64,000 nucleotides of DNA from positions 521,124 to 585,123 of the forward strand of contig NZ_FZPD01000005.1 in assembly GCF_900188325.1 (NCBI RefSeq). The letters are read 5' to 3'. Below, one piece after another: positions 1 to 64,000 of this stretch. Numbering within the stretch: position 1 is the first letter of the stretch; each line of letters opens with the position of its first letter. Under the pieces are notes generated by a model that saw only the letters and a list, made by a program, of their open reading frames with translations, was not told the DNA's origin and did not search any database. Position numbers and translations under genes: made by a program. The DNA is from Ekhidna lutea (lineage in GTDB: Bacteria > Bacteroidota > Bacteroidia > Cytophagales > Cyclobacteriaceae).

Positions 1-165
1 GAGAAATTCAGGAATGGATCTATCAATTCATTCGACTATCGTGATGTACAAAACAACTACCTCTCAGCGGCAATTTTAGAACTTCAGGCTACCTATAACC
101 TGATTGATTCTAAAGTCTCTTTGATGCGATTAACTGGGGGTTTAGTACGAGCGTATAATCCGTAA
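1..165 (+). CDS. TolC-family outer membrane efflux protein, C-terminal end (partial)
   Basis: The reading frame is open from the first base and closes with TAA at 163-165, giving 54 residues of a protein whose start lies outside the window. The visible part has the final amphipathic helix of TolC/OMF proteins, with a pattern like FDYRDVQNNYLSAAILELQA followed by a short YNLIDSKVSLMRLTGGL ending. In that family this helix belongs to the periplasmic coiled-coil barrel that docks onto an RND or ABC efflux pump. The pump and adaptor genes are probably upstream, outside the window. The family call rests on a short stretch but the pattern is typical. Confidence 0.75.
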   Translation, partial: EKFRNGSINSFDYRDVQNNYLSAAILELQATYNLIDSKVSLMRLTGGLVRAYNP

Positions 166-226
166 AAACCCTCATTTTTCAGTAGAAACGAACAAAAATC
201 ATGCATTTTAACTATGTTAACAGTGT

Positions 227-856
227 ATGAAATTTCGAAAATTACCGTATTATCTTTCCGTTTTGGCGGCAGTAATTGTTGCTTTTCATATCGCTGGATT
301 TATTAGTGCAGAGCGATCGCCGATTTCTATTAGTGCTAAAGCGTCTGTTCCGGGATATGCATTACAAAATGCTCGACTTTATTTAGAAGAAAAAATACAT
401 TCAAGAAGCCTACTGCATCTGAATGAAGCGATCCATTCTATTGAGTTCCTTCGAGATCACGCAGATGAGGCCAGCAGAAAGCTTATATCAACGGGTTTAA
501 TTGGCCTATATCAGGTTAAAAATGAAATGACTGATGGACGTTTTGATAGAAAGAAGCTCAATGAAAGCAGTGTGATTGTCTTAAATGCACTTATTTATTA
601 CGAAATAGCCAGTGCTCGTGCGTTCATTTTGGAAGAGAAACGTCCGGAAACGATGAAAGCACTTGATAAAGCAATTGAGAATTTGAGAAATGCACTGGAT
701 TTTGCGGAGGGCAATAGGAAAGAGTATGAGGTCCAGATTTTTTCCGATATGAATACGATCACTTCTAACTACTATGCTGATAAGGAAGTGATGGTTCAAA
801 CGCTAGACAATATTCTATTGGAGCTATCTGATCTGGACGTTTCTTACAGTCAATAA
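227..856 (+). CDS. Hypothetical helical protein with N-terminal membrane anchor or signal peptide
   Basis: 209 residues that I do not recognise. Residues about 8-27 are hydrophobic and follow a basic start (MKFRK), which suggests a signal anchor or an uncleaved Sec signal. The rest is predicted to be mostly helical, with regular Leu/Ile/Ala heptad-like spacing and many charged residues, so it probably sits in the periplasm. It begins 61 bp after the TolC-family gene on the same strand and could be cotranscribed with it. Its last seven bases overlap the end of the convergent DD-peptidase gene. No catalytic motif is visible. Confidence 0.7.
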   Translation: MKFRKLPYYLSVLAAVIVAFHIAGFISAERSPISISAKASVPGYALQNARLYLEEKIHSRSLLHLNEAIHSIEFLRDHADEASRKLISTGLIGLYQVKNEMTDGRFDRKKLNESSVIVLNALIYYEIASARAFILEEKRPETMKALDKAIENLRNALDFAEGNRKEYEVQIFSDMNTITSNYYADKEVMVQTLDNILLELSDLDVSYSQ

Positions 857-2187
857 GCATTTCTAATTTCTTGTAAAAAGGCTTCCATTGCCTTCTTAAC
901 TTCAGTTGTAGGTCGTATATAATGATTGCTCATAAATGAAAAGATGAGACGCTTTCCTGATTTTGTGATTAAATAGCCACTCAGATTATGATTGTTACTC
1001 AGAGTGCCTGTTTTAGCGAAAATGAAGGGTTCTTCCTCTTCAAGAGGAAGATATAAATCTTTCAAGGTTCCTTCACCACCTGAAGGTAATAGAGCAGTCA
1101 TTCTTTCCCATCCAAACTCATCAAGGCAATTCTTTAGCAACCGAACCTGATCAACCGGGGCAATGAGATTGTACCTGGATAATCCTGAACCATCCACCCA
1201 GACCATATCAGAAAGGTGTGCTAGCCAGGTGGTCTTAATGTGTTTTATGAATGGCTTGACCTCATCAAAGCCACTCTGTCTTGCGGACATGAGCAATAAC
1301 TGTTCAGCCAGGAAATTATCGCTCGGTTTGAGCATCTTGACTAATACCGAATCGATATGCTGAGCATATAATGTGTCTGTAAGAATAGCTTCCCCATCGT
1401 ACCAATTCACTTCATTTGCCAGCGTATCATTCAGCAACTGTAGGAGTAGTTCATTTGAGTATTCAAAGGGTATAATTCGTTCGAAATCCGAGGTGTCGCT
1501 TTCCAGGTACGCTTTAAATAGATTGAACTTCAACTCTCTGTCAATCAGCTCTCCAGGTCGTTGCTGCTTCAGTATTTCTACATAGTCCTTAAAAAAAGGA
1601 GGGGTGATCGTAAGCGTGTCACCAGCTTTTTTAATACTGACAGTATTGCCATAAATGGGCCATAAACTTCGCTGAGGTTGATAATTATAGATGTAATCAT
1701 CCCAGGCCCAGCCACTACCATAGGGTGAAACTTCACTTTCTGGTAAATGTATGAGGATTTTTTTGGCAGATTTTAGTTTTTCAAATACGGTTTGGTTTTT
1801 GAATGGGCTATACAAAAAGGAGGGATCTCCAAGTGGAGACACGATGAACCCAGAGTCTATACCTTGCAACGCAAGCGAAGGAATAGAATCACTAAAGGTC
1901 CTCAGGGTAGTGTATGCAGTCAGAAGTTTAGTATTTGATGCCGGTGTAAACTTCAGTGTGGAATTATGGCTGGCAATGAATTGATTTAGCTCAATATCAT
2001 AGATGCTAAATCCCGTGAAATGACTGGAGAAAATCGGCGATTGGTTGAGTAAGCGGCTAGCGTCTTTTTCAATTGCAATTTGTTTAACGCTTGCACAACT
2101 TGTGAGTATTAATAGAATAAGGAAGGAAATTGTACTATTTGAATAAGGATTTTTAGTGAGTTTTCTTAGTGGAAAATACTGAATCAT
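850..2187 (-). CDS. dacB: D-alanyl-D-alanine carboxypeptidase/endopeptidase, PBP4 (peptidase S13) family
   Basis: 445 residues with the three active-site motifs of S13 penicillin-binding proteins in order: SxxK as SNTK with Ser84, SxN as SDN around residue 280, and KTG in KTGTLSNNHNLSGY near residue 395. The family removes the terminal D-Ala from peptidoglycan stem peptides or cuts D-Ala-mDAP cross-links in the periplasm. The N-terminus has a hydrophobic segment ending in LTSC (Cys31), a likely lipobox, so this version may be a membrane-anchored lipoprotein. The ATG start leaves a rather long 18-residue stretch before the hydrophobic core. It is convergent with the upstream gene and divergent from the antiporter. 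Confidence 0.9.
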   Translation of the reverse strand: MIQYFPLRKLTKNPYSNSTISFLILLILTSCASVKQIAIEKDASRLLNQSPIFSSHFTGFSIYDIELNQFIASHNSTLKFTPASNTKLLTAYTTLRTFSDSIPSLALQGIDSGFIVSPLGDPSFLYSPFKNQTVFEKLKSAKKILIHLPESEVSPYGSGWAWDDYIYNYQPQRSLWPIYGNTVSIKKAGDTLTITPPFFKDYVEILKQQRPGELIDRELKFNLFKAYLESDTSDFERIIPFEYSNELLLQLLNDTLANEVNWYDGEAILTDTLYAQHIDSVLVKMLKPSDNFLAEQLLLMSARQSGFDEVKPFIKHIKTTWLAHLSDMVWVDGSGLSRYNLIAPVDQVRLLKNCLDEFGWERMTALLPSGGEGTLKDLYLPLEEEEPFIFAKTGTLSNNHNLSGYLITKSGKRLIFSFMSNHYIRPTTEVKKAMEAFLQEIRNAY

Positions 2188-2318
2188 AAGTTTAAATTGG
2201 TGGGATGCAGATTTTAGAGCTATTTTGCCATTTACAGAGAACGATTTTTTTCGTATTCTGAATTTATTTATTTTGCTACACTAATCTAAACCAAAAGAAA
2301 CTTCTACCCAGATAACCG

Positions 2319-3599
2319 ATGAGTATCTTAGAACTAATCACACTCCTAATTTTCATGGCCGCCGCTTTTACGCTAATCAATATTACCGTACTAAAGCTGC
2401 CATCCACAATCGGACTAATGTTGATCGCTCTTATCATGTCGATATCGATCCTGATATTGGGCTACTTTGTCCCCTCCATTACGGAAGGAGCAGAACATAT
2501 AATAGCCGAATTCGACTTTGAGGAAGTGCTCATGAATGTCATGCTGAACTTCCTGTTGTTTGCGGGTGCTTTATCAACCAACCTGAATAAGTTGATTGAA
2601 GAGCGGGTTCCGGTTATAATCCTCGCAACCATTGGTACGTTAATGTCCACGTTTTTAGTTGGTTTTCTCGTCTATAACATTTTCCCTTTACTGGGGTATG
2701 AAATCGATCTGATATACTGCTTGTTATTTGGTGCTTTAATATCACCTACAGATCCGATTGCAGTTTTAGCGCTTACTAAACAGTTTGGGCTTTCGAAGAA
2801 ATTAGAAATCAAGATTGCAGGTGAGTCGTTATTCAACGATGGTGTAGGGGTTGTAATATTCCTTACCATTTTAGGAATTGCCAAAGCTCAGGCGGGTATA
2901 CATGAGCCAGGTGGACATGGAGCAGGAGAGATAACCGCAGCTAGTGTTGCAATGCTATTTAGTGTTGAAGTGTTTGGTGGATTGCTGTTAGGAGCTGTCT
3001 TTGGCTTCTGTGGATTTAAGTTGCTCAACTTTATCGATAATGACCATGTGGAACTGGAAGTGCTGGTAACGCTTACACTCGTGATGGTGGGTGGGCGAAT
3101 CTCAGAAATGATCCACGTATCTGCACCACTTGCTATGGTGGTAATGGGACTTTTCATTGGTAATCAGGGTCGAGATGAAAAACTCGCTAACGCAACAGGA
3201 GAGTATGTATTCAAATTCTGGCATTTGTTGGATGAAGCCTTGAATGCAATCCTTTTCATACTTATCGGACTTGAAATGTTGGTAATTGCGGAATCATTTA
3301 CCGTGAGTAATCTGGCTATTGGAGGAATTGGAATTGTGATTGTATTATTTGCCAGGTTCATCGGTGTAAGTATTCCAATTACCGTGATGAAACGATTTAG
3401 AGAGTTTGAACCTAAAACCATTCAGATACTGACTTGGGGTGGACTTAGAGGAGGAATTTCAGTAGCGTTGGCACTATCGCTTACCGACATTGCTTTTCCG
3501 GATGAGGTGAAAGACACTATTCTATTCACCACCTATTGTGTGGTTGTATTCTCAATATTGGTTCAGGGAATGACTATAGGCTCTTTACTGAAAAAATAG
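2319..3599 (+). CDS. Na+(K+)/H+ antiporter, CPA1/NhaP type
   Basis: 426 residues, almost entirely about 12 hydrophobic transmembrane helices, as expected for the cation:proton antiporter 1 family. Family signatures seen are [14 protein letters not shown] in the helix that carries the ion-binding acidic residues, and [14 protein letters not shown] containing the conserved Asn-Asp pair. It exchanges cytoplasmic Na+ or K+ for external protons across the inner membrane, which supports pH and salt homeostasis and fits a marine lifestyle. The protein lacks the long cytoplasmic C-terminal extension found in some homologues. It is monocistronic or leads a short transcript with the GPP34 gene 82 bp downstream. 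Substrate preference cannot be read from the sequence. Confidence 0.9.
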
Positions 3600-3681
3600 G
3601 CGTTTACACGTGATGAATTCACTAAAATTTATGAAATTCGCCTTTTGAGAAACACATCAATTTTTTAAAAACTAACCAACT

Positions 3682-4308
3682 ATGAAACTAAGCATCGCTG
3701 AGGGATTTTACTTAATAGCTTTAGATGACGAAGAAGGACGAATTTTAGCAGCTGCTGAGAAGACGGTAGTACCCGGAGTAATTGCAGCATGCATTCTTGA
3801 GCTATACCTACTTAAGAAAATCAAGCTTGATGGCGGTAACGTTTCAGTAATCGATACCATAGGAACCGGAAACGGCATTTTGGATAATGTTTTGAAGAAA
3901 CTTCAGACAGGTCCCTCTATGCTTGATCAGATAAAGACACTATCCGGAAAGTTTAAAGACATTCAGGAAGATTTGAATGCTTTGCTTGCTCAGAGAGGTA
4001 TCCTGAAGAAGGAAGAGACCAAATTGCTCTGGATTCCACTTTCAGACAGAATGGACAATGCAAACTATGCCTTTGAGCAGGAGATAAGAAATAATCTTAA
4101 AGCGATTGTTTTTAAGAGCGCTAAGCCATCTCCAGCATTCACGGTTCTATTCTCTCTGATTGATGACTGTAATATCTTAAGTGAAGTCTTTAAGGATAAA
4201 GATGAGTTAATAGATGCAGAGAAAGTTGGAAAAGAAATAATTGAGCGCGCTGGTATTGATGAAGATTTAGCGAATGCACTTAGACAACTAAAGTCTTTCT
4301 TCGGATAA
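3682..4308 (+). CDS. GPP34 (GOLPH3-like) domain protein
   Basis: 208 residues matching the GPP34 fold over nearly the whole length: an N-terminal LSIAEGFYLIALDDEEGRIL segment, the small-residue VVPGVIAACILELYLLKKI helix, a charged middle and a C-terminal stretch (SPAFTVLFSLIDDCNILSEVF) that matches the family's buried helices. Eukaryotic GOLPH3 binds phosphatidylinositol-4-phosphate and retains Golgi glycosyltransferases. The role of bacterial members is not settled, though some are linked to membranes or secondary metabolism. There is no signal peptide, so it should be cytoplasmic or peripheral at the inner membrane. It follows the antiporter on the same strand. Confidence 0.8.
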   Translation: MKLSIAEGFYLIALDDEEGRILAAAEKTVVPGVIAACILELYLLKKIKLDGGNVSVIDTIGTGNGILDNVLKKLQTGPSMLDQIKTLSGKFKDIQEDLNALLAQRGILKKEETKLLWIPLSDRMDNANYAFEQEIRNNLKAIVFKSAKPSPAFTVLFSLIDDCNILSEVFKDKDELIDAEKVGKEIIERAGIDEDLANALRQLKSFFG

Positions 4309-4375
4309 GATTTTATAAGATATGAGAATGTTGGAAAGGAAGGAGAGTTAATCTTCTTCCTTTTTTTGTTTCAAC

Positions 4376-4801
4376 TTATTCTGGTTTTGTATTCGAAAGA
4401 TCCTCACGCTCAAGCTCTTCCAGTTCCTTGGTCTCAAGTAGGAAGAACTCCTGAAGTTTATCTTCGAATTCAGCTTGACCGGAATCAGCAGAGATGCCAT
4501 ACATTCTAGCGTATACTTTATTTTGGAAAAACTGCATGGCTTTCAGGTAGGATATGATGGTGTCTTGCTTTTCCATTAGCTTATTAGCTCTGAATGCCAT
4601 AAACCCAAATCCTTCATGGGGGTTGTTGTTATCTCTCTCGGTCATGAGGTATTCTACTCCGTCGACCGTTATTTTAGTGAAATGAGTGTCGTCAAAACTG
4701 TCGTTCACAGCTCTGGGTCTAAATTCCTCACCCTCATTTATGTCTTTGTTTTCACAACCTGCTAAGAGTATTGTAAGCCCGATAAATATGATCTTTTTCA
4801 T
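4376..4801 (-). CDS. Hypothetical lipoprotein
   Basis: 141 residues, starting with a compact lipoprotein signal peptide (MKKIIFIGLTILLAGCENKD, lipobox LAGC, Cys16). The mature part is acidic and helical with no family motif I recognise, and it ends in Glu/Leu-rich helices. It begins 2 bp after the K+ channel stop on the same strand, so the two are almost certainly cotranscribed and possibly translationally coupled. Function unknown. An envelope role next to the channel is only suggested by position. Confidence 0.75.
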   Translation of the reverse strand: MKKIIFIGLTILLAGCENKDINEGEEFRPRAVNDSFDDTHFTKITVDGVEYLMTERDNNNPHEGFGFMAFRANKLMEKQDTIISYLKAMQFFQNKVYARMYGISADSGQAEFEDKLQEFFLLETKELEELEREDLSNTKPE

Positions 4802-4803
4802 GT

Positions 4804-5883
4804 TTATTCCTTTACAGCTCCTTCTTCTACAGCAAAGATTCGCTTCAACAGTTTGAATGCCTTACCATTCAGAATTATGATCAGATAATCTCCTGTATGA
4901 ATTTTTAAATCTCCTAATGGATTTTTAATCAACTTCTTCTGCCCGAATTTATCTCGCTTTGTAATACCAATTAGTACGGAATTATAACGCTTCTTCAAAT
5001 CAAAGAATACGTCCTGATATGACTTTCCATTATAAGGATTATTGGGAGTAATTAAGAGCTGCTTAATGTCATAGTCTGTGTCAGATTTTGCGTAACTGAG
5101 GATAGATTCACTATATGTGGCTACATCCGGTTCAAACATATATGAAGCGAGCAATTTTGAAGATATCTCCTGCGTGGAAATGGTGTTGCTAACTCCGGCG
5201 GCCAGGAATGTGTTCTTTAAATCCCCATTTTCAAGTGTCACCACAAACTCTGTTTCAGGGAATACTTTCTTGAGATTGAGAACATAGACTAACTTATCCG
5301 TATCGTCTTCCATGTTTACAAATACGATAGTAGCCTCTTCAATATTCGACTTTTTGATCAGGTCATGATTGTTGTAATCACTAAACAATACGAAGACGTT
5401 TTTTGAGCTATACTTTTCTCGTATCAGGTCTACATCATCTTTCTTATTTGTCACAACAGCGACCCTTCTTCCTACACCGACCAACTGATCTACGACATGC
5501 CATCCAAACTCATTCCATCCAATAATTACCGCGTGATTGGTAAAACCGGTTCCAGTGTAACCAAGCTTTTTGTTTTCCTTTATTGTTGTCATAAGCGTTG
5601 TAAGTTGTCCAATTAAAATTCCGAAAATTCCAATACTAGTTAAAATGAATATTAAAGAAATATACCGACCCCATACAGTAGCAGGGAAGATATCTCCGTA
5701 ACCAACCGTCGTAAGTGTGACCAGGGAGTACCAAATAGCATTTGAATAGGTGTTCAGTGCAGTTTGGCCACTGTCCTTTTCAACATAAACTAAGAGCCAC
5801 ACCAATATCAGATAGATAGAAATGACAAGCGCTATAAGTAAGACGAGTCTGAGGCTGGCGTTCTTTTTAAAGGTAGTAGACAT
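4804..5883 (-). CDS. Two-TM potassium channel with cytoplasmic RCK (TrkA-N/TrkA-C) domains
   Basis: 359 residues. TM1 is about residues 10-34, a pore loop carries the K+ selectivity filter TVGYGD (59-64), and TM2 is about 73-98. The architecture matches MthK-like or Kch-like tetrameric K+ channels. Around residue 117 a Rossmann-type RCK-N domain begins (AVIIGWNEFGWHVVDQLVG), and the last 90 residues look like an RCK-C (TrkA-C) domain ending in GDYLIIILNG. Such gating rings respond to Ca2+, nucleotides or NAD(H), but which one cannot be told here. A perfect -7-like element lies 16 bp upstream of the ATG. It is followed 2 bp later by a lipoprotein gene. Confidence 0.9.
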   Translation of the reverse strand: MSTTFKKNASLRLVLLIALVISIYLILVWLLVYVEKDSGQTALNTYSNAIWYSLVTLTTVGYGDIFPATVWGRYISLIFILTSIGIFGILIGQLTTLMTTIKENKKLGYTGTGFTNHAVIIGWNEFGWHVVDQLVGVGRRVAVVTNKKDDVDLIREKYSSKNVFVLFSDYNNHDLIKKSNIEEATIVFVNMEDDTDKLVYVLNLKKVFPETEFVVTLENGDLKNTFLAAGVSNTISTQEISSKLLASYMFEPDVATYSESILSYAKSDTDYDIKQLLITPNNPYNGKSYQDVFFDLKKRYNSVLIGITKRDKFGQKKLIKNPLGDLKIHTGDYLIIILNGKAFKLLKRIFAVEEGAVKE

Positions 5884-5898
5884 AGGCTAGGTAAAAGT

Positions 5899-5906
5899 CA
5901 AATGTA
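5899..5906 (-). promoter_or_regulatory. Candidate Bacteroidota -7 promoter element for the K+ channel gene
   Basis: On the minus strand the octamer reads TACATTTG, a perfect match to the Bacteroidota TAnnTTTG -7 consensus, 16 bp before the channel ATG. No clear TTG/TTTG -33 element is present at 17-20 bp spacing, so this is a candidate only. Confidence 0.35.
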
Positions 5907-6012
5907 ATATAATAAACGTGTTATTTGACTAAGTAATTTTTCGGATCATTTAGCTCTAAAATAGTTAAGATATTTTTCTTAGAAGTGTAAATGGATGACA
6001 AGAGAGATTTTC

Positions 6013-6306
6013 TTACAAAGAAATGATTATTTCTGTTGTCGTTCCCTGATGCAATACAGCTTTGGTACACTTAAGCAAATCAGCTTTGATTAAAATGCTT
6101 TTAATTTCTTCAAAAAGTAGCTGAGCATCTGGACCGTAAAAGAAAATATATCCATGACTGCAATCCATTGCGATCTCATGGCCATCAAGTAGGCCAAGAG
6201 GATTATTATCCAATACCTCCCTCAGTTGTTCAGTTAACCTATGTATAGGTTCGAGACTATCAATCCATCCCTTAAAATGGACTATTATAGATTGCTGATC
6301 ATGCAT
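6013..6306 (-). CDS. Hypothetical small alpha/beta protein
   Basis: 97 residues, no signal peptide and no family I can name with confidence. The middle has the pattern LLDGHEIAMDCSHGYIFFYGPDAQLLFEEI, which looks like a beta-hairpin followed by a helix and occurs in small uncharacterised cytoplasmic proteins. It starts 1 bp after the stop of the exonuclease gene on the same strand, so it is very probably translated from the same mRNA. The tight junction supports it being a real gene. Confidence 0.65.
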   Translation of the reverse strand: MHDQQSIIVHFKGWIDSLEPIHRLTEQLREVLDNNPLGLLDGHEIAMDCSHGYIFFYGPDAQLLFEEIKSILIKADLLKCTKAVLHQGTTTEIIISL

Positions 6307-6307
6307 A

Positions 6308-7159
6308 TCATTGGTTAAATCTTCTCAGCTTAATTTTAGTAAGCTTCCTTTTAGTGTCAAGTGGAAAATCACCTTTCATCATCCAATCGTAGAAGCTTGG
6401 TTCTTTTTGAAGAACTTCAGTTACAGACTTTCCACGGTGTTTTCCAAAATTGAAAACCTCTTTTCCATCTTTGTATATCATTCTACCTGCAAAATCAACG
6501 CGGGATGAAGTTGTAAGATCATGTAGAACATTCATATCATTCTCGATAGTAGCAAGTTTTTTACCAAGCGTATCGAATGCATCTTGTCCTTCATACTTTT
6601 CAATTTGTCCAAGCAATACCTCATAAGTTGCTTGTGTATCGGCCAGAGCACTATGAGCATTTTCCAGTTCTTTTCCGGTGTAAAATTTAAGCGCAGCAGA
6701 GAGGTTACGCTTCTCCATGAGATGGAAGATTTTTTGTGCATCTACGATTTTTCGTTGCTCAGTGTCAAAGTCAACATTTGCTCTTAGAAATTCTTCCACA
6801 AGCATTGGGACGTCAAACCCTAGTACATTAAATCCGGCCAGATCACATCCTTCCAGATATTTAGCTAGTGATTTTGCCACTTGAGCAAATGTGGGTTCGT
6901 CTTTTACATCCTCATCATAAATACCATGTATTAAGCTGGTCTCATGCGGAATGGGTATAGTTGGGTTAATTTTTCTGCACTTCTCTTCGACAGAACCATC
7001 GGGCATTACTTTCACCATGGCCATCTCTACAATTCGATCCTGTGAAATATTGGTGCCGGTTGTTTCTAAATCGAATACAACCAAGGGATTTTTTAGATTG
7101 AGTTTGAACAAAATGTTGCGTTTAAAAGGTAAGCGATCAAAGATAGTATAATGCACCAA
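6308..7159 (-). CDS. 3'-5' exonuclease, DnaQ-like (DEDDh) fold
   Basis: About 283 residues. The exonuclease I motif is VVFDLETTGTN (Asp30 and Glu32). A second Asp lies in GFNVLGFDVPML, and the ExoIII motif is HSALADTQATY, so all DEDDh catalytic residues appear present. A C-terminal region with FGKHRGKSVTEVL and FYDWMMKGDFPL resembles the small extra domain found after the exonuclease in many Bacteroidota homologues. Probably a cytoplasmic single-strand exonuclease for repair or proofreading. There is no in-frame ATG before the catalytic domain: the frame opens with TTG at 7159 immediately followed by GTG at 7156, so the exact start is uncertain. Confidence 0.87.
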   Translation of the reverse strand: MVHYTIFDRLPFKRNILFKLNLKNPLVVFDLETTGTNISQDRIVEMAMVKVMPDGSVEEKCRKINPTIPIPHETSLIHGIYDEDVKDEPTFAQVAKSLAKYLEGCDLAGFNVLGFDVPMLVEEFLRANVDFDTEQRKIVDAQKIFHLMEKRNLSAALKFYTGKELENAHSALADTQATYEVLLGQIEKYEGQDAFDTLGKKLATIENDMNVLHDLTTSSRVDFAGRMIYKDGKEVFNFGKHRGKSVTEVLQKEPSFYDWMMKGDFPLDTKRKLTKIKLRRFNQ

Positions 7160-7235
7160 AGGATTTGAATAATCGTTGTGGATAAGTGGGGGGTAAATCG
7201 TTGATGAAATGACGTCATTATCATTTGCTAAAATT

Positions 7236-7243
7236 TAAGTTTG
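7236..7243 (+). promoter_or_regulatory. Candidate -7 element upstream of dnaB
   Basis: TAAGTTTG matches TAnnTTTG exactly and lies 32 bp before the dnaB ATG, a sensible distance. The best upstream TTTG (7224-7227) is only 8 bp away, too close for a normal -33 box, so the match may be partial or fortuitous. Confidence 0.35.
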
Positions 7244-7275
7244 TATGACCAATAACAACAAATAGAATTCTCTTA

Positions 7276-8808
7276 ATGGAAGGAGCTAAACAATCATCAT
7301 CTGCATCTGCAAAAAGCCGTCGAATTGGCCTTTCCACACTTACAGATCATTTGGGTAAACTGCCACCACAGGCAGTTGAAATAGAAGAAGCAGTACTTGG
7401 AGCTCTCATGCTGGAGCGGGATGCACTTTCCAACGTGATTGACATTTTGCATGCTAAAAGTTTCTACAAGGATGCACATCAGGAAATTTATGCGGCTATC
7501 GTTACACTTTTCAACGACAGTCAACCGATAGATATAAAGACGGTCACGCATCAGCTTCGCAAAGAAGCAAAGCTGGAAGTGGTCGGTGGTGCTCACTTTG
7601 TAGCAGAGCTCACAACGAAAGTGAATTCAGCTGCCAATATCGAGTATCACTCGCGGATCATTGCTGAGCAGTCTATCAAAAGGGAATTGATTCGAATCTC
7701 TTCTGAGATTCAAAAAGATGCATATGAAGATACCATTGACGTATTTAAGTTATTAGATCGGGCAGAGCAGTCACTATTTGATGTGTCTGAGTCTCACATC
7801 AGAAAGAACTATGATAAAATGAGTTCATTGATGCATCAGGCCATTGATGAGATTCAGATCAGAAAAGATCGTAAAGACGGACTCACTGGTGTGCCTAGTG
7901 GGTTCTCAGCGCTGGATCGAGTTACCTCCGGGTGGCAGCCATCAGATTTAGTCATCATTGCTGCACGGCCGGGTATGGGTAAAACCGCCTTTGTGGTTTC
8001 TGCATTACGAAATGCAGCCATTGACTTCAATACACCCGTGGCGATTTTCTCATTGGAGATGTCATCCGTTCAGTTGGTCAATCGTCTGATTTCTTCCGAA
8101 GCAGAGCTGCCAAGTGAAAAAATTAAGAAAGGCGACCTGGCCGACTATGAGTGGGAGCAGATGATCCACAAAACCCGAAAACTTTCGGAAGCACCGATCT
8201 TTATTGACGACACACCTGCTCTTAGTATTCTAGAGCTCCGAGCTAAGTGTAGAAGGCTGGCTGCACAGCACGGCGTGAAGCTGATTATCATTGACTACCT
8301 ACAGTTGATGAGTGGAGACAGTAGCAAAGGTGGTGGAAACCGGGAGCAGGAAATTGCTTCCATCTCAAGGGCATTGAAAGGAATTGCTAAAGAACTAAAT
8401 GTACCTGTAATTGCTCTTTCTCAGTTGAGTAGGGCGGTGGAAACCAGGGGAGGTGATAAACGCCCACAACTTTCTGACCTTAGGGAATCAGGGTCGATTG
8501 AGCAGGATGCAGATATGGTAATGTTCCTGTATCGTCCGGAATACTACGGGCTGGATACGGACGAGTCGGGCATGCCGCTACAAGGACTAGGCGAGGTGAT
8601 TATTGCTAAGCACAGAAACGGATCACTGGATACGGTCAATCTCAAGTTCATCGGCAAGTTCACGAAATTTACAGATTGGGATGGAGATCAGGGGAATGGC
8701 TTTGGAGGCTTCCCAACATCTGGTCCATCCAATGATGATTTCACAATCACACTTCCAAGTAAAGCGAATGATGGTGGTCAGAGTCCAGAAGATGATGCGC
8801 CGTTTTAA
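7276..8808 (+). CDS. dnaB: Replicative DNA helicase DnaB
   Basis: 510 residues. An N-terminal DnaB domain begins at PPQAVEIEEAVLGALMLE, the linker helix follows, and the RecA-like helicase domain has Walker A AARPGMGKTAF, the Walker B-like LIIIDYLQLM, and the DnaB signature SQLSRAVETRGGDKRPQLSD with RESGSIEQDAD. The hexamer unwinds the replication fork 5'-3' and recruits primase. A roughly 35-residue Gly/Ser/Asp-rich tail follows the core, probably disordered. No intein is present in the helicase domain. The MDR oxidoreductase starts 20 bp downstream on the same strand. Confidence 0.97.
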   Translation: MEGAKQSSSASAKSRRIGLSTLTDHLGKLPPQAVEIEEAVLGALMLERDALSNVIDILHAKSFYKDAHQEIYAAIVTLFNDSQPIDIKTVTHQLRKEAKLEVVGGAHFVAELTTKVNSAANIEYHSRIIAEQSIKRELIRISSEIQKDAYEDTIDVFKLLDRAEQSLFDVSESHIRKNYDKMSSLMHQAIDEIQIRKDRKDGLTGVPSGFSALDRVTSGWQPSDLVIIAARPGMGKTAFVVSALRNAAIDFNTPVAIFSLEMSSVQLVNRLISSEAELPSEKIKKGDLADYEWEQMIHKTRKLSEAPIFIDDTPALSILELRAKCRRLAAQHGVKLIIIDYLQLMSGDSSKGGGNREQEIASISRALKGIAKELNVPVIALSQLSRAVETRGGDKRPQLSDLRESGSIEQDADMVMFLYRPEYYGLDTDESGMPLQGLGEVIIAKHRNGSLDTVNLKFIGKFTKFTDWDGDQGNGFGGFPTSGPSNDDFTITLPSKANDGGQSPEDDAPF

Positions 8809-8828
8809 TTTCTAATCAAATTTTGTAG

Positions 8829-9809
8829 ATGAAAGCGATTACGATTACGCAAGAATCGGAACCGATTCAATTAGTAGATATAGATAAGCCTAAAGTATCA
8901 GGTGACAAGTGTTTGGTGAAAATTTCAGCTGCTGCCCTTAACCGACGAGATCAATGGATCCGGGAAGGCATGTATCCGGGCATTCAGTTTGGGACTGTGC
9001 TTGGTTCGGACGGGTGTGGAGTTGTGGAAGAAGGACCTACTGAATGGAAGGGTAAAGAGGTAATCATTAATCCAAATGTAAACTGGGGAAATAACCCGGA
9101 AGTTCAGTCTTCAGACTACTCGGTGCTTGGCATGCCAACCAATGGAACCCTTGCAGAATACATCAAAGTACCTGCTCATCGATTGCAGCAAAAGCCCCCA
9201 CATTTGAGTGCTGAAGAGGCAGCCGCATTACCGCTTGCCGGTCTCACTGCTTTCCGAGCTGCTATTAAAAAAGGAGGAGCAAAAGCCAAAAAAAGGGTAC
9301 TTGTTACGGGTGCAGGCGGTGGAGTGAGCCAATTTGCTATTGCTTTTGCCTTTGCTTCAGGTGCTGAGGTTTATGTCACAAGTGGCAGTAATGAGAAGAT
9401 TGAGCGCGTAAAAGAAATGGGAGTGAAGGGAGGCTTCAACTACAAAGATGAGAAGTGGTTTAAGGAGGCCGGACAGGTGGGAGGATTTGATGCCATCATT
9501 GATAGCGCAGGAGGAAACCAGTTAAATAATTACCTAAAGATCGTGAAACCAGCCGGACGAATTGTGATGTATGGGAGCACTACCGGACACCCTGAAAAAG
9601 TAGATGTGTTCAGGCTCTTTTGGTCACAAGCTCAGATCATGGGCTCCACCATGGGAAGTGATGATGAGTTTGTAGAGATGCTGGAATTTGTGAACAAGCA
9701 TCAGATCAAACCAACCGTTGATCAAGTATATAAAGTGGACGATTACTTAAACGCTTTTGATCGATTCAAAGCCTCGGATCATTTTGGGAAGATTGTGGTT
9801 AAGTTTTGA
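8829..9809 (+). CDS. Zinc-type alcohol dehydrogenase/quinone oxidoreductase (MDR superfamily)
   Basis: 326 residues with the medium-chain dehydrogenase layout: an N-terminal GroES-like catalytic domain (LNRRDQWIREGMYPG, then GSDGCGVVEEG) and a Rossmann NAD(P)-binding domain starting VLVTGAGGGVSQFAIAFA. The conserved zinc ligands of true alcohol dehydrogenases are not evident and the structural-zinc Cys cluster is missing, so it is more likely a zinc-free NAD(P)H:quinone/enone reductase. Cytoplasmic. It follows dnaB closely on the same strand but functional coupling is unlikely. Confidence 0.85.
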   Translation: MKAITITQESEPIQLVDIDKPKVSGDKCLVKISAAALNRRDQWIREGMYPGIQFGTVLGSDGCGVVEEGPTEWKGKEVIINPNVNWGNNPEVQSSDYSVLGMPTNGTLAEYIKVPAHRLQQKPPHLSAEEAAALPLAGLTAFRAAIKKGGAKAKKRVLVTGAGGGVSQFAIAFAFASGAEVYVTSGSNEKIERVKEMGVKGGFNYKDEKWFKEAGQVGGFDAIIDSAGGNQLNNYLKIVKPAGRIVMYGSTTGHPEKVDVFRLFWSQAQIMGSTMGSDDEFVEMLEFVNKHQIKPTVDQVYKVDDYLNAFDRFKASDHFGKIVVKF

Positions 9810-9818
9810 AATCACGTC

Positions 9819-9838
9819 ATTCTGAACTGTTTCAGAAT
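9819..9838. repeat. Palindromic intergenic repeat fragment
   Basis: An 8-bp perfect stem (ATTCTGAA / TTCAGAAT, loop CTGT) sits in the gap between convergent genes. The surrounding CGTCATTCTGAACTG...CAGAATCTATG resembles short dispersed intergenic repeats that I recall from Bacteroidota genomes. It may also act as a weak bidirectional terminator, although neither strand has a T-run after it. Confidence 0.4.
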
Positions 9839-9892
9839 CTATGTGTCATGGCAATCATTTTTAGATAGTGTCCCTTGGGGGGACTAAGGGTG

Positions 9893-10480
9893 TCACTTAT
9901 ACTTATCATATAATCCAACTTTCTCCAATATCATCGGCTTGATTTTCTCCAGCCTTTTTTGTTTGGTTTCCGGTCGTTTCGCTTCAGCAATGTGCTCCGC
10001 ATATTCTCTCTTGCAAGAAAGCGATAGCGATTCAAAAGCTTCTGCAAGTTGACTGCTGGAAGCTAGGGCTTCTTTCAGGTCATCTGGAATAATCAGTGGC
10101 TTTTTCTCCGGCTTGATTTCTTTACCATCCTTTTGATTTTGAATGGCTTCCTTAATGTATGCGCTAACTAATTGTTCGTCAATATCATCAATGGATTCAA
10201 AATGCCACTGGCGCATACCTTTCGTTTTTCTTTCCTGAGCGTTGATTAATACATTGGCTGAGTCTTTCAGAAACACACCATTAAAAAACCAGAGTCCGGC
10301 ATAGCTTTTGAAAGCACCAATGCCAGCCACATTTTTATTCTTCCAGCAATAAGTAGGAATGCCCCACTTCATTTTCTCCTCAAGTTCGGTTGACTGTAAA
10401 ATCGATTGCAGCTTTTCAAGTAGTGGGCGGTATTCTTCATTCCTCGAAAAATATTCGTCAGGTGATTTGGCCATTTTCAT
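9893..10480 (-). CDS. YdeI/OmdA-type protein with DUF1801-like N-terminus
   Basis: 195 residues. The N-terminal part (SPDEYFSRNEEYRPLLEKL, then EEKMKWGIPTYCWKNKNVAGIGAF) fits the DUF1801 fold. The C-terminal part (IPDDLKEALASSSQLAEAFESL, then REYAEHIAEAKRPETKQKRLEK) is the OmdA/YdeI bacteriocin-protection motif with its helical SxxxRxEYxxWIxxAK-like core. No signal peptide, so cytoplasmic. The biochemical role of the family is unresolved. The ATG at 10480 is followed by a second ATG two codons later. It starts 12 bp after the stop of the TPR gene on the same strand, so the two are probably cotranscribed. Confidence 0.82.
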   Translation of the reverse strand: MKMAKSPDEYFSRNEEYRPLLEKLQSILQSTELEEKMKWGIPTYCWKNKNVAGIGAFKSYAGLWFFNGVFLKDSANVLINAQERKTKGMRQWHFESIDDIDEQLVSAYIKEAIQNQKDGKEIKPEKKPLIIPDDLKEALASSSQLAEAFESLSLSCKREYAEHIAEAKRPETKQKRLEKIKPMILEKVGLYDKYK

Positions 10481-10492
10481 AATCCAAAAATA

Positions 10493-10816
10493 TCAATCGC
10501 GATCAAACTGAAAGTTCTGATATGCCGACTTCAATTCCAATATGGCTTTTTGATCTTCTTGCTTCTCAGCCAGTTCAATTCCGTTTGTAAAAACTTCGTC
10601 CGCTTCTTCCCACAATTCTTCTTCCCATAATAGATGGGCAGCTTTGAAGTAGGTTGGTAGATAGTCTGCGTGTTCACTGATAAGTGATCTGAGCAGTTCC
10701 AATGATTTGATTGGTTGTGCATCATAATACTCCATCGCCAGCGCATATTTATTGAACGGATTTGTGGGTTCATCTTTGATAAAGTCCTTTAGCATGGAGA
10801 TTCTGGCATCATTCAT
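10493..10816 (-). CDS. Small tetratricopeptide-repeat protein
   Basis: 107 residues forming two to three TPR-like helical pairs: NPFNKYALAMEYYD, PIKSLELLRSLISEHADYLPTYFKAAHLLWEEELWEEADEVF, and QEDQKAILELKSAY. There is no signal peptide, so it should be a cytoplasmic adaptor. It is upstream of the YdeI-like gene in the same direction with a 12-bp gap. The partner is unknown. Confidence 0.8.
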   Translation of the reverse strand: MNDARISMLKDFIKDEPTNPFNKYALAMEYYDAQPIKSLELLRSLISEHADYLPTYFKAAHLLWEEELWEEADEVFTNGIELAEKQEDQKAILELKSAYQNFQFDRD

Positions 10817-10909
10817 TTGAAAAATATTTTGATCTAATTTGAACCCCGCTTGTTTTCAAGTGTATTCCTTCATGTCGGGCCCATTTTAACAAACCCAAAC
10901 GTAATTAAA

Positions 10910-12847
10910 ATGAAGAATCTAAAAATAAGTTACCTCTTAGTTTTTCTAAGTATTACCACATTCGCCAAAGTAAGGCCTGAGCCAATCCCTTCTAAATTGA
11001 CTGAGTTGAAGTCAAAAGGTTGGTACAACGAAAGGTTTACCTTATGGAAAAAATTTATGAATGATAATCCAACTGATAAAAATGGATGGATAGAGCTTTT
11101 TAAATCAGCAAAGTATAGTGGAGCCTCTGATGAAGAACTTCAAATAATAAGCACTGATGTAAATAAGTATCATCCAGAGTCGGCAGAAGCTGAATATGTG
11201 AAAGCAAGCCTTATAGGGTGGACGGATGAAGGTGTTAGTTCCCTAGAAAACGCACTGATAAAAAGTAACACAGATGATTTTTTGGAAGCCAGAGTCTTAC
11301 TGGCCGAGTTCAAATTATCAGATGATAGAGAAATCTATTCGGACAAGGTATTTGAAAGTGGACTTGTACATAGCAGCACTTTAAACTATGCATATAATGT
11401 TTTGATGTCTGTAGTCGATAATGGAATTCTGATTACAGAGGCTACTCACACAACCATTCCGCTTTGGGTTCTTCAGGATGTCATGTCAGTGCGGGAAGAT
11501 GTAGAAATAATTAATTTGGAGTTAGCTGAAAACAGCTCTTACCTATCCAGAAAATTTGAAGATCTGGGAATCAAAAGTTCTGAGACTATTTTCGATTTAC
11601 CTGAGTCTAATCCTGACAGTGATTTTTTTTACGCATTGACTTTACCTCGGAAACATATTAGTGCTATTGATAGTCGACTGTATGTGGTTGGATTAGCCTC
11701 GCAGTATGAATCTGATCGATTGGATCAGTATGGGTCACTTAAGGAAAATCTTGAAAATCGATTCCTATTAGACTATCTAACCATTGATTTTAATGGAGAA
11801 CCGAATAGCTCCACAGGCAAAGTTTTGGAGGCTAACTACCTTGTACCACTTGTCTTGCTTAAAGAATATTATGATGAGTATCAGCAATTTGAAAAGTCTG
11901 ATTTTTTTAAAGATCGCTTGTTACTAATTGCAGATAGAAATCAGCTCAAGTCACAAGTAGATATTTTGCTTGCAAAAGGATCTAAAAATCCTACTGATTT
12001 TAAGAAAGTGGAAATTGACATCAAAACTTTAGATCGAAAGCTACAAAAGGTGAAAGGAAATATTTATGCCTCACACGTTGAATTGACAAATAAGGAATTC
12101 GAGTTTTTTCTGAAGTACTTAAAGGATAATGAGTATGACGATATTTTTGAAAAGGTGAACATTGATCTCTCCAAGTACGAAGGGTTTTCCTACAACTTTC
12201 ACAAAAGCTATCATTTTATGGGAAGACCAGACATGAAAAAGGGAAATTATGGGGATTACCCTACTATGGATATTACTTACGAGGCAGCCAAGATATATTG
12301 TGAATGGCTAACAGCACAATATAATGCTCAGGAGGGAAGAGAATTTGAGAAGGTTAAATTTCGATTACCTTCTAAAAACGAATGGACAATGGCTGCATTG
12401 GGATACACAGAGTTTCAGTCTTGGAACTTGTCGGAAAATACGGTAACAGCATACTATGGAGAGAAAAACAAAAAGCAGAATTTTTCATTGAACGAGCATA
12501 AGGTTTCATATCCCTGGTATGGTGAGTGGGAGTTTAGAAATACTGTTATGAACAACAAAGGTTGCTATTTGGCTAATGTGAAGGTTAGTGATGAGAAAAC
12601 CTGCCCTGCAGAAATTAATGGTGATGGTTTTGAAATAACCTCCCCAGTAGGCACATATTTCTCTAATGGTATGGGGCTATACGATGTGATTGGCAATGTG
12701 GCGGAAATGACAGATATTAATGGGATCGCCATGGGTGGCAGCTGGAATCATCTGCCGGAAGAAAGCACAATAACCAGTGAGGTCAGTTATAGCGGACCAG
12801 ATACGACAGTTGGTTTTAGATTGTTCATGGAGGTAATCGAGGAATAG
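10910..12847 (+). CDS. Secreted protein with C-terminal formylglycine-generating-enzyme (SUMF1-like) domain
   Basis: 645 residues from the ATG at 10910, which gives a clean Sec signal peptide (MKNLKISYLLVFLSITTFAK). An in-frame TTG 60 bp earlier would add an unlikely N-terminus. Residues about 20-390 are helical and repeat-like without a known motif. The last 250 residues are an FGE-sulfatase fold: YPTMDITYEAAKIYCEWL, FRLPSKNEWTMAALGY, GLYDVIGNVAEMTD, GGSWNH and GFRLF. The domain is shared with gliding proteins GldJ/GldK, where it is structural, and catalytic formylglycine activity is not established here. The stop is directly followed by the sigma factor TTG start, so the two are one transcript. 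Confidence 0.78.
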   Translation: MKNLKISYLLVFLSITTFAKVRPEPIPSKLTELKSKGWYNERFTLWKKFMNDNPTDKNGWIELFKSAKYSGASDEELQIISTDVNKYHPESAEAEYVKASLIGWTDEGVSSLENALIKSNTDDFLEARVLLAEFKLSDDREIYSDKVFESGLVHSSTLNYAYNVLMSVVDNGILITEATHTTIPLWVLQDVMSVREDVEIINLELAENSSYLSRKFEDLGIKSSETIFDLPESNPDSDFFYALTLPRKHISAIDSRLYVVGLASQYESDRLDQYGSLKENLENRFLLDYLTIDFNGEPNSSTGKVLEANYLVPLVLLKEYYDEYQQFEKSDFFKDRLLLIADRNQLKSQVDILLAKGSKNPTDFKKVEIDIKTLDRKLQKVKGNIYASHVELTNKEFEFFLKYLKDNEYDDIFEKVNIDLSKYEGFSYNFHKSYHFMGRPDMKKGNYGDYPTMDITYEAAKIYCEWLTAQYNAQEGREFEKVKFRLPSKNEWTMAALGYTEFQSWNLSENTVTAYYGEKNKKQNFSLNEHKVSYPWYGEWEFRNTVMNNKGCYLANVKVSDEKTCPAEINGDGFEITSPVGTYFSNGMGLYDVIGNVAEMTDINGIAMGGSWNHLPEESTITSEVSYSGPDTTVGFRLFMEVIEE

Positions 12848-13405
12848 TTGAAACTGTTCAGAAAATATAAAAGTAAGACCGACGAGCAATTGATGATCCT
12901 CATTAAAGATGGGGATCATCGTGCTTTTACATTGCTTTATGATCGCTACGCTAGCCGAATTAAAGCATTTTTTTATCGAATGCTTTGGTCAGATAGTTCT
13001 GTAGCTGAAGATCACTTACATGATCTTTTTGCAAAGCTGATAGAGCGACCTGAGTTATATAATGAACATAGCCTTGTACGGCCGTGGTTATTTCAAATAG
13101 CACATAATATGTGTAAGAATGCATATCGGAAAAAAGGCTTTGAAACGCAATACCTCAGCCAACTCGAAGAAGGTGTTGTGTATTCAGAAGCGGAACGTTC
13201 AATAGATGAAGGGTTTATAAAAGACGAGGTTTACAAGCTGCTTGATATGCTGGATGAAGAACGAAGATCAATGTTTCTGTTACGTTATCAGCAGGATATG
13301 TCATTAAGAGAATTAGCTGAGATCTATGATATCCCCTCCGGAACGGTAAAATCGAAGCTTTTTTACATTCGAAAGTTTGTTGTTGATCGCGTGGAATTAG
13401 ATTAA
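12848..13405 (+). CDS. ECF-type RNA polymerase sigma factor
   Basis: 185 residues with region 2 (LLYDRYASRIKAFFYRMLW...AEDHLHDLFAKL) and region 4 (LDEERRSMFLLRYQQDMSLRELAEIYDIPSGTVKSKLF). The first codon is TTG, touching the stop of the preceding FGE-domain gene with no gap, which implies translational coupling. No ATG lies before region 2. The gene after it encodes a small membrane protein in the usual anti-sigma position. Having the sigma factor second, after a large secreted protein, is unusual and suggests that the secreted protein is part of the same signalling unit. Confidence 0.9.
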   Translation: MKLFRKYKSKTDEQLMILIKDGDHRAFTLLYDRYASRIKAFFYRMLWSDSSVAEDHLHDLFAKLIERPELYNEHSLVRPWLFQIAHNMCKNAYRKKGFETQYLSQLEEGVVYSEAERSIDEGFIKDEVYKLLDMLDEERRSMFLLRYQQDMSLRELAEIYDIPSGTVKSKLFYIRKFVVDRVELD

Positions 13406-13416
13406 AAGGAAGGATT

Positions 13417-13956
13417 ATGAAAAACTTTGAAAAATTAGATAAGCTGCTAAGGTCAACACCATTTGAATCGCTTTCAAATGAAGATCGCGAATGGGTAGAG
13501 CATGAAATTAGCGAGGAGGAGTACAAAGGAATGTTCAGAGCGATCCATCAATTGCGAGCTGAAAAAGAAATGCAGCCAAGTGGTCGTACAAAAGCACAAC
13601 TTATAAGTCTAATAAAAGGAAAGCAGCAATCAAATAGAAATAGTTGGATCTATACAAAAACTCCTCTCTATGCCAATTTCATTATTCTTTTGGTAGTTAT
13701 CCCATTAATTTGGGTATTGCTTCCGCAAAAAGAGGTCATAGTGGAAAAACCTGTCGCTGTGAATGTCCCTGTTTATGATACTGTGCTCGTTCACTTACCA
13801 CCAGATACAGTGTTAGTTGAAAAGACGGTTCGAGTGGAAGTTCCGATATACCTGACTAGAAACTCTGAACCTAAATCCGTCGATTCTGGTGTCCTAAAAA
13901 AGGAATCTTTTGCTGAACAGAAAGCTTTACATGATTTACTAGTAAGCGGAGAATAG
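13417..13956 (+). CDS. Putative anti-sigma-type membrane protein
   Basis: 179 residues. A roughly 80-residue charged N-terminal region (cytoplasmic) is followed by one transmembrane helix at about 86-104 (ANFIILLVVIPLIWVLL), then a periplasmic tail with Val/Pro-rich repeats (VEKPVAVNVPVYDTVLVHLPPDTVLVEKTV). No zinc-binding HxxxCxxC motif. It starts 11 bp after the sigma factor stop, the normal position for a cognate anti-sigma factor, but this assignment is from topology and context only. Confidence 0.65.
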   Translation: MKNFEKLDKLLRSTPFESLSNEDREWVEHEISEEEYKGMFRAIHQLRAEKEMQPSGRTKAQLISLIKGKQQSNRNSWIYTKTPLYANFIILLVVIPLIWVLLPQKEVIVEKPVAVNVPVYDTVLVHLPPDTVLVEKTVRVEVPIYLTRNSEPKSVDSGVLKKESFAEQKALHDLLVSGE

Positions 13957-13996
13957 CAAGGGGGGTAATGTGGTTGGTTGTTTACTAATAAACAGG

Positions 13997-14026
13997 TTTG
14001 TAATTCACTCTTGTAAACTACTTTTG
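13997..14026 (+). promoter_or_regulatory. Bacteroidota-type promoter for the DinB-like gene
   Basis: A TTTG -33 element (13997-14000) and a perfect TAnnTTTG -7 element (TACTTTTG, 14019-14026) are separated by 18 bp, and the ATG follows 22 bp later. Spacing and both boxes agree with the housekeeping sigma consensus known for Bacteroides and Flavobacterium. Confidence 0.65.
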
Positions 14027-14048
14027 GGATTAACCAACTAAACCAATC

Positions 14049-14630
14049 ATGTGTAAAGGATATTTTTTTTTCTCTTTTCTATTTACAATCACTTCAACGT
14101 TTGCTCAACAAGCAGACTCCACAGACTATTACTACCAAATTCCTGAATACCCCGATGAATACAATGCAGGAACCACCTCTGCAAGAATAGTCGACGGACT
14201 TGGTTTTAGATACTATTGGGGAACTGCCGGCCTCACTGAAAGTGACCTGAACTATCGGCCCAGCGAGGGTGCACGAAATGTAGAAGAAACCATAGATCAT
14301 ATTCTTTCATTGACCCAAATCCTGGTGGATGCTGTTAATGAAAAACCATTTGAAGGTGTGGAAATTGAGGGATTATCATATCAGGAAAAAAGAAGTAAAA
14401 CATTAGAAAACATTCGTGAAGCCAGTGATGTCCTGAAAAAATCTAGCGGTGAAGATTTAGATAGATTCGACATGGTTTTTCCGTCGGCAGAGTTTCCTTT
14501 TTGGAACTTGCTAAATGGCCCGATCGCTGATGCGATCAATCATGTTGGGCAAATAATTACATTGAGAAGAACAAACGGAAATCCAATCGACCAGAATATC
14601 AGTGTTTTGCAAGGAAGGGTGAGAGATTAA
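14049..14630 (+). CDS. Exported DinB-like four-helix protein
   Basis: 193 residues with a Sec signal peptide (YFFFSFLFTITSTFAQQ, cleavage near residue 20). The mature part looks like a DinB/YfiT four-helix bundle: a long helix around the conserved NVEETIDHILSL and a C-terminal NHVGQIITLRR, each with a His that usually binds a divalent metal. The usual third His is not obvious, so metal binding may be incomplete. Most DinB-like proteins are cytoplasmic thiol or metal enzymes, and the export signal here is notable. It is preceded by a consensus promoter, and its last 4 bp overlap the convergent SemiSWEET gene. Confidence 0.75.
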   Translation: MCKGYFFFSFLFTITSTFAQQADSTDYYYQIPEYPDEYNAGTTSARIVDGLGFRYYWGTAGLTESDLNYRPSEGARNVEETIDHILSLTQILVDAVNEKPFEGVEIEGLSYQEKRSKTLENIREASDVLKKSSGEDLDRFDMVFPSAEFPFWNLLNGPIADAINHVGQIITLRRTNGNPIDQNISVLQGRVRD

Positions 14631-14872
14631 CCATGCTTAATCTTCAAAGCTAGAATGGTTCCTGTCAATAGGAGTGTGATTGAATTTGCGAAAATGATGG
14701 GAGCATCTCCCAGATGTATTCCGTAAGCAAGCCAGCAAGCAACTCCGATTGTGAATATCAGATACATCCCAAGTGAAAGGCTCTCGGTGCTTTTGGTTCG
14801 TATGGTTTTAATTGCCTGAGGTGCAAATGATATAGTGGTCAGGAAAGCAGCAATAAATCCGATATAATCCAT
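14627..14872 (-). CDS. SemiSWEET-type sugar transporter
   Basis: 81 residues from the ATG at 14872. The open frame continues further upstream but lies inside the preceding gene and has no sensible start. It has three transmembrane helices with the PQ-loop/MtN3 features FAPQAIKTIRTKSTESLSLGMYL and a conserved WLAYGI. SemiSWEETs form homodimers that move sugars by facilitated diffusion across the inner membrane. The ATG overlaps the TAA stop of the upstream reductase gene by one base (TAATG), so translation is probably coupled. Confidence 0.85.
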   Translation of the reverse strand: MDYIGFIAAFLTTISFAPQAIKTIRTKSTESLSLGMYLIFTIGVACWLAYGIHLGDAPIIFANSITLLLTGTILALKIKHG

Positions 14873-15837
14873 TAGTTGACTATGTGGTTGATGATAATCT
14901 CTGCATGCTCTCTGGAATTTTCTATAAACCAGGCATTCGTTTTCAGTCCACCACAAATTACTCCCGCTAGATAAACTCCGGGAACATTCGTTTCCATGGT
15001 CTTCTCATTGTAGTTAGGTGTTTGAAACTCATCATCACCAATCTCAACTCCTACATGCTTCAGGAATGAAAAATCAGGCTGATAGCCGGTCATAGCCAGT
15101 ACAAAATCATTTGGAATAGTCAACTGCTCCTTTGGCGTTTGAATGTCAATGGAGTGTTCCTCTATTCTCGTAATGTTACTTTCAAAATAGGCTTTAATTG
15201 AACCTTCTGCAATTCGATTATCAATATCAGGTTTTACCCAGTATTTCACTCGTGGGTTGATTTCTTCTTCCCGAATGACCATGGTCACACTTTTGGCACC
15301 TTTCCGATACACCTCCAGTGCTACATCTACCGCAGAGTTAGCAGCTCCAACGACTGCAACATCCATATCATAATAGGGGTGTGGTTCGTCGTAATAATGT
15401 TTCACTTTCGGCAAATCTTCACCAGGAGCATTGAGCATGTATGGTAAATCATAGAAACCAGTTGCTATGATTAGTTTTTTAGCAGTATATGTTCGCCGGC
15501 TTGAGTGAACCTGAAATAGTTCATCTTCCTTTTTTACTTCTTCTATGCGCTCATACAATCGGGTGTTCAATTTCCAAGAAGAAGCAACTCGTCGATAATA
15601 TTCCAGGGCTTCCGGTCGGGTAGGCTTAGGATTATGCGAAATGAATGGAACTCCACCAATTTCCAGTCGATCAGACGTGGAAAAGAAGGTCATGTTTCGG
15701 GGGTAATTGTATAGTGAATTGACCAGACAGCCTTTGTCAACAATGACATAGGAAAGGTTGGTTTTCTCACATTCAATGCCGCAAGCCAGCCCTATAGGTC
15801 CGGCTCCCACAATTAAAACATCAACTGCTTCGCTCAT
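14872..15837 (-). CDS. ypdA: YpdA-family FAD/NAD(P)-dependent disulfide reductase (putative bacillithiol disulfide reductase)
   Basis: 321 residues. N-terminal dinucleotide-binding motif VLIVGAGPIGLACGIE, then the family-typical LYNYPRNMTFFSTSD, a second Rossmann motif VAVVGAANSAVDVALEV, and the FAD contact TNVPGVYLAGVI near the end. There is no CxxC active site, as in YpdA, which reduces bacillithiol disulfide with NADPH in Firmicutes. Bacteroidota carry many homologues, and bacillithiol use is known in some. No bacillithiol synthesis gene is in this window. It is translationally coupled to the SemiSWEET gene. Confidence 0.82.
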   Translation of the reverse strand: MSEAVDVLIVGAGPIGLACGIECEKTNLSYVIVDKGCLVNSLYNYPRNMTFFSTSDRLEIGGVPFISHNPKPTRPEALEYYRRVASSWKLNTRLYERIEEVKKEDELFQVHSSRRTYTAKKLIIATGFYDLPYMLNAPGEDLPKVKHYYDEPHPYYDMDVAVVGAANSAVDVALEVYRKGAKSVTMVIREEEINPRVKYWVKPDIDNRIAEGSIKAYFESNITRIEEHSIDIQTPKEQLTIPNDFVLAMTGYQPDFSFLKHVGVEIGDDEFQTPNYNEKTMETNVPGVYLAGVICGGLKTNAWFIENSREHAEIIINHIVN

Positions 15838-15854
15838 AAGGTGCGAAGGTACAG

Positions 15855-17078
15855 CTAGAGTGATTTTTCTTCCAACCTTTTGATGAAAGCGTTTACAATC
15901 GGTGTGATGTAATCAAATAATTCAAACCTTCCTTCCTGTCCTGTCTTGTTTATAGTAATGGCAATTACCAGATCAAACTCAGGATAAACTGCCAATAAAG
16001 CCAATCCACCAACAGCCATCCCTCCGTGGTGAATAACCGCTACTTTTCGCTCGCCATTAAAATACCTTTCCGAGTAATTATGTCGCCAGCCTAGGGCATA
16101 ATATTGTTCATTGATAGAATCGCTTTTCAATCGTTGCGGGGATGTAAGCAATTCTATTGTTTCCGAATTTAAATACCCGGAATCCAGTAGTGCATTCCCA
16201 GCCCTGACCAGGTCAGAAGGAGCGGAGAGGAATCCACCTCCGGCCCATTTGTTGCTGAGATTTACATCAACCGTTTTTTTAAAGAGATTCCCATCCACAT
16301 CATACGGAACAGCCTTATTAGGTATAGGTACATCATGCTTATCTGGCATGGTGTGGATCATTCCCAAGGGCTTAAACACGCCATCCTCCATAAGGCTAAG
16401 GAAATCCATGTTTGAGGCCTTCTCCATAGCATGACTCAATGCGGTATAGTTGAAGGAACTATAGGAGAATCCCTCGCCGGGATTGAATAACAATCCATCG
16501 CTTTCAAAATCACTCAGGCTTTCTTCCACGCTTTCAAATTCCTTATTCCGATAATATTCCCAAACAGGAAAGCAAAAGCATGTTCCATAATTTCGAATTC
16601 CTGATTGGTGAGAAGCCAATTGTCGAATGGTTATTTTGGGTTTTTCCTGAAAGAAATTAGTATAATACTGAATCGAAGAGTTAAGGTAGATTTGGTTACT
16701 TTCTATCATCTTACCCAACCCTAATGAAGTAAGAGCTTTTGATACACTACCTACCCTGTATCGAGTGGCTGTATCAGCAGGCAACATAACATCCAGGTCC
16801 TTAAAACCAATAGCATAGGTCCACACCATTTTGCCATTTATCATAGCGGCAACAGAAATGGAGGGTGCGTTACTAATGGTGAGAATACTATCTAAATGCA
16901 GTTTAGATGAATGAATAGGTTGCAGGTATTTCTCATCTTCTACACCCTTAAACATCGTATTATTCCGGTTTTCTGGGAGATCTTTCCATCCAAAATTCCA
17001 GTCAACAATCGGTTGAAAAAGGCAATAGAGCAACCACCCCAGTCCGAGAAGACTGAGTAAACAACTGAATCTTTTCAT
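15855..17078 (-). CDS. Serine hydrolase of the beta-lactamase/DD-peptidase (class C-like) family
   Basis: 407 residues. An N-terminal hydrophobic segment (4-21) suggests export with a membrane anchor. Catalytic motifs: SVSK with nucleophile Ser111 and Lys114, a YSSFNY box replacing the common YSN, and HHGGMAVG in the KTG position. Proteins of this fold are mostly esterases or D-aminopeptidases acting on small peptides, and true beta-lactamase activity is not implied. It starts 4 bp after the stop of the XRE-type gene on the same strand, so the two form an operon. Confidence 0.85.
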   Translation of the reverse strand: MKRFSCLLSLLGLGWLLYCLFQPIVDWNFGWKDLPENRNNTMFKGVEDEKYLQPIHSSKLHLDSILTISNAPSISVAAMINGKMVWTYAIGFKDLDVMLPADTATRYRVGSVSKALTSLGLGKMIESNQIYLNSSIQYYTNFFQEKPKITIRQLASHQSGIRNYGTCFCFPVWEYYRNKEFESVEESLSDFESDGLLFNPGEGFSYSSFNYTALSHAMEKASNMDFLSLMEDGVFKPLGMIHTMPDKHDVPIPNKAVPYDVDGNLFKKTVDVNLSNKWAGGGFLSAPSDLVRAGNALLDSGYLNSETIELLTSPQRLKSDSINEQYYALGWRHNYSERYFNGERKVAVIHHGGMAVGGLALLAVYPEFDLVIAITINKTGQEGRFELFDYITPIVNAFIKRLEEKSL

Positions 17079-17082
17079 GGTC

Positions 17083-17886
17083 TTAACTTTTTAGTCGCTC
17101 AGATTTAATGAACTCATACCCTTTGTAGAGAAGGATAATTTCGATGATGGTTGCTGGAACTAACATCATGTATCCGAGCAAAAAGAGGATTACTACAGCG
17201 AAAAAGAATCCGGCTACTATTTCTATAATCCCGGCAATTTTTGCGAGCTGCCCCATACTATCTTGAAGGCGCATAAGTCCTATTCCAAAAACAATTCCTG
17301 TAGCACCAACACAAATAGATTCACCCGCTCCCAATGTCATCAGGTTGAATTCACTCATTGAGTAGAAAATGGAGAAAATGTCAAAGAAAGTTATGATGGC
17401 GAATAAGCCTACCATTAAATACCCTGTAATCTTTAATAGATAATTGGTAAAGTAGTCGCCCAGCCTAATCAGGCCAAACATGAAAAAAGAATAGGAGACG
17501 AAATATAATAGTTTAGAAAATGCGTAAAACGTTACCGAATCGACTTCAAATTCATTTTCATACCTTCCATATTCTAGTGCGGCATCCAGAAACCCCAACA
17601 CAAAGTAAACGATTCCCGAAATCCATGCTACATGAAGCCAGGACTCAGAGGTTCGGAGTTTTTCGTCCGATTTTGTGATTTCTATTGTACTCTTGAAGCT
17701 TTCAAGATCAGCACCCAGTGCAGATAGCAATATCTTCACAGTGGAAGTTCGAGGAGTCACTTCGCCAGACTCAATGCGCTGTATGGTTCTTACGCTAACA
17801 TTGCAAGCTTCTACCAGCTCTTCCTGGGTCATGCTTTTCTGCTGCCTCAGGTCTGCCAGCCTTTTACCAAGTTCGGGTTGTTTCAT
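17083..17886 (-). CDS. XRE-family regulator with C-terminal membrane domain
   Basis: 267 residues. Residues 6-60 are a classic lambda-repressor-like HTH (GKRLADLRQQKSMTQEELVEACNVSVRTIQRIESGEVTPRTST). From about residue 95 there are five or six hydrophobic helices. The protein is therefore a membrane-tethered DNA-binding protein or a regulator reading a membrane signal. It leads a two-gene operon with the serine hydrolase, which may be its target. Such HTH-membrane fusions are common in Bacteroidota but have no assigned ligand. Confidence 0.85.
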   Translation of the reverse strand: MKQPELGKRLADLRQQKSMTQEELVEACNVSVRTIQRIESGEVTPRTSTVKILLSALGADLESFKSTIEITKSDEKLRTSESWLHVAWISGIVYFVLGFLDAALEYGRYENEFEVDSVTFYAFSKLLYFVSYSFFMFGLIRLGDYFTNYLLKITGYLMVGLFAIITFFDIFSIFYSMSEFNLMTLGAGESICVGATGIVFGIGLMRLQDSMGQLAKIAGIIEIVAGFFFAVVILFLLGYMMLVPATIIEIILLYKGYEFIKSERLKS

Positions 17887-18068
17887 TTTCAGATTAATTT
17901 TTCAGCAATTCTATTTCGAACATAGACTGTTTGCCAAAAAAACGCATTGCAATATACCCGTCATTTACCCGTCAAATTGCTTTTTGGTCTATAAACATAG
18001 AAAAACCACCCCCGAAATTTACGAGGATGGCCTCTACTATGATACGTATTAATATGAAGAGGATTCAA

Positions 18069-18800
18069 TCAATACGTACGCTCCACCTTACCTAATCCGT
18101 ATTCTTTTTTAGTTACTTCTTTCGTGTTTCCTTTAAAGCTGATTGTGCCATCACCATAGACAAAAGCCTCAAGCTGTTCATCCACTTTGATTTCAACATC
18201 TCCTGATCCAGTCAATTTGGTTTTGGCTGACTTTAAATCGAGTTCATAACCTTCAATTTTTCCATAGCCGGATAGTGATACATCTGCATGATCAGCATAC
18301 CCTTTGATTTTCATCAATCCACCTCCAGAGTGATTAATGGCTAGTTTTCCACCTTTAATGTCAGCAGCTAAAGATCCTGATCCTGAAAGTGTTATATCTA
18401 ACCTGTTAGAGGAAATAGAATTTTCAGTTATGATTTTACCATTTCCATAAACATTTAAAGCATTCACTTCTTTCATTGAAACAAATACATCCAGTTTTGG
18501 AGCTATTTTGATATCATCGATTTGTTCCCAAACGCTTTTGTTCTTTTTGTCTCTCTTGATATTGATATTAAGCACACCATCCTCTACTTTAAATTCAGAG
18601 ATATCCAATATCTCCTTCAAAGCACGGACTTCAATTTTAGTCTCATTGGATTGCTTCAAATAGACAGTATATCTGGAATTGACATTGATGGAGTGAAATT
18701 CCTCAATAATCTCAATGTCTTCATTGACCACCTGTGATGATTGAGCAGGAGAGAGGAATGGAATCGAAATAAGTAATGTGGCTATTAGTAGATTTTTCAT
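18069..18800 (-). CDS. GIN (DUF2807) domain exported protein
   Basis: 243 residues from the ATG at 18800, which directly begins a Sec signal peptide (MKNLLIATLLISIPFLSPAQ). The earlier in-frame start would bury it. The mature part is a head-GIN beta-helix type fold: FHSINVNSRYTVYLKQSNETKIEV and repeated short segments such as LDITLSGSGSLAADIKGG and LTGSGDVEIKV. Such proteins are thought to be cell-envelope adhesion or shielding proteins. No partner is evident. It is separated by 183 bp from the XRE gene. Confidence 0.85.
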   Translation of the reverse strand: MKNLLIATLLISIPFLSPAQSSQVVNEDIEIIEEFHSINVNSRYTVYLKQSNETKIEVRALKEILDISEFKVEDGVLNINIKRDKKNKSVWEQIDDIKIAPKLDVFVSMKEVNALNVYGNGKIITENSISSNRLDITLSGSGSLAADIKGGKLAINHSGGGLMKIKGYADHADVSLSGYGKIEGYELDLKSAKTKLTGSGDVEIKVDEQLEAFVYGDGTISFKGNTKEVTKKEYGLGKVERTY

Positions 18801-18939
18801 AGTTACATTTTTTAAACTACAAAATGCCACTAGTGTGCCAATGTGGCTTATTTGCCTATAAGTGCAATTTCAGATTGAATGGTATTCCCAATTTGAGAAT
18901 ACGAATGTTTTTCTGAGAATCAAAATTCTGGGATGAAAT

Positions 18940-18978
18940 AAAAAAAAGTCGTCCAACCACTTGAGTGATGGGACGACT
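18940..18978 (-). terminator. Rho-independent terminator after the M57 protease gene
   Basis: On the minus strand AGTCGTCC, a 16-nt loop and GGACGACT are followed by a run of seven T (18941-18947 read as A on the plus strand). It lies about 70 bp downstream of the protease stop. Confidence 0.8.
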
Positions 18979-19046
18979 AAATACAGAAAAGAGCTACTAC
19001 ATTAAGTCCAACAGATCTAATGAGGCAGCTTCATATTACTTACGGA

Positions 19047-19847
19047 TCAATAGACGTACCCCAAAGCTGTTTTGTCATCAGCTGTGAAAGGTCGATCTCC
19101 TTCAGGACTGCCACACGCTAGCATCCAGCTATTCGCGCTTGGTCCGGTTGGTGTTCCCGGGATATGATTGGCACCTACACCACCATCGCCTTCATTGTCA
19201 GGAGCACCACCGCAGCTGTAACTTCTGTCCATGTAATCTGTATGACGAAATCCGATGCAATGCCCCATCTCATGGGCAATGGTAGTCGCTAGCCCATTGA
19301 TGTTAGATACATTATCATAGTAGCCTCTGGTCATCAGGATCGTGCCGTATGGATCTCCATTTTCAGGGAATCCAGCTGAGCCCAATATTCCAAACCAGTA
19401 ATAGTACCATGGTGAGGCTTTTATGGTGATGTCTGCCTGTCCTGAGCTAGATACTCGATTAAAGGTTAAGTTCAGGCTTTCATTGTTGTATCGGTCAATT
19501 GCAATGTCAGTCGCATCTTTATACTTCTGCGGCATGTTTACAAAAACATTAATCGTTCGTGGGGTTCCGGTTACAAGATTATCTGTATGATAATGTTCTT
19601 CTACCGGTAATCCTTCACTTGGGGACATGCGGTCCAACTGATCCAATGAAATTCTAATGTCACCTTCAATAAACAGATTGCCATCATACATTTTCACCTC
19701 ATCGGCATTAAAGCCAAGGACCGCTACTTTTTCTAGAACTTCTTGCGGGACCTCTTCTAGTTCCGGTCTTTGTGTTTCATTTTCCTGGCAAGACCATAGC
19801 ATTACCAGAGATAGGGCGAGGATGCCCAACTGATTAAATCTTCTCAT
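19047..19847 (-). CDS. M57-family (dual-action HEIGH-type) metalloprotease lipoprotein
   Basis: 266 residues. The signal peptide ends in a lipobox-like WSCQ (Cys20), so it is probably a surface or periplasmic lipoprotein. The zinc site is the extended metzincin-type motif TIAHEMGHCIGFRHTD (HExxHxxGxxH), followed by the Met-rich region. The N-terminal 80 residues (VPQEVLEKVAVLGFNADEV) match the prodomain-like region of Bacteroidota M57 proteins. The mature enzyme likely cleaves proteins outside the cell. It has its own terminator. Confidence 0.88.
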   Translation of the reverse strand: MRRFNQLGILALSLVMLWSCQENETQRPELEEVPQEVLEKVAVLGFNADEVKMYDGNLFIEGDIRISLDQLDRMSPSEGLPVEEHYHTDNLVTGTPRTINVFVNMPQKYKDATDIAIDRYNNESLNLTFNRVSSSGQADITIKASPWYYYWFGILGSAGFPENGDPYGTILMTRGYYDNVSNINGLATTIAHEMGHCIGFRHTDYMDRSYSCGGAPDNEGDGGVGANHIPGTPTGPSANSWMLACGSPEGDRPFTADDKTALGYVY

Positions 19848-20210
19848 AATATTAAAAATTTGGTTCTTGTACCGAAATTTAGAAAGAATGATTAAAAGAT
19901 AAAACCATTGTAAAAGAAAATACTTAAATGAGTTAAAATCCCTAAGGAAGATAAGAGTCGTGTCAGGCAGGTTTCCTTATTTTATCAAAAGGCTCTAATA
20001 TAGGCTTCCCAAATTCGTCAATATTGCTAACTTCGAGGTTCGAAAATCAGCGGTTGAACCGATTGATTTCTTACTTGTTTCTTATACAAAACACTTGATT
20101 AGATAAATGAAATGAGCATGATTTTGATAAATACCAATCTAGGATGAATATCACTCATGCGAATTCCATCGCGCCGGCGAACCGGTGACTATTAAAAATT
20201 ATTTATACAC
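19848..20210. other. Intergenic region between the M57 protease and etfB (363 bp)
   Basis: It contains the divergent promoters, but no full TTTG-N18-TAnnTTTG match was found on either strand. Two short hairpins are visible: GGTT/AACC-type pairing around 20035-20065 and CGCCGGcgaaCCGGTG at about 20173-20188, which is notably GC-rich for this AT-rich gap. No ORF, tRNA or repeat array. Confidence 0.5.
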
Positions 20211-20948
20211 ATGAAAATATTAGTTTGTATTACGCATGTGCCTGATACCACATCGCGCATTGCTTTCACTGACGGAGACACTAAGTTCGACAAGAATGGT
20301 GTCCAATTTATCATAGGTCCGTACGATGATTATGCATTAGCTAGAGCTGTAGAATTGAAAGAACAGTCTGGAGGTAGCATTACCGTCCTTAATGTTGGAG
20401 AAGCTGAAACGGAACCTACCATACGAAAAGCCTTAGCCATTGGCGCTGATGATGCTATAAGAATCAATGCTTTTCCAGAGGATGCACTTTTTGTAGCGAA
20501 GCAGATTGCTGCAGTAGCAAAGGATGGTGGCTTTGACCTAATCCTTATGGGACGAGAGTCAATCGATTTTAATGGTGGTCAGGTTCATGGAATGGTAGGG
20601 GAGCTTTTAGGGATTCCTTCTGTTTCACCGGTAATGACGCTAGATATCGATGGTGATACCGCTAAAATTTCAAGAGAGATTGAGGGTGGTAAGGAATACA
20701 TGGAATTACCACTTCCATTTGTAGCGGGATGTCAGGAGCCGATTGCAGAATGGAAGATACCAAATATGCGTGGAATAATGAGTGCTAGAACCAAACCTTT
20801 AGAAGTGAAAGATCCTACAGGTGATGCACCAAAAACGAAAGTGAGCAAGTTTGAATTGCCACCTGCAAAAGGAGATGTGAAGTTGGTTGATCCTGACAAC
20901 ATGGATGAATTAGTTAATCTATTGAAAAACGAAGCAAAAGTTATATAA
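20211..20948 (+). CDS. etfB: Electron transfer flavoprotein beta subunit
   Basis: 245 residues, the usual EtfB length, with the N-terminal KILVCITHVPDTTSRI and the conserved GPYDDYALARAVELKE. It has the AMP-binding region of the family (LGIPSVSPV) and the C-terminal recognition loop ending in LPPAKGDVKLVDP. With EtfA it carries electrons from acyl-CoA dehydrogenases to the ETF:quinone oxidoreductase. The stop is followed by etfA after 1 bp, so the subunits are coupled. Confidence 0.95.
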   Translation: MKILVCITHVPDTTSRIAFTDGDTKFDKNGVQFIIGPYDDYALARAVELKEQSGGSITVLNVGEAETEPTIRKALAIGADDAIRINAFPEDALFVAKQIAAVAKDGGFDLILMGRESIDFNGGQVHGMVGELLGIPSVSPVMTLDIDGDTAKISREIEGGKEYMELPLPFVAGCQEPIAEWKIPNMRGIMSARTKPLEVKDPTGDAPKTKVSKFELPPAKGDVKLVDPDNMDELVNLLKNEAKVI

Positions 20949-20949
20949 C

Positions 20950-21900
20950 ATGGCAGCATTAGCATTTGTAGAATTAGATGAAGGAAAAGTAAAGAAGTCA
21001 TCGTTGGAGGCTGTTAGTTATGCGCATGCTGTTGCAGGCGATGTTACAGCTATTGTTTTTGGCAAAACCGATGATATGGATGAGGTCGGTAAAGCCGGAG
21101 CAAGTAAGGTGCTGAGCGTAACAGATGACAAACTGTCTGCACCAAATATTATGGCTTATGCTTCAGCAATAGCAGAAGCGATGAACCAGGAAGGCTCTGA
21201 TCTTCTTGTTTTAGCAAAAAGCTCATTAGGCGATCCTGTTTCAGCAAGAGTATCCATTAAAGTAGACGCATCATTGGCTTCAAATGTCACTGATCTACCT
21301 GATACTTCAGGAGGGTATTCAGTTAAGAAAAGTATTTACACAGGTAAAGCGTTTGCTAATACCAACCTTGAAGGGGATAAGAAAATCATCATTATTAAGA
21401 AAAATGCAATTGCCATCAAGGAAGATGGAGGCTCTCCTGAGGTAGTTGATTTTGCTCCAGCAACGAATGATTCAGATTTCACAGTAAAGACAACCAAGGT
21501 AGAAAAGGCAGAAGGAGATATTTTACTCCCCGAAGCTGATTTAGTTGTCTCAGGCGGTAGAGGATTGAAAGGACCGGAAAACTGGGGAATGATTGAGGAG
21601 CTAGCGAAGACTCTAGGCGCTGCAACTGGTTGTAGCAAGCCTGTTTCTGATATGGACTGGAGGCCTCACCACGAGCACGTAGGTCAGACAGGCATTAAAG
21701 TAAGTCCATCATTGTATATTGCTATCGGAATTTCAGGAGCTATTCAGCATTTAGCAGGAGTGAACTCCTCAAAGTATATTCTTGTAATTAATAAGGATCC
21801 GGAAGCTCCGTTTTTCAAAGCTGCAGATTATGGTGTCGTTGGTGATGCCTTTGATGTAGTTCCAAAACTTACTGAAGCAATCAAGAAGGCACAGGGTTAA
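20950..21900 (+). CDS. etfA: Electron transfer flavoprotein alpha subunit
   Basis: 316 residues with an N-terminal Rossmann-type domain and the C-terminal FAD domain. Seen motifs: SGGRGLKGPENWGMIEELA, GQTGIKVSPSLYIAIGISGAIQHLAG, and NKDPEAPFF. It forms the heterodimer with EtfB for beta-oxidation and amino acid catabolism. Its TAA stop overlaps the next gene's ATG (TAATG). Confidence 0.96.
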   Translation: MAALAFVELDEGKVKKSSLEAVSYAHAVAGDVTAIVFGKTDDMDEVGKAGASKVLSVTDDKLSAPNIMAYASAIAEAMNQEGSDLLVLAKSSLGDPVSARVSIKVDASLASNVTDLPDTSGGYSVKKSIYTGKAFANTNLEGDKKIIIIKKNAIAIKEDGGSPEVVDFAPATNDSDFTVKTTKVEKAEGDILLPEADLVVSGGRGLKGPENWGMIEELAKTLGAATGCSKPVSDMDWRPHHEHVGQTGIKVSPSLYIAIGISGAIQHLAGVNSSKYILVINKDPEAPFFKAADYGVVGDAFDVVPKLTEAIKKAQG

Positions 21901-22484
21901 TGGCCAATGATAAAATAAAATTAGAGATATTGGGACTGTCTTCAAGTCAGTCCCAATCAGGCTCTTTTGCGCTTGTATTGGGAGAGTCCGGCGGAAACAG
22001 AAGGTTGCCGATCATCATTGGAATGTTCGAAGCTCAGGCAATAGCCATCGAGATCGAGAAGATTGTCCCAAATCGTCCAATGACTCACGACCTGTTCAAA
22101 GCGTTTTCCCACAATTTTGATATATCAATAAAGGAAGTCTACATCTCAGACCTTAAAGAAGGAGTCTTTTTCGCTCGGATCATTTGTGAGCATGATGGTA
22201 AAATTTTCGAAATAGACTCCAGACCATCTGATGCTATCGCCATAGGTCTTCGGTTTAACGTGGATTTCTTTACCAACGAAAGTATTATGACCGAGGCAGG
22301 TATAGTGCTGACCGATGAATACGAGGAAGAAATAGTACAGAAAGAGGCATCAAAGCCAGAAGAGAAGACTAGTATTGAAGATTTGTCATCTAGCGAACTT
22401 GAGAAACTGCTCACTGACGCCCTGGACAAAGAAGACTATGAAAAGGCCGCTCGAATCAGGGACGTGCTGAATAAGCGAAATTAA
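21900..22484 (+). CDS. Bifunctional nuclease family (DUF151) protein
   Basis: 194 residues. The N-terminal 130 residues are the DUF151 domain: LGLSSSQSQSGSFALVLGE, RRLPIIIGMFEAQAIAIE and DSRPSDAIAIGLR. The C-terminal 60 residues form a UVR-like helical hairpin (ELEKLLTDALDKEDYEKAARIRDVLNKR). Plant and bacterial members have been reported to cut DNA and RNA. In Bacteroidota the gene commonly sits by etfBA. The overlap with etfA (TAATG) indicates the same operon. Confidence 0.88.
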   Translation: MANDKIKLEILGLSSSQSQSGSFALVLGESGGNRRLPIIIGMFEAQAIAIEIEKIVPNRPMTHDLFKAFSHNFDISIKEVYISDLKEGVFFARIICEHDGKIFEIDSRPSDAIAIGLRFNVDFFTNESIMTEAGIVLTDEYEEEIVQKEASKPEEKTSIEDLSSSELEKLLTDALDKEDYEKAARIRDVLNKRN

Positions 22485-22485
22485 C

Positions 22486-23799
22486 ATGGAGTACATAAGA
22501 GGAATAGCCGGATTATTGGGGCTTGTTGCTATCGCATGGGCGCTTTCCGGTAACAGAAAACGAGTTGACTTCCGGCTTGTTGGAATCGGTATATTTATCC
22601 AAGTAGTGATTGGATTGATGATTGCAAATGTGGAATTCGTTAATCAGCTCTTTAGCTGGATGAGTTCGGGTTTTGTTAAATTCCTCAATTTTGGTCTCAA
22701 AGGAGCAGAGTTCCTGTATGGTGATTTAGCTAAAAATAGTAATGCAGTTCAGGATGCCAATCATAATCTAGGCTTTTTGTTTGTCTTTCAAGCTTTGCCT
22801 ACAGTCATCTTCTTTTCTGCTGTTACAGCAGGACTTTATTATTTAGGTCTCCTTCAAAAAATCGTCTACGGTTTTGCCTGGATTATGGCCAAGACGATGC
22901 GACTGTCTGGAGCGGAGAGTTTATCTGCCGCAGGAAATATCTTTTTAGGACAAACAGAAGCACCACTTTTGGTACGTCCGTTTATTGGAAAAATGACCAA
23001 TTCAGAGCTGAATTGTCTCATGACAGGGGGGATGGCAACAATAGCGGGTAGTGTTCTAGGTGCGTATGTTTCGTTTCTTGGTGGTGGCGATGTAGCGCAG
23101 CAAGAAGTTTTTGCTACCTATCTGTTAAGTGCTTCTATCATGAATGCACCTGCCGCGATCGTTATGGCAAAAATTTTCTTACCTGAAGACCAACCAGAAA
23201 AGATTGACAGTAGTCTTAAGGTAAACAAGGAAAATATTGGTGTAAATCTGGTGGATGCATTAGCGCGAGGGGCTTCAGATGGGGTAAAGCTTGCATTGAA
23301 TATTGCCGGAATGCTATTGGCCTTCATTGCTGTGATTTTTGCACTGAACTGGATTTTGGTGGATGGAATCGGTGAGTTGTTCGGACTAAACGAGTTTGTT
23401 ATAAGGACAACTGATGGAGCTTTTGAAGGGTTTTCATTGCAATATATACTCGGCCAGGTATTCAGAGTTTTTGCATTTATCATGGGTGTAGATTGGGCGG
23501 AAACCATAAAAGTAGGATCCTTGTTAGGACAGAAAACGGTAATTAATGAGTTTGTTGCGTATTTGAGTTTGGCGGATATGAAAGCTGCTGGTTTACTGTC
23601 GCAGAAATCAATTGTGATTTCAACATACGCACTTTGTGGATTTGCTAATTTCAGCTCTATCGCCATTCAGATCGGTGGAATTGGAGGGATGGCTCCTGGA
23701 AGGCAGGCCGACTTGTCTAAGCTTGGATTCCGAGCCTTAGTTGCAGCGACACTTGCCACAATGATGACGGCAACCATTGCCGGCGCTTTATTTGGATAA
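22486..23799 (+). CDS. NupC-family concentrative nucleoside transporter
   Basis: 437 residues with about ten transmembrane helices. CNT signatures are GNIFLGQTEAPLLVRP, ELNCLMTGGMATIAGSV and the later ALCGFANFSSIAIQIGGIG, where the Q/E and N/S residues bind the nucleoside. It uses a Na+ or H+ gradient to import nucleosides through the inner membrane. It begins 1 bp after the nuclease gene stop and belongs to the etf-led operon. Confidence 0.93.
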   Translation: MEYIRGIAGLLGLVAIAWALSGNRKRVDFRLVGIGIFIQVVIGLMIANVEFVNQLFSWMSSGFVKFLNFGLKGAEFLYGDLAKNSNAVQDANHNLGFLFVFQALPTVIFFSAVTAGLYYLGLLQKIVYGFAWIMAKTMRLSGAESLSAAGNIFLGQTEAPLLVRPFIGKMTNSELNCLMTGGMATIAGSVLGAYVSFLGGGDVAQQEVFATYLLSASIMNAPAAIVMAKIFLPEDQPEKIDSSLKVNKENIGVNLVDALARGASDGVKLALNIAGMLLAFIAVIFALNWILVDGIGELFGLNEFVIRTTDGAFEGFSLQYILGQVFRVFAFIMGVDWAETIKVGSLLGQKTVINEFVAYLSLADMKAAGLLSQKSIVISTYALCGFANFSSIAIQIGGIGGMAPGRQADLSKLGFRALVAATLATMMTATIAGALFG

Positions 23800-23813
23800 T
23801 AGTGAAATTTGAT

Positions 23814-24674
23814 ATGAAAAAAATACTTTTACTAATCACAGTTTTTGGAATCGCACTCATTAGTGGATGTGGTAAAGATGAAGAAGGACTTACAGAAGAA
23901 GAGCAACTTGCTTTAGATCTGGAAATAATTGATAGTCATTTATCAGCGAATGGGATAACAGCACAGGAGCATGAGTCCGGCATACGATACGTTGTGGATC
24001 GGGAGGGGGACGGAGAGTCACCAACAGCTTCCGGCAATGTAATTGTTAAATACAAGGGGACCTTTTTGAATGGCGAAATTTTCGACAGAAATGACTTAGG
24101 AGTTAATTTCAACTTGGGAGCACTGATTGAAGCCTGGGCGTTGATGATTCCTGAAATGAAAGAAGGTGGTAAAATGACTATGTATGTGCCATCTAAGTAT
24201 GCGTATGGTTCTAGAGGGAGCGGGCCCATTCCTCCTAATACGGTTTTGATTTTTGAAATGGAGCTTGTTTCACTTGTTAGGTCGGCCAGCGAACAATTGG
24301 AAATCGATCTGGCAAGAATAGATCAGCATTTGGAAGGTAATAATATAAATGCCCAGATTCACAGCTCTGGAATTCGCTATCGAGTACTTGAAGAAGGAAC
24401 AGGATTGAATCCAACGCTTACGGATTTAGTCACTGTGACATACACAGGTCAGTTTCTTGAAGGAGAAATATTTGATGAAGCAGAAAATGTAGATTTTAGG
24501 CTAAACTCACTAATTGATTCATGGAAAACAATGCTTCCAACCATGCAGGAAGGTGGAAGAATTATCATGTATGCGCCTTCAGGCATGTGCTACGGAAATG
24601 AAGGGAATGGTATAAATATCCCTCCCAATGCTGTTTTGATCTTTCAAATTGAATTGATTGAAATAAATAAATAA
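23814..24674 (+). CDS. Lipoprotein with two tandem FKBP-type peptidyl-prolyl isomerase domains
   Basis: 286 residues from the ATG at 23814, which starts the lipoprotein signal (MKKILLLITVFGIALISGCG, lipobox ISGC). The GTG 12 bp upstream is less likely. Two FKBP domains occupy about residues 65-155 and 190-286. Each has V-KYKGTFLNGEIFD / V-TYTGQFLEGEIFD, a middle EGGKMTMYVPS / EGGRIIMYAPS and an ending PPNTVLIFEMELV / PPNAVLIFQIELI. It should catalyse proline isomerisation of exported proteins in the envelope. The domains have arisen by internal duplication. It ends the etf operon, with a palindrome immediately after. Confidence 0.9.
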   Translation: MKKILLLITVFGIALISGCGKDEEGLTEEEQLALDLEIIDSHLSANGITAQEHESGIRYVVDREGDGESPTASGNVIVKYKGTFLNGEIFDRNDLGVNFNLGALIEAWALMIPEMKEGGKMTMYVPSKYAYGSRGSGPIPPNTVLIFEMELVSLVRSASEQLEIDLARIDQHLEGNNINAQIHSSGIRYRVLEEGTGLNPTLTDLVTVTYTGQFLEGEIFDEAENVDFRLNSLIDSWKTMLPTMQEGGRIIMYAPSGMCYGNEGNGINIPPNAVLIFQIELIEINK

Positions 24675-24678
24675 CAAT

Positions 24679-24697
24679 CATCCGCCCAAGGCGGATG
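24679..24697. terminator. Hairpin between convergent genes, probable bidirectional terminator
   Basis: CATCCGCC caa GGCGGATG is a perfect 8-bp stem lying 5 bp after the FKBP stop and 7 bp before the end of the convergent DUF4097 gene. T-runs are weak on both strands, so termination efficiency is uncertain. Confidence 0.5.
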
Positions 24698-24703
24698 ACC
24701 TAT

Positions 24704-26011
24704 TTAATCAATTACAACATCTACTTCATATCCCTTTACTGATATTTGAAGCGGGCTTTTGCTGGTCTTTTTTGATTGGGCTTCAATTTCAAGTTGATCA
24801 CCATCTTTTATGTAGCGTTTGATATCTATGGAGTCCTCATCATATTCGACCTTACCGTATTTCACATCAGTTTTCAAGAAGAATGGTATATCACTCACTC
24901 CAATAAATAGATCTATGTATTTACCATCGACTGAGATTTTAGTGGCTGATGGATCAACCCGATCAATTTTCACCTCGTCTTCATAGGCATTCAATTCTAG
25001 TGATTGGGTTAGCTCATCAAACGCATGATTGCCATACTTAGAGTTAAGGCTTTTAAATAGACCAACAGACATTGCTTCTGTTTCATCCTCATATGATTGC
25101 TCGAAAACAATAGACTGCACTCTACCCATATCAAACTTGCTGTACTTGCTGTTTTTGAGTCGAATTGATGCTATTTCTTTTGCTTCGATATCTACTTCAT
25201 AGAGCGTCATTTCAGCGGTACCCAACTTTTCTTCTATCGTGATTTCTCCATATTTGAAGTCACCTTTAAGCTCATCTATAACCCTTATTTGAAAATCAGA
25301 CTCATAGGATTCTGCCTTCATAGCCCCAACGCTGTTAAACTCATGATCAGAGTACTTTGTGTTGATGGTTAGCTCGTCAATTTCATTGATATCCAGCTCT
25401 TGCTCATAGATTTGCATCTCTGCAACACCGATAGTTCGAATACTTGCCGAGCCATACTTTAAATTCATCTTGGCATTTTGAATGGTTTCTGCTTCCAGGT
25501 CACCGGAGTATTGGGTGAAGTCGATATCCTTAAAGGATCCAATCAATCTTACATCCTCATATGAGTTGTTTATCGTATAGCTATTCGTGCCAGGTGCTTT
25601 GATTTTATATTCAAGCTTTGCCTCATCAAAGTCACCAAGATTAATTTCCATCACGAGACCAAAAAAGCTCTTTTTGACACCTCGGTTTGGAAAATCAAGA
25701 TCAGAATTGATAGACAGTCCTGCAGTCCCCTTACTGATGTTATCATTCACTAAGGTCTCAAACTGATCCAGAAACTCCTGGATTTTATCAGTCATTTTCC
25801 CATCATATCTTACCGTTGCTTCTATTTCTATCTCATTTTTATTCCATGTTTCCACAGTCAGCTCTGTGTACTTCGCCTGAATATTAATCCTGTCGGATGA
25901 TGAGATGCTTACATTAACGGTAGTGGTTCTGGATTCTCCATCACCTTTTGCCAGTGCAAGCATTGATAAGCTACATACGAATGCTATTAGTATCAGTCGT
26001 TTCATTTTCAT
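24704..26011 (-). CDS. DUF4097-like beta-helix exported protein
   Basis: 435 residues with a Sec signal peptide (MKMKRLILIAFVCSLSMLALA). The mature part is a long series of short beta-strands, such as LTVETWNKNEIEIEATVRY, YTINNSYEDVRLIGSF and LTINTKYSDHEFNSV, typical of DUF4097/GIN adhesin folds. No enzyme motif. Its start lies inside the end of the upstream gene (41-bp overlap in a different frame). It is the last gene of a sigma/anti-sigma-like operon and is probably its effector or sensor in the envelope. Confidence 0.8.
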   Translation of the reverse strand: MKMKRLILIAFVCSLSMLALAKGDGESRTTTVNVSISSSDRINIQAKYTELTVETWNKNEIEIEATVRYDGKMTDKIQEFLDQFETLVNDNISKGTAGLSINSDLDFPNRGVKKSFFGLVMEINLGDFDEAKLEYKIKAPGTNSYTINNSYEDVRLIGSFKDIDFTQYSGDLEAETIQNAKMNLKYGSASIRTIGVAEMQIYEQELDINEIDELTINTKYSDHEFNSVGAMKAESYESDFQIRVIDELKGDFKYGEITIEEKLGTAEMTLYEVDIEAKEIASIRLKNSKYSKFDMGRVQSIVFEQSYEDETEAMSVGLFKSLNSKYGNHAFDELTQSLELNAYEDEVKIDRVDPSATKISVDGKYIDLFIGVSDIPFFLKTDVKYGKVEYDEDSIDIKRYIKDGDQLEIEAQSKKTSKSPLQISVKGYEVDVVID

Positions 26012-26507
26012 TTAGTTTATTGTTCCTTTTTATTTCGAGTTCGAGTTTCTTGAGTAGTCTTATTTTCTTTTCATAATAATCGATTAGAATACCGGTTAAC
26101 TCATGAGAATTGATTGTTCCTATATCTTTTCTATACATTTCATTGATTTCATCGAGCGTATTTAGCTCTTGAAAAATCCACTCAAAGTCATTCTGAGACT
26201 TCACTTTTTCAATTTCAAGACCAGCCTCGATCGTACTTATCTGCGCGATAAAGTCATCCTCCATCACTCTATAGTCTTCGGAGATGTCACCCAAGGATGC
26301 CAGTTCATCTACCTGACTTTGGAGCGATATGTTATGAAGCAGGAGTCCAATAGACAGTGTGATAAATACTGCCGCAGCTATCTTCCACCATTGAGACGTT
26401 GGCTTTTCATTTTTCCAGCTCTTTTGAATGTTTCCCCACACTTCATCTGGTGGGAATTCTACATTCAACTGATCCTTTCTGTTTTTTATTAGCTCTTCAA
26501 TATTCAT
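25971..26507 (-). CDS. Putative anti-sigma factor, single-pass membrane protein
   Basis: 178 residues: a roughly 40-residue cytoplasmic N-terminus (MNIEELIKNRKDQLNVEFPPDEVW), one TM helix at about 42-58 (WKIAAAVFITLSIGLLL), and a long periplasmic coiled-coil tail with Leu/Ile heptads and many Glu and Lys. No zinc motif. It overlaps the sigma factor gene by 11 bp and the DUF4097 gene by 41 bp. The anti-sigma assignment is from position and topology. Confidence 0.7.
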   Translation of the reverse strand: MNIEELIKNRKDQLNVEFPPDEVWGNIQKSWKNEKPTSQWWKIAAAVFITLSIGLLLHNISLQSQVDELASLGDISEDYRVMEDDFIAQISTIEAGLEIEKVKSQNDFEWIFQELNTLDEINEMYRKDIGTINSHELTGILIDYYEKKIRLLKKLELEIKRNNKLNENETTDTNSIRM

Positions 26508-27027
26508 AGTGATGTTGAAGTTTAGTTTTCAATAATTGTTTTGCATGCCTGAATTGAGTCTTGGATGTTGATTCAGAAATACCGAGCTGTTCAGCTATTT
26601 CCTTATGCTTATAACCTTCCAGTAAATGAAGACAAAGCACAGTTCGGCATCCTTCCGGCAGCTCCTTTATGGCATTATGTAATGTTTTATTATCAACAAG
26701 CTTTTCGTCCACCTCTTCCGATTCCAGATCTTGTTGCTCTGTGATATCCTCAAAGTAGACTTTCTTTTTCCGCAGGTACTCCAACCCCATATTTATCACA
26801 ATGCGTTTAAGCCATCCTGCAAACGCCATTGGATCTTCCAGATCACCAATTTTTCGAAAAGCTTTAACGAATGCTTCCTGAAGCAGATCTTTAGCTACAT
26901 CGTTATCATTAGTCATCCTTGTGAGTGTACTATACATGGCTTTAGCATAACTGTTATATAGGTTGAAAGCCGCCAACTCGTTTCCCTTCTTTAGTTGTTT
27001 GATCCAGACAATTTGAGTTTCGGTCAC
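26497..27027 (-). CDS. ECF-type RNA polymerase sigma factor
   Basis: 176 residues with the region 2 core NLYNSYAKAMYSTLTRMTND...DLLQEAFVKAFRKIG, the WLKRIVINMGLEYLRKKK helix, and region 4 ELPEGCRTVLCLHLLEGYKHKEIAEQLGISESTSKTQFRHAKQLL. The start is GTG at 27027. It is the first gene of a three-gene operon with the membrane protein and the DUF4097-like protein, an arrangement frequent in Bacteroidota. Confidence 0.92.
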   Translation of the reverse strand: MTETQIVWIKQLKKGNELAAFNLYNSYAKAMYSTLTRMTNDNDVAKDLLQEAFVKAFRKIGDLEDPMAFAGWLKRIVINMGLEYLRKKKVYFEDITEQQDLESEEVDEKLVDNKTLHNAIKELPEGCRTVLCLHLLEGYKHKEIAEQLGISESTSKTQFRHAKQLLKTKLQHHYEY

Positions 27028-27100
27028 AGGCTATTGGCGTTTTCTATGGGTAGGATGATCTAAAGTCTAAAAGGTTGTATGAAGATAAAAGTTTAGACAT

Positions 27101-27130
27101 AAAAAAACCCTGAGCTACTCACTCAGGGTT
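27101..27130 (-). terminator. Rho-independent terminator of pckA
   Basis: On the minus strand AACCCTGAG, loop, CTCAGGGTT is followed by a run of T (plus-strand A-run at 27101-27107). It lies 25 bp after the pckA stop. Confidence 0.85.
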
Positions 27131-27154
27131 CAGTTGATCTTTAAAAAAGCCTAA

Positions 27155-28771
27155 TTACTTATAGCTCGTATTTTGCTTTGGAGCTCCTGCCATGATATCG
27201 TCACTGGCAAATTCCTCAAACTTCTTGAAGTTTTCTACAAATCGAGAGGCCAGATCGTTAGCTTTTTGATAGAAGCCCTGGTCGTTCTTCCATGTTTCTC
27301 TCGGACTCAAGATTGCATTTGGTACACCAGGACATGTTGTTGGAATCTCCGCTCCAAAAATTGAGTGGGTTCTGTATCCAACGTTATCAAGCTGTCCGTT
27401 CAATGCTGCTGTAATCATTGCTCGCGTATACTTCAGGCTAATTCTGTTCCCAACACCATAAGGACCACCTGTCCATCCGGTGTTTATCAACCAAACATTC
27501 ACTTCATGCTTGTCCATCTTGGCACCCAACATTTCAGCATACTTGGTAGGATGAAGAGGAAGGAATGGAGCTCCAAAACAAGCGGAGAATACCGGTTCCG
27601 GCTCAGTAACTCCAGCTTCTGTTCCAGCCACCTTAGAGGTATATCCTGAAATGAAGTGATACATCGCCTGACCTTTATTCAATCGCTGAATAGGAGGGAT
27701 CACGCCGAACGCATCACAAGTAAGGAAGAAAATATTCTTAGGAATACCACCGATCGACGGCTCCATCGCATTTCTGATGTGATGGATAGGGTATGATGCT
27801 CTGGTATTTTCTGTTACAGATGAGTTTTCATAATCGACCTCTCTTGTTCCTTCTTTGAATCTTGTATTCTCAAGAATTGCTCCATATTGGATAGCCTTGT
27901 AGATATCCGGTTCTTTCTCTTCTGTAAGGTCAATCACTTTAGCATAGCATCCACCTTCAAAATTAAAGACGTTTTTTTCTGTCCAGCCATGCTCATCGTC
28001 ACCGATCAATAGCCTGTTCGGATCAGCCGAAAGGGTAGTTTTTCCTGTTCCTGAAAGTCCGAAAAAGATCGCAGTGTCTTTTTGTTCTATTCCCATGTTC
28101 GCAGAACAGTGCATACTGAGTACACCTTGCTCATGTGGAAGCATGTAGTTAAGAACAGAGAAAATTCCTTTTTTCATCTCGCCAGAGTAAGCGGTTCCTC
28201 CAATAAGGATCATGCGCTTGGTGAAGTTGATGATGGCGAAGTTTGACTGACGTGTACCATCTGTTTCAGGATCAGCCTGAAATTCCGGAACACACAGAAT
28301 AGTAAAATTCGGATCGAAATCCTTGATCTTATATTCATCCGGGCGAAGGAACATGTTGTAAGCAAACAAGTTGTGCCACGCCATGGTATTGATTACACGT
28401 ACTCTTAATCTGTGAGTCTTATCCGCACCAGCGTACGCTTCACGCACATATACTTTTTTGTCCTCTACAAACTTTACCATCTTGTTGTAAAGCTTGTCGA
28501 AGTTATCTTCTGAAAAAGGAATGTTGATATTGCCCCACCAGACTGAATCTTTGGTGTTGGCATCTTCCACTACGAAGCGATCTTTTGGAGATCTTCCGGT
28601 GAATTTACCTGTATCGCACATCAAAGCTCCGGTAGAAGTAAGTACGCCTTCTCCGCTCTTCAATGTCTCCTCAATGAGTTCTGATTGGCTCAGGTTCCAA
28701 TGAGCTTCTTTTACTTTAATTCCTAAGTCTGAAAGATCGCTTTTGCTGGATTTTACGCCGTATTCTTGCAT
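27155..28771 (-). CDS. pckA: Phosphoenolpyruvate carboxykinase (ATP)
   Basis: 538 residues, the usual length. ATP site GLSGTGKTTLSADP, kinase-2 loop LIGDDEHGW, PEPCK-specific region GGTAYSGEMKKGIFSVLNYMLP and the oxaloacetate-binding RVRVINTMAWHN. It converts oxaloacetate and ATP to PEP, ADP and CO2, the entry step of gluconeogenesis, in the cytoplasm. It has its own terminator. Its upstream neighbour on the same strand is the SSS symporter, separated by a hairpin. Confidence 0.97.
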   Translation of the reverse strand: MQEYGVKSSKSDLSDLGIKVKEAHWNLSQSELIEETLKSGEGVLTSTGALMCDTGKFTGRSPKDRFVVEDANTKDSVWWGNINIPFSEDNFDKLYNKMVKFVEDKKVYVREAYAGADKTHRLRVRVINTMAWHNLFAYNMFLRPDEYKIKDFDPNFTILCVPEFQADPETDGTRQSNFAIINFTKRMILIGGTAYSGEMKKGIFSVLNYMLPHEQGVLSMHCSANMGIEQKDTAIFFGLSGTGKTTLSADPNRLLIGDDEHGWTEKNVFNFEGGCYAKVIDLTEEKEPDIYKAIQYGAILENTRFKEGTREVDYENSSVTENTRASYPIHHIRNAMEPSIGGIPKNIFFLTCDAFGVIPPIQRLNKGQAMYHFISGYTSKVAGTEAGVTEPEPVFSACFGAPFLPLHPTKYAEMLGAKMDKHEVNVWLINTGWTGGPYGVGNRISLKYTRAMITAALNGQLDNVGYRTHSIFGAEIPTTCPGVPNAILSPRETWKNDQGFYQKANDLASRFVENFKKFEEFASDDIMAGAPKQNTSYK

Positions 28772-28801
28772 TTTTTAATGGGGTGTTGATAAATAATAAA
28801 A

Positions 28802-28818
28802 TCCCGAACTGATCGGGA
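28802..28818 (-). terminator. Hairpin terminator upstream of pckA, downstream of the symporter
   Basis: TCCCGA actga TCGGGA forms a 6-bp stem, extended by one pair. On the minus strand it is followed by TTTTATTATTTA. It likely ends the symporter transcript after the duplicated symporter remnant. Confidence 0.55.
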
Positions 28819-28847
28819 CTCAAACGTTTGCGCGAAGTTACTTGAAG

Positions 28848-28892
28848 TCAGTCTTTCTCAAAAAAAGGATCGACTATTTCTTTTTTATTCTT
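28848..28892 (-). pseudogene. Remnant of a second SSS symporter 3' end
   Basis: In one minus-strand frame 14 codons read KNKKEIVDPFFEKD then stop. The intact symporter ends PKEVVDPFFEKGEQDD. The KE(I/V)VDPFFEK core is shared at protein level and most bases are conserved. An in-frame TAG lies directly upstream, so nothing longer survives. It is placed between the intact gene and a terminator hairpin, consistent with a duplicated or displaced gene end. Confidence 0.55.
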
Positions 28893-29031
28893 CTAACAAA
28901 GGCACACTATTCCCTTGCCGATGAGGTACGAATCGGACTTGGGAATCTCAATTCAAGTAGTGAGAAGATGCCCAAGTCTACGGCTTTTTTCAAAAGCCTT
29001 CGCGAGGGCATACTGTTTTAGTAATAGCCAC

Positions 29032-30531
29032 TTAATCGTCTTGCTCACCCTTCTCAAAAAAGGGATCAACAACCTCCTTTGGAGTTGGCTTGGTAAGCAA
29101 GCTAACAATGACCAATGCAAGTATTGAAGTGATCAATGCAGGGATAGCCACCATCTTTGAATCATAAGGAAACGACATAAAACCAAGATCAACCACTGTG
29201 CCTGTTTTATTCAACACTTCAATAACGATTACAGATAGCATTCCTGCAAGAATAGAGGCAACTCCACCTTGCTTGGTTACTCGCTTCCAGAAGAAGGTTG
29301 CTAACAGAGGAGGGGCCAGAGCAGCTCCGATCATGGTATAGGAGATAAAGGCCATTGACAATATCTCTTCAAACTGTGTCATAATTAGGTAGGCTATGAA
29401 TCCAAGGATTACAATGGCTGTTCGCTGGATGATCAATTTTGTTTTATCCGAAGCATTCTTAATGAAATACTTTTCCAGTATATCGCGTGAAAGATTGGTT
29501 GAGGTCACCATCAGGAAGGTATTTCCTGTCGATAAAATGATGGCTGCCCCTCCGGCAAAAAGTAATGATCCGACAAATGCCGGCAGTTGTTCAAACCCAA
29601 TTCGAAGAATGATCTCTTCTGACATGGGAGCATTAACCGACCCATCAGGCATAAAAAACCTCGGATCGTGTGCGTAAATAGCAAAACCTACTACTGCTAA
29701 AAGACACATAAGGAATTCGATTCCTACCACCCCGATGAACATACCCATTACTGCTTTTTTTGCTGATTTGGCATCTTTCGCTGAAGAAAATTTTTGATAG
29801 ACACTGCTTTCACTAAGCATGAGTATGAGTGTTGGTAGCATGATTCCTATGTACCACGTAGGTTCGTGACCTTCAAATACCGAAAGGTGATTTGGACTAA
29901 CCTCGTTGATGGTATCTACCACATTTTCCCAGCCACCAAAACCAGATATGGCAAATGGAACCGCCAGAATAATAGCGAGAATCATAATGATGCCATTGAA
30001 TATATCGATGGACACAATTGAAACCATTCCTGCCAGAGCAGTAAAAGCAATGATGAGTAAAAAGGTGATTAGCGTACCTTGCTCTACTGAAATGCCACCT
30101 TCTGTTAAAATAGATAAGAACCTACCACCCCCTTTAAACTGGTAGCCTGCAATGATGAGGTATGCAACAATGATGGTAATAGTTCCTAATAAACGTGCAA
30201 GTGGTGAATAGCGCTTTTCCAGTATGTCTGTAAGGGTATACTGAGATATTCTGCGAACTCTTGCGGCAATGAAGTAAACAGCTAATATGCCGATCCATGC
30301 ACCAAGTGAAAACCATAGCTCGGAAAACCCAACCTGAAAAGTGAGCCCGGCAGTACCGAACAAGCTACCAGATCCTATCCAGGTTGTCACCAAGGTTCCT
30401 ACAAGTAAATAAACCGGTACATTTCTTCCGGCTACTACAAAGTCTTCTTCGTTCTTTACTCCTCTGCTTTTGTAAATAATGATTCCTGCTAGAATCAGAA
30501 TGTATCCAATGGTTACTATTAAATAGGTCAT
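29032..30531 (-). CDS. Sodium:solute symporter (SSS family)
   Basis: 499 residues with about 13 transmembrane helices. Family features: GRNVPVYLLVGTLVTTWIGSGSLFGTAGL in the first helices, the Na2-site region around SGFGG and the later FAGGAAIILSTGNTFLMVTSTNLSRDI. It imports an organic solute with Na+, but the substrate (sugar, carboxylate, proline or pantothenate) cannot be told. The C-terminus is short and charged. A fragment of a similar C-terminus is present 140 bp downstream. Confidence 0.92.
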   Translation of the reverse strand: MTYLIVTIGYILILAGIIIYKSRGVKNEEDFVVAGRNVPVYLLVGTLVTTWIGSGSLFGTAGLTFQVGFSELWFSLGAWIGILAVYFIAARVRRISQYTLTDILEKRYSPLARLLGTITIIVAYLIIAGYQFKGGGRFLSILTEGGISVEQGTLITFLLIIAFTALAGMVSIVSIDIFNGIIMILAIILAVPFAISGFGGWENVVDTINEVSPNHLSVFEGHEPTWYIGIMLPTLILMLSESSVYQKFSSAKDAKSAKKAVMGMFIGVVGIEFLMCLLAVVGFAIYAHDPRFFMPDGSVNAPMSEEIILRIGFEQLPAFVGSLLFAGGAAIILSTGNTFLMVTSTNLSRDILEKYFIKNASDKTKLIIQRTAIVILGFIAYLIMTQFEEILSMAFISYTMIGAALAPPLLATFFWKRVTKQGGVASILAGMLSVIVIEVLNKTGTVVDLGFMSFPYDSKMVAIPALITSILALVIVSLLTKPTPKEVVDPFFEKGEQDD

Positions 30532-30558
30532 GCTGCTTATTTAAAATAAGCCGCCAAT

Positions 30559-31278
30559 TTAATCATTCTCCACTTCTTGGATAATCTGTTTGATAATATC
30601 ATTAAACTTTTTCGGTGCTTCTATGGAGGCGTAATGTCCGCATTGATCAATTTGAAAAATCTTATTGATTCCTTTTAGCTTTTTGATGTAATCTATGTTT
30701 GGGGTGGGGTCTTGTTTTCCGTGTATTACATAGGCAGGAACAGATAGCTTTTCAAGTATTTTAATTTCATCCATGAGTTCACCGTTTAAGATGGATTTGC
30801 CAAGAATCTCTCTGAATTTCGGATCTGTATTCTTAAAGTCGCTCAATAGCAATGGCCATACTTTTTCATTGACAGCAATCTCCTTCATAGCGTTTTCAAT
30901 AACTTCCTGGGTGTAATCTGCCTCCAGGAATATTCCGAGTATATCTGTAGGCATAAAGGCCTCCTCAATATTCAACGGTCTTTTCAATGGAGGTGAGGCG
31001 AAAAACACGAGCCCTACGCAGTTTTTGAGCTGAGGAGTGACTTCAATGGCAATATGACCACCCAATGAATTTCCGATCAGGAGAAATGGTTCATCCTGAG
31101 GGATATGGCGAATGGCAAAAGCTCGAAGTTCATCCAGGCTATAATCACTCTCCGGGTTACTGGAAAAATCCCCTCCATGACCGGGAAATGTAATGGTGTG
31201 AACATCTTCAAATACATCTCTCAGATCATTAAAAACCGCTGGTGATGACGAATTTCCATGTAAGCAGACTAGTCTCAT
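30559..31278 (-). CDS. Alpha/beta-fold hydrolase
   Basis: 239 residues. Nucleophile elbow GNSLGGH (Ser71), oxyanion LHGNSSS near the N-terminus, acid in HGKQDPTPN and catalytic His in QCGHYASIEAP. The cap is a short helical insertion around 95-150. No signal peptide, so a cytoplasmic esterase or lactonase-type enzyme of unknown substrate. It lies 27 bp upstream of the symporter gene on the same strand and may be cotranscribed. Confidence 0.9.
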   Translation of the reverse strand: MRLVCLHGNSSSPAVFNDLRDVFEDVHTITFPGHGGDFSSNPESDYSLDELRAFAIRHIPQDEPFLLIGNSLGGHIAIEVTPQLKNCVGLVFFASPPLKRPLNIEEAFMPTDILGIFLEADYTQEVIENAMKEIAVNEKVWPLLLSDFKNTDPKFREILGKSILNGELMDEIKILEKLSVPAYVIHGKQDPTPNIDYIKKLKGINKIFQIDQCGHYASIEAPKKFNDIIKQIIQEVEND

Positions 31279-31349
31279 AGGTGAAAACTGGTTTAGTTAT
31301 TAGCTAAAATTTAAGTAAATTGATATTGATCAACGAATGAAATCAAAAA

Positions 31350-32039
31350 ATGGACATTTCACATTTGGTTTCAAGGTTCTCGCAAGAGCCAACCGATAGC
31401 TACCTGAGTCCACAGTCTCTGGATAAAAAGCCTGAATATGAGATTAGGGAGCAGTCCATTATTTGTCTGACCAAACAAAAGTTATTTGGATATGCACCTG
31501 CAGAAATAAAGCGTATTTCTCAGCTATATGAAGTGATCCATCCCGAAGATCGGGATATGGTCATCCGGTTTTCAAAAGCATCTATAGATCACTTTAATAA
31601 TGGCAATCTGAAACCGGGCCGTTCTCAAACAAAAATTGTATTTCGGGTCATTGGTAAGAACAGCAAACAGTACTACTACTTGAGGCACGCCATTATAAAT
31701 GGTGTCAAAAACAATGAGATCGCATCTAATTATACTTACTTGAGTGATCTGACCTGGTTAAAGCCTAAGGTCGGTTCATGGAAGTTAAATGGGCCAGGAG
31801 CAGAACATTTTAGGTTTCACCGGTCAAATGGAACTGAATATGAATGTGTTTTCACAAAACGTGAAAAGGAAATCCTGAGATTGTTGGCTCGTGGATTTTA
31901 CTCGAAAGATATTGCTCAAGGTCTGAAACTTTCCAAACATACTGTAGATACGCATCGAAGAAATATGATTCGCAAGGCTAAGGTGGCCAATACTGCTGAA
32001 CTATTATCATTAGCATGGGATATGAATCTAAAAATATAG
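31350..32039 (+). CDS. PAS-LuxR transcriptional regulator, array member 1
   Basis: 229 residues: a PAS_3-like sensor at about 35-150 (LFGYAPAEIKRISQLYEVIHPEDRDMV) and a C-terminal LuxR/GerE HTH (FTKREKEILRLLARGFYSKDIAQGLKLSKHTVDTHRRNM). There is no receiver or kinase domain, so it probably binds a small ligand or a protein partner directly. It is the first of four homologous genes. Its last 25 bases are also the first 25 bases of gene 2, in another frame. Confidence 0.9.
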   Translation: MDISHLVSRFSQEPTDSYLSPQSLDKKPEYEIREQSIICLTKQKLFGYAPAEIKRISQLYEVIHPEDRDMVIRFSKASIDHFNNGNLKPGRSQTKIVFRVIGKNSKQYYYLRHAIINGVKNNEIASNYTYLSDLTWLKPKVGSWKLNGPGAEHFRFHRSNGTEYECVFTKREKEILRLLARGFYSKDIAQGLKLSKHTVDTHRRNMIRKAKVANTAELLSLAWDMNLKI

Positions 32040-32737
32040 GCTGGATCGATACGGAATATCTTTTCCAGGTTGAAGCATCTGAAAAAGAGATCATCCGTAA
32101 TTTTTGGGACGCTGAATTTAACCGGCCCTTTTATGAAGTTGGGCAAGATGTTTTCTTAACACAAGCTAAATCTAAACTGGCTGGATTCGCAGCTTCTGAT
32201 TTTAAATCTGTAGATGACATATATGCATTAATTCATCCTGATGATGTGAATCATGTCGTGAATTTTTCAATTCGTGGGTTAGATTTTGTCAATCATGAAA
32301 TGAAAATGCCACTCTTATGCAGGTCTCAGTTTGTTTTACGCTTAAAATCAAAATGCGGTTCCTACAAAACATACCTTAGGGAATGCTTCATAAATGGAGT
32401 TAAAGGAGGAAAGGCGACCCGAAATGTAGGATATTTAAAGGATATCTCATGGATGAACGGGGTGCAAATCAGGGCATGGAAAATGGACGGTGAAGGCGCG
32501 GAGTTTTTCGATTACAGTTTTCCTGAAGCCAGGAAATTCACTAAGACACTAACATCTCGGGAAATTGAAATATTGAGACTCCTCGCCCGAGGCTTCCACT
32601 CCAGGGATATTGCCGAAGCTCTTAAGATTTCGCGACTTACAGTAGATACACATCGCAGGAATATGCTCAGAAAGGTAGAAGCGGCAAACACACCCGAATT
32701 ACTCACTTTAGCATGGGATATGAATCTAAAAATATAG
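32015..32737 (+). CDS. PAS-LuxR transcriptional regulator, array member 2
   Basis: 240 residues, the same PAS plus LuxR architecture (PAS around KLAGFAASDFKSVDDIYALIHPDDVNHV; HTH LTSREIEILRLLARGFHSRDIAEALKISRLTVDTHRRNM). The ATG at 32015 lies inside the end of gene 1 (25-bp overlap), which couples translation. No later in-frame ATG precedes the PAS domain, which supports this start. Very similar to member 3, so the pair duplicated most recently. Confidence 0.9.
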   Translation: MGYESKNIGWIDTEYLFQVEASEKEIIRNFWDAEFNRPFYEVGQDVFLTQAKSKLAGFAASDFKSVDDIYALIHPDDVNHVVNFSIRGLDFVNHEMKMPLLCRSQFVLRLKSKCGSYKTYLRECFINGVKGGKATRNVGYLKDISWMNGVQIRAWKMDGEGAEFFDYSFPEARKFTKTLTSREIEILRLLARGFHSRDIAEALKISRLTVDTHRRNMLRKVEAANTPELLTLAWDMNLKI

Positions 32738-33438
32738 CGATAGATGACTTGAAAGGGGTCTTTGAACCGAGTGCCAATTCGGAGGAACAGGTTGTTCGTG
32801 ATTACTTTTCTGTAGAATCCCAGGGACCAACATATGAGGTAGGCAAAGATCAATTTCACATAAACAAAAGAGTGCGACGAATTGTAGGTTATTCAACCTC
32901 TGAACTTAAGTCTTTGGATGATCTATATGCATTAATTCATCCAAACGACCTGGATTTTGCGCTGGACTTTTCAATTAAAGCGATTAGTTTTTCGAATCGT
33001 AAAATCGATGATTTGTTCACTTGTCGGACACAATCAGTTTTTAGGATGAAGGGAAAAGGGGGAAACTACAGACTTGTGAATCGAGAATCGTTGATCAGTG
33101 GGGCAAAAGATGGAAAAATCACTCGAAATGTGACCTACCTGAATGACATTTCCTGGATGAAAGGTGTAAAAAGTGGCTCGTGGAAAGTTGAAGGTGATCA
33201 TGCCGAATTGTTTGATTACAAGTATTCTGAAATTGAAGGCTTTTCCGATGTATTAACAAGTCGCGAAGCTGAGATATTGAGACTCCTGGCCCGCGGCTTT
33301 CACTCCAGGGATATTGCTGAAGCCCTCCAAATCTCAAGACTAACAGTAGATACACATCGAAGAAATATGCTCCGAAAGGTAGATGTGGCAAACACACCCG
33401 AATTACTCACTTTGGCGCGGGATATGAATCTTTTCTAA
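32713..33438 (+). CDS. PAS-LuxR transcriptional regulator, array member 3
   Basis: 241 residues. PAS region RIVGYSTSELKSLDDLYALIHPNDLDFAL and HTH LTSREAEILRLLARGFHSRDIAEALQISRLTVDTHRRNM. Its ATG again sits in a 25-base overlap with the end of the previous gene, and this overlap is identical base for base to that between members 1 and 2. The HTH is nearly identical to that of member 2, so DNA targets may be shared, while the PAS parts have diverged. Confidence 0.9.
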   Translation: MGYESKNIAIDDLKGVFEPSANSEEQVVRDYFSVESQGPTYEVGKDQFHINKRVRRIVGYSTSELKSLDDLYALIHPNDLDFALDFSIKAISFSNRKIDDLFTCRTQSVFRMKGKGGNYRLVNRESLISGAKDGKITRNVTYLNDISWMKGVKSGSWKVEGDHAELFDYKYSEIEGFSDVLTSREAEILRLLARGFHSRDIAEALQISRLTVDTHRRNMLRKVDVANTPELLTLARDMNLF

Positions 33439-34221
33439 ATGATTGATAATAAATCAAACGCAGTGGCCATGAACAAGGTGTGGCAAACCTTCAAATCCAA
33501 CTTTGGAGAAGTAACTCCTCTTAAAAGGCCTCAACTTGAAAAGTACTTGGGTGACCTGTTTTGTGTGGGCGATTTTTATTATTACGTAATTGACTTTTCA
33601 TCTTTTCCTGAGCTTAACCTGTCTTACATAGACCAAACTGCACTTGATTACCACGGTGTTTCAAAGGAGCAATTTTCATTAGACTATGTTCTATCGTCCG
33701 TTCATAAAGAGGACATGCCTTTTTGTACAGCCTGTGAAAATGTAATTATGGAATATTTTGCAAGCCTGGAAAAGGGAGAAATGCTGAATTATAAAAGTAG
33801 CTATACGCTACGAATAAAAGATGCCTCTAATGAGTTTCAGTTCATCCAGCATCAGGGGGTTCCAATCGCGCTGGATGCAGATGGTGGAATGACGCATGCC
33901 CTGAATGTACATACCAATGTGAGTCACATCACCAATGAATCCTGTGGGAGTATGTCGCTTCTTGGACTCAACGGACGACCCTCATTTGTAGGAATAGATC
34001 CTTTCAATCCTTCGTTTAGCAAAAAATCCAACCCACTATCAAACAGAGAGCGGGAAGTGCTGTCATTACTGTCTCGCTGGTTTACCTCAAAAGACATAGG
34101 CAAGTCTTTGAAGATTTCTGAACACACCGTCGGCACGCACCGAAGGGCCATGCTGCGAAAATTGGATGTAGCCAACACAATAGAGTTGATCCAAAGAGCG
34201 AAAGCCATGCTCTTGTTCTAA
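33439..34221 (+). CDS. PAS-LuxR transcriptional regulator, array member 4 (divergent)
   Basis: 260 residues, beginning at the base after the stop of member 3. It keeps a PAS-like sensor (SYIDQTALDYHGVSKEQFSLDYVLSSVHKEDMPF) and a LuxR HTH (LSNREREVLSLLSRWFTSKDIGKSLKISEHTVGTHRRAM) but is clearly older or faster evolving than the others. THRRAM replaces THRRNM. The 25-base overlap seen between earlier genes is absent here because the ATG in the donor gene end has been lost. Confidence 0.88.
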   Translation: MIDNKSNAVAMNKVWQTFKSNFGEVTPLKRPQLEKYLGDLFCVGDFYYYVIDFSSFPELNLSYIDQTALDYHGVSKEQFSLDYVLSSVHKEDMPFCTACENVIMEYFASLEKGEMLNYKSSYTLRIKDASNEFQFIQHQGVPIALDADGGMTHALNVHTNVSHITNESCGSMSLLGLNGRPSFVGIDPFNPSFSKKSNPLSNREREVLSLLSRWFTSKDIGKSLKISEHTVGTHRRAMLRKLDVANTIELIQRAKAMLLF

Positions 34222-34361
34222 TATTTTCTCCACACAAAGTCAATACCAATTAAGGGTTATTTAGCACCTAATCAATACTCATTGTTGGGTATTGACATTT
34301 ATTATTCGCTTCACAAACTTGATGAATCAAATTTTCACTCATTAATAAGAATAAAAATGTC

Positions 34362-36074
34362 ATGAAAGCTTTAACCCTCATCGCCCTGTTTGTAACTATG
34401 ATAACTTTTCAATGCTGTGATTTAGGCTCAGATGAAGATAATTCACTGCTTGAAGCAAATTTTAGTGTGGTTGAAAGAAATGTAGGCACGGACGAGCAAG
34501 TGCTATTTCAAGATGAATCCACAGGCAATCCTTCTACATGGCTGTGGGAGTTTCCCGGAGGCTCCCCGGAAACATCTACAGAGCAGAATCCTACGGTGAC
34601 ATATGCAGAGGAAGGTTTTAAATCAGTTACGCTTACTGTTTCTAATGGAAGTGAAACTGATATGGTGGAAAAAATAGATTACATAGAGGTGGACTCAGAT
34701 CCAACTGTTGAAGATGATTTTGTAGCTGAATTTGAAGTGGATAAAAATGTGGTTGAAGTTGGAGAGGAAGTTCAATTCACAGATATTACTGAAGGAGCTA
34801 CTTCATGGGAGTGGGAATTTCCCGGTGGTAATCCGGAAGTTTCGACTGAACAAAATCCAATTGTCACATATTCAACTGCCGGCTTCAAGACTGTTGTTTT
34901 AGTTGTCACTAATGGTGAGGGTAAGACTAGTGTGAGTGAGAATGAAAACTTTATTGAAGTAATTACCCCACAACTAACTGAGAGTGAGCTTATAGAGAAG
35001 TATGATCAGGCTTTGATAGACTTGAAGCAATTCATTCAATATACTTATCTCTTTGATGCAGTGCTCACAAATCAATATGAACTCAGCGGGGATTGGTCAG
35101 ACATTTACAATCATACATATTCTCCAAACAGTGTTAAAGTGGAGAAGTTATGGAATGATGGTTTCCAAATATTAGATGATATCGCATTGATGTATTTGAA
35201 TCTTTCAAATATTTCAGATCAAGAACTAATGAATCTGTACGATAGTAGATTGATTATAGTGGATTCATATGTTAGACATAGTCTATTAAACTATTTTGGA
35301 TACATTCCTTTTTACGGACCCCTGAAAACAGATGAACTCAGTTGGAGGGTTGCGACGTTGGCAACAATCGAGGATACAGATCTGTTGATATACGATATTT
35401 CAGGACAGGCAAACAGTCTACCGGAATTTGATAATGGCTATTATGTAGAATATGGCTCTGAGGTAACATTCACAGACGCGTTCCTTAAAGCTTTTAGAAT
35501 GCGATTTAGCCTGACGTCTATAAGCGGTTTAACGCTGAGAGACCCTTTTGATATAGAAGCTGATTTTGAAGACATAGCGCTAAATCATGTTTATATACAG
35601 AGTCCTTATGAGGAAATTTTTGATAACGGATGGAGACGTGAAAGTATTTTGGGTTTTGCAGCTGACGGGGATGCAGAATTCAGTAGTTTTTTCAACATAG
35701 GCGATTATGTGCCGGTTATTCGAGCAACAGAACCCACACTTATTTATTTAGAGACCTATTTGAGGCAAAGAAATCCAGATGAGATTATTGGTGATGAGGC
35801 TGATGAAATAAATGATTTTGAAGCCATTTATAATGAATTAGCCACTTATCATGGATACGAAGGCTTGCCAACAACTACAAATGAAGAAATTCTGGATATT
35901 TTATTTGAGGTTTGGATAGAGGATTTTAGGTATGAAGGAAGAGCATTCCAGGTGATGAAGCGCTTTGACAAAGCCAGAGATATGCTTGGCATAGAAGATT
36001 ACCAACAATTGCTTCCAATTCCACAATCTGCGATTGATGCTAATGTAAATATTGTTCAGAATGAGGGGTATTGA
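34362..36074 (+). CDS. PKD-PKD-SusD/RagB-like lipoprotein
   Basis: 570 residues. The signal ends in FQCC (lipoprotein-type Cys18/19). Two PKD-like beta-sandwich domains occupy about 30-115 and 123-205, each with the WEFPGG(S/N)PE(T/V)STEQNP(T/I)VTY core. From about 212 to the end the sequence is SusD-like: the helical TPR core, and a clear SusD-type C-terminus, LPIPQSAIDANVNIVQNEGY. SusD proteins bind nutrients at the surface as the lid of a SusC TonB channel. No susC gene is adjacent. It has its own terminator. Confidence 0.85.
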   Translation: MKALTLIALFVTMITFQCCDLGSDEDNSLLEANFSVVERNVGTDEQVLFQDESTGNPSTWLWEFPGGSPETSTEQNPTVTYAEEGFKSVTLTVSNGSETDMVEKIDYIEVDSDPTVEDDFVAEFEVDKNVVEVGEEVQFTDITEGATSWEWEFPGGNPEVSTEQNPIVTYSTAGFKTVVLVVTNGEGKTSVSENENFIEVITPQLTESELIEKYDQALIDLKQFIQYTYLFDAVLTNQYELSGDWSDIYNHTYSPNSVKVEKLWNDGFQILDDIALMYLNLSNISDQELMNLYDSRLIIVDSYVRHSLLNYFGYIPFYGPLKTDELSWRVATLATIEDTDLLIYDISGQANSLPEFDNGYYVEYGSEVTFTDAFLKAFRMRFSLTSISGLTLRDPFDIEADFEDIALNHVYIQSPYEEIFDNGWRRESILGFAADGDAEFSSFFNIGDYVPVIRATEPTLIYLETYLRQRNPDEIIGDEADEINDFEAIYNELATYHGYEGLPTTTNEEILDILFEVWIEDFRYEGRAFQVMKRFDKARDMLGIEDYQQLLPIPQSAIDANVNIVQNEGY

Positions 36075-36176
36075 TGATGATTATTTGATTTAAATAATCA
36101 ATTGATTATTCTGAATTATTCCTAGAGACTTTATAAAAAAAATAAAACTAAGGCAGATTCAACCATTGTGTTGATC

Positions 36177-36207
36177 TAAAAACCAGCCCAAGGGGCTGGT
36201 TTTTTTG
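36177..36207 (+). terminator. Rho-independent terminator after the SusD-like gene
   Basis: AAACCAGCCC, loop AAG(G), GGCTGGTTT with a run of seven T. It lies about 105 bp after the stop codon and isolates this gene from the thr operon. Confidence 0.85.
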
Positions 36208-36279
36208 TTTAATAATAAATTTAGGATGGGCACACAGGCTGAGATTACAAAATGAATATGCAATATTCACCTGGATTAT

Positions 36280-36309
36280 TTTGATTATCCAATTACAACA
36301 TTACATTTG
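36280..36309 (+). promoter_or_regulatory. Promoter of the thr operon
   Basis: TTTG at 36280-36283 and the perfect -7 box TACATTTG at 36302-36309 are separated by 18 bp, identical in spacing to the promoter at 13997. The predicted start (about 36314-36316) is almost at the ATG of the leader peptide (36317), so the leader may be leaderless or nearly so. Confidence 0.6.
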
Positions 36310-36316
36310 GCATCAA

Positions 36317-36391
36317 ATGAAAACGATTACAACAACTATTATTTCTAGAACGACAGGTACCACCGAGTATCCCTGTCACAAGGAATGGTAG
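36317..36391 (+). CDS. thrL: Threonine operon leader peptide
   Basis: A 24-codon ORF (ATG at 36317, TAG at 36389-36391) beginning MKTITTTIISRTTGTT. Eight of 24 codons are Thr and three are Ile, concentrated at codons 3-9 and 12-16. It is followed by an intrinsic terminator and then thrA. Threonine and isoleucine are the end products of the pathway it precedes, as in E. coli thrL. Region 1 of the attenuator overlaps Thr codons 12-13, so stalling there changes the RNA fold. No homology search was used. The call rests on composition and position. Confidence 0.85.
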   Translation: MKTITTTIISRTTGTTEYPCHKEW

Positions 36392-36452
36392 TTGCTGAAG
36401 TATAAAAACTGTATCCAAAAGCGCCATTCTAGATTAGAATGGCGCTTTTTTT
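36352..36452 (+). promoter_or_regulatory. Transcription attenuator of the thr operon
   Basis: Four mutually exclusive RNA segments are visible. Segment 1 GACAGG (36352-36357) pairs with segment 2a CCTGTC (36372-36377). Segment 2b GGAATGGT (36382-36389) can pair with segment 3 GCCATTCT (36423-36430), six Watson-Crick and two G-U pairs, as antiterminator. Segment 3 otherwise pairs with segment 4 to form the terminator. A ribosome stalled on Thr codons 12-16 covers segment 1, frees segment 2 and allows 2:3 pairing, so thrABC is read. A ribosome reaching the stop codon covers segment 2 and the terminator forms. Confidence 0.8.
36421..36452 (+). terminator. Intrinsic terminator of the thr attenuator
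   Basis: GCGCCATTC, loop TAGATTA, GAATGGCGC followed by seven T. The stem is perfect over 9 bp and the T-run ends at the base before an upstream ATG at 36453. This is strong evidence that the true thrA start is the ATG at 36465. Confidence 0.9.
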
Positions 36453-36464
36453 ATGTCTGAGCTT

Positions 36465-38894
36465 ATGAAAGTATTAAAATTTGGTGGTACTTCCCTGAAG
36501 AATAAGGAAGCAATCAAGCAGGTAGTTGAGATTGTTGCTTCATCAGACTCAGCAGTCTGTATGGTTGTTTCAGCTACCGGACATACCACGGATGAACTTC
36601 AGCAGGTTGCAGATGCTGCCAAAAAAGGCGATGAGAGCTATCTAAGATTACTTGAAAAGGTGGAGAAAAGGCACAAAAGCCTTTATGAGGCATTAACCGG
36701 TTCCAAAGAATCGGCTGATCTTTTGTCGTGCTTTTCTCAACTCAAGCGAGTTTGTGAGGGAGTGTATCTTCTTAAAGAACTCACCGCGAAAAGTCTGGAC
36801 TTCATATTGGGAACGGGAGAAGTCGCTTCTTCCATTGTTGTGGCTGATTTTTTCAGCACGCAAGGGCTTGATGTGATTCGGTTTGATACAAGGGAATTGA
36901 TTGTCACGGATCAGCGATTTGGTGGGGCTAATGTAGATTTTGATAAAACATCAGTACAATTTCAAAATCGAAGAGAGCATTTTAAACAGGTTAATGTCTT
37001 TCCCGGCTTTATTGCTTCTACAGATACCGGTGAAACCACAACGCTTGGTAGAGGAGGGTCGGATTATACCGCATCAATTATTGCTTCCATTCTAAATGCT
37101 GATTCACTTGAAATTTGGACCGATGTGGATGGGATCATGACTGCTGACCCTAATAGAGTGAAGCGATCACACACACTGGAGCAGGTATCCTATGACGAGG
37201 CACTCGAGCTTTCCTACTTTGGTGCTAAAGTAATCTACCCGCAAAGTATAGATCCGGTCTTGAAAGCGTCCATCCCGGTTTGGGTTAAAAACACGTTTCA
37301 CCCTGAAAGAGCCGGAACACTGATCTCTAATGAAAATACAGACCAGCATCTCATTAAAGGGATTTCGAGTATTGATGAAGTGACAATTCTGTCAGTTAGC
37401 GGGAATACGCTGCGAAATGATAGTGCCTTTTTCCCACGCATATTCAGTGTACTGGCAAGGGAGGAAATACCCATTGTCTTTATGACTCACAGTAATGCAG
37501 GTCTAACGGTCACCATCGGGTTTACTCCGGATGATGCACAATTAGCATTGCAGACATTGAAAAGCGAATTTGCTGGCTCAGATGAGACGCATGTCATCAA
37601 CTCTATCATAGTAGAGGATGGTTATTCGCTACTTGCACTTGTGGGGTCCAATATGAAAGATCAGATAGGTGTGAGCGGCAACATGTTTAATGTGCTGGGA
37701 AGAAATGGCATAAGCATTAAAGCAATCTCACAAGGCTCATCAGAGCGGAATATTTCTGCAATCATTCCCAACTCAGATTTGGATAAAGCATTAAACGTTT
37801 TGCATGAAGGGTTTTTCCTTTCGTTGACCAAGCGGATTAACTTATTCATCATTGGTACTGGAAATGTAGGTAAGGCTTTTCTCGGACAATTGAAGAAACA
37901 GTTTAGTTTTTTGAAGGAGCATCATCATTTGAATATTAAAGTGATTGGTGTAGCAAACTCAAGGCAAATGGCTTTTGAAAAGGATGGGATTCCATTGTCG
38001 AAATGGGAAGAACATCTTAATAAAGGAGAGCCATTTGATAAAGAATCATTCGTTCAGCAAATGACTGAACTGAACTTCCGAAATTCGGTATTCATTGATA
38101 TTACGGCTTCTGCAGATATTTCATCCATGTATAAAGAAGTTTTGGAACAAAGTATATCTGTGGTAACACCCAATAAAATTGCTGCTACCAGATCTTATGA
38201 AGAGTACCTGGAATTGAAAGCGGTAGCAAAGAAATATAAGAGCCAGTTTTACATTGAAACAAATGTGTGTGCAGGTCTTCCTGTGTTGTCAACACTACAT
38301 GACCTGGTGAGAAGTGGCGATCAGGTCATTAAACTCAAGGCTGTACTTTCCGGGACCTTGAATTTTCTTTTTAATGAATACGACACAAAACAACCATTCG
38401 CTGATGTAATCAGAAAAGCAAAGGATATGGGCTATACAGAACCGGATCCGAGGCTGGACATTTCAGGAGAAGATGTGATGCGAAAGCTGCTTATCTTGAT
38501 TCGGGAAAGTGGCTACCCGATGGAAGCATCTCAAATAGCATTAACTTCCTTTTTACCTGACAGCTGTCAGCAAAGTACGGATCTGAATGATTTTTATAAT
38601 AAAATTGAATCAGCAGAATCGTATTTCAAGGAACTGTATGAGCGGTCTATGTCGAATGGCACACGGTTGAAGGTAGTAGCATCCTATGAAAATGGAAAGG
38701 GTAAAGTAAGTCTGGAGGAAGTGCCTGATTCTCATCCATTTTATCACCTGGAGGGAAAAGACAATGTAGTGCTTTTTTATACGCAGCGATATTCAGAACA
38801 GCCATTAGTCATTAAAGGAGCGGGGGCAGGAGCAGAGGTTACTGCTTCAGGGATATTTGCGGATGTATTACGTATTGCTCAATCGGATAATTAA
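36465..38894 (+). CDS. thrA: Bifunctional aspartate kinase/homoserine dehydrogenase I
   Basis: 809 residues from the ATG at 36465, the conventional start MKVLKFGGTS. The ATG at 36453 abuts the attenuator T-run. Aspartokinase domain about 1-285 (LKFGGTSLKN, TLGRGGSDYTASI), ACT regulatory pair about 305-450 (ISSIDEVTILSVSG; VEDGYSLLALVGSNM), and homoserine dehydrogenase about 455-809 (NLFIIGTGNVGKAFLGQL, VTPNKIAA, LSGTLNFLFNEY, KDMGYTEPDPRLDISGEDVMRK). It catalyses the first and third steps from aspartate to threonine, with allosteric feedback through the ACT domains. Confidence 0.97.
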   Translation: MKVLKFGGTSLKNKEAIKQVVEIVASSDSAVCMVVSATGHTTDELQQVADAAKKGDESYLRLLEKVEKRHKSLYEALTGSKESADLLSCFSQLKRVCEGVYLLKELTAKSLDFILGTGEVASSIVVADFFSTQGLDVIRFDTRELIVTDQRFGGANVDFDKTSVQFQNRREHFKQVNVFPGFIASTDTGETTTLGRGGSDYTASIIASILNADSLEIWTDVDGIMTADPNRVKRSHTLEQVSYDEALELSYFGAKVIYPQSIDPVLKASIPVWVKNTFHPERAGTLISNENTDQHLIKGISSIDEVTILSVSGNTLRNDSAFFPRIFSVLAREEIPIVFMTHSNAGLTVTIGFTPDDAQLALQTLKSEFAGSDETHVINSIIVEDGYSLLALVGSNMKDQIGVSGNMFNVLGRNGISIKAISQGSSERNISAIIPNSDLDKALNVLHEGFFLSLTKRINLFIIGTGNVGKAFLGQLKKQFSFLKEHHHLNIKVIGVANSRQMAFEKDGIPLSKWEEHLNKGEPFDKESFVQQMTELNFRNSVFIDITASADISSMYKEVLEQSISVVTPNKIAATRSYEEYLELKAVAKKYKSQFYIETNVCAGLPVLSTLHDLVRSGDQVIKLKAVLSGTLNFLFNEYDTKQPFADVIRKAKDMGYTEPDPRLDISGEDVMRKLLILIRESGYPMEASQIALTSFLPDSCQQSTDLNDFYNKIESAESYFKELYERSMSNGTRLKVVASYENGKGKVSLEEVPDSHPFYHLEGKDNVVLFYTQRYSEQPLVIKGAGAGAEVTASGIFADVLRIAQSDN

Positions 38895-38895
38895 T

Positions 38896-39819
38896 ATGGA
38901 AAGCGTTAAAATACATGCTCCGGCCACAGTCGCAAACGTAGGATGCGGTTATGATACCATTGGATTTGCATTGGATGGGGTGTATGAAGAAATAGCCGTT
39001 TCTAAAAGAAAGGATAATCAATTGGTGATCCAGTCTATAGAGGGAGCCGATTTATCTCTTGATCCTGAACAAAATGTGGCTACCATAGCTGCTAAAGCTT
39101 TATTGGATCATATTGGTATAAATACAGGCTTTGATTTTCAGATTAAAAAATTCTTTAAACCCGGAAGCGGCTTAGGATCCAGTGCTTCAAGTGCAGCAGG
39201 TGCGGTGTATGCGGTGAATCAATTGCTACCCAACCCATTGAAGACCTCCGAATTATTGCCGTTTGCACTGGAAGGCGAGGCGTTTGCATCCAAAAGCTAT
39301 CATGCAGATAACGTTGCTCCTTCCTTGATAGGGGGATTTATTGTTATACGGAGTTATGATCCACTGGACTACTTCAAATTACCTGTTGCTGCTGATCTAA
39401 AAGTATTGATCGTTCGTCCGTCGGTTGAGATTAAGACTTCAGATGCCAAAGGGATCGTGCCAAAAACATTGGATATTGTCACGGCACGAAACCAATGGGG
39501 AAACTTAGCTAGTTTGGTTCATGCAATTCATAATAAGGATTGGGATCGACTTAAGTCGTCCATTGAAGATTTTGTGGCCGAACCCGTCAGGAAGTCTTTG
39601 ATACCGGGTTATGATGAAATTAGGACAATTGCTTTTGATCATGAAAGTGTAGGTTTCAATATCTCCGGCTCAGGCCCCAGTATGTTTTCACTCTTTACAT
39701 CGAGTGAAGATCTGGAAAAGGCAAAAGAAGAAATTAATAAGCTTTACAAGCAGAAGGGAATTTCTTGCGATTTTTTTACAAGTAGCATGAGTGATGTCGG
39801 CTGTCAAATAATTGATTGA
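38896..39819 (+). CDS. thrB: Homoserine kinase
   Basis: 307 residues from the ATG at 38896, 1 bp after the thrA stop. An upstream frame extension lies within thrA and is not used. GHMP kinase motifs: N-terminal KIHAPATVANVGCGYDTIGFAL, the ATP loop PGSGLGSSASSAAGAVYA and the C-terminal GFNISGSGPSMFSL. It phosphorylates homoserine with ATP. Coupled to thrA and thrC. Confidence 0.96.
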   Translation: MESVKIHAPATVANVGCGYDTIGFALDGVYEEIAVSKRKDNQLVIQSIEGADLSLDPEQNVATIAAKALLDHIGINTGFDFQIKKFFKPGSGLGSSASSAAGAVYAVNQLLPNPLKTSELLPFALEGEAFASKSYHADNVAPSLIGGFIVIRSYDPLDYFKLPVAADLKVLIVRPSVEIKTSDAKGIVPKTLDIVTARNQWGNLASLVHAIHNKDWDRLKSSIEDFVAEPVRKSLIPGYDEIRTIAFDHESVGFNISGSGPSMFSLFTSSEDLEKAKEEINKLYKQKGISCDFFTSSMSDVGCQIID

Positions 39820-39821
39820 TA

Positions 39822-41093
39822 ATGAAATTTAAAAGCACAACAGGACAAGGACCTGAAGTCTCTTTCAGGGAGGCCGTTTTGAATAACCTACCAAATGATG
39901 GAGGACTTTATTTTCCGAAAGAAATCCGTCAATTGGAGAAGGGATTCATCAAGGAGATTCCTAAGATGCATCTTTCAGAAATCGCTTTTGAGGTGCTTTC
40001 CAAATTTTGCACTGCAGATATTCGTACAGATGAGCTAGAGGAAATCACCGAAAGAGTCTTCGATTTTCCAATTCCTCTGGTACAGGTGAACAACAAAACT
40101 CATTGTCTGGAATTGTTTCATGGACCAACCTTTGCCTTCAAGGACATTGGAGCGAAGTTTCTTGCCGAGTGCCTTGCTCACTTCAATGCAGGTGAGAATA
40201 AAGAAACGACCGTTTTGGTAGCTACATCAGGAGATACAGGCGGGGCAGTGGCTAATGGCTTTCTTGGAGTGGAAGGTGTGAGGGTTGTTATTCTTTACCC
40301 GAAAGGAAAAGTGAGCGAACTCCAGGAGAAACAGCTAACAACGCTGGGACAGAATATTACGGCCCTTGAGATTGAGGGTACATTTGATGACTGCCAAAAC
40401 CTGGTCAAGCAGGCATTTGCAGATGAGCAGCTAAATAAAAAGCTCCATTTATCTTCTGCTAATTCCATCAACATTGCCCGGTGGTTGCCTCAGTCATTGT
40501 TTTTTTATGTACCGCTTCAGCAAGGCTTTGAAGATGTGACGATTGCTGTTCCTAGCGGCAACTACGGAAATCTGACCTCTGGTGTGCTGGCAATGAAAAT
40601 GGGTGTGCCGATTAAGCAATTTGTTGCGGCGAGCAATGCAAATGATGTGGTGCCCAGGTATTTGCAGTCGGGGAATTATGAGCCAGAAGATACCATTCAG
40701 ACCATTGCGAATGCCATGGATGTTTCAGATCCCAGCAACTTCAAACGATTGCTTTCTTTGTTTGATAGGAGTTATCAGGACATAAAAAACCATCTGAAAC
40801 CATTTACATTGGATGACGATGCGATCAAGCAAACGATTCGTGAATGCCATCAAGCAAACGAATACCTGTTAGATCCGCATGGTGCGATTGCTTATGCAGC
40901 ACTGCATAATGCGGATGAAGAAGGAATATTCCTGGGGACGGCTCACTATTGCAAATTCCTTCCAACCTTGAAGGAAGCCTTAAGGGAGGAGGTACCCATT
41001 CCAGACTTTGCAAAAGACCTGATGACACGCAAAAAACAATCAACGCGAATGAAGGCAGACTATGCCTTGTTTAAAGAGTTTTTGAATAGCTAG
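39822..41093 (+). CDS. thrC: Threonine synthase
   Basis: 423 residues. ATG at 39822, 2 bp after the thrB stop. PLP-dependent fold type II: PLP-lysine motif HGPTFAFKDIGAKF, phosphate-binding ATSGDTGGAVANG and NSINIARWLPQSLFFY. It converts O-phosphohomoserine to threonine. Last gene of the thr operon, with a long symmetrical terminator overlapping its stop. Confidence 0.96.
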   Translation: MKFKSTTGQGPEVSFREAVLNNLPNDGGLYFPKEIRQLEKGFIKEIPKMHLSEIAFEVLSKFCTADIRTDELEEITERVFDFPIPLVQVNNKTHCLELFHGPTFAFKDIGAKFLAECLAHFNAGENKETTVLVATSGDTGGAVANGFLGVEGVRVVILYPKGKVSELQEKQLTTLGQNITALEIEGTFDDCQNLVKQAFADEQLNKKLHLSSANSINIARWLPQSLFFYVPLQQGFEDVTIAVPSGNYGNLTSGVLAMKMGVPIKQFVAASNANDVVPRYLQSGNYEPEDTIQTIANAMDVSDPSNFKRLLSLFDRSYQDIKNHLKPFTLDDDAIKQTIRECHQANEYLLDPHGAIAYAALHNADEEGIFLGTAHYCKFLPTLKEALREEVPIPDFAKDLMTRKKQSTRMKADYALFKEFLNS

Positions 41094-41139
41094 GACATAA
41101 AAAACCCTCCCAAATGGGAGGGTTTTTTATGTCCTAGCT
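41088..41139. terminator. Large bidirectional terminator between thrC and a lipoprotein gene
   Basis: A perfect 24-bp inverted repeat with a 4-base loop (AAAT): outer AGCTAGGACAT, an inner A6/T6 tract and CCCTCCC/GGGAGGG at the loop. Because the hairpin contains T-tracts on both strands it can end both the thr operon and the convergent lipoprotein gene. It includes the thrC stop codon. Confidence 0.9.
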
Positions 41140-41150
41140 GACTGATCTTA

Positions 41151-41945
41151 CTATGAAGGGCAGTCAGTATCATTAAGTGTTTTGTCCCAGCAGTGATAGG
41201 CTGTGTCTTCAAAATGTGCCTCACTTTTTACTCTACCTTCACCTGAAGGTTTGTTCCAATCAACTTCGATGGTATTTGAAGCGTTGGTATCTACAATTAC
41301 TACACTTCTGTTAAAGTCTGCATTCGCATCTGCAGTATAGGTGATGCTACTCTCAAAGAAATTTCCTTCTTTTTCCACATTAAATGTAGAAGTAGCAACT
41401 CCTGTTGCCTCATTATCACTCCAGTTTACCGACAACCACGCCGAAGGATTGTCCGGACTTTCATATAGCGTCCATGATCCTGCATCAGCATTAAGGTTTG
41501 ATTCGCCTTCAAACCACACGAAATCTTCGAATGATCCTGCTAGAGAGATGTATCCGGTCCAGTCTACGTTTGTGCCATCTACATCCGCTGTTAATCTCAC
41601 TGCATAAGATCCCTTATTAGGAACGCTGATATCGTACTCCCACACCCAAAGGTTTGTTTCTGTATTGTAAGTAGCATCCTGTTTCAGTCCAATCTTAAAA
41701 GCTGTAACAGGAACGGCCAGGTTTGAATACAAAATAGCTGAATATATTCCTACACTTGTTGCAGCATATGCCCAATTGTTTACCGTCTCAGCTCTTGCTC
41801 CATCATCTTCAAAATTTTCGAAGTTTGGTGCCATACTGGACTCAGGTGGCATATTCGGTTGGGGGTCCTGAGCAGCCTGGTCATCATCTGAACAGGACCA
41901 TAATAATGTCATCGGTATTAATGCAATTGCTAGTATCTTTTTCAT
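41151..41945 (-). CDS. Hypothetical lipoprotein with beta-rich domain
   Basis: 264 residues. Lipoprotein signal MKKILAIALIPMTLLWSCSDDD (lipobox WSC, Cys18), then a Pro/Asp-rich linker and a roughly 200-residue beta-rich region with many aromatic residues (YEYDISVPNKGSYAVRL-like strands, TWTGYISLAGSFEDFVW). It looks like a secreted jelly-roll or lipocalin-like protein. No family recognised and no catalytic motif. The acidic residues after the lipid Cys fit the surface-lipoprotein export signal of Bacteroidota. Confidence 0.8.
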   Translation of the reverse strand: MKKILAIALIPMTLLWSCSDDDQAAQDPQPNMPPESSMAPNFENFEDDGARAETVNNWAYAATSVGIYSAILYSNLAVPVTAFKIGLKQDATYNTETNLWVWEYDISVPNKGSYAVRLTADVDGTNVDWTGYISLAGSFEDFVWFEGESNLNADAGSWTLYESPDNPSAWLSVNWSDNEATGVATSTFNVEKEGNFFESSITYTADANADFNRSVVIVDTNASNTIEVDWNKPSGEGRVKSEAHFEDTAYHCWDKTLNDTDCPS

Positions 41946-42160
41946 TTTGATTTATTTTTTGGTTCGCCAGTTATACTTCAAGCGCTGTGCCAATCATAAA
42001 AATTCTATCCTTTTGCTTAAAAACGCATTTATATAGGTTTCATTTTCTCAAAATGAAAAAGCGCCATTCATAAACGAGAATCTAGCTTAGAACAATATTC
42101 AGAACCTGAACAGATCGAACGGATTGTCATCCAAGAACCAAGACGACTGCCCTGAAATCA
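41946..42160. other. Intergenic stretch left of the phased repeat
   Basis: The upstream region of the lipoprotein gene. Apart from a weak hairpin (TTCATTTTctcAAAATGAA at about 42037-42055) nothing is recognisable. No promoter with both boxes and no ORF. Confidence 0.4.
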
Positions 42161-42375
42161 TAGCCACCAACTGATAAGTTAGCGCTACCACTCAATGAGT
42201 GACAGCTACCACCGAAAAACGACAGCTACCATGTTAGTAATGGCAGCTACCACTAAAAATTCACAGCTACGGCATGAGAGATCACAGCTACCATAAGAAA
42301 ATTGCAGCTACCAACGAATGAATCACAGCTACCAGGAAAAAATTGCAGCTACCATAAAATGAATGACAGCTACGG
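42161..42375 (+). repeat. Phased array of 11 copies of a 9-bp motif (CAGCTACCA)
   Basis: The GCTACCA core starts at 42163, 42184, 42205, 42225, 42246, 42266, 42287, 42307, 42328, 42348 and 42369, giving spacings of 21, 21, 20, 21, 20, 21, 20, 21, 20 and 21 bp. Seven copies are exactly CAGCTACCA, two end in CGG and the first two are degenerate. The 11-12-bp spacers are AT-rich and alternate between two types, one with an A-tract (GAAAAAC, TAAAAAT, AGAAAAT, GAAAAAAT) and one with a GAATGA-like or GAGA-like core. A 41-bp higher-order unit is therefore visible. It is non-coding in all frames, and the period of 20.5 bp is close to two helical turns. Confidence 0.85.
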
Positions 42376-42390
42376 GGTATGGATGGAGCA

Positions 42391-42405
42391 CGGAAGTAAC
42401 TTCCG
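42391..42405. repeat. Short palindrome
   Basis: CGGAAGT a ACTTCCG is a perfect inverted repeat just after the phased array. Such palindromes often flank RAYT genes in Bacteroidota. Confidence 0.5.
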
Positions 42406-42450
42406 CGCTATTGGATAGCTGAGGCTCCTAATGCTCTATATTAAAACGTT

Positions 42451-42471
42451 ATTCCGGCCTTGTGCCGGAAT
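42451..42471. repeat. Short palindrome upstream of REP element 1
   Basis: ATTCCGGC cttgt GCCGGAAT, 8-bp perfect stem. Located 30 bp upstream of element 1. Confidence 0.5.
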
Positions 42472-42500
42472 CTTCAAGGCTTGGTTTCGACATCTTAAAC

Positions 42501-43161
42501 CCCCTCAGAGTCACCCCAGGGAAGGGGAGTGGGATAGCGGACTCTGAGGAATACAGGTAGCAGTATATTTGATCATGCCTACCCATCGAATACACGAAGA
42601 GAAAGAGACCTTCTATTTCACCACATTTACCTGTTACAAATGGCTTCCATTGCTGGAGCAGGCCGAGATTCATACGTATTAACTGGATAAATCAATTATC
42701 AAGCCGTAGACTCGTCACTTGTGGTTATGTCATGATGCCTAATCATTTACATCTGCTTGTATATGTTCAGAAGGACTGCAAAGGACTTAACAGTGTACTT
42801 GGAGAGGGTAAACGATTTATGGCTTATGAAATTATTTCAAGACTGAAAGACAAAAATGAAAAATCAATTTTGGCACAACTGGCTAAAGGTGTTCAGGTAA
42901 ATGAACGTTCAAAAGGGAAGAAGCATCAGGTATTTCGTTTGTCCTTTGATGCGAAAGCAGTTGTCGGGGATGAAAGCATCAACAAAGTGCTGGACTATAT
43001 GCATCATAACCACTGTGAGTGGCAAGTGGAATCTAGTTGAAGATTACACAAAGTATGCTTATTCAAGTGCAGGGTTTTATGAAAGAGAAGAAGAAGGAAT
43101 TGTTAAAGTTGAAGATTTTCGAGCAATGATCTCAGAGTCCTCTACGAGTGACTCTGAGGGG
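42501..43161 (+). mobile_element. REP/RAYT element, copy 1 (661 bp)
   Basis: The ends are inverted: CCCCTCAGAGTCAC at 42501-42514 and GTGACTCTGAGGGG at 43148-43161. Each end is itself a hairpin: CCTCAGAGTC (42503-42512) with GACTCTGAGG (42540-42549), and CTCAGAGTC (43131-43139) with GACTCTGAG (43150-43158). This is a REP pair flanking a Y1 HUH transposase gene. The element is inserted directly in front of the codon YIHANPV of a different RAYT tail. Copy 2 lies 168 bp downstream and is about 99% identical. Confidence 0.85.
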
Positions 43162-43164
43162 TAA
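42575..43164 (+). pseudogene. RAYT-type (Y1 transposase) gene, frameshifted, copy 1
   Basis: It starts MPTHRIHEEKETFYFTTFTCYKW and continues to AEIHTY, where TAA at 42680-42682 stops it. One base further, in the +1 frame, NWINQLSSRRLVTCGYVMMPNHLHLLVYV follows without gap, containing the HUH motif (HLH). A second shift at about 43010-43016 (AACCACTGTG where copy 2 has AACCTTGTG) puts the C-terminal SGKW...EDYTKYAYSSAGFY part into another frame. The C-terminal SESSTSDSEG is encoded by the REP hairpin. With two frameshifts it is unlikely to be active. Confidence 0.85.
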
Positions 43165-43284
43165 TACATCCATGCTAATCCGGTTGAAGCAGAAATTGTA
43201 GATAATGAGGAAGATTACTTATACAGTTCCGCACGAGATTATGGTGGCATCAAAGGATTGATCGATGTAGAGTTTTTAGATTGA
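43165..43284 (+). pseudogene. C-terminal remnant of another RAYT-type transposase
   Basis: 39 codons then TGA: YIHANPVEAEIVDNEEDYLYSSARDYGG, then a short tail. The YIHxNPVxAxIVxxxEDYxYSSAxDY pattern is the typical end of larger Bacteroidota RAYT/REP-associated transposases, different in sequence from the flanking 660-bp elements. It is cut exactly at the right end of element 1, so its 5' part was probably displaced or lost by that insertion. Confidence 0.8.
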
Positions 43285-43328
43285 GGCACGTGTTACAAAC
43301 GCGCACCAGCGTTGATTGAAGATTCCAC

Positions 43329-43988
43329 CCCCTCAGAGTCACCCCAGGGAAGGGGAGTGGGATAGCGGACTCTGAGGAATACAGGTAGCAGTATATTTGA
43401 TCATGCCCACACATCGAATACACGAAGAGAAAGAGACCTTCTATTTCACCACATTTACCTGTTACAAATGGCTTCCATTGCTGGAGCAGGCCGAGATTCA
43501 TACGTATTAACTGGATAAATCAATTATCAAGCCGTGGACTCGTCACTTGTGGTTATGTTATGATGCCTAATCATTTACATCTGCTTGTATATGTTCAGAA
43601 GGACTGCAAAGGACTTAACAGTGTACTTGGAGAGGGTAAACGATTTATGGCTTATGAAATTATTTCAAGACTGATAGACAAAAATGAAAAATCAATTTTG
43701 GCACAACTGGCTAAAGGTGTTCAGGTAAATGAACGTTCAAAAGGGAAGAAGCATCAGGTATTTCGTTTGTCCTTTGATGCGAAAGCAGTTGTCGGGGATG
43801 AAAGCATCAACAAAGTGCTGGACTATATGCATCATAACCTTGTGAGTGGCAAGTGGGATCTAGTTGAAGATTACACAAAGTATGCTTATTCAAGTGCAGG
43901 GTTTTATAAAAGAGAAGAAGAAGGAATTGTTAAAGTTGAAGATTTTCGAGCAATGATCTCAGAGTCCTCTACGAGTGACTCTGAGGGG
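43329..43988 (+). mobile_element. REP/RAYT element, copy 2 (660 bp)
   Basis: Inverted ends CCCCTCAGAGTCAC at 43329-43342 and GTGACTCTGAGGGG at 43975-43988, with hairpins at 43331-43377 and 43958-43985. It is almost identical to copy 1, and I count about eight differences, one of them the one-base length difference. No target-site duplication is visible, as expected for HUH transposition. Confidence 0.85.
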
Positions 43989-43991
43989 TAG
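43403..43991 (+). pseudogene. RAYT-type (Y1 transposase) gene, frameshifted, copy 2
   Basis: The same as copy 1: the first frame ends TAA after AEIHTY (43508-43510), and the rest continues in the +1 frame as NWINQL...MPNHLHLLVYV through NKVLDYMHHNLVSGKWDLVEDYTKYAYSS to SDSEG and TAG. Only one frameshift is present, so a single +1 shift would restore a complete protein of about 195 residues. Because both copies carry the shift it predates duplication, or it is programmed. Confidence 0.82.
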
Positions 43992-44111
43992 GAACTCCCA
44001 CGAGCTGAAGTATGTAGAAAGCACTACAATTATTTGGCGACAGATAAGCGGGATGTTCTGCAGGCACTTGGCATACAGCTAAGTAAGGCCATGTGCTATA
44101 TCGTTTGTTAG
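43992..44111 (+). other. Unrecognised ORF fragment after element 2
   Basis: One frame reads 39 codons (ELPRAEVCRKHYNYLATDKR...) to TAG at 44109-44111. The HYNYLATDKRDVLQALG part looks coding, possibly the end of a recombinase, but the match is too short to trust. The same bases contain an imperfect stem (GCACTTGGC/GCCATGTGC around 44067-44095) that might belong to an attC-like site. Confidence 0.3.
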
Positions 44112-44116
44112 AGCCT
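44106..44116 (+). repeat. Left half of an 11-bp inverted repeat bounding the envelope gene
   Basis: TGTTAGAGCCT at 44106-44116 pairs exactly with AGGCTCTAACA at 44809-44819, 692 bp away. The two copies lie just outside the stop and the start of the gene at 44121-44798. The GTTAG/CTAAC cores are as expected for ends of integron-type cassettes. Confidence 0.55.
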
Positions 44117-44120
44117 TTTA

Positions 44121-44798
44121 TTACATCAAATATGAGAGGCCAAATCGCACCACATATGAAAATGGGAGAAGATCAGAATCTGTTCTATCAACCCACTTTT
44201 GTTGTTCTTGGGGTATTTGACCAATGTAGACAGTCGATTCATAGCTATGAAAGTCAAGAAGCCCAAGCTTAGTGTTCAGGTCAAGTCCGATTCTAGATGT
44301 TACTTTATAAGTTATCCGAGGAACAAAATTTATAGTTGCTCCAAGGTATTCATCTTTGATTGGAATCTGTTGACGCTCAACAATTCGTTCAGCTTTAGAT
44401 TTGTAAATGTTAACACCAATACCGCTGAGTAATTTTAAGCGGTCATTGGTCCAAAGTTCTTTGTAAATCTCATAATGAATCGAAAAATAGAGTAAACTCC
44501 TTTTTTCATTTTCCGAAACTCTTGATTCGTGTTGAAATGGTTGACTTTCCGAGGCGTATGATAACTCCATTTCATGATACCAATCTTTATTGTTTTTAAT
44601 AGATAATGCAATTGATACTCTACTGAAGTTGCTGATTGAGTGTTTAGTTGTTAGGCGTTCTTGTGTCTCGTAGTTGTAAATATTCTCCGCTCGTTGGTAA
44701 AAATCAGAGTTGTGATAAGCTTTAATATAATACTTGTTCTGACTAGATAGAGTTGAACAACTGAGAAAAGCTATAAGTAAGACAAATATCTGTTTCAT
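44121..44798 (-). CDS. Hypothetical exported beta-barrel-like protein
   Basis: 225 residues from the ATG at 44798, which gives a Sec signal (MKQIFVLLIAFLSCSTLSSQ). A GTG two codons upstream is also in frame. The mature part has amphipathic strand patterns such as FSRVSIALSIKNNKDWYHEMELSYAS and LLYFSIHYEIYKEL, ending YVVRFGLSYLM, typical of small outer-membrane beta-barrels. No family recognised. It is bounded by an 11-bp inverted repeat and stands alone beside mobile-element debris, so it may be a recent acquisition. Confidence 0.72.
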   Translation of the reverse strand: MKQIFVLLIAFLSCSTLSSQNKYYIKAYHNSDFYQRAENIYNYETQERLTTKHSISNFSRVSIALSIKNNKDWYHEMELSYASESQPFQHESRVSENEKRSLLYFSIHYEIYKELWTNDRLKLLSGIGVNIYKSKAERIVERQQIPIKDEYLGATINFVPRITYKVTSRIGLDLNTKLGLLDFHSYESTVYIGQIPQEQQKWVDRTDSDLLPFSYVVRFGLSYLM

Positions 44799-44808
44799 TA
44801 GCACTAAT

Positions 44809-44819
44809 AGGCTCTAACA
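44809..44819 (+). repeat. Right half of the 11-bp inverted repeat bounding the envelope gene
   Basis: AGGCTCTAACA lies 10 bp upstream of the gene's ATG. See the partner at 44106-44116. Confidence 0.55.
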
Positions 44820-44828
44820 TTAATGTAA

Positions 44829-44842
44829 CACGCATATGCGTG
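44829..44842. repeat. 14-bp perfect palindrome
   Basis: CACGCATATGCGTG, 9 bp outside the right inverted repeat. On the minus strand the order is palindrome-TTACATTAATG-TTAGAGCC, which resembles the right half of attC sites in Bacteroidota cassettes. Confidence 0.45.
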
Positions 44843-44886
44843 ATATCCACCTTTCAAATATACCTGTTTCATTCATTTCAAGCCAC

Positions 44887-44932
44887 AAAAAAAGCCCTCT
44901 CCATCCCGATAGCTATCGGGAGAGAAGGCTTT
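44887..44932 (-). terminator. Terminator of groES-groEL
   Basis: On the minus strand the stem built from AAAGCC, CTCTC and the palindrome CCCGATAG/CTATCGGG is followed by T7. It lies about 33 bp downstream of the groEL stop. Confidence 0.85.
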
Positions 44933-44964
44933 CTATATCTATATCTATTAAGCGCTGATGTTTC

Positions 44965-46617
<1,653 letters not shown>

Positions 46618-46633
46618 TCAGTTTTGAGATTAA

Positions 46634-46912
46634 TTATACAATTCCGTAGATATCAGCTTCCTTCATGATCAGGAATTCTCTTCCGTCAATGGTGATCTCA
46701 GTACCTGAGTATTTACCATAAAGTACCTGGTCGCCGACCTTCACGTTGATAGGTTCGTCTTTCTTACCAGTACCGATAGCGACAATTTCTCCTCGTTGAG
46801 GTTTTTCTTTCGCAGTGTCAGGGATAATAATTCCAGACGCTGTTTTTTCTTCGGCCGCAGCAGGTTCTACAAGAACTCTGTCAGCAAGTGGTTTGAAATT
46901 TACTTTGGACAT
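46634..46912 (-). CDS. groS: 10-kDa co-chaperonin GroES
   Basis: 92 residues. GroES features: [34 protein letters not shown], the mobile loop, and [19 protein letters not shown]. It caps the GroEL ring. First gene of the groESL operon. In the 199-bp upstream gap no CIRCE (TTAGCACTC-N9-GAGTGCTAA) or full Bacteroidota promoter could be found. Confidence 0.98.
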
Positions 46913-47111
46913 GTTTGTAAACGTTTATGTTTAGTTGAATTTCTAGTTTGGTCTGTGGTGTATCATTTTGTGTGCCAAGTCCAATATGACAGCTGTATTC
47001 GTAGGTTGTCATGACATTTTTACAGAATCAGACGTCACTTTTGACTAATTCCTCGTTTTAGTCTTGACAAACTGACATTTCAATTTTAATTTTCTTTAAA
47101 ATGAATGAAGT

Positions 47112-47825
47112 ATGGATAGTTTAAAACATGACTGGCTGACAGAAGGACTGATTGATTACGAATACAAGAAATATATTTTGCTGGCGTATTTGAAAGACGT
47201 AGGAAAGCGTTTTAACCAATCGGAATTGTATCCGTTCATGACCGACTTGATTTTTCACTATCGAAACCTGATAAAAGTCCGTGAGAGCAAGAAACTGATG
47301 TATGACAGTTTTCCTGAAACATTGACCAAAGCAGACTTTAATAAGCTGCGACTGACCTATGATAAGATCGTCAACGACGATGAAGTCATGCAGCAAATTG
47401 AAGAGATCATTTCTTTCGCGATTCCGAAAATGAAAGGTATGTTGGAAGAGGGGAAAGAACTATATGAATTTGTGGAGGAAAACATAAACCTGGAGCCGGT
47501 CGGCCTTTCGCCGATCTACTCTGATGAAGGATATCTGTTTATCAACCACGATGCTTCCAGCGATGTGTCTATCTATCGATATCAGATGACACTTTTCGAG
47601 CATGCAGAAGAAAAATACAGAAGCATGGCTACAGAGTTTTTGATGAACGAAATGAAGGGGTTAAGTAAGACTTATGAAAACATTAAAGTGGAGCTTACCC
47701 GACAATTTACGGAGCTACCAAACCCGGCTACCTACCTGGCAACAACCAAGCTTAAGTTCCCTTTAATTGAAACCGTACTTCCTGTTGCCAAGCGTATGCT
47801 TGTCAGAGAGATCTCAGTTTCATAG
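47112..47825 (+). CDS. Hypothetical helical protein (conserved-looking)
   Basis: 237 residues, all helical, no signal peptide and no TM helix. It begins MDSLKHDWLTEGLIDYEYKKYILLAYLKDV and later has EEKYRSMATEFLMNEMKGL. I do not recognise the family. A cytoplasmic, perhaps coiled-coil or helical scaffold protein is likely. It is divergent from groES and upstream of the TPR-CHAT gene by 75 bp. Confidence 0.72.
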   Translation: MDSLKHDWLTEGLIDYEYKKYILLAYLKDVGKRFNQSELYPFMTDLIFHYRNLIKVRESKKLMYDSFPETLTKADFNKLRLTYDKIVNDDEVMQQIEEIISFAIPKMKGMLEEGKELYEFVEENINLEPVGLSPIYSDEGYLFINHDASSDVSIYRYQMTLFEHAEEKYRSMATEFLMNEMKGLSKTYENIKVELTRQFTELPNPATYLATTKLKFPLIETVLPVAKRMLVREISVS

Positions 47826-47900
47826 GGTCCGGGTATTCGAATCGCCTTTTTGATATGGGTTAAATAATAGCTAGCTTCAAATACCCTAAATCTATTTGCT

Positions 47901-50900
47901 GTGCCTCGAATTCGACACCTTGCCCTGTGGTTGTTTTTTTGTGTTGTATGCACATCAAATCTATATGCTCAAATTCCTGAGGAAAACGACCTACTAAAGC
48001 AAGGCGAAGCATTGAATGATGCAGGTTATTATGACAGTGCGGTTCAGGTACTTTTAAGGGCTAAATCAATAAGTGCTCAAGGCGAAGAAAGGTTAATTGA
48101 TGTCTTCTATGCACTTGGTGAAAGTTATTTAAATCTGGGATTATGCGATAGTGCAGATTATTATATCAGGCTGGGGTTAGATAAAAGCACCGAATCGAGC
48201 ATTGATCAGGCAAACGGTTTCCATAAGTTGGCGAAAGCAGAGGGTGGCTGTGCGGGCAAGTGGGGTGAGGCTGCTCAGATACTTAAGAAATCAATTGCCA
48301 TTAAGCAGTCTCATTTTGGTGCGGAGAGTGTGCAAGTGTCCAAGGACTACACGCTGATGGGATATCTTTATCATTTTCATGGAGATTATGATTCGGCGCT
48401 GTATTTTCTGGAAAAAGCACTCGTCATAAGAGAGGATAATCCGGATATAGATTCGGTAGAGTTATCAGTCACCTATTATTATCTCGGCAATGTTTTTGAA
48501 CGGAAAGGTCAATTGAAAAAGGCGCTAAGTTTTAATCAAAAGGCTTTAAAAATTCGGGAGAAGAAGCTTAGGCCAAACCATCCATCCACGTCTAATTGTC
48601 TGAATAATGTAGGAAATAATTATAAGGCAATGGGTAATTATGATCGTGCACTCGACTATTACCTGAGGGGATTGGAAATAAGGAAACAAACGCTTGGTCC
48701 CGATCACGTAAATGTTGGGGCGAGTTACTATTCAATCGGAACACTTTATGGCAACCTGTTTAATTACCGCAGAGCTATCCATTTTATTGAACAAGGGAAT
48801 GTAATCGTCAAGAAGCGGTTCGGTGAACAATTGCCCGTGTTGCACACCTATTATGCCTATTTGGGAAGATTATATGCTAAAGCTGGTAATGAAAAAAAGG
48901 CTAAGGAGCTACTTGATCGTTCCCAAATGTTGGCAGAAAAGCATCTGAATGCTAATCATCCTTACCTGGCTATTGTCTACAATATCGTTGGACAATATTA
49001 TGCCGATCGCAATTTGCTTGAACGCCAGAAAGAATATCATCAAAAGGCCCTTGCTATTTACCAATCTGATAATGCTGCTACTATAGCAGAGGCGGATGTT
49101 TTGATGAGATTAGGAGAGGCAAACGCAAAATTGAATATGTTTCAGCAAGCCGATATCTACTATAGAGACGCGCTGAAAATCTATAGTGATAAACTTGGGT
49201 CGAAGAACCCTAAGGTTGCGACATTATATCAACTGGTTGGTGATCTGAAGAAGGCACAAGGTGAAACGGAAGAGGCCTTGGACTATTATCGGAGTTCCTT
49301 AGAAGCCATTTCTTTAAAGAAAGTAAACTACAATGATATTGATATACAATTTTTCACTCATAAACAGGTTGCTTTAAACAGTCTCAATAGAATCGCTTCT
49401 ACTTATTCAGAGATGGGTGACGATGAGCTTACTATATCGATTCGATACTATGAAAAAGCCATTGATCTGATTGATCTGATCGCATCTGAGTTTCAGCTTG
49501 AAGAATCCAGAAACCAGCTTTCCAAAGATACTCGCGCGGTATTTGACGGTGTTGTCGCTGCAGCTTATCAGCTCTATGAAAATAGAAATGATGCAGAGTA
49601 CAAACACTTACTTTTTGAGGTCATTGAAAAAAGTAAATCTCCTGTTTTGAAAGCCAGAATATATGAAAATGAAGCGAAGCGCTTTGCAGGAGTGCCGGAT
49701 TCTTTGGTCACTAGAGAGCAGGACATACGTGTTGAAGTTGCTTATTATAGAGAGCAATTGCGGGATGCGATTGCAATGGGTGAGCAGGAAAAAATGGATT
49801 TGTTTCAGCAGGAGGTTTTTGATGCGCAAAGTACCTATGAAGCTTTCAAATTGAAGCTTAGGGAGCAGTATCCCAAATACTATGACTATTGGTACACTAA
49901 TGAAACTTTAACTGCTGAAGACCTGCAGGGATCTTTGGCTGAGGATGAAATGCTAATAACATATTACTGGGGGAAGAATAGCATCTTCATTACAGGAATA
50001 AGTCAGCAAACGATTAATCTCGAAAAGATTCCGATTACGGAATACTTGACAAATTCGATCGAAGACTATCACAGGAGTTTGACCGATAATGTTTTCATAG
50101 TGGAATCTTCAGTTGAGGCTGATAGTTTGCTGGTTACTTCAGCATATTACCTGTACTCAAAATTGGTTAAGCCTGTTATTCCGAAATCGGAGATTCCGGA
50201 TAAACTAACAATTATACCGGATGGTCCACTGAGCAGGCTTAGTTTCGGCACATTACTTACTGAATCAGCTGAACCTATAGATGTTCAGTATGAGCAACTG
50301 ACTTACCTTCTTTCAAATTACGATATTAGCTACGGTTACAATGCAGCATTAACTTATCGATCCTCCGATGGTAACACAGGTCTGAGATTTGGTGGTTTTG
50401 CACCTTCCTATAGTCAGATGTTGTATGAGGACATTGATTCATCAAAACATCCAATGACATATGAATTAGTAAGGAATGGGAAGCTACCACTACCTGGTGC
50501 AATTGCGGAAGTTCGTGAAATTCAACAATTGATTGGTGGAAAGATCTGGGTAAATGAAGAAGCATCGGAAAGTGTATTTAAGAAAAATGCCAACCAATAC
50601 AGTATCCTCCATCTCGCAATGCATAGTTTACTGAATCATCAGGAACCTGCGTATTCAGAATTACTATTTAATGCTGAGAATGACACCCTAAACGATGGAT
50701 ACCTAACAATCGATGAGATATACAATTTAGATATAGAGGCCACCATGGTAGTGCTGAGCGCATGCAGCAGCGGGGGTGGATCGATGCAGGTAGGAGAGGG
50801 CCCAATTAGTTTTACCCGGGCTTTTAGTTATGCCGGCTGCCCAAGTGTGATTATGAGTATGTGGAAATTACCTGATGCTGCAACCAGTAAGATTATGGTT

Positions 50901-51140
50901 GAGTTTTATAAAAGAATAAAAGCGGGGGAATCTAAGGACCAGGCACTCCGAAATGCTCAGCTCAGTTATTTGTCGGAGGCTGAAGATCCATTGTACAGGC
51001 ATCCGTTCTTTTGGGGGAGTTTTGTGGCAATGGGTGATACTGAACCGATAAATGACGAGACAGAAAGGTATTGGATGTGGATTCTACTTGCACTATTGCT
51101 CGTGGGACTGGTTTTCGGTTTTCAGAGAAGGTTTGTCTGA
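47901..51140 (+). CDS. Secreted TPR-CHAT (caspase-like) protein with C-terminal membrane anchor
   Basis: 1079 residues with a GTG start and a Sec signal peptide (LALWLFFCVVCTSNLYAQ, cleavage near 24). Residues about 30-480 contain a series of TPRs of about 42 residues, kinesin-light-chain type (SVTYYYLGNVFERKGQLKKALSFNQKALKIREKKL). The CHAT domain spans about 770-1050 with the His of HLAMHS (His908) and Cys of LSACSSGGG (Cys955) as catalytic dyad. The last 20 residues form a TM helix (WILLALLLVGLVFGF) with basic RRFV tail. Topology places the protease in the periplasm. It is convergent with the ECF sigma pair. Confidence 0.88.
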   Translation: MPRIRHLALWLFFCVVCTSNLYAQIPEENDLLKQGEALNDAGYYDSAVQVLLRAKSISAQGEERLIDVFYALGESYLNLGLCDSADYYIRLGLDKSTESSIDQANGFHKLAKAEGGCAGKWGEAAQILKKSIAIKQSHFGAESVQVSKDYTLMGYLYHFHGDYDSALYFLEKALVIREDNPDIDSVELSVTYYYLGNVFERKGQLKKALSFNQKALKIREKKLRPNHPSTSNCLNNVGNNYKAMGNYDRALDYYLRGLEIRKQTLGPDHVNVGASYYSIGTLYGNLFNYRRAIHFIEQGNVIVKKRFGEQLPVLHTYYAYLGRLYAKAGNEKKAKELLDRSQMLAEKHLNANHPYLAIVYNIVGQYYADRNLLERQKEYHQKALAIYQSDNAATIAEADVLMRLGEANAKLNMFQQADIYYRDALKIYSDKLGSKNPKVATLYQLVGDLKKAQGETEEALDYYRSSLEAISLKKVNYNDIDIQFFTHKQVALNSLNRIASTYSEMGDDELTISIRYYEKAIDLIDLIASEFQLEESRNQLSKDTRAVFDGVVAAAYQLYENRNDAEYKHLLFEVIEKSKSPVLKARIYENEAKRFAGVPDSLVTREQDIRVEVAYYREQLRDAIAMGEQEKMDLFQQEVFDAQSTYEAFKLKLREQYPKYYDYWYTNETLTAEDLQGSLAEDEMLITYYWGKNSIFITGISQQTINLEKIPITEYLTNSIEDYHRSLTDNVFIVESSVEADSLLVTSAYYLYSKLVKPVIPKSEIPDKLTIIPDGPLSRLSFGTLLTESAEPIDVQYEQLTYLLSNYDISYGYNAALTYRSSDGNTGLRFGGFAPSYSQMLYEDIDSSKHPMTYELVRNGKLPLPGAIAEVREIQQLIGGKIWVNEEASESVFKKNANQYSILHLAMHSLLNHQEPAYSELLFNAENDTLNDGYLTIDEIYNLDIEATMVVLSACSSGGGSMQVGEGPISFTRAFSYAGCPSVIMSMWKLPDAATSKIMVEFYKRIKAGESKDQALRNAQLSYLSEAEDPLYRHPFFWGSFVAMGDTEPINDETERYWMWILLALLLVGLVFGFQRRFV

Positions 51141-51153
51141 AGACTCGTTTATG

Positions 51154-51888
51154 CTATTTCAATAAATCCAGTATTTCTACAGCTCTTTCCGCTTTGTAGT
51201 GATTCGGATTGCCTTTAATTTGTGCAAGTATTGCTTTTGCTTTTTCGGGTTCATCAGTTTGTAAATAGGCAATGGCTAAATACCATCTTGCTTGCTCTTC
51301 AAACCTACTGTCTGAGTTTGCTACGCTTTGAAGCTCTGTGATTGCAGACTCATACTCCTCCAGATAAAGATAACTCAGGCCCTTCAGGAAACTCGACTGG
51401 GCAGTATGGGTGTTTTGGATGTAATTGAACACCTCGGCATAATTGCCATTATTATAGGTGACAAGTGCATGATCCAGGCTACCCTCACCATCCCGCGAAG
51501 TAATAAACATCTCGTATGGTTGACTTAGCTCATAAGCCAATACGTCATTGAGTGTTGGTTGTGTCAGCTGATAAATAGCAAATGTGGAAACAGCCAATAC
51601 GAGAACGGCAGCCGCGATTTTGATAATTCGCAAGGAAGATCTTTGAGAAGAGTAATCATTGATAAGCTTTTGCTTCTTTTCAAGCGTCTGGCTCAGATAG
51701 TCATCCATTTGACTTTCATCAGCATCAAACCTTTCCTTCATATTTAAAATGCCTTGAGCAATACCCCGTGCTACCTCATCTGTTTCAAGTAGATGCTTTA
51801 CCTCACTCATGGTTTTTGAATCAAGAATCCCATTGAGGTAATCCTCAATCAGCTCGTAATTGTATTTGGTTTTCACTTTGCTATTCAT
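51154..51888 (-). CDS. Transmembrane TPR protein, putative anti-sigma factor
   Basis: 244 residues: a cytoplasmic N-terminus of about 85 residues (YELIEDYLNGILDSKTMSEVKHLLETD) shaped like anti-sigma N-termini but without zinc ligands, one TM helix about 88-106 (IIKIAAAVLVLAVSTFAIY), and a periplasmic C-terminus with two or three TPRs (SSFLKGLSYLYLEEYESAITELQSVANSDSRFEEQARWYLAIAYLQT). It overlaps the sigma gene by 8 bp and converges on the TPR-CHAT gene, 13 bp away. Its periplasmic TPR part would face the CHAT protein's. Confidence 0.75.
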   Translation of the reverse strand: MNSKVKTKYNYELIEDYLNGILDSKTMSEVKHLLETDEVARGIAQGILNMKERFDADESQMDDYLSQTLEKKQKLINDYSSQRSSLRIIKIAAAVLVLAVSTFAIYQLTQPTLNDVLAYELSQPYEMFITSRDGEGSLDHALVTYNNGNYAEVFNYIQNTHTAQSSFLKGLSYLYLEEYESAITELQSVANSDSRFEEQARWYLAIAYLQTDEPEKAKAILAQIKGNPNHYKAERAVEILDLLK

Positions 51889-52429
51889 TTAATTTCTTAA
51901 ATACACTTTTCAGTTTATTTCGTGCTGCTGATTTTCTGTTGGCTACCGTCTTTTCGCTTGAGTCTATGATTTCTGCAATCTCACGGTTGTCATATCCTTG
52001 TTGGTGTAGCTGCCATATTTTGTAGTCTTTCTCATCCAGACTTGTCCGTATCAAATGATCGATATTTTCCATTGAAAACCTAATCTCTACATCCGGCAGA
52101 CGATTTAGCTCTGGTTTATAATTGCTGTTTAGCAATTTTTTTCGCCTCGCAGTTTTTGTAATAAAGGTTATACATTCATTTTTTGCTACCTGAAACAACC
52201 ACCCTTCAAAATTTTCTATTTCATTGGCTTTTTCATATTGCAATAGTTTGATCAGTACTTCCGAAGCAACATTTTCAGCATGTTCAATATTCCCAATGCG
52301 ACCGATGCAATAGGCCGTAAGACTCCTATGATAGTGCGTGTAGAGCCTGCCAAAGACAGATTTATCCCCACTCGCAAATCTTCGCCACAAAGATTCCCGA
52401 TCCTCATCCTTTTTTGCTGATATGTACAT
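51881..52429 (-). CDS. ECF-type RNA polymerase sigma factor
   Basis: 182 residues. Region 2 is RLYTHYHRSLTAYCIGRIGNIEHAENVASEVLIKL and region 4 is LDEKDYKIWQLHQQGYDNREIAEIIDSSEKTVANRKSAARNKL. The pattern is of the sigma-70 family ECF type, although region 4 is somewhat degenerate. It precedes and overlaps the anti-sigma-like gene, so the pair is coupled. The ATG at 52429 is the likely start. Confidence 0.85.
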   Translation of the reverse strand: MYISAKKDEDRESLWRRFASGDKSVFGRLYTHYHRSLTAYCIGRIGNIEHAENVASEVLIKLLQYEKANEIENFEGWLFQVAKNECITFITKTARRKKLLNSNYKPELNRLPDVEIRFSMENIDHLIRTSLDEKDYKIWQLHQQGYDNREIAEIIDSSEKTVANRKSAARNKLKSVFKKLNE

Positions 52430-52760
52430 ATGCTATCCTTTAGACTTATAGCTGCCAAATATTTCCCGATTTCTCTTTAGGCATAAAACTCAGCCTAGAT
52501 TGGGAAAAATGTTTGGGTTACCAGTCTTTAAGTTAAACAGGATATGAATTGATCACCAATTTAATTTAGCAGTGAGCGGAAAGGAACACTATCGTGGATG
52601 AGCAGAGCCCGTCAAAGCAATTAAACCTGTGAATGGTGAACTCACTTAGTAGTTGACGTTACTTAATGGGCATCTAAGGCGGCATTCCATTGGGAAATGG
52701 AATGCAGAGGCGACTCTATGAGTCGCCTTATTTATTCTAAGATGCTAAAGATTTGAAAAC
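52430..52760. other. Intergenic region between the sigma factor and secG with tandem hairpins; possible ncRNA
   Basis: 331 bp without an ORF. Two perfect hairpins are adjacent: GCATTCCATT/AATGGAATGC (52682-52705) and AGGCGACTC tat GAGTCGCCT (52708-52728), the second followed on the plus strand by TATTTATT, a weak terminator. The upstream 52570-52680 is not AT-rich like the rest. It may be a small plus-strand RNA, or simply the secG 3' region. No clear promoter is seen. Confidence 0.35.
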
Positions 52761-53135
52761 TCAATTACCGGTTGAATCAGAATCACCCTGAGTGAGGTCT
52801 TGCAGGGAGGAATTGTCCGAATCAGCAGGCTGAATACCTTGTGGGATTACAGGTTGAGCGTTTTGAGCATTGTCAATGTTAGGGCTTGTAAGTCCACCTT
52901 CATCTTGTGTTGGCTGGATGAAGTTTGTAGAAACAGATAATACGAGTAGTGCAATAGCAAATCCCCAAGTCAGCTTTTCAAGTAAATCTCCAGTCTTCTT
53001 AACACCCATTAGCTGAGTGGTTCCGGACCCTCCAAACTGGCTTGAAAGCCCACCACCTTTAGGGTTTTGTGCCAAAACCACAAGGATTAACAAAACAGCT
53101 ACTATTACAATCAGGGTTACTATTATTCCGTACAT
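52761..53135 (-). CDS. secG: Preprotein translocase subunit SecG
   Basis: 124 residues with two transmembrane helices (about 4-22 and 56-74) and the SecG hallmark LAQNPKGGGLSSQFGGSGTTQLMGVKKTGD between them. The C-terminus is a long Asp/Ser/Gln-rich tail, probably disordered. It is part of SecYEG. The start directly follows the stop of the TPR gene upstream (53136), so the genes are coupled. Confidence 0.93.
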   Translation of the reverse strand: MYGIIVTLIVIVAVLLILVVLAQNPKGGGLSSQFGGSGTTQLMGVKKTGDLLEKLTWGFAIALLVLSVSTNFIQPTQDEGGLTSPNIDNAQNAQPVIPQGIQPADSDNSSLQDLTQGDSDSTGN

Positions 53136-54953
53136 CTATTCAATCTTTGAAATTAAGTCCGCAAAGTAAGATTTTTTTTCGGGATATTTCAAGCTTAATG
53201 CTTCATAGATTTCGATTGCACGCTTTTTATTTCCCTGATGCAGATAAATTTCAGCTAAATATTCGGAGGCAAGGTTAGGATCCCACGCTGCACTCTCCTC
53301 TGCTAAGTCTTCAGCCTTTATATCTTCCTTGCGCTGATACTTTATGGTGGGTGATTCTTTTATGAATTTATCAATAATGTCCTGCTGGTCCTTGCGATCA
53401 GCTTTGTCATCATCTTTTTTCTCCTCCTTTTTATCTTTTGCAGTAGTCTTTGCTCGAGTGCCTTTTTTTGATGACTCCTTTTCTTTTTTTGAAACAGCTT
53501 CTTTTTTTGTGGAGGTTTTCTTTTTAGTGGCTTTCTTTTCTGTAGTAGCTTTAGTTGATGACTTTTTCTTTGTTTCTGTCTTCTTCGTTTCCTTTTTAGA
53601 AGTGCTTTTCTTTTCTTTTTTTTCTACGGCAGTTGCTTTTTCAGTTTGCTTGGGCTTTTCCTCTTTCTCATCCTTTTTAGTAGTAGGCTTATCATCTTCC
53701 GCTGACTTTTCTTCCTTTTTAGCACTTTTTTTTCTGGGATTCTTTCGAGCTACTGGCTTTGCCTTAGATAAGTCAGGGAGCTTTATTTTTTCTTCTTCTC
53801 CTTCTTTCTTTTCGTCTTGTTTTTTAGATGGTTGCTCTTTTGCCTTAGGTTTTTCCTCTTTCTCTTCAGGCAATTTTGACAAATCCGTCTCTTCAGGTGA
53901 TTTTAGATAGCTTCTTGTTGAGAAACGTGAGAATCGAGGTTCACGAATCACCCGTTCTGCTCTCGCATTTTCCTCAGGTTCTTCTTCCTTAGGTGATGTA
54001 GGTTTATCTGCTTCTCTTTTTTCCTCCTTTATAGTGGAAGGTTTTTCTTCTTCCGCTTTAGGTGTATCCCTAGCCTCTTCTTCTGCTTGTTCTTCCTGCT
54101 TTATTTTGTCTTTTAACTTCTCTAGTTCTTCCTTTTGGGTGTCTTTTTCTTCAATGGAAGGTTTTTCCTGGGTTTTCTGTTCCTCCGGGTCTGACTTTAA
54201 AGAAACCTTTTCAAGTGCTGTTGAGATTGCATCATCTTCTTCAATTTTCTGTTGGACCTCCGCAAATTTTTCACGGGATGCCTTCAGATTCTCCATATCA
54301 CGCTGCAGCTCTTCCAGAATAGAGTCAAGCTCTCCACTAGGTACCTCAGGGATTTCAGGTTGTGGTTTTTGTTCCTTTTCCTTTATTGAACTTGGACGCA
54401 CATCCTTTCTGACTTTTTCTTCTTTGGGAGGTGATATCTTAGGTTCAAGACTTTTAGGTTGCTCAGTACCTACAGCCTCTTGAATTGGTGGTTTGTCTTC
54501 TTTCTTTTGTTCTGCCGGCTCTGAAGGTTTCTTGGCAGCTACTTTTTCTACCGGTTGTTCAGCAGGAATTTTTTGTTCAGGTGCAGATTTTACCTCTGGG
54601 GTTGCTTTTTCCTGAGTAGGGGGCTTGGTCTCTGGGGTTTTGGCCTTCTGGGTCTGAGATGATGTATCAGACTCTTTTTTAGTCTCAGTTTCCGGAGCAG
54701 GAGGGTGTGAAAGAAAAAACAGGTTACCGTTCAGGTATTTCTTAAGTAAAATCCGATCTGTTGAATATATAGCGGCAGATGCCACTCTTTTCTTAGTTTT
54801 AGGATGCTTTTGCTCTTTGCTGGCTTTTGCCAATAACAACCGAGCGCTAAGAAAATAGGGATATTCACTTACAATGCCTTCCAGCTTTTCTAACTGCTCG
54901 CCGGAAAGCTTGCTTGGATCTCTTAGATAGGTGATTAACTCGGTTTTGTTCAC
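53136..54953 (-). CDS. Lys/Glu-rich low-complexity protein with TPR-like ends
   Basis: 605 residues. Residues 1-80 are helical (LEKLEGIVSEYPYFLSARLLLAKASKEQ) and the last 80 have a TPR-like module (PNLASEYLAEIYLHQGNKKRAIEIYEALSLKYPEKKSYFADLI). The 430 residues in between are dominated by Lys, Glu, Pro, Ser and Thr with KKEEK and KKxTKK repeats, so they are disordered and highly charged. In this operon position other Bacteroidota have a shorter TPR protein. No signal peptide, so probably cytoplasmic. It sits between lptE and secG. Confidence 0.78.
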   Translation of the reverse strand: MNKTELITYLRDPSKLSGEQLEKLEGIVSEYPYFLSARLLLAKASKEQKHPKTKKRVASAAIYSTDRILLKKYLNGNLFFLSHPPAPETETKKESDTSSQTQKAKTPETKPPTQEKATPEVKSAPEQKIPAEQPVEKVAAKKPSEPAEQKKEDKPPIQEAVGTEQPKSLEPKISPPKEEKVRKDVRPSSIKEKEQKPQPEIPEVPSGELDSILEELQRDMENLKASREKFAEVQQKIEEDDAISTALEKVSLKSDPEEQKTQEKPSIEEKDTQKEELEKLKDKIKQEEQAEEEARDTPKAEEEKPSTIKEEKREADKPTSPKEEEPEENARAERVIREPRFSRFSTRSYLKSPEETDLSKLPEEKEEKPKAKEQPSKKQDEKKEGEEEKIKLPDLSKAKPVARKNPRKKSAKKEEKSAEDDKPTTKKDEKEEKPKQTEKATAVEKKEKKSTSKKETKKTETKKKSSTKATTEKKATKKKTSTKKEAVSKKEKESSKKGTRAKTTAKDKKEEKKDDDKADRKDQQDIIDKFIKESPTIKYQRKEDIKAEDLAEESAAWDPNLASEYLAEIYLHQGNKKRAIEIYEALSLKYPEKKSYFADLISKIE

Positions 54954-54992
54954 AGGACTAGCTAACGGTGTTTAAGCTAAAATTAAGCAAAA

Positions 54993-55520
54993 TCACCAAT
55001 TTGCAACGGAAGCATTAAAGATATCTAAAACTATTTGGTCGAATATCTCTTCTACAAACGCTTCTTCATCGGATGCCAGATTTGTGGAATTATTGTCAAA
55101 ATCCTTGAAGAAAGAGAATGATTTGTCAAAATCAAAGGAGGGATCTTGCACATTAGTGTAGGTAGCAGATACAGTAATAGTAATTCTGGATAGCGCAGAA
55201 AAATCTGCTTGTCCTTGATTTCCTGCAGTGGCAGCTACAGGGGTAATGGTGTAATTGGATATATAACCATCTATTTGGAGGTCCCCGTTATTATCAACTA
55301 ACTCCAGGCTGGTATTTTGCTGGAAATAGTCTTTGATGTTCTCAGTAAACAATACGCTCATATTGGATGGGCCGAGCGGGGCATTATTGTAAAACGTCTG
55401 GATGGAGATTGTTTTTACATCGGGAGAAATGGATGCCCCGGTAAATGAATAAACACCACAGCCGGTACCAAGCCCCGAGGAGATCAAAAGAATAATTAAA
55501 CTAAAGGTCTTCCAATTCAT
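54993..55520 (-). CDS. lptE: LptE-family LPS-assembly lipoprotein
   Basis: 175 residues from the ATG at 55520, which starts the signal [22 protein letters not shown] (lipobox GTGC, Cys21). The earlier in-frame start lies in the upstream gene. Mature part: YSFTGASISPDVKTISIQTFYNNAPLGPSNMSVLFTENIKDYF, the typical LptE-like beginning. It partners LptD in the outer membrane to insert LPS. It overlaps the end of the upstream gene by 20 bp. Confidence 0.85.
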   Translation of the reverse strand: MNWKTFSLIILLISSGLGTGCGVYSFTGASISPDVKTISIQTFYNNAPLGPSNMSVLFTENIKDYFQQNTSLELVDNNGDLQIDGYISNYTITPVAATAGNQGQADFSALSRITITVSATYTNVQDPSFDFDKSFSFFKDFDNNSTNLASDEEAFVEEIFDQIVLDIFNASVANW

Positions 55521-56787
55521 ATTGCTTGATCTTCCTATACAAAGTTCGTTCCGAAATCCCCAGATCTTCAGCGGCATACTTTCTTTTATTGTTATTCTTT
55601 CGCAATGCTTTTATGATCAGTTCTTTTTCTTTTTTCTCAAGTGACAAAGAGTCTTCTAATTCCATTTCATGGGTGATATCTTCTACTTCAGAATCATAGT
55701 CATCTTCATTGGAGGAAATTATCAACGTATGTTCCTCTTCTGATTTAGGTTTTCTTTCTTCTTTGTATTCTTCAAGTCTTGAGTGTGAAGAGTCAATGTT
55801 CTGAAAAAGCGTCTTGTGATCATCTAATATCTCTTTGTCATTATCATTGCCATCAAGCATTTTAAATACAAGTTTTTTGAGTTCGGCCATATCCGACTTC
55901 ATATCAAAAAGAACTTTGTATAGGATATCACGTTCCGTGAAATTGTCGTTTGATTCTGCTTTGTTAATAAGGGCTGGCAGGTTGCTTCCAGTACGAGGTA
56001 AGTAAGTTTGAATCTGCTCTAATGAAATTTCTCTTTCCACACTAAGCACGCTGATTTGTTCAACCAGGTTTTTAAGCTGTCTAATATTACCTGGAAACCT
56101 ATGTGATTTCAGATAGTCTTTGGCTGGGTCAGATAGCTTAATAGGCTCAGTTTTATAGTTTTCTGAAAAATCATAAGCAAACTTCTTGAAGAGCAAAATG
56201 ACATCATCGCCTCGTTCCCTTAGTGCTGGAACATAAATGGGAACCGTACTTAATCGATAATACAAATCTTCTCTGAATTTCCCCCTTCCAACTGCGTCCA
56301 GCAAATCAACATTTGTTGCAGCAATTATACGGACATCCGTTTTTAGTACTTTGGAAGAGCCTACTTTAATGAATTCTCCATTCTCAAGCACCCGAAGTAG
56401 CCTTGCCTGTGTACTTTGAGGCATCTCACCAATCTCATCCAGGAATATGGTCCCGCTATCCGTCTCCTCAAAATAACCTTTCCTGTCGCCCGTAGCACCA
56501 GTAAATGCCCCCTTTTCATGCCCGAATAACTCAGAATCGATCGTTCCTTCTGGTATCGCGCCACAGTTGATTGCAATGAATTGGCCATGCTTTCTATGAG
56601 AAAGGCTATGTATGATTTTGGAAAATGACTCTTTTCCTGCACCACTTTCCCCTGAAATTAGCACACTCATGTCAGTAGGGGCAACCTGCATTGCCACACG
56701 GATGGCATTGTTGAGTTTGGTGGAATTTCCAACAATCTCAAAACGCTGCTTAATTGCCTGAACCTCAGAATCTATCTTAAAACTCAT
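55501..56787 (-). CDS. Sigma-54-dependent transcriptional regulator (AAA+ with Fis-type HTH)
   Basis: 428 residues from the ATG at 56787. Walker [11 protein letters not shown], the sigma-54 contact motif GAFTGA (in [17 protein letters not shown]), Walker [11 protein letters not shown] and a C-terminal HTH ([28 protein letters not shown]). There is no receiver domain, so control is by another means. An acidic linker of about 100 residues lies between the AAA+ domain and the HTH. The start overlaps the miaB stop (ATGA). Confidence 0.93.
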
Positions 56788-58241
56788 ATCAATTCTCCAA
56801 ATAAGGTTGCAGGGGTACAATCAGTCACCCGCACATTCACGTAAGTGCCCTTCGGTACATCAGCATCAAAAATGATTACTTTGTTAGCTGAGTTTCTGCC
56901 TTGCATTTGCTGATCAGATCGTTTGCTTGTACCCTCTACAAGGACCTTAAATTCTTTACCGATATCAAGTTTATTTCGTTGCAAAGAAATTTCCCTTTGT
57001 TTGTCAATAATCTCCTGAAGCCTTCGCTTTTTTACCTCGAGTGGAATATCATCCTCGTATTTTTTTGCAGCAACAGTCCCTGGACGTTCTGAATAAAAGA
57101 ACATATATGAGAAGTCGTACTTCACATAATCCATCAGGGTAAGTGTATCCTTATGTTCTTCTTCAGTCTCACTACAGAAACCGGCTATCATATCAGAACT
57201 AATACCACACTCTTCGCCTAAAATCTTGCGTATGGCATCCACGCGGTTTATATACCATTCCCTGGAATAGGTTCTGTTCATCAGCTCAAGCACCCGTGTG
57301 TTCCCACTCTGAGCCGGCAGGTGGATATAGTTGCAGATGTTTTCATACTTCGTCATGGTGATAAGTACTTCATCTGTAATGTCTTTTGGATGTGAAGTTG
57401 AAAAACGTACCCGTAAATCTGGACTTACTTTGGCAACCATTTCAATGAGGTTAGCAAAGTTTATGATTTCTTCTACATCATCTTTTTTATTCAGGCGAGC
57501 CTTATTGTTCTCTTCTTCCGACCATTTATATGAATCTACATTTTGACCCAGGAGGGTAACCTCTCTGTACCCATTATCGAATAGTTCCTGGGCTTCTGCA
57601 ACGATTGAGTGTGGATCACGACTTCTTTCTCTTCCTCTTGTAAATGGAACTACACAGAAAGAACACATATTGTCGCATCCCCTCATGATCGATATAAAAG
57701 CTGAAACGCCGTTCGAATTGAGTCGAACGGGCGAGATGTCTGCGTAGGTTTCTTCACGTGAAAGGAAGGTATTAATTCCTTTTTCGCCTTCTTCAGCCTG
57801 CTTTACCAGTTTTGGCAGGTCTCTATACGCATCGGGACCTAAAACCAGGTCTACGATCTTCTCTTCTTCCAAAAGCTTTGACTTGAGACGCTCCGCCATG
57901 CAGCCTAAAACGCCAACAGTCACCTCACGATTTTTCTTTTTAACAGCATTGAAAACTTTTAGACGATTTCTTACGGTTTGCTCAGCCTTTTCGCGGATAG
58001 AGCAGGTGTTAATCAAAATAACATCTGCATGTTCGGGTGATGAGGTAGTTCCAAAGCCTTCTTTTTTCAGAATAGAGGTGACAATTTCACTATCTGAAAA
58101 ATTCATTTGACACCCATAACTCTCTATATAGAGTTTTCTGCGTGCTTTAGTACCATCATCTTTCGTAGTTTTAAAGTCACACGATTCGGCTTGATTTTTC
58201 TCTTCTTCCAGTAAATCTATATCTGCTATCAATCCTTGCAT
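56784..58241 (-). CDS. miaB: tRNA-2-methylthio-N6-dimethylallyladenosine synthase MiaB
   Basis: 485 residues from the ATG at 58241. UPF0004 domain with Cys residues in [21 protein letters not shown] and LGCMAER, then the radical-SAM CxxxCxxC motif [14 protein letters not shown] and a C-terminal TRAM domain. It adds a methylthio group to A37 of tRNAs reading UNN codons. First gene of the operon miaB-sigma54 regulator-lptE-TPR-secG. A -7-like box lies only 5 bp upstream of the ATG. Confidence 0.97.
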
Positions 58242-58245
58242 GCTG

Positions 58246-58253
58246 CAAAGATA
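58246..58253 (-). promoter_or_regulatory. Candidate -7 element of the miaB operon
   Basis: TATCTTTG on the minus strand matches TAnnTTTG exactly. It is 5 bp from the miaB ATG, so transcription would start at or just before the ATG. No -33 TTG at the right spacing is seen. The match may be chance. Confidence 0.35.
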
Positions 58254-58318
58254 GAAACAGTAATGACATTTTGTCAGCACTTTGAGTATTGATTTTATCT
58301 TTAGCTTTAAAAGAAAAA

Positions 58319-58834
58319 ATGGCTCACATACAAGAGGTGAGGGGATTGGCCCCCAAATATGGAAGTGATTGTTGGTTTGCTCCGAATAGCACCATAGTAG
58401 GTGAGGTGGAAATGGGAGATAATTGCACGGTGTGGTTTGGTGCTGTGGTTCGGGGAGATGTTAATTATATCCGAATTGGAAACAACTCCAATATTCAGGA
58501 TAATGTAACCATTCATGGGACCTATAAGAAATCCGGCACGACAATAGGAAATAATGTATCGATCGGTCATAATGCAGTTGTACATGGATGTACAATAGAA
58601 GACAATGTTCTCATTGGTATTGGTGCGATTATTTTGGATGATGCGGTTATCAAATCCGGATCAATCATTGGTGCTGGAACAGTTGTGCTTGCTGGAACGA
58701 TAGTAGAAGAAAACTCTGTCTATGGTGGAGTCCCTGGTAAAAAACTCAAAAGCATGGATGCGGAGAATAAAGAAATGCTTGGTAGAATTGCAGGGAACTA
58801 TACCATGTATGCCGGATGGTTTAAAGAAAAATAG
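58319..58834 (+). CDS. Gamma carbonic anhydrase-like hexapeptide-repeat protein
   Basis: 171 residues from the ATG at 58319. Left-handed beta-helix hexapeptides ([37 protein letters not shown]) with three His that usually bind Zn ([15 protein letters not shown]). The family includes Cam-like carbonic anhydrases and YrdA/PaaY-like proteins, so actual activity is uncertain. Cytoplasmic. Same strand as the membrane protein 3 bp downstream. Confidence 0.9.
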
Positions 58835-58837
58835 CTT

Positions 58838-59185
58838 ATGAGATTACTTGTTAAAATATTACTGTCTTCTATTGCAGTTGTCGTCGCGTCTTACCTACTA
58901 CCCGGAGTGGTGGTTGACTCATTCATGACAGCTATCATTATTGCCGTGATTCTATCTTTACTGAATGCAACTGTCAAGCCAATTTTAATTGTATTGACTA
59001 TTCCATTAACGGTAGTGACACTAGGTCTTTTCCTGATAGTAATTAATGCCCTTATTGTGTTAATTGCAGATTCGCTTATATCCGGATTTGATGTGCACAA
59101 TTTCTGGTGGGCACTTTTGTTTAGCTTGCTGCTGTCACTAATTAATGCATTCCTTGCTGATCTAAGTAAAGAGGATCAGAAATAA
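58838..59185 (+). CDS. Phage-holin-superfamily IV-like membrane protein
   Basis: 115 residues with four TM helices (LLVKILLSSIAVVVASYLLPGVVV; TAIIIAVILSLLNATVKPILIVL; a third near LFLIVINALIVLIADSLI; the fourth near the C-terminus). The LNATVKPIL and GFDVHNFWWALLFSLLLSLINA motifs are typical of this small family, which is often in normal bacterial genomes and not a prophage sign. It starts 3 bp after the previous gene. Its 3' end overlaps the convergent SprF-like gene by 10 bp. Confidence 0.85.
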   Translation: MRLLVKILLSSIAVVVASYLLPGVVVDSFMTAIIIAVILSLLNATVKPILIVLTIPLTVVTLGLFLIVINALIVLIADSLISGFDVHNFWWALLFSLLLSLINAFLADLSKEDQK

Positions 59186-60099
59186 ACAGGACACTGAGGA
59201 TCCTTCTTGTAATTCCTCAATTTAATTCTGTAATTGAGTAGCACTTCATGGGTTCCTCTTGAGTGGTTGTTAAGAGCATTCACGGTAGCATCATACGCAT
59301 ATCCAAGTCTGAAATTTTCATTTAAGATAAGCTGAGTAAGAAAAACAAGGGCATCACCACTTCGATAGGATACTCCTGCATAAGCGATCCCATCAAATAT
59401 GATTGTTGCGTTGAGATCCCAACCAACTCTGCTTTGTTCCTGATATCGAAATAGAGCAGAAGGACTGAATTTGACATTTCGGTTAATATCCAAAACGATA
59501 CCGCCTGTGGCATAATAGTATCGACTTTCTCTGCCTTCTGAAGTTGTTCCATCAGCTTGCACTTGATAAAGACTATTTTCTAAAATATACGGTACCGAAA
59601 TACCGGCATACATTTTTGGGTTAGCAAAGTAGATACCTGTCCCAAAGTTTGGCGTGAAACGGGTAGGAGTGCCTGTTAGCAGCTCATCGTCCTCATTGAG
59701 TACATTTAATCGAGTAAAATCTGATCTTCGGTTATCGAATCCACCGGAAAGTCCCATCGCCAAAATACCTACTCCTGTTTTTATCTTGTAAGCTCCACTT
59801 ACATAAATTGCGGACTCTTCATGTACGCCTATCACATCACGTGTTGCTTGTAGACCTAATCCAATTTGGTTTCCATAAAAAGAACTGTGAACGGATAGTA
59901 TGTTAGAAGTAGGTGCTCCGTCTACATTGATCCACTGCTTTCTATGAATAAAACTGGCACTTAAAATATTTAGACTTCCGGCATATGCAGGATTGATCGC
60001 CAGACCATTGAACATATAAGTGGACATGACTGGTCGCTGCTGTGCGGTAACACAGCCAGCGATTATCATGAGTATTATTAATACAGTGGATTTCTTCAT
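59176..60099 (-). CDS. PorP/SprF-family type IX secretion membrane protein
   Basis: 307 residues with a signal peptide (MKKSTVLIILMIIAGCVTAQ) and the PorP/SprF start QQRPVMSTYMFNGLAINPAYAGSLNILSASFIHRKQW. The rest is an outer-membrane beta-barrel with alternating hydrophobic strands ending in LLNYRIKLRN. SprF is needed for SprB secretion or attachment at the surface by the type IX secretion system. It is 11 bp downstream of the giant repeat protein on the same strand and probably its dedicated partner. Confidence 0.93.
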   Translation of the reverse strand: MKKSTVLIILMIIAGCVTAQQRPVMSTYMFNGLAINPAYAGSLNILSASFIHRKQWINVDGAPTSNILSVHSSFYGNQIGLGLQATRDVIGVHEESAIYVSGAYKIKTGVGILAMGLSGGFDNRRSDFTRLNVLNEDDELLTGTPTRFTPNFGTGIYFANPKMYAGISVPYILENSLYQVQADGTTSEGRESRYYYATGGIVLDINRNVKFSPSALFRYQEQSRVGWDLNATIIFDGIAYAGVSYRSGDALVFLTQLILNENFRLGYAYDATVNALNNHSRGTHEVLLNYRIKLRNYKKDPQCPVYF

Positions 60100-60110
60100 T
60101 CGTCCTAAAG

Positions 60111-63100
60111 TTATCTAACTAATTCTAAATATCCCTGAATAGGATCCTCTCCGGTACCCAAGTCAATTACATAGAAGTAGGTACCTGATGGTAATGTAAG
60201 GCCACCACCTCCGACATTGCTTAGTCCTTCAAACCTAACCGATGTATTATTATATCCATCAATATCGAAAATCTTTTGACCTGCGCGGTTGTAAATTTTC
60301 ACGTTATTGTTAGGGAAATAGTCAATACAATCAATCAATAAGAAGTCGTTCTTGCCATCTGCATTCGCTGAAACTCCATTGTAGATTGTTAATGATGTTT
60401 CTATAGTAAAAGCAGCATCGTATGTACAGCCATTCTCTGCTGTGAAGGTTACTGTATAGTCGCCAGGATAAGCATCTATAAGCCTTGAGTCAGTTCCAAC
60501 TACTGTTCCGTTGGCATCTCTCCATTCATATTCAGTAGCGAGGTTGAATTCTTCAAAACCGATAATTGCAGAACCTGTAAACTGATTAGTTGATCCATCT
60601 TCTGTTCTTAGACAAACTGAGTTGTTGAATATTACTTCGTACTCTGGAGCAACCACTTCATAATTAATCTGGACAGGTGTCTCAGCAGACTGACAACCAG
60701 TTGCAAGGTTTGTAGCTCTTACAAGATACGTCGTGGTATCCAGGTTAAATACTTGCGATCCTGTAGCATATGGGCTAGTCATGTCACTTGGATCAAACCA
60801 TTCGAATAAGAACCCATTGGTAATTCCATCCACATTGGCAATAGCGCTACCGTTTGCAAACTGACAATTATCTCTTCCATTGTTCACTATGACGGTCGGA
60901 GTGTTTGGTGTCACAGCATTGTTTTGTATTGTGAAGACCTCTGAAGCAATACAACCGGTAATAACATGGGCTAACTCTAAAGTGTACATACCAGCATCCA
61001 GTGAATCAATAAAGAATGTATTTCCAATCTGGGTGTTGGCATCATTATACCAGGTAATATTCACAGTTGACAAGTTAGGGACACTTACTGAAGCATATCC
61101 ATTCTTTTCATCAAAGCACACAGTTACATCACTTGTGGTGAGTTCATAAACCGGCATTTTTGTTGCGTTTTCAACAGTGACTTCTGTGGCATTGGACTGA
61201 CAGAAGTTATCTATTTGATCGACTACAAGTACAACATAATTACCATCTGCCAAATTCTCTACTAGAGAACCAGTGTAATCCGCATTAGCTGGGTTAGGAG
61301 AGGTACCAACAGTGGCAAGGTTTCCAGTGAACCAATAGTAGCTGTAATCACTAATTGACCTGCCAGGAGCTGGAGTTATTACAGAAACTGCCACTTTACC
61401 ATTTGGATTAACACAATTTGTGTTCGCAGATGAAGTGGTTGATATCGCAATTGGATTTGGAATATCATCCACCATTTCATAAGTCTCCGTTATCGAACAA
61501 CCTGTTGTGTTGTTTGTCACCTCTACGGTATATGTTCCTGCTGCAATGCCTGAAAGTTCATTTGTATTTGCTCCTGCTAACTGTGATCCACCTGTATAAT
61601 CATCTGAGGTCAATGGATTACCAGTGCCTGTTCCATAATACCATTCAAAATCATACGTGGCATTTTCAGGCTGACCATCGGCAAGCACAAGCAAGCGACC
61701 ATTCGGTAGGTTAGGATCACAATTGGTTTGTGCATCAAAATCATCAAGGGTAATGACTGGATAAACAGCATTATCTCTGACTCTCACTTCAAATGGAGGC
61801 GTAGAACAATCCAAAGTAGTGTGGGTACCTATTACCCAATAAATCCCACCTTGTGCAGTTGTATAAGCTGCCCCTGCATTGCCAGTGAAGACCGGAGTTG
61901 GCGAGCCTACGGTAGGGTCTACATCATAGTAGTCAAAGTCATAATCTGATATCGCACCATCACTCACTGAAGTAACTGTTATACTACCATTTCCAGGTGA
62001 ACAAGTTGTTGCTGTTGTAGTAGAAACTGCCAATATATCCAGGTCAGCAGGCACTGAAGGCACATCAAACACAGTAACAGTTGTACAAGTGCTTGATAGA
62101 TTAGTCACTTCTACAGTGTATGTACCAGCTGCAAGTCCTGCCACGGTTGCTGTACTTACTCCTGTTGGGCTAGATCCGTTACCCGGATCAGTATTATTAA
62201 CAAGAGCTGTTCCCGTTCCTGATCCCAAATACCACTGGAATGTGTATAATGTGTCAGTTTCATCATTACCATCCGCTAACGCTCTCAATGATCCGGCTGG
62301 AGTACCAGTAGCAGAGCATGTTGAGTCAGCTGCAATTACCGTGACACGTACATCAGGGTAGAAGATGTCTTCTACAATATCAAAGAACAATGCGTCAGAT
62401 TCACAGTTAGAATCTGTTTTTCTCACGATGGCGTAATAAGAATCAGCTCCAAGCCCTTCTATTGTCAAGCTGTTAGGGTCAGTTGAGGTAGTTCCTGTAA
62501 GCACATTTCCCGGAGTAGTGTACACTTCAAGTGTATAAATACCTGCAGTAGCCATCTGTGCAGAATCAATTCGCGTTCCTCCAACAGAGATTTCAAGTAC
62601 TGCAAAGCTTCCATTATCAGTACAATAACTCACATTATCAATCTGAGAATCTGTAATGAAAATGGCTTCATCTTCCTGTGGAATATCAAAATTACGCACA
62701 GTGCTACACTGCGTGTTAGTATTTGTGACTTGTACAGAGTACTGACCAGCAGATTGATTGGATAGTATTACTGAGGTTGCTCCTGCAATCTCATTACCTG
62801 CTGTTGCATTTGAGCCTGTAAACCATTGTACAGTAAAGTGATCGGTCTCATCAAACTTGCTGTTGATAATTACTTCCAGTCCGCCTGTTGCCGTAGTTCC
62901 ACCCGTACAGTTATTGTCAGGTGTGGTGCTAACTCTTGTAACCTGTGGGTTCCTGGTGGAGTCCTTCACGTTAACTATAGCAGTAGCAACACTACATTGT
63001 GTTGTGTTGTTAGTTGCAAGTATATAATAATCACCGCTTGATAGATTATTGATTGTTATTGTAGGCGAACCATTGCCATTGAAAGCGCCAACTGATGGTC

Positions 63101-64000
63101 CTGTCGCGTTTCCTTGTCTAATGTCCACATTATAATCATTGAGGGAGCCAGTTATATCAGCATCATTGATCACGATGGTTCCACTGTTTCCAGTACACAA
63201 TGTATCTGGTTGTGTGTTGGATTGAATAGTAGATATATCAAGCGTAGGTGTTGTATTATCTTCTTCAACTTCGTAAGATGCGCGAGTTTTACATCCGTTA
63301 TTAGGATCCTCGCGATCATAAGCCACTACGGTATAGATACCTGACGGTAATCCAAGTATTTGCGTACTGTCAGCATTCGCAGCGATTGTACCAGCGGTGG
63401 CATATCCACCATCGGTGATTTCGTTTGCGACTATAGTTGTATCGGTACCGATCCACCATCTGAAGTAGTAGTTAGTAGAACCATTACCATCGACATCCAC
63501 GGTGATCTGTCCGTCTCCTGTATCAGCGCTAGGATCACAGAATGTGTCATCTGTAAGGCTGGTTAGACTGATGACCGGATTAGCTGTGTCGTCTTTGATG
63601 GTCACAGAAATATCAGCACCTGCAGAAGGACAAAGTCCAGCAGCAGCAATTTGCTGTATAGAGACATTGTAGGTTCCAGCCGGTAGGTTAGAAGCTACAT
63701 CATCAAAAGCACTACCTGCTGATGTTGAAAGGTTTGCACCAGGGATAGCAGCATCCCATGTGATGGTGTAGTTAGCTGCTTGAGGATCAGTTACTGCAAC
63801 GAATGCATTATTGAGGTAGAATCCTGTTATCTGGACTGATCCATTAGGTGTACCGGAGCAGTTATCATTATTAGTAAGTGTCATATTACCTGCTCTCAGT
63901 TCTATGACCGGATTATTTTCTTCGACCTCATAGGTAACCAGCGCTTTACATCCAAGGAATGGTTGCTCGCGATCATAAGCCACTACGGTATAGATACCTG
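60111..64000 (-). CDS. Giant SprB-like repeat protein with gliding-motility C-terminal domain (partial)
   Basis: At least 1296 residues. The 5' end lies beyond the right edge (reading continues as GIYTVVAYDRE). It has about ten repeats of about 100-120 residues, each with Cys-containing loops such as NCDPNLPNGRLLVLADG and AAGTYTVEVTN, ending in a domain with VSANADGKNDFLLIDCIDYFPNNNVKIYNRAGQKIF and a C-terminal LPSGTYFYVIDLG...GYLELVR. This end is the type-B CTD of T9SS cargo that works with PorP/SprF. It is a surface adhesin, as for SprB in gliding. No catalytic motif. Confidence 0.93.
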   Translation of the reverse strand, partial: GIYTVVAYDREQPFLGCKALVTYEVEENNPVIELRAGNMTLTNNDNCSGTPNGSVQITGFYLNNAFVAVTDPQAANYTITWDAAIPGANLSTSAGSAFDDVASNLPAGTYNVSIQQIAAAGLCPSAGADISVTIKDDTANPVISLTSLTDDTFCDPSADTGDGQITVDVDGNGSTNYYFRWWIGTDTTIVANEITDGGYATAGTIAANADSTQILGLPSGIYTVVAYDREDPNNGCKTRASYEVEEDNTTPTLDISTIQSNTQPDTLCTGNSGTIVINDADITGSLNDYNVDIRQGNATGPSVGAFNGNGSPTITINNLSSGDYYILATNNTTQCSVATAIVNVKDSTRNPQVTRVSTTPDNNCTGGTTATGGLEVIINSKFDETDHFTVQWFTGSNATAGNEIAGATSVILSNQSAGQYSVQVTNTNTQCSTVRNFDIPQEDEAIFITDSQIDNVSYCTDNGSFAVLEISVGGTRIDSAQMATAGIYTLEVYTTPGNVLTGTTSTDPNSLTIEGLGADSYYAIVRKTDSNCESDALFFDIVEDIFYPDVRVTVIAADSTCSATGTPAGSLRALADGNDETDTLYTFQWYLGSGTGTALVNNTDPGNGSSPTGVSTATVAGLAAGTYTVEVTNLSSTCTTVTVFDVPSVPADLDILAVSTTTATTCSPGNGSITVTSVSDGAISDYDFDYYDVDPTVGSPTPVFTGNAGAAYTTAQGGIYWVIGTHTTLDCSTPPFEVRVRDNAVYPVITLDDFDAQTNCDPNLPNGRLLVLADGQPENATYDFEWYYGTGTGNPLTSDDYTGGSQLAGANTNELSGIAAGTYTVEVTNNTTGCSITETYEMVDDIPNPIAISTTSSANTNCVNPNGKVAVSVITPAPGRSISDYSYYWFTGNLATVGTSPNPANADYTGSLVENLADGNYVVLVVDQIDNFCQSNATEVTVENATKMPVYELTTSDVTVCFDEKNGYASVSVPNLSTVNITWYNDANTQIGNTFFIDSLDAGMYTLELAHVITGCIASEVFTIQNNAVTPNTPTVIVNNGRDNCQFANGSAIANVDGITNGFLFEWFDPSDMTSPYATGSQVFNLDTTTYLVRATNLATGCQSAETPVQINYEVVAPEYEVIFNNSVCLRTEDGSTNQFTGSAIIGFEEFNLATEYEWRDANGTVVGTDSRLIDAYPGDYTVTFTAENGCTYDAAFTIETSLTIYNGVSANADGKNDFLLIDCIDYFPNNNVKIYNRAGQKIFDIDGYNNTSVRFEGLSNVGGGGLTLPSGTYFYVIDLGTGEDPIQGYLELVR
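63309..63343 (-). repeat. 35-bp identical DNA segment inside the SprB-like gene (copy 1)
   Basis: Identical to 63966-64000 at 657 bp (219 codons) distance, encoding the GIYTVVAYDRE part of the repeat. The identity at nucleotide level between repeats suggests recent duplication or gene conversion. The second copy runs to the window edge, so its full length is unknown. Confidence 0.8.
63966..64000 (-). repeat. 35-bp identical DNA segment (copy 2, reaches window edge)
   Basis: See 63309-63343. The match ends only because the window ends. Confidence 0.8.

What the first reader, a model, noticed from the sequence alone, without database searches (positions are those of the whole stretch)
42161..42375. 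Eleven-copy helically phased 9-bp motif array of unknown function
CAGCTACCA recurs with an alternating 20/21-bp step over 200 bp, while spacers differ in sequence but alternate in type. Two helical turns per step place all motifs on one face of the DNA. The alternating spacer types show a 41-bp unit underneath. This could be a multimer-binding protein array (iteron-like or nucleoid protein), a structural (bent) DNA element because of the phased A-tracts, or an old tandem repeat. It does not match any known repeat I can name.
Basis: seen in the sequence. Interest (0 to 1): 0.72.

Follow-up and report, generated by a model that had tools for sequence, protein, structure and literature searches.

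The report
Two-turn DNA arrays paired with PQLLE proteins
This row of eleven short DNA motifs, spaced two turns of the double helix apart, carries the same motif as a row beside a gene elsewhere in the same genome; relatives of that gene in many bacteria mostly sit next to such a row, with a sequence that differs between lineages, and the gene's protein, predicted to be a long rod, likely grips the row.

Summary
The array is real: 11 units at 42161-42375, 7 of them perfect CAGCTACCA, every step 20 or 21 bp. It is not a lone decayed satellite. The same array occurs at two other places in this genome and in three related genomes; at three of these loci it ends 40-43 bp before a gene for a PQLLE-family protein (NCBIfam NF052641), whose function is unknown. 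The pairing is general: 67 of 90 PQLLE-superfamily loci tested have an adjacent array, and of 738 measured steps 635 are 21 bp and 90 are 20 bp. In 26 longer regions, 18 of 21 PQLLE ORFs but 13 of 294 other ORFs had one. The motif differs between lineages and follows protein divergence. The protein is an internal duplication predicted (pLDDT 95.6) to be two long helices with small helical ends. Best explanation: the protein assembles along its own array, one unit per two helical turns; stray arrays, such as this one, are extra sites or module remnants. Binding is inferred, not shown; the protein is acidic, without a recognised DNA-binding domain, and some stray arrays are parts of dispersed repeats. 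No paper found describes this pairing.

The parts
42161..42375 (+). Array of 11 CAGCTACCA-type units at 20/21-bp steps
42203..42252 (+). Three consecutive perfect CAGCTACCA units (42203, 42223, 42244)
42285..42354 (+). Four consecutive perfect CAGCTACCA units (42285, 42305, 42326, 42346)
42161..42190 (+). Degenerate leading units TAGCCACCA and GCGCTACCA (21-bp step)
42385..42428 (+). Branched inverted-repeat tail (outer arms GGAGC/GCTCC, then a hairpin, then TATTGGAT); weakly resembles the sequence after the stop codon of the PQLLE gene in G000:C6
   Evidence: weak lead only
41151..41945 (-). 264-aa lipoprotein-like ORF (lipoprotein by eye) whose start lies about 215 bp from the array; no Pfam match
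42500..43991 (+). Two tandem, by eye near-identical copies of a REP-associated tyrosine-transposase-like element, apparently a neighbour and not part of the array

Best explanation
This array carries the same motif as the DNA half of an apparent two-part module whose other half is a PQLLE-family protein, a predicted rod that likely binds the units in a row along one face of the helix. Shown: the arrays and their two-turn step; their position beside PQLLE genes in many lineages; a motif that changes as the protein changes; and an internal duplication in the protein. Predicted: each half of the protein has short helices and one 56-residue helix. Inferred: the two long helices pack antiparallel (from alignments to hairpin-like coiled coils); a subunit or half-subunit occupies each 20-21-bp step; and neighbours contact each other to form a phased nucleoprotein filament, so that an array of about eleven units works as one high-avidity address. 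The array in this window has no PQLLE gene beside it. It would be either a second site reached in trans by the PQLLE protein encoded on another contig of the same genome (G000:C6), or a module copy that has lost its gene, as the copy on C11 near 321.4 kb, with only a broken remnant of the gene, has. What the filament does for the cell (control of its own gene, bridging or positioning of chromosomal loci) is not determined.
For: Same motif and step in seven arrays of four genomes (G000, G006, G016, Reichenbachiella agariperforans): every step 20 or 21, means 20.29-20.6. PQLLE genes follow the array at L009 and L028 and L059. Unconstrained lag scan: 44 of 70 testable upstream regions (72 loci) have z >= 5, and all 44 best lags are multiples of 20-21 bp. 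TRF plus chaining: 67 of 90 loci have an array. Control: 18 of 21 PQLLE ORFs versus 13 of 294 other ORFs (an array adjacent to the PQLLE gene was not credited to its other neighbours). Motif similarity falls with protein identity: 0.74 at 60% or more, 0.53 at 50-60%, 0.43 at 45-50%, and a floor of 0.29-0.32 below 40%; Mantel 0 of 999 permutations. Cross-genome pairs with 60% or more identity keep the motif in 9 of 9 cases. The protein halves are homologous (HHalign 99.1%, 104 columns); AlphaFold2 pLDDT 95.6. The end of the first long helix and the middle loop are basic even in acidic members (+2.8 and +2.3). Copy L010 keeps the array (79% identical over 197 bp) and a remnant of the gene.
Against: No binding data. 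The proteins beside CAGCTACCA arrays are acidic overall (pI about 5), and the fold and profile searches gave no significant match. 23 of 90 loci have no detectable array, 9 of them in two genomes, G021 and G034. Genome G006 keeps a CAGCTACCA array (L026), but its only PQLLE matches are two distant ones. No Bacteroidetes-type promoter consensus (recalled) is enriched between array and gene (0 of 59), so autoregulation is unsupported. At 50-60% identity 5 of 15 cross-genome pairs, and at 50% or more identity 5 of 9 paralog pairs, do not share a motif. The segment of the protein that tracks the motif could not be localised.
Confidence: 0.5

Rival explanations
1. The arrays are structural pieces of dispersed, mobile-element-like repeats. 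The PQLLE gene is the element's own gene or a passenger, and stray arrays such as this one are non-autonomous or decayed copies without present function.
For: In Marinoscillum furvescens (G016), three arrays (C33, and two on C17, one of them beside a truncated PQLLE gene) share roughly 140 bp of 5' flank that contains a hairpin, and 3' flank is shared too, also with the C16 array. L010 is a copy of array plus broken gene. No partner gene recurs at 37 loci, i.e. the module seems to stand alone. The window array lies next to a transposase-like element.
Against: No recombinase family match in the protein. Outside the array, the flanks of the window, L026 and L027 arrays match no other flank compared, except for a 31-bp inverted match (E 0.005) between the window and L010 flanks. 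Motif conservation across genera at 54-61% protein identity, and strict 20/21 phase in stray arrays, point to selection on the array itself.
Confidence: 0.25
2. Another DNA-binding protein (a nucleoid or regulatory factor) reads the arrays and controls the PQLLE gene; the PQLLE protein itself does not bind.
For: PQLLE proteins of this clade are acidic and matched no known DNA-binding domain. 59 of 67 arrays lie upstream of the gene.
Against: Several different motifs coexist in one genome, each beside its own paralog (G016: L029, L044, L049, L052), which a single shared factor does not explain. Eight of 67 arrays lie downstream. No partner gene recurs next to the pair.
Confidence: 0.13
3. Intrinsic DNA curvature or flexibility element: the sequence acts through shape, not through a bound protein.
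For: A-rich 11-nt spacers recur at about 41 bp, in phase with the helix.
Against: Some arrays of the same class are GC-rich or lack A-tracts (e.g. L044, L049, L090); mean A+T of the 59 upstream arrays is 0.52, versus 0.63 for the linkers. Curvature itself was not computed.
Confidence: 0.05
4. Neutral tandem repeat (minisatellite) in decay.
For: Units differ from one another; two leading units are degenerate.
Against: Recurrence in unrelated contexts, association with one protein family, cross-genus motif conservation and fixed two-turn step.
Confidence: 0.04

Closest known systems
ParR/parC type II plasmid partition (e.g. pSK41 20-bp repeats; C. perfringens parC families, PMC9426499, passages read)
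   Same: Direct repeats, in pSK41 of about two helical turns, beside the genes of the system that reads them; different families of sites and proteins in one cell, with specific pairing.
   Different: ParR is typically a ribbon-helix-helix protein with a ParM partner on plasmids (PMC9426499); the PQLLE model has no beta strand, no partner gene was seen to recur, and no plasmid or phage record matched the one query used.
Plasmid iterons with Rep initiator proteins (recalled)
   Same: Tandem sites about 19-22 bp apart on one face of the helix, next to the gene of the binding protein.
   Different: No Rep-like family match, several loci per genome, no plasmid match, motif can differ between paralogs.
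BrickBuilt MITE of Porphyromonas gingivalis (PMC4596501, abstract and passages read)
   Same: Intergenic tandem-repeat array in Bacteroidota, dispersed in many copies.
   Different: 23-nt unit with terminal inverted repeats; no associated protein family is described in the passages read.
TAACTGA direct repeats (PMC4679880, abstract and passages read)
   Same: Short intergenic direct repeats found in several phyla including Bacteroidetes, often before start codons.
   Different: Direct heptamers of one motif; upstream of genes with no common predicted function, according to the abstract.
NCBIfam NF052641 'PQLLE family protein'
   Same: The gene beside the CAGCTACCA array on C6 is a member (253 bits; cut-off 80).

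Membership tests
PQLLE family (NF052641), for the gene paired with this motif at G000:C6 | Score above the curated cut-off over the full model | tested here: met
   253 bits versus 80, model positions 1-211 of 211
PQLLE module, for the window locus itself | PQLLE gene beside the array | tested here: not met
   tblastn of two PQLLE proteins against window 41001-44500 gave one hit, E 0.23, inside another ORF
ParR/parC partition | Ribbon-helix-helix adaptor (needs a beta strand) | tested here: not met
   DSSP on a pLDDT 95.6 model shows helices only
ParR/parC partition | NTPase partner gene (ParM-like) next to the adaptor | tested here: inconclusive
   all-against-all BLASTP of 244 neighbour ORFs at 37 loci shows scattered matches but no gene recurring at a fixed place; neighbours were not scanned for ParM as such
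ParR/parC partition and iterons | Carried on plasmids or phages | tested here: not met
   no tblastn match at 1e-3 with one query in 72,556 plasmid and 50,697 phage records; no relative confirmed in viral contigs; divergent members could be missed
Iteron/Rep | Replication initiator fold | tested here: inconclusive
   no significant fold match; absence from the list excludes nothing
Protein-coding tandem repeat | Step a multiple of three | tested here: not met
   alternating 20/21 steps here; in the class 90 of 738 steps are 20 bp, but 50 of 67 arrays are 21-only or nearly so
Curved-DNA element | A-tracts phased with the helix, as a property of the class | tested here: inconclusive
   Present here about once per 41 bp, absent from several arrays of the class; curvature not computed
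BrickBuilt-type MITE | 23-nt unit | tested here: not met
   (20/21 bp); terminal inverted repeats were not searched for
PQLLE protein as array-binding protein | Specific binding to its own array | not testable with these tools
   needs EMSA, footprinting or ChIP

The most novel reading that the evidence does not exclude
A previously undescribed class of chromosomal address system: a lone rod-shaped protein with a duplicated body assembles along an array of sites set exactly two helical turns apart, each paralog has its own motif code, and stray arrays such as the one in this window are extra anchor points that the same protein joins in trans, so one cell can run several such address systems side by side.
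Probability: 0.3. Interest if true: 0.87.

Novelty: categorically new. Interest (0 to 1): 0.73.

Why it matters
A protein family that NCBIfam lists only as 'PQLLE family protein' gains a candidate DNA partner, and a class of intergenic repeats that looks like noise gains a candidate protein partner. Because the motif differs between lineages while the two-turn step does not, the pairs would be natural, mutually distinct protein-DNA address systems. If binding is confirmed they would show a new way to organise or mark bacterial chromosomes and would supply new DNA-binding scaffolds of known repeat geometry. The claim is directly testable with one purified protein and two DNA fragments.

Tried and rejected

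Partner gene: BLASTP among neighbours gave scattered matches, for example a domain of about 100 aa shared by neighbours at positions -4 to +1 of five loci (L117, L118, L120, L121, L122), but no gene recurring at a fixed place; the ORF calling was crude and some loci had only 0.5-3 kb of flank. Bacteroidetes promoter in the linker: not enriched, 0 of 59 full and 4 of 59 for the -7 box versus 4.7 expected. Protein segment that determines the motif: no clear signal. Selection for different motifs between paralogs of one genome (identity 50% or more): 4 of 9 paralog pairs keep the motif versus 19 of 24 cross-genome pairs, Fisher p 0.068 with non-independent pairs; suggestive only and not claimed. 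An early, harsher motif measure made this contrast look stronger than it is. The tail similarity between the window and the C6 gene (GGAG..TATTGGAT) is a weak lead: 13 hits in the genome versus 3 for the reversed control. Matches to the neighbouring lipoprotein-like ORF in 4 relatives (33-35% identity) have no array at the 0.60 threshold in the fetched stretch (best 0.52 at lag 20 in L125); probably not orthologs, so uninformative.

Rows dropped before counts: 98 loci entered the set; 8 were left out by hand after seeing the and earlier output (L085, L094, L095, L097, L140, L144, L151, L154: low-complexity or other repeat types, or a contig start; some of these do have 42-bp repeats). Eleven family matches had no fetched locus and were not tested. 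The step counts come from a chaining that penalises 19, 22 and 40-42 bp; the lag scan has no such bias. Of the 13 non-PQLLE ORFs with an array, 7 flank the window, L010, L026 and L027 arrays, in regions that were fetched or given because they carry arrays; the other 6 are in L104 and L111.

Full report
Observation. The array is as described: 11 units from 42161 to 42375, steps 21,21,20,21,20,21,20,21,20,21, seven perfect CAGCTACCA. The repeat signal exceeds all 2000 local shuffles (72 versus a maximum of 52 of 100 matches), and the 11 positions are in phase at 10.25-10.3 bp per turn (coherence 0.98). The spacers are 11 or 12 nt and alternate from the second one on, so the larger unit is 41 bp.

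It recurs. A search of the own genome with two cores 10-13 bp apart found 13 matches at three places: C6 near 749.3 kb, C11 near 321.4 kb and the window; the reversed control gave none. Reichenbachiella agariperforans has it too (L059). In these seven arrays of four genomes every step is 20 or 21 bp; units per array are 11, 11, 10, 11, 11, 13 and 8.

A gene goes with it. On C6 the array ends 40 bp before an ORF of 216 aa (L009:9503-10153). In G016 (L028) and Reichenbachiella (L059) the last unit ends 43 and 41 bp before a gene of the same family. The C6 protein is a member of NCBIfam NF052641, 'PQLLE family protein' (253 bits, cut-off 80), with no Pfam match above a cut-off. The C11 copy at 321.4 kb (L010) has an array 79% identical to that of C6 over 197 bp and, after it, a broken remnant of the gene with the C-terminal QLLEILG stretch. 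The window array has no PQLLE gene or convincing remnant by tblastn (best E 0.23).

The pairing is general. Scanning 700 bp upstream of 72 PQLLE-superfamily genes for any lag from 12 to 69 bp, 44 of 70 testable regions scored z >= 5, and all 44 had a best lag that is a multiple of 20-21 bp; on the downstream side 12 of 69 scored so, 9 of them with such a lag. With more loci, 67 of 90 had a chained array, 59 upstream and 8 downstream; of 738 steps, 635 are 21 bp, 90 are 20, 9 are 22, 2 are 19 and 2 are 42 (with a penalty on the rarer steps). In 26 regions of 470 kb in all, 18 of 21 PQLLE ORFs but only 13 of 294 other ORFs of 150 aa or more had such an array nearby, arrays adjacent to the PQLLE gene not being credited to its neighbours; 7 of these 13 flank arrays for which the region had been fetched or given. 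The median number of units per array is 11, range 5 to 35. Arrays were seen beside PQLLE genes of Bacteroidota and of MAGs labelled Aminicenantes, Melioribacteraceae and Chitinispirillaceae; PQLLE genes are uncommon (15 of 395 phylum genomes at E <= 0.001, 6 over the cut-off).

The motif belongs to the protein. Different lineages mostly have unrelated motifs, and one genome can have several (G016: L029, L044, L049, L052). Motif similarity falls with protein identity: 0.74 at 60% or more, 0.53 at 50-60%, 0.43 at 45-50%, 0.40 at 40-45%, and a floor of 0.29-0.32 below 40%; Mantel rho 0.125, 0 of 999 permutations. Cross-genome pairs with 60% or more identity keep the motif in 9 of 9 cases, 50-60% in 10 of 15, 45-50% in 3 of 16; paralog pairs of one genome in 2 of 5, 2 of 4 and 1 of 1. 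The C6, G016 and Reichenbachiella proteins share only 54-61% identity, yet the core CAGCTACCA is the same.

The protein. The two halves are homologous (HHalign 99.1%, 104 columns, 27% identity). AlphaFold2 on a 46-sequence alignment gives pLDDT 95.6 and only helices: H6-22, H24-31, H37-92, H97-102, then the same pattern again at H113-129, H131-138, H144-199, H204-209. Structural matches are unspecific; many rows are long coiled coils that, as I recall them, are antiparallel hairpins, such as colicin receptor domains and SMC arms. A distant member with a 21-bp array (L052) shows the same helix pattern in its C-terminal half (pLDDT 86.6). A 56-residue helix is about 84 angstrom long and 20.5 bp of B-DNA about 70 angstrom (arithmetic from textbook values), so one rod could bridge adjacent units; this is inference. 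The far end of the first long helix and the middle loop are basic in both the acidic and the basic members, while the C-terminus is acidic.

Stray arrays. Besides the window, L026 and L027 are gene-less. In M. furvescens further arrays lie on C14, C16, C17 (two, one beside a truncated PQLLE gene) and C33. The C14 array has the motif of L052. C33 and the two C17 arrays share roughly 140 bp of 5' flank with a hairpin (perfect in two, one mismatch in the third), and shared 3' flank extends to C16, so some stray arrays are parts of larger dispersed repeats. In G009 an array 1.6 kb from the PQLLE gene has the same motif as a single degenerate copy next to that gene.

Mechanism. The constant two-turn step with a variable sequence is what a protein lattice on one face of the DNA would require; the covariation of motif and protein makes the adjacent PQLLE protein the likely reader; the duplicated protein body matches the duplicated 41/42-bp unit. 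Against it stand the acidity of this clade's proteins, the missing DNA-binding domain, array-less PQLLE genes (23 of 90), a genome that keeps the array without a close PQLLE gene (G006) and the absence of a recognisable promoter between array and gene. I rate protein-on-array binding at about one half, and the mobile-repeat reading at one quarter; the two can both be true.

Known or not. Full-text searches of the held open-licence library (most subscription journals are missing from it) for PQLLE (0 papers), for 21-bp or helically phased arrays in Bacteroidetes and similar terms and for DUF6261 listed no description of this pairing; of the listed papers I opened only those named here. The closest published architectures are ParR/parC (PMC9426499, passages read), and, as repeats only, BrickBuilt (PMC4596501, abstract and passages read) and TAACTGA repeats (PMC4679880, abstract and passages read). 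None is the same.

Noticed in passing
window 42500-43165 and 43330-43991: Two tandem, by eye near-identical copies of a REP-associated tyrosine-transposase-like element with CCTCAGAGTC/GACTCTGAGG palindromes; the listed ORF is shorter in the first copy (102 versus 143 aa), and the second copy, the only one scanned with NCBIfam, matches NF047646 weakly (33.9 bits, cut-off 80).
   Followed up: partly
L172 ~780-1551, L174 ~1800-2420 and ~3120-3670, L175 ~2345-2760 (Marinoscillum furvescens): Arrays of motif CTTCCGCCYGTGGTTTGGAG sit in dispersed repeats; three of them share a 5' flank with a CTTGTTGGAG-TTGT-CTCCAACAAG hairpin (one copy with a mismatch).
   Followed up: partly
L009:10275-12065: NTPase-like ORF (NACHT-like by eye) directly downstream of the PQLLE gene on C6, weak PADLOC match (PDC-S60, E 2.6e-9); not seen to recur at other PQLLE loci.
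   Followed up: partly
L099 upstream region: Three successive arrays of 21-, 42- and 63-bp period with three different motifs upstream of one distant PQLLE-like gene.
   Followed up: no
G021 and G034 (L032, L033, L042, L043, L047, L048, L050, L051, L053, L054, L056, L057): Two genomes with many PQLLE paralogs, mostly basic where computed (10 of 11 with pI about 9; L048 not computed), most with weak or no arrays, unlike the acidic CAGCTACCA clade.
   Followed up: partly
L085 and L094 (G205): 42-bp arrays of GTCATTCAGAGCGAAGCGAAGAATCC beside distant PQLLE-like genes; resembles a common REP-like repeat (recalled), left out of the counts.
   Followed up: no
window 53463-53655: A second, weaker tandem repeat in the window (18-bp lag), unrelated to the array class.
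   Followed up: no
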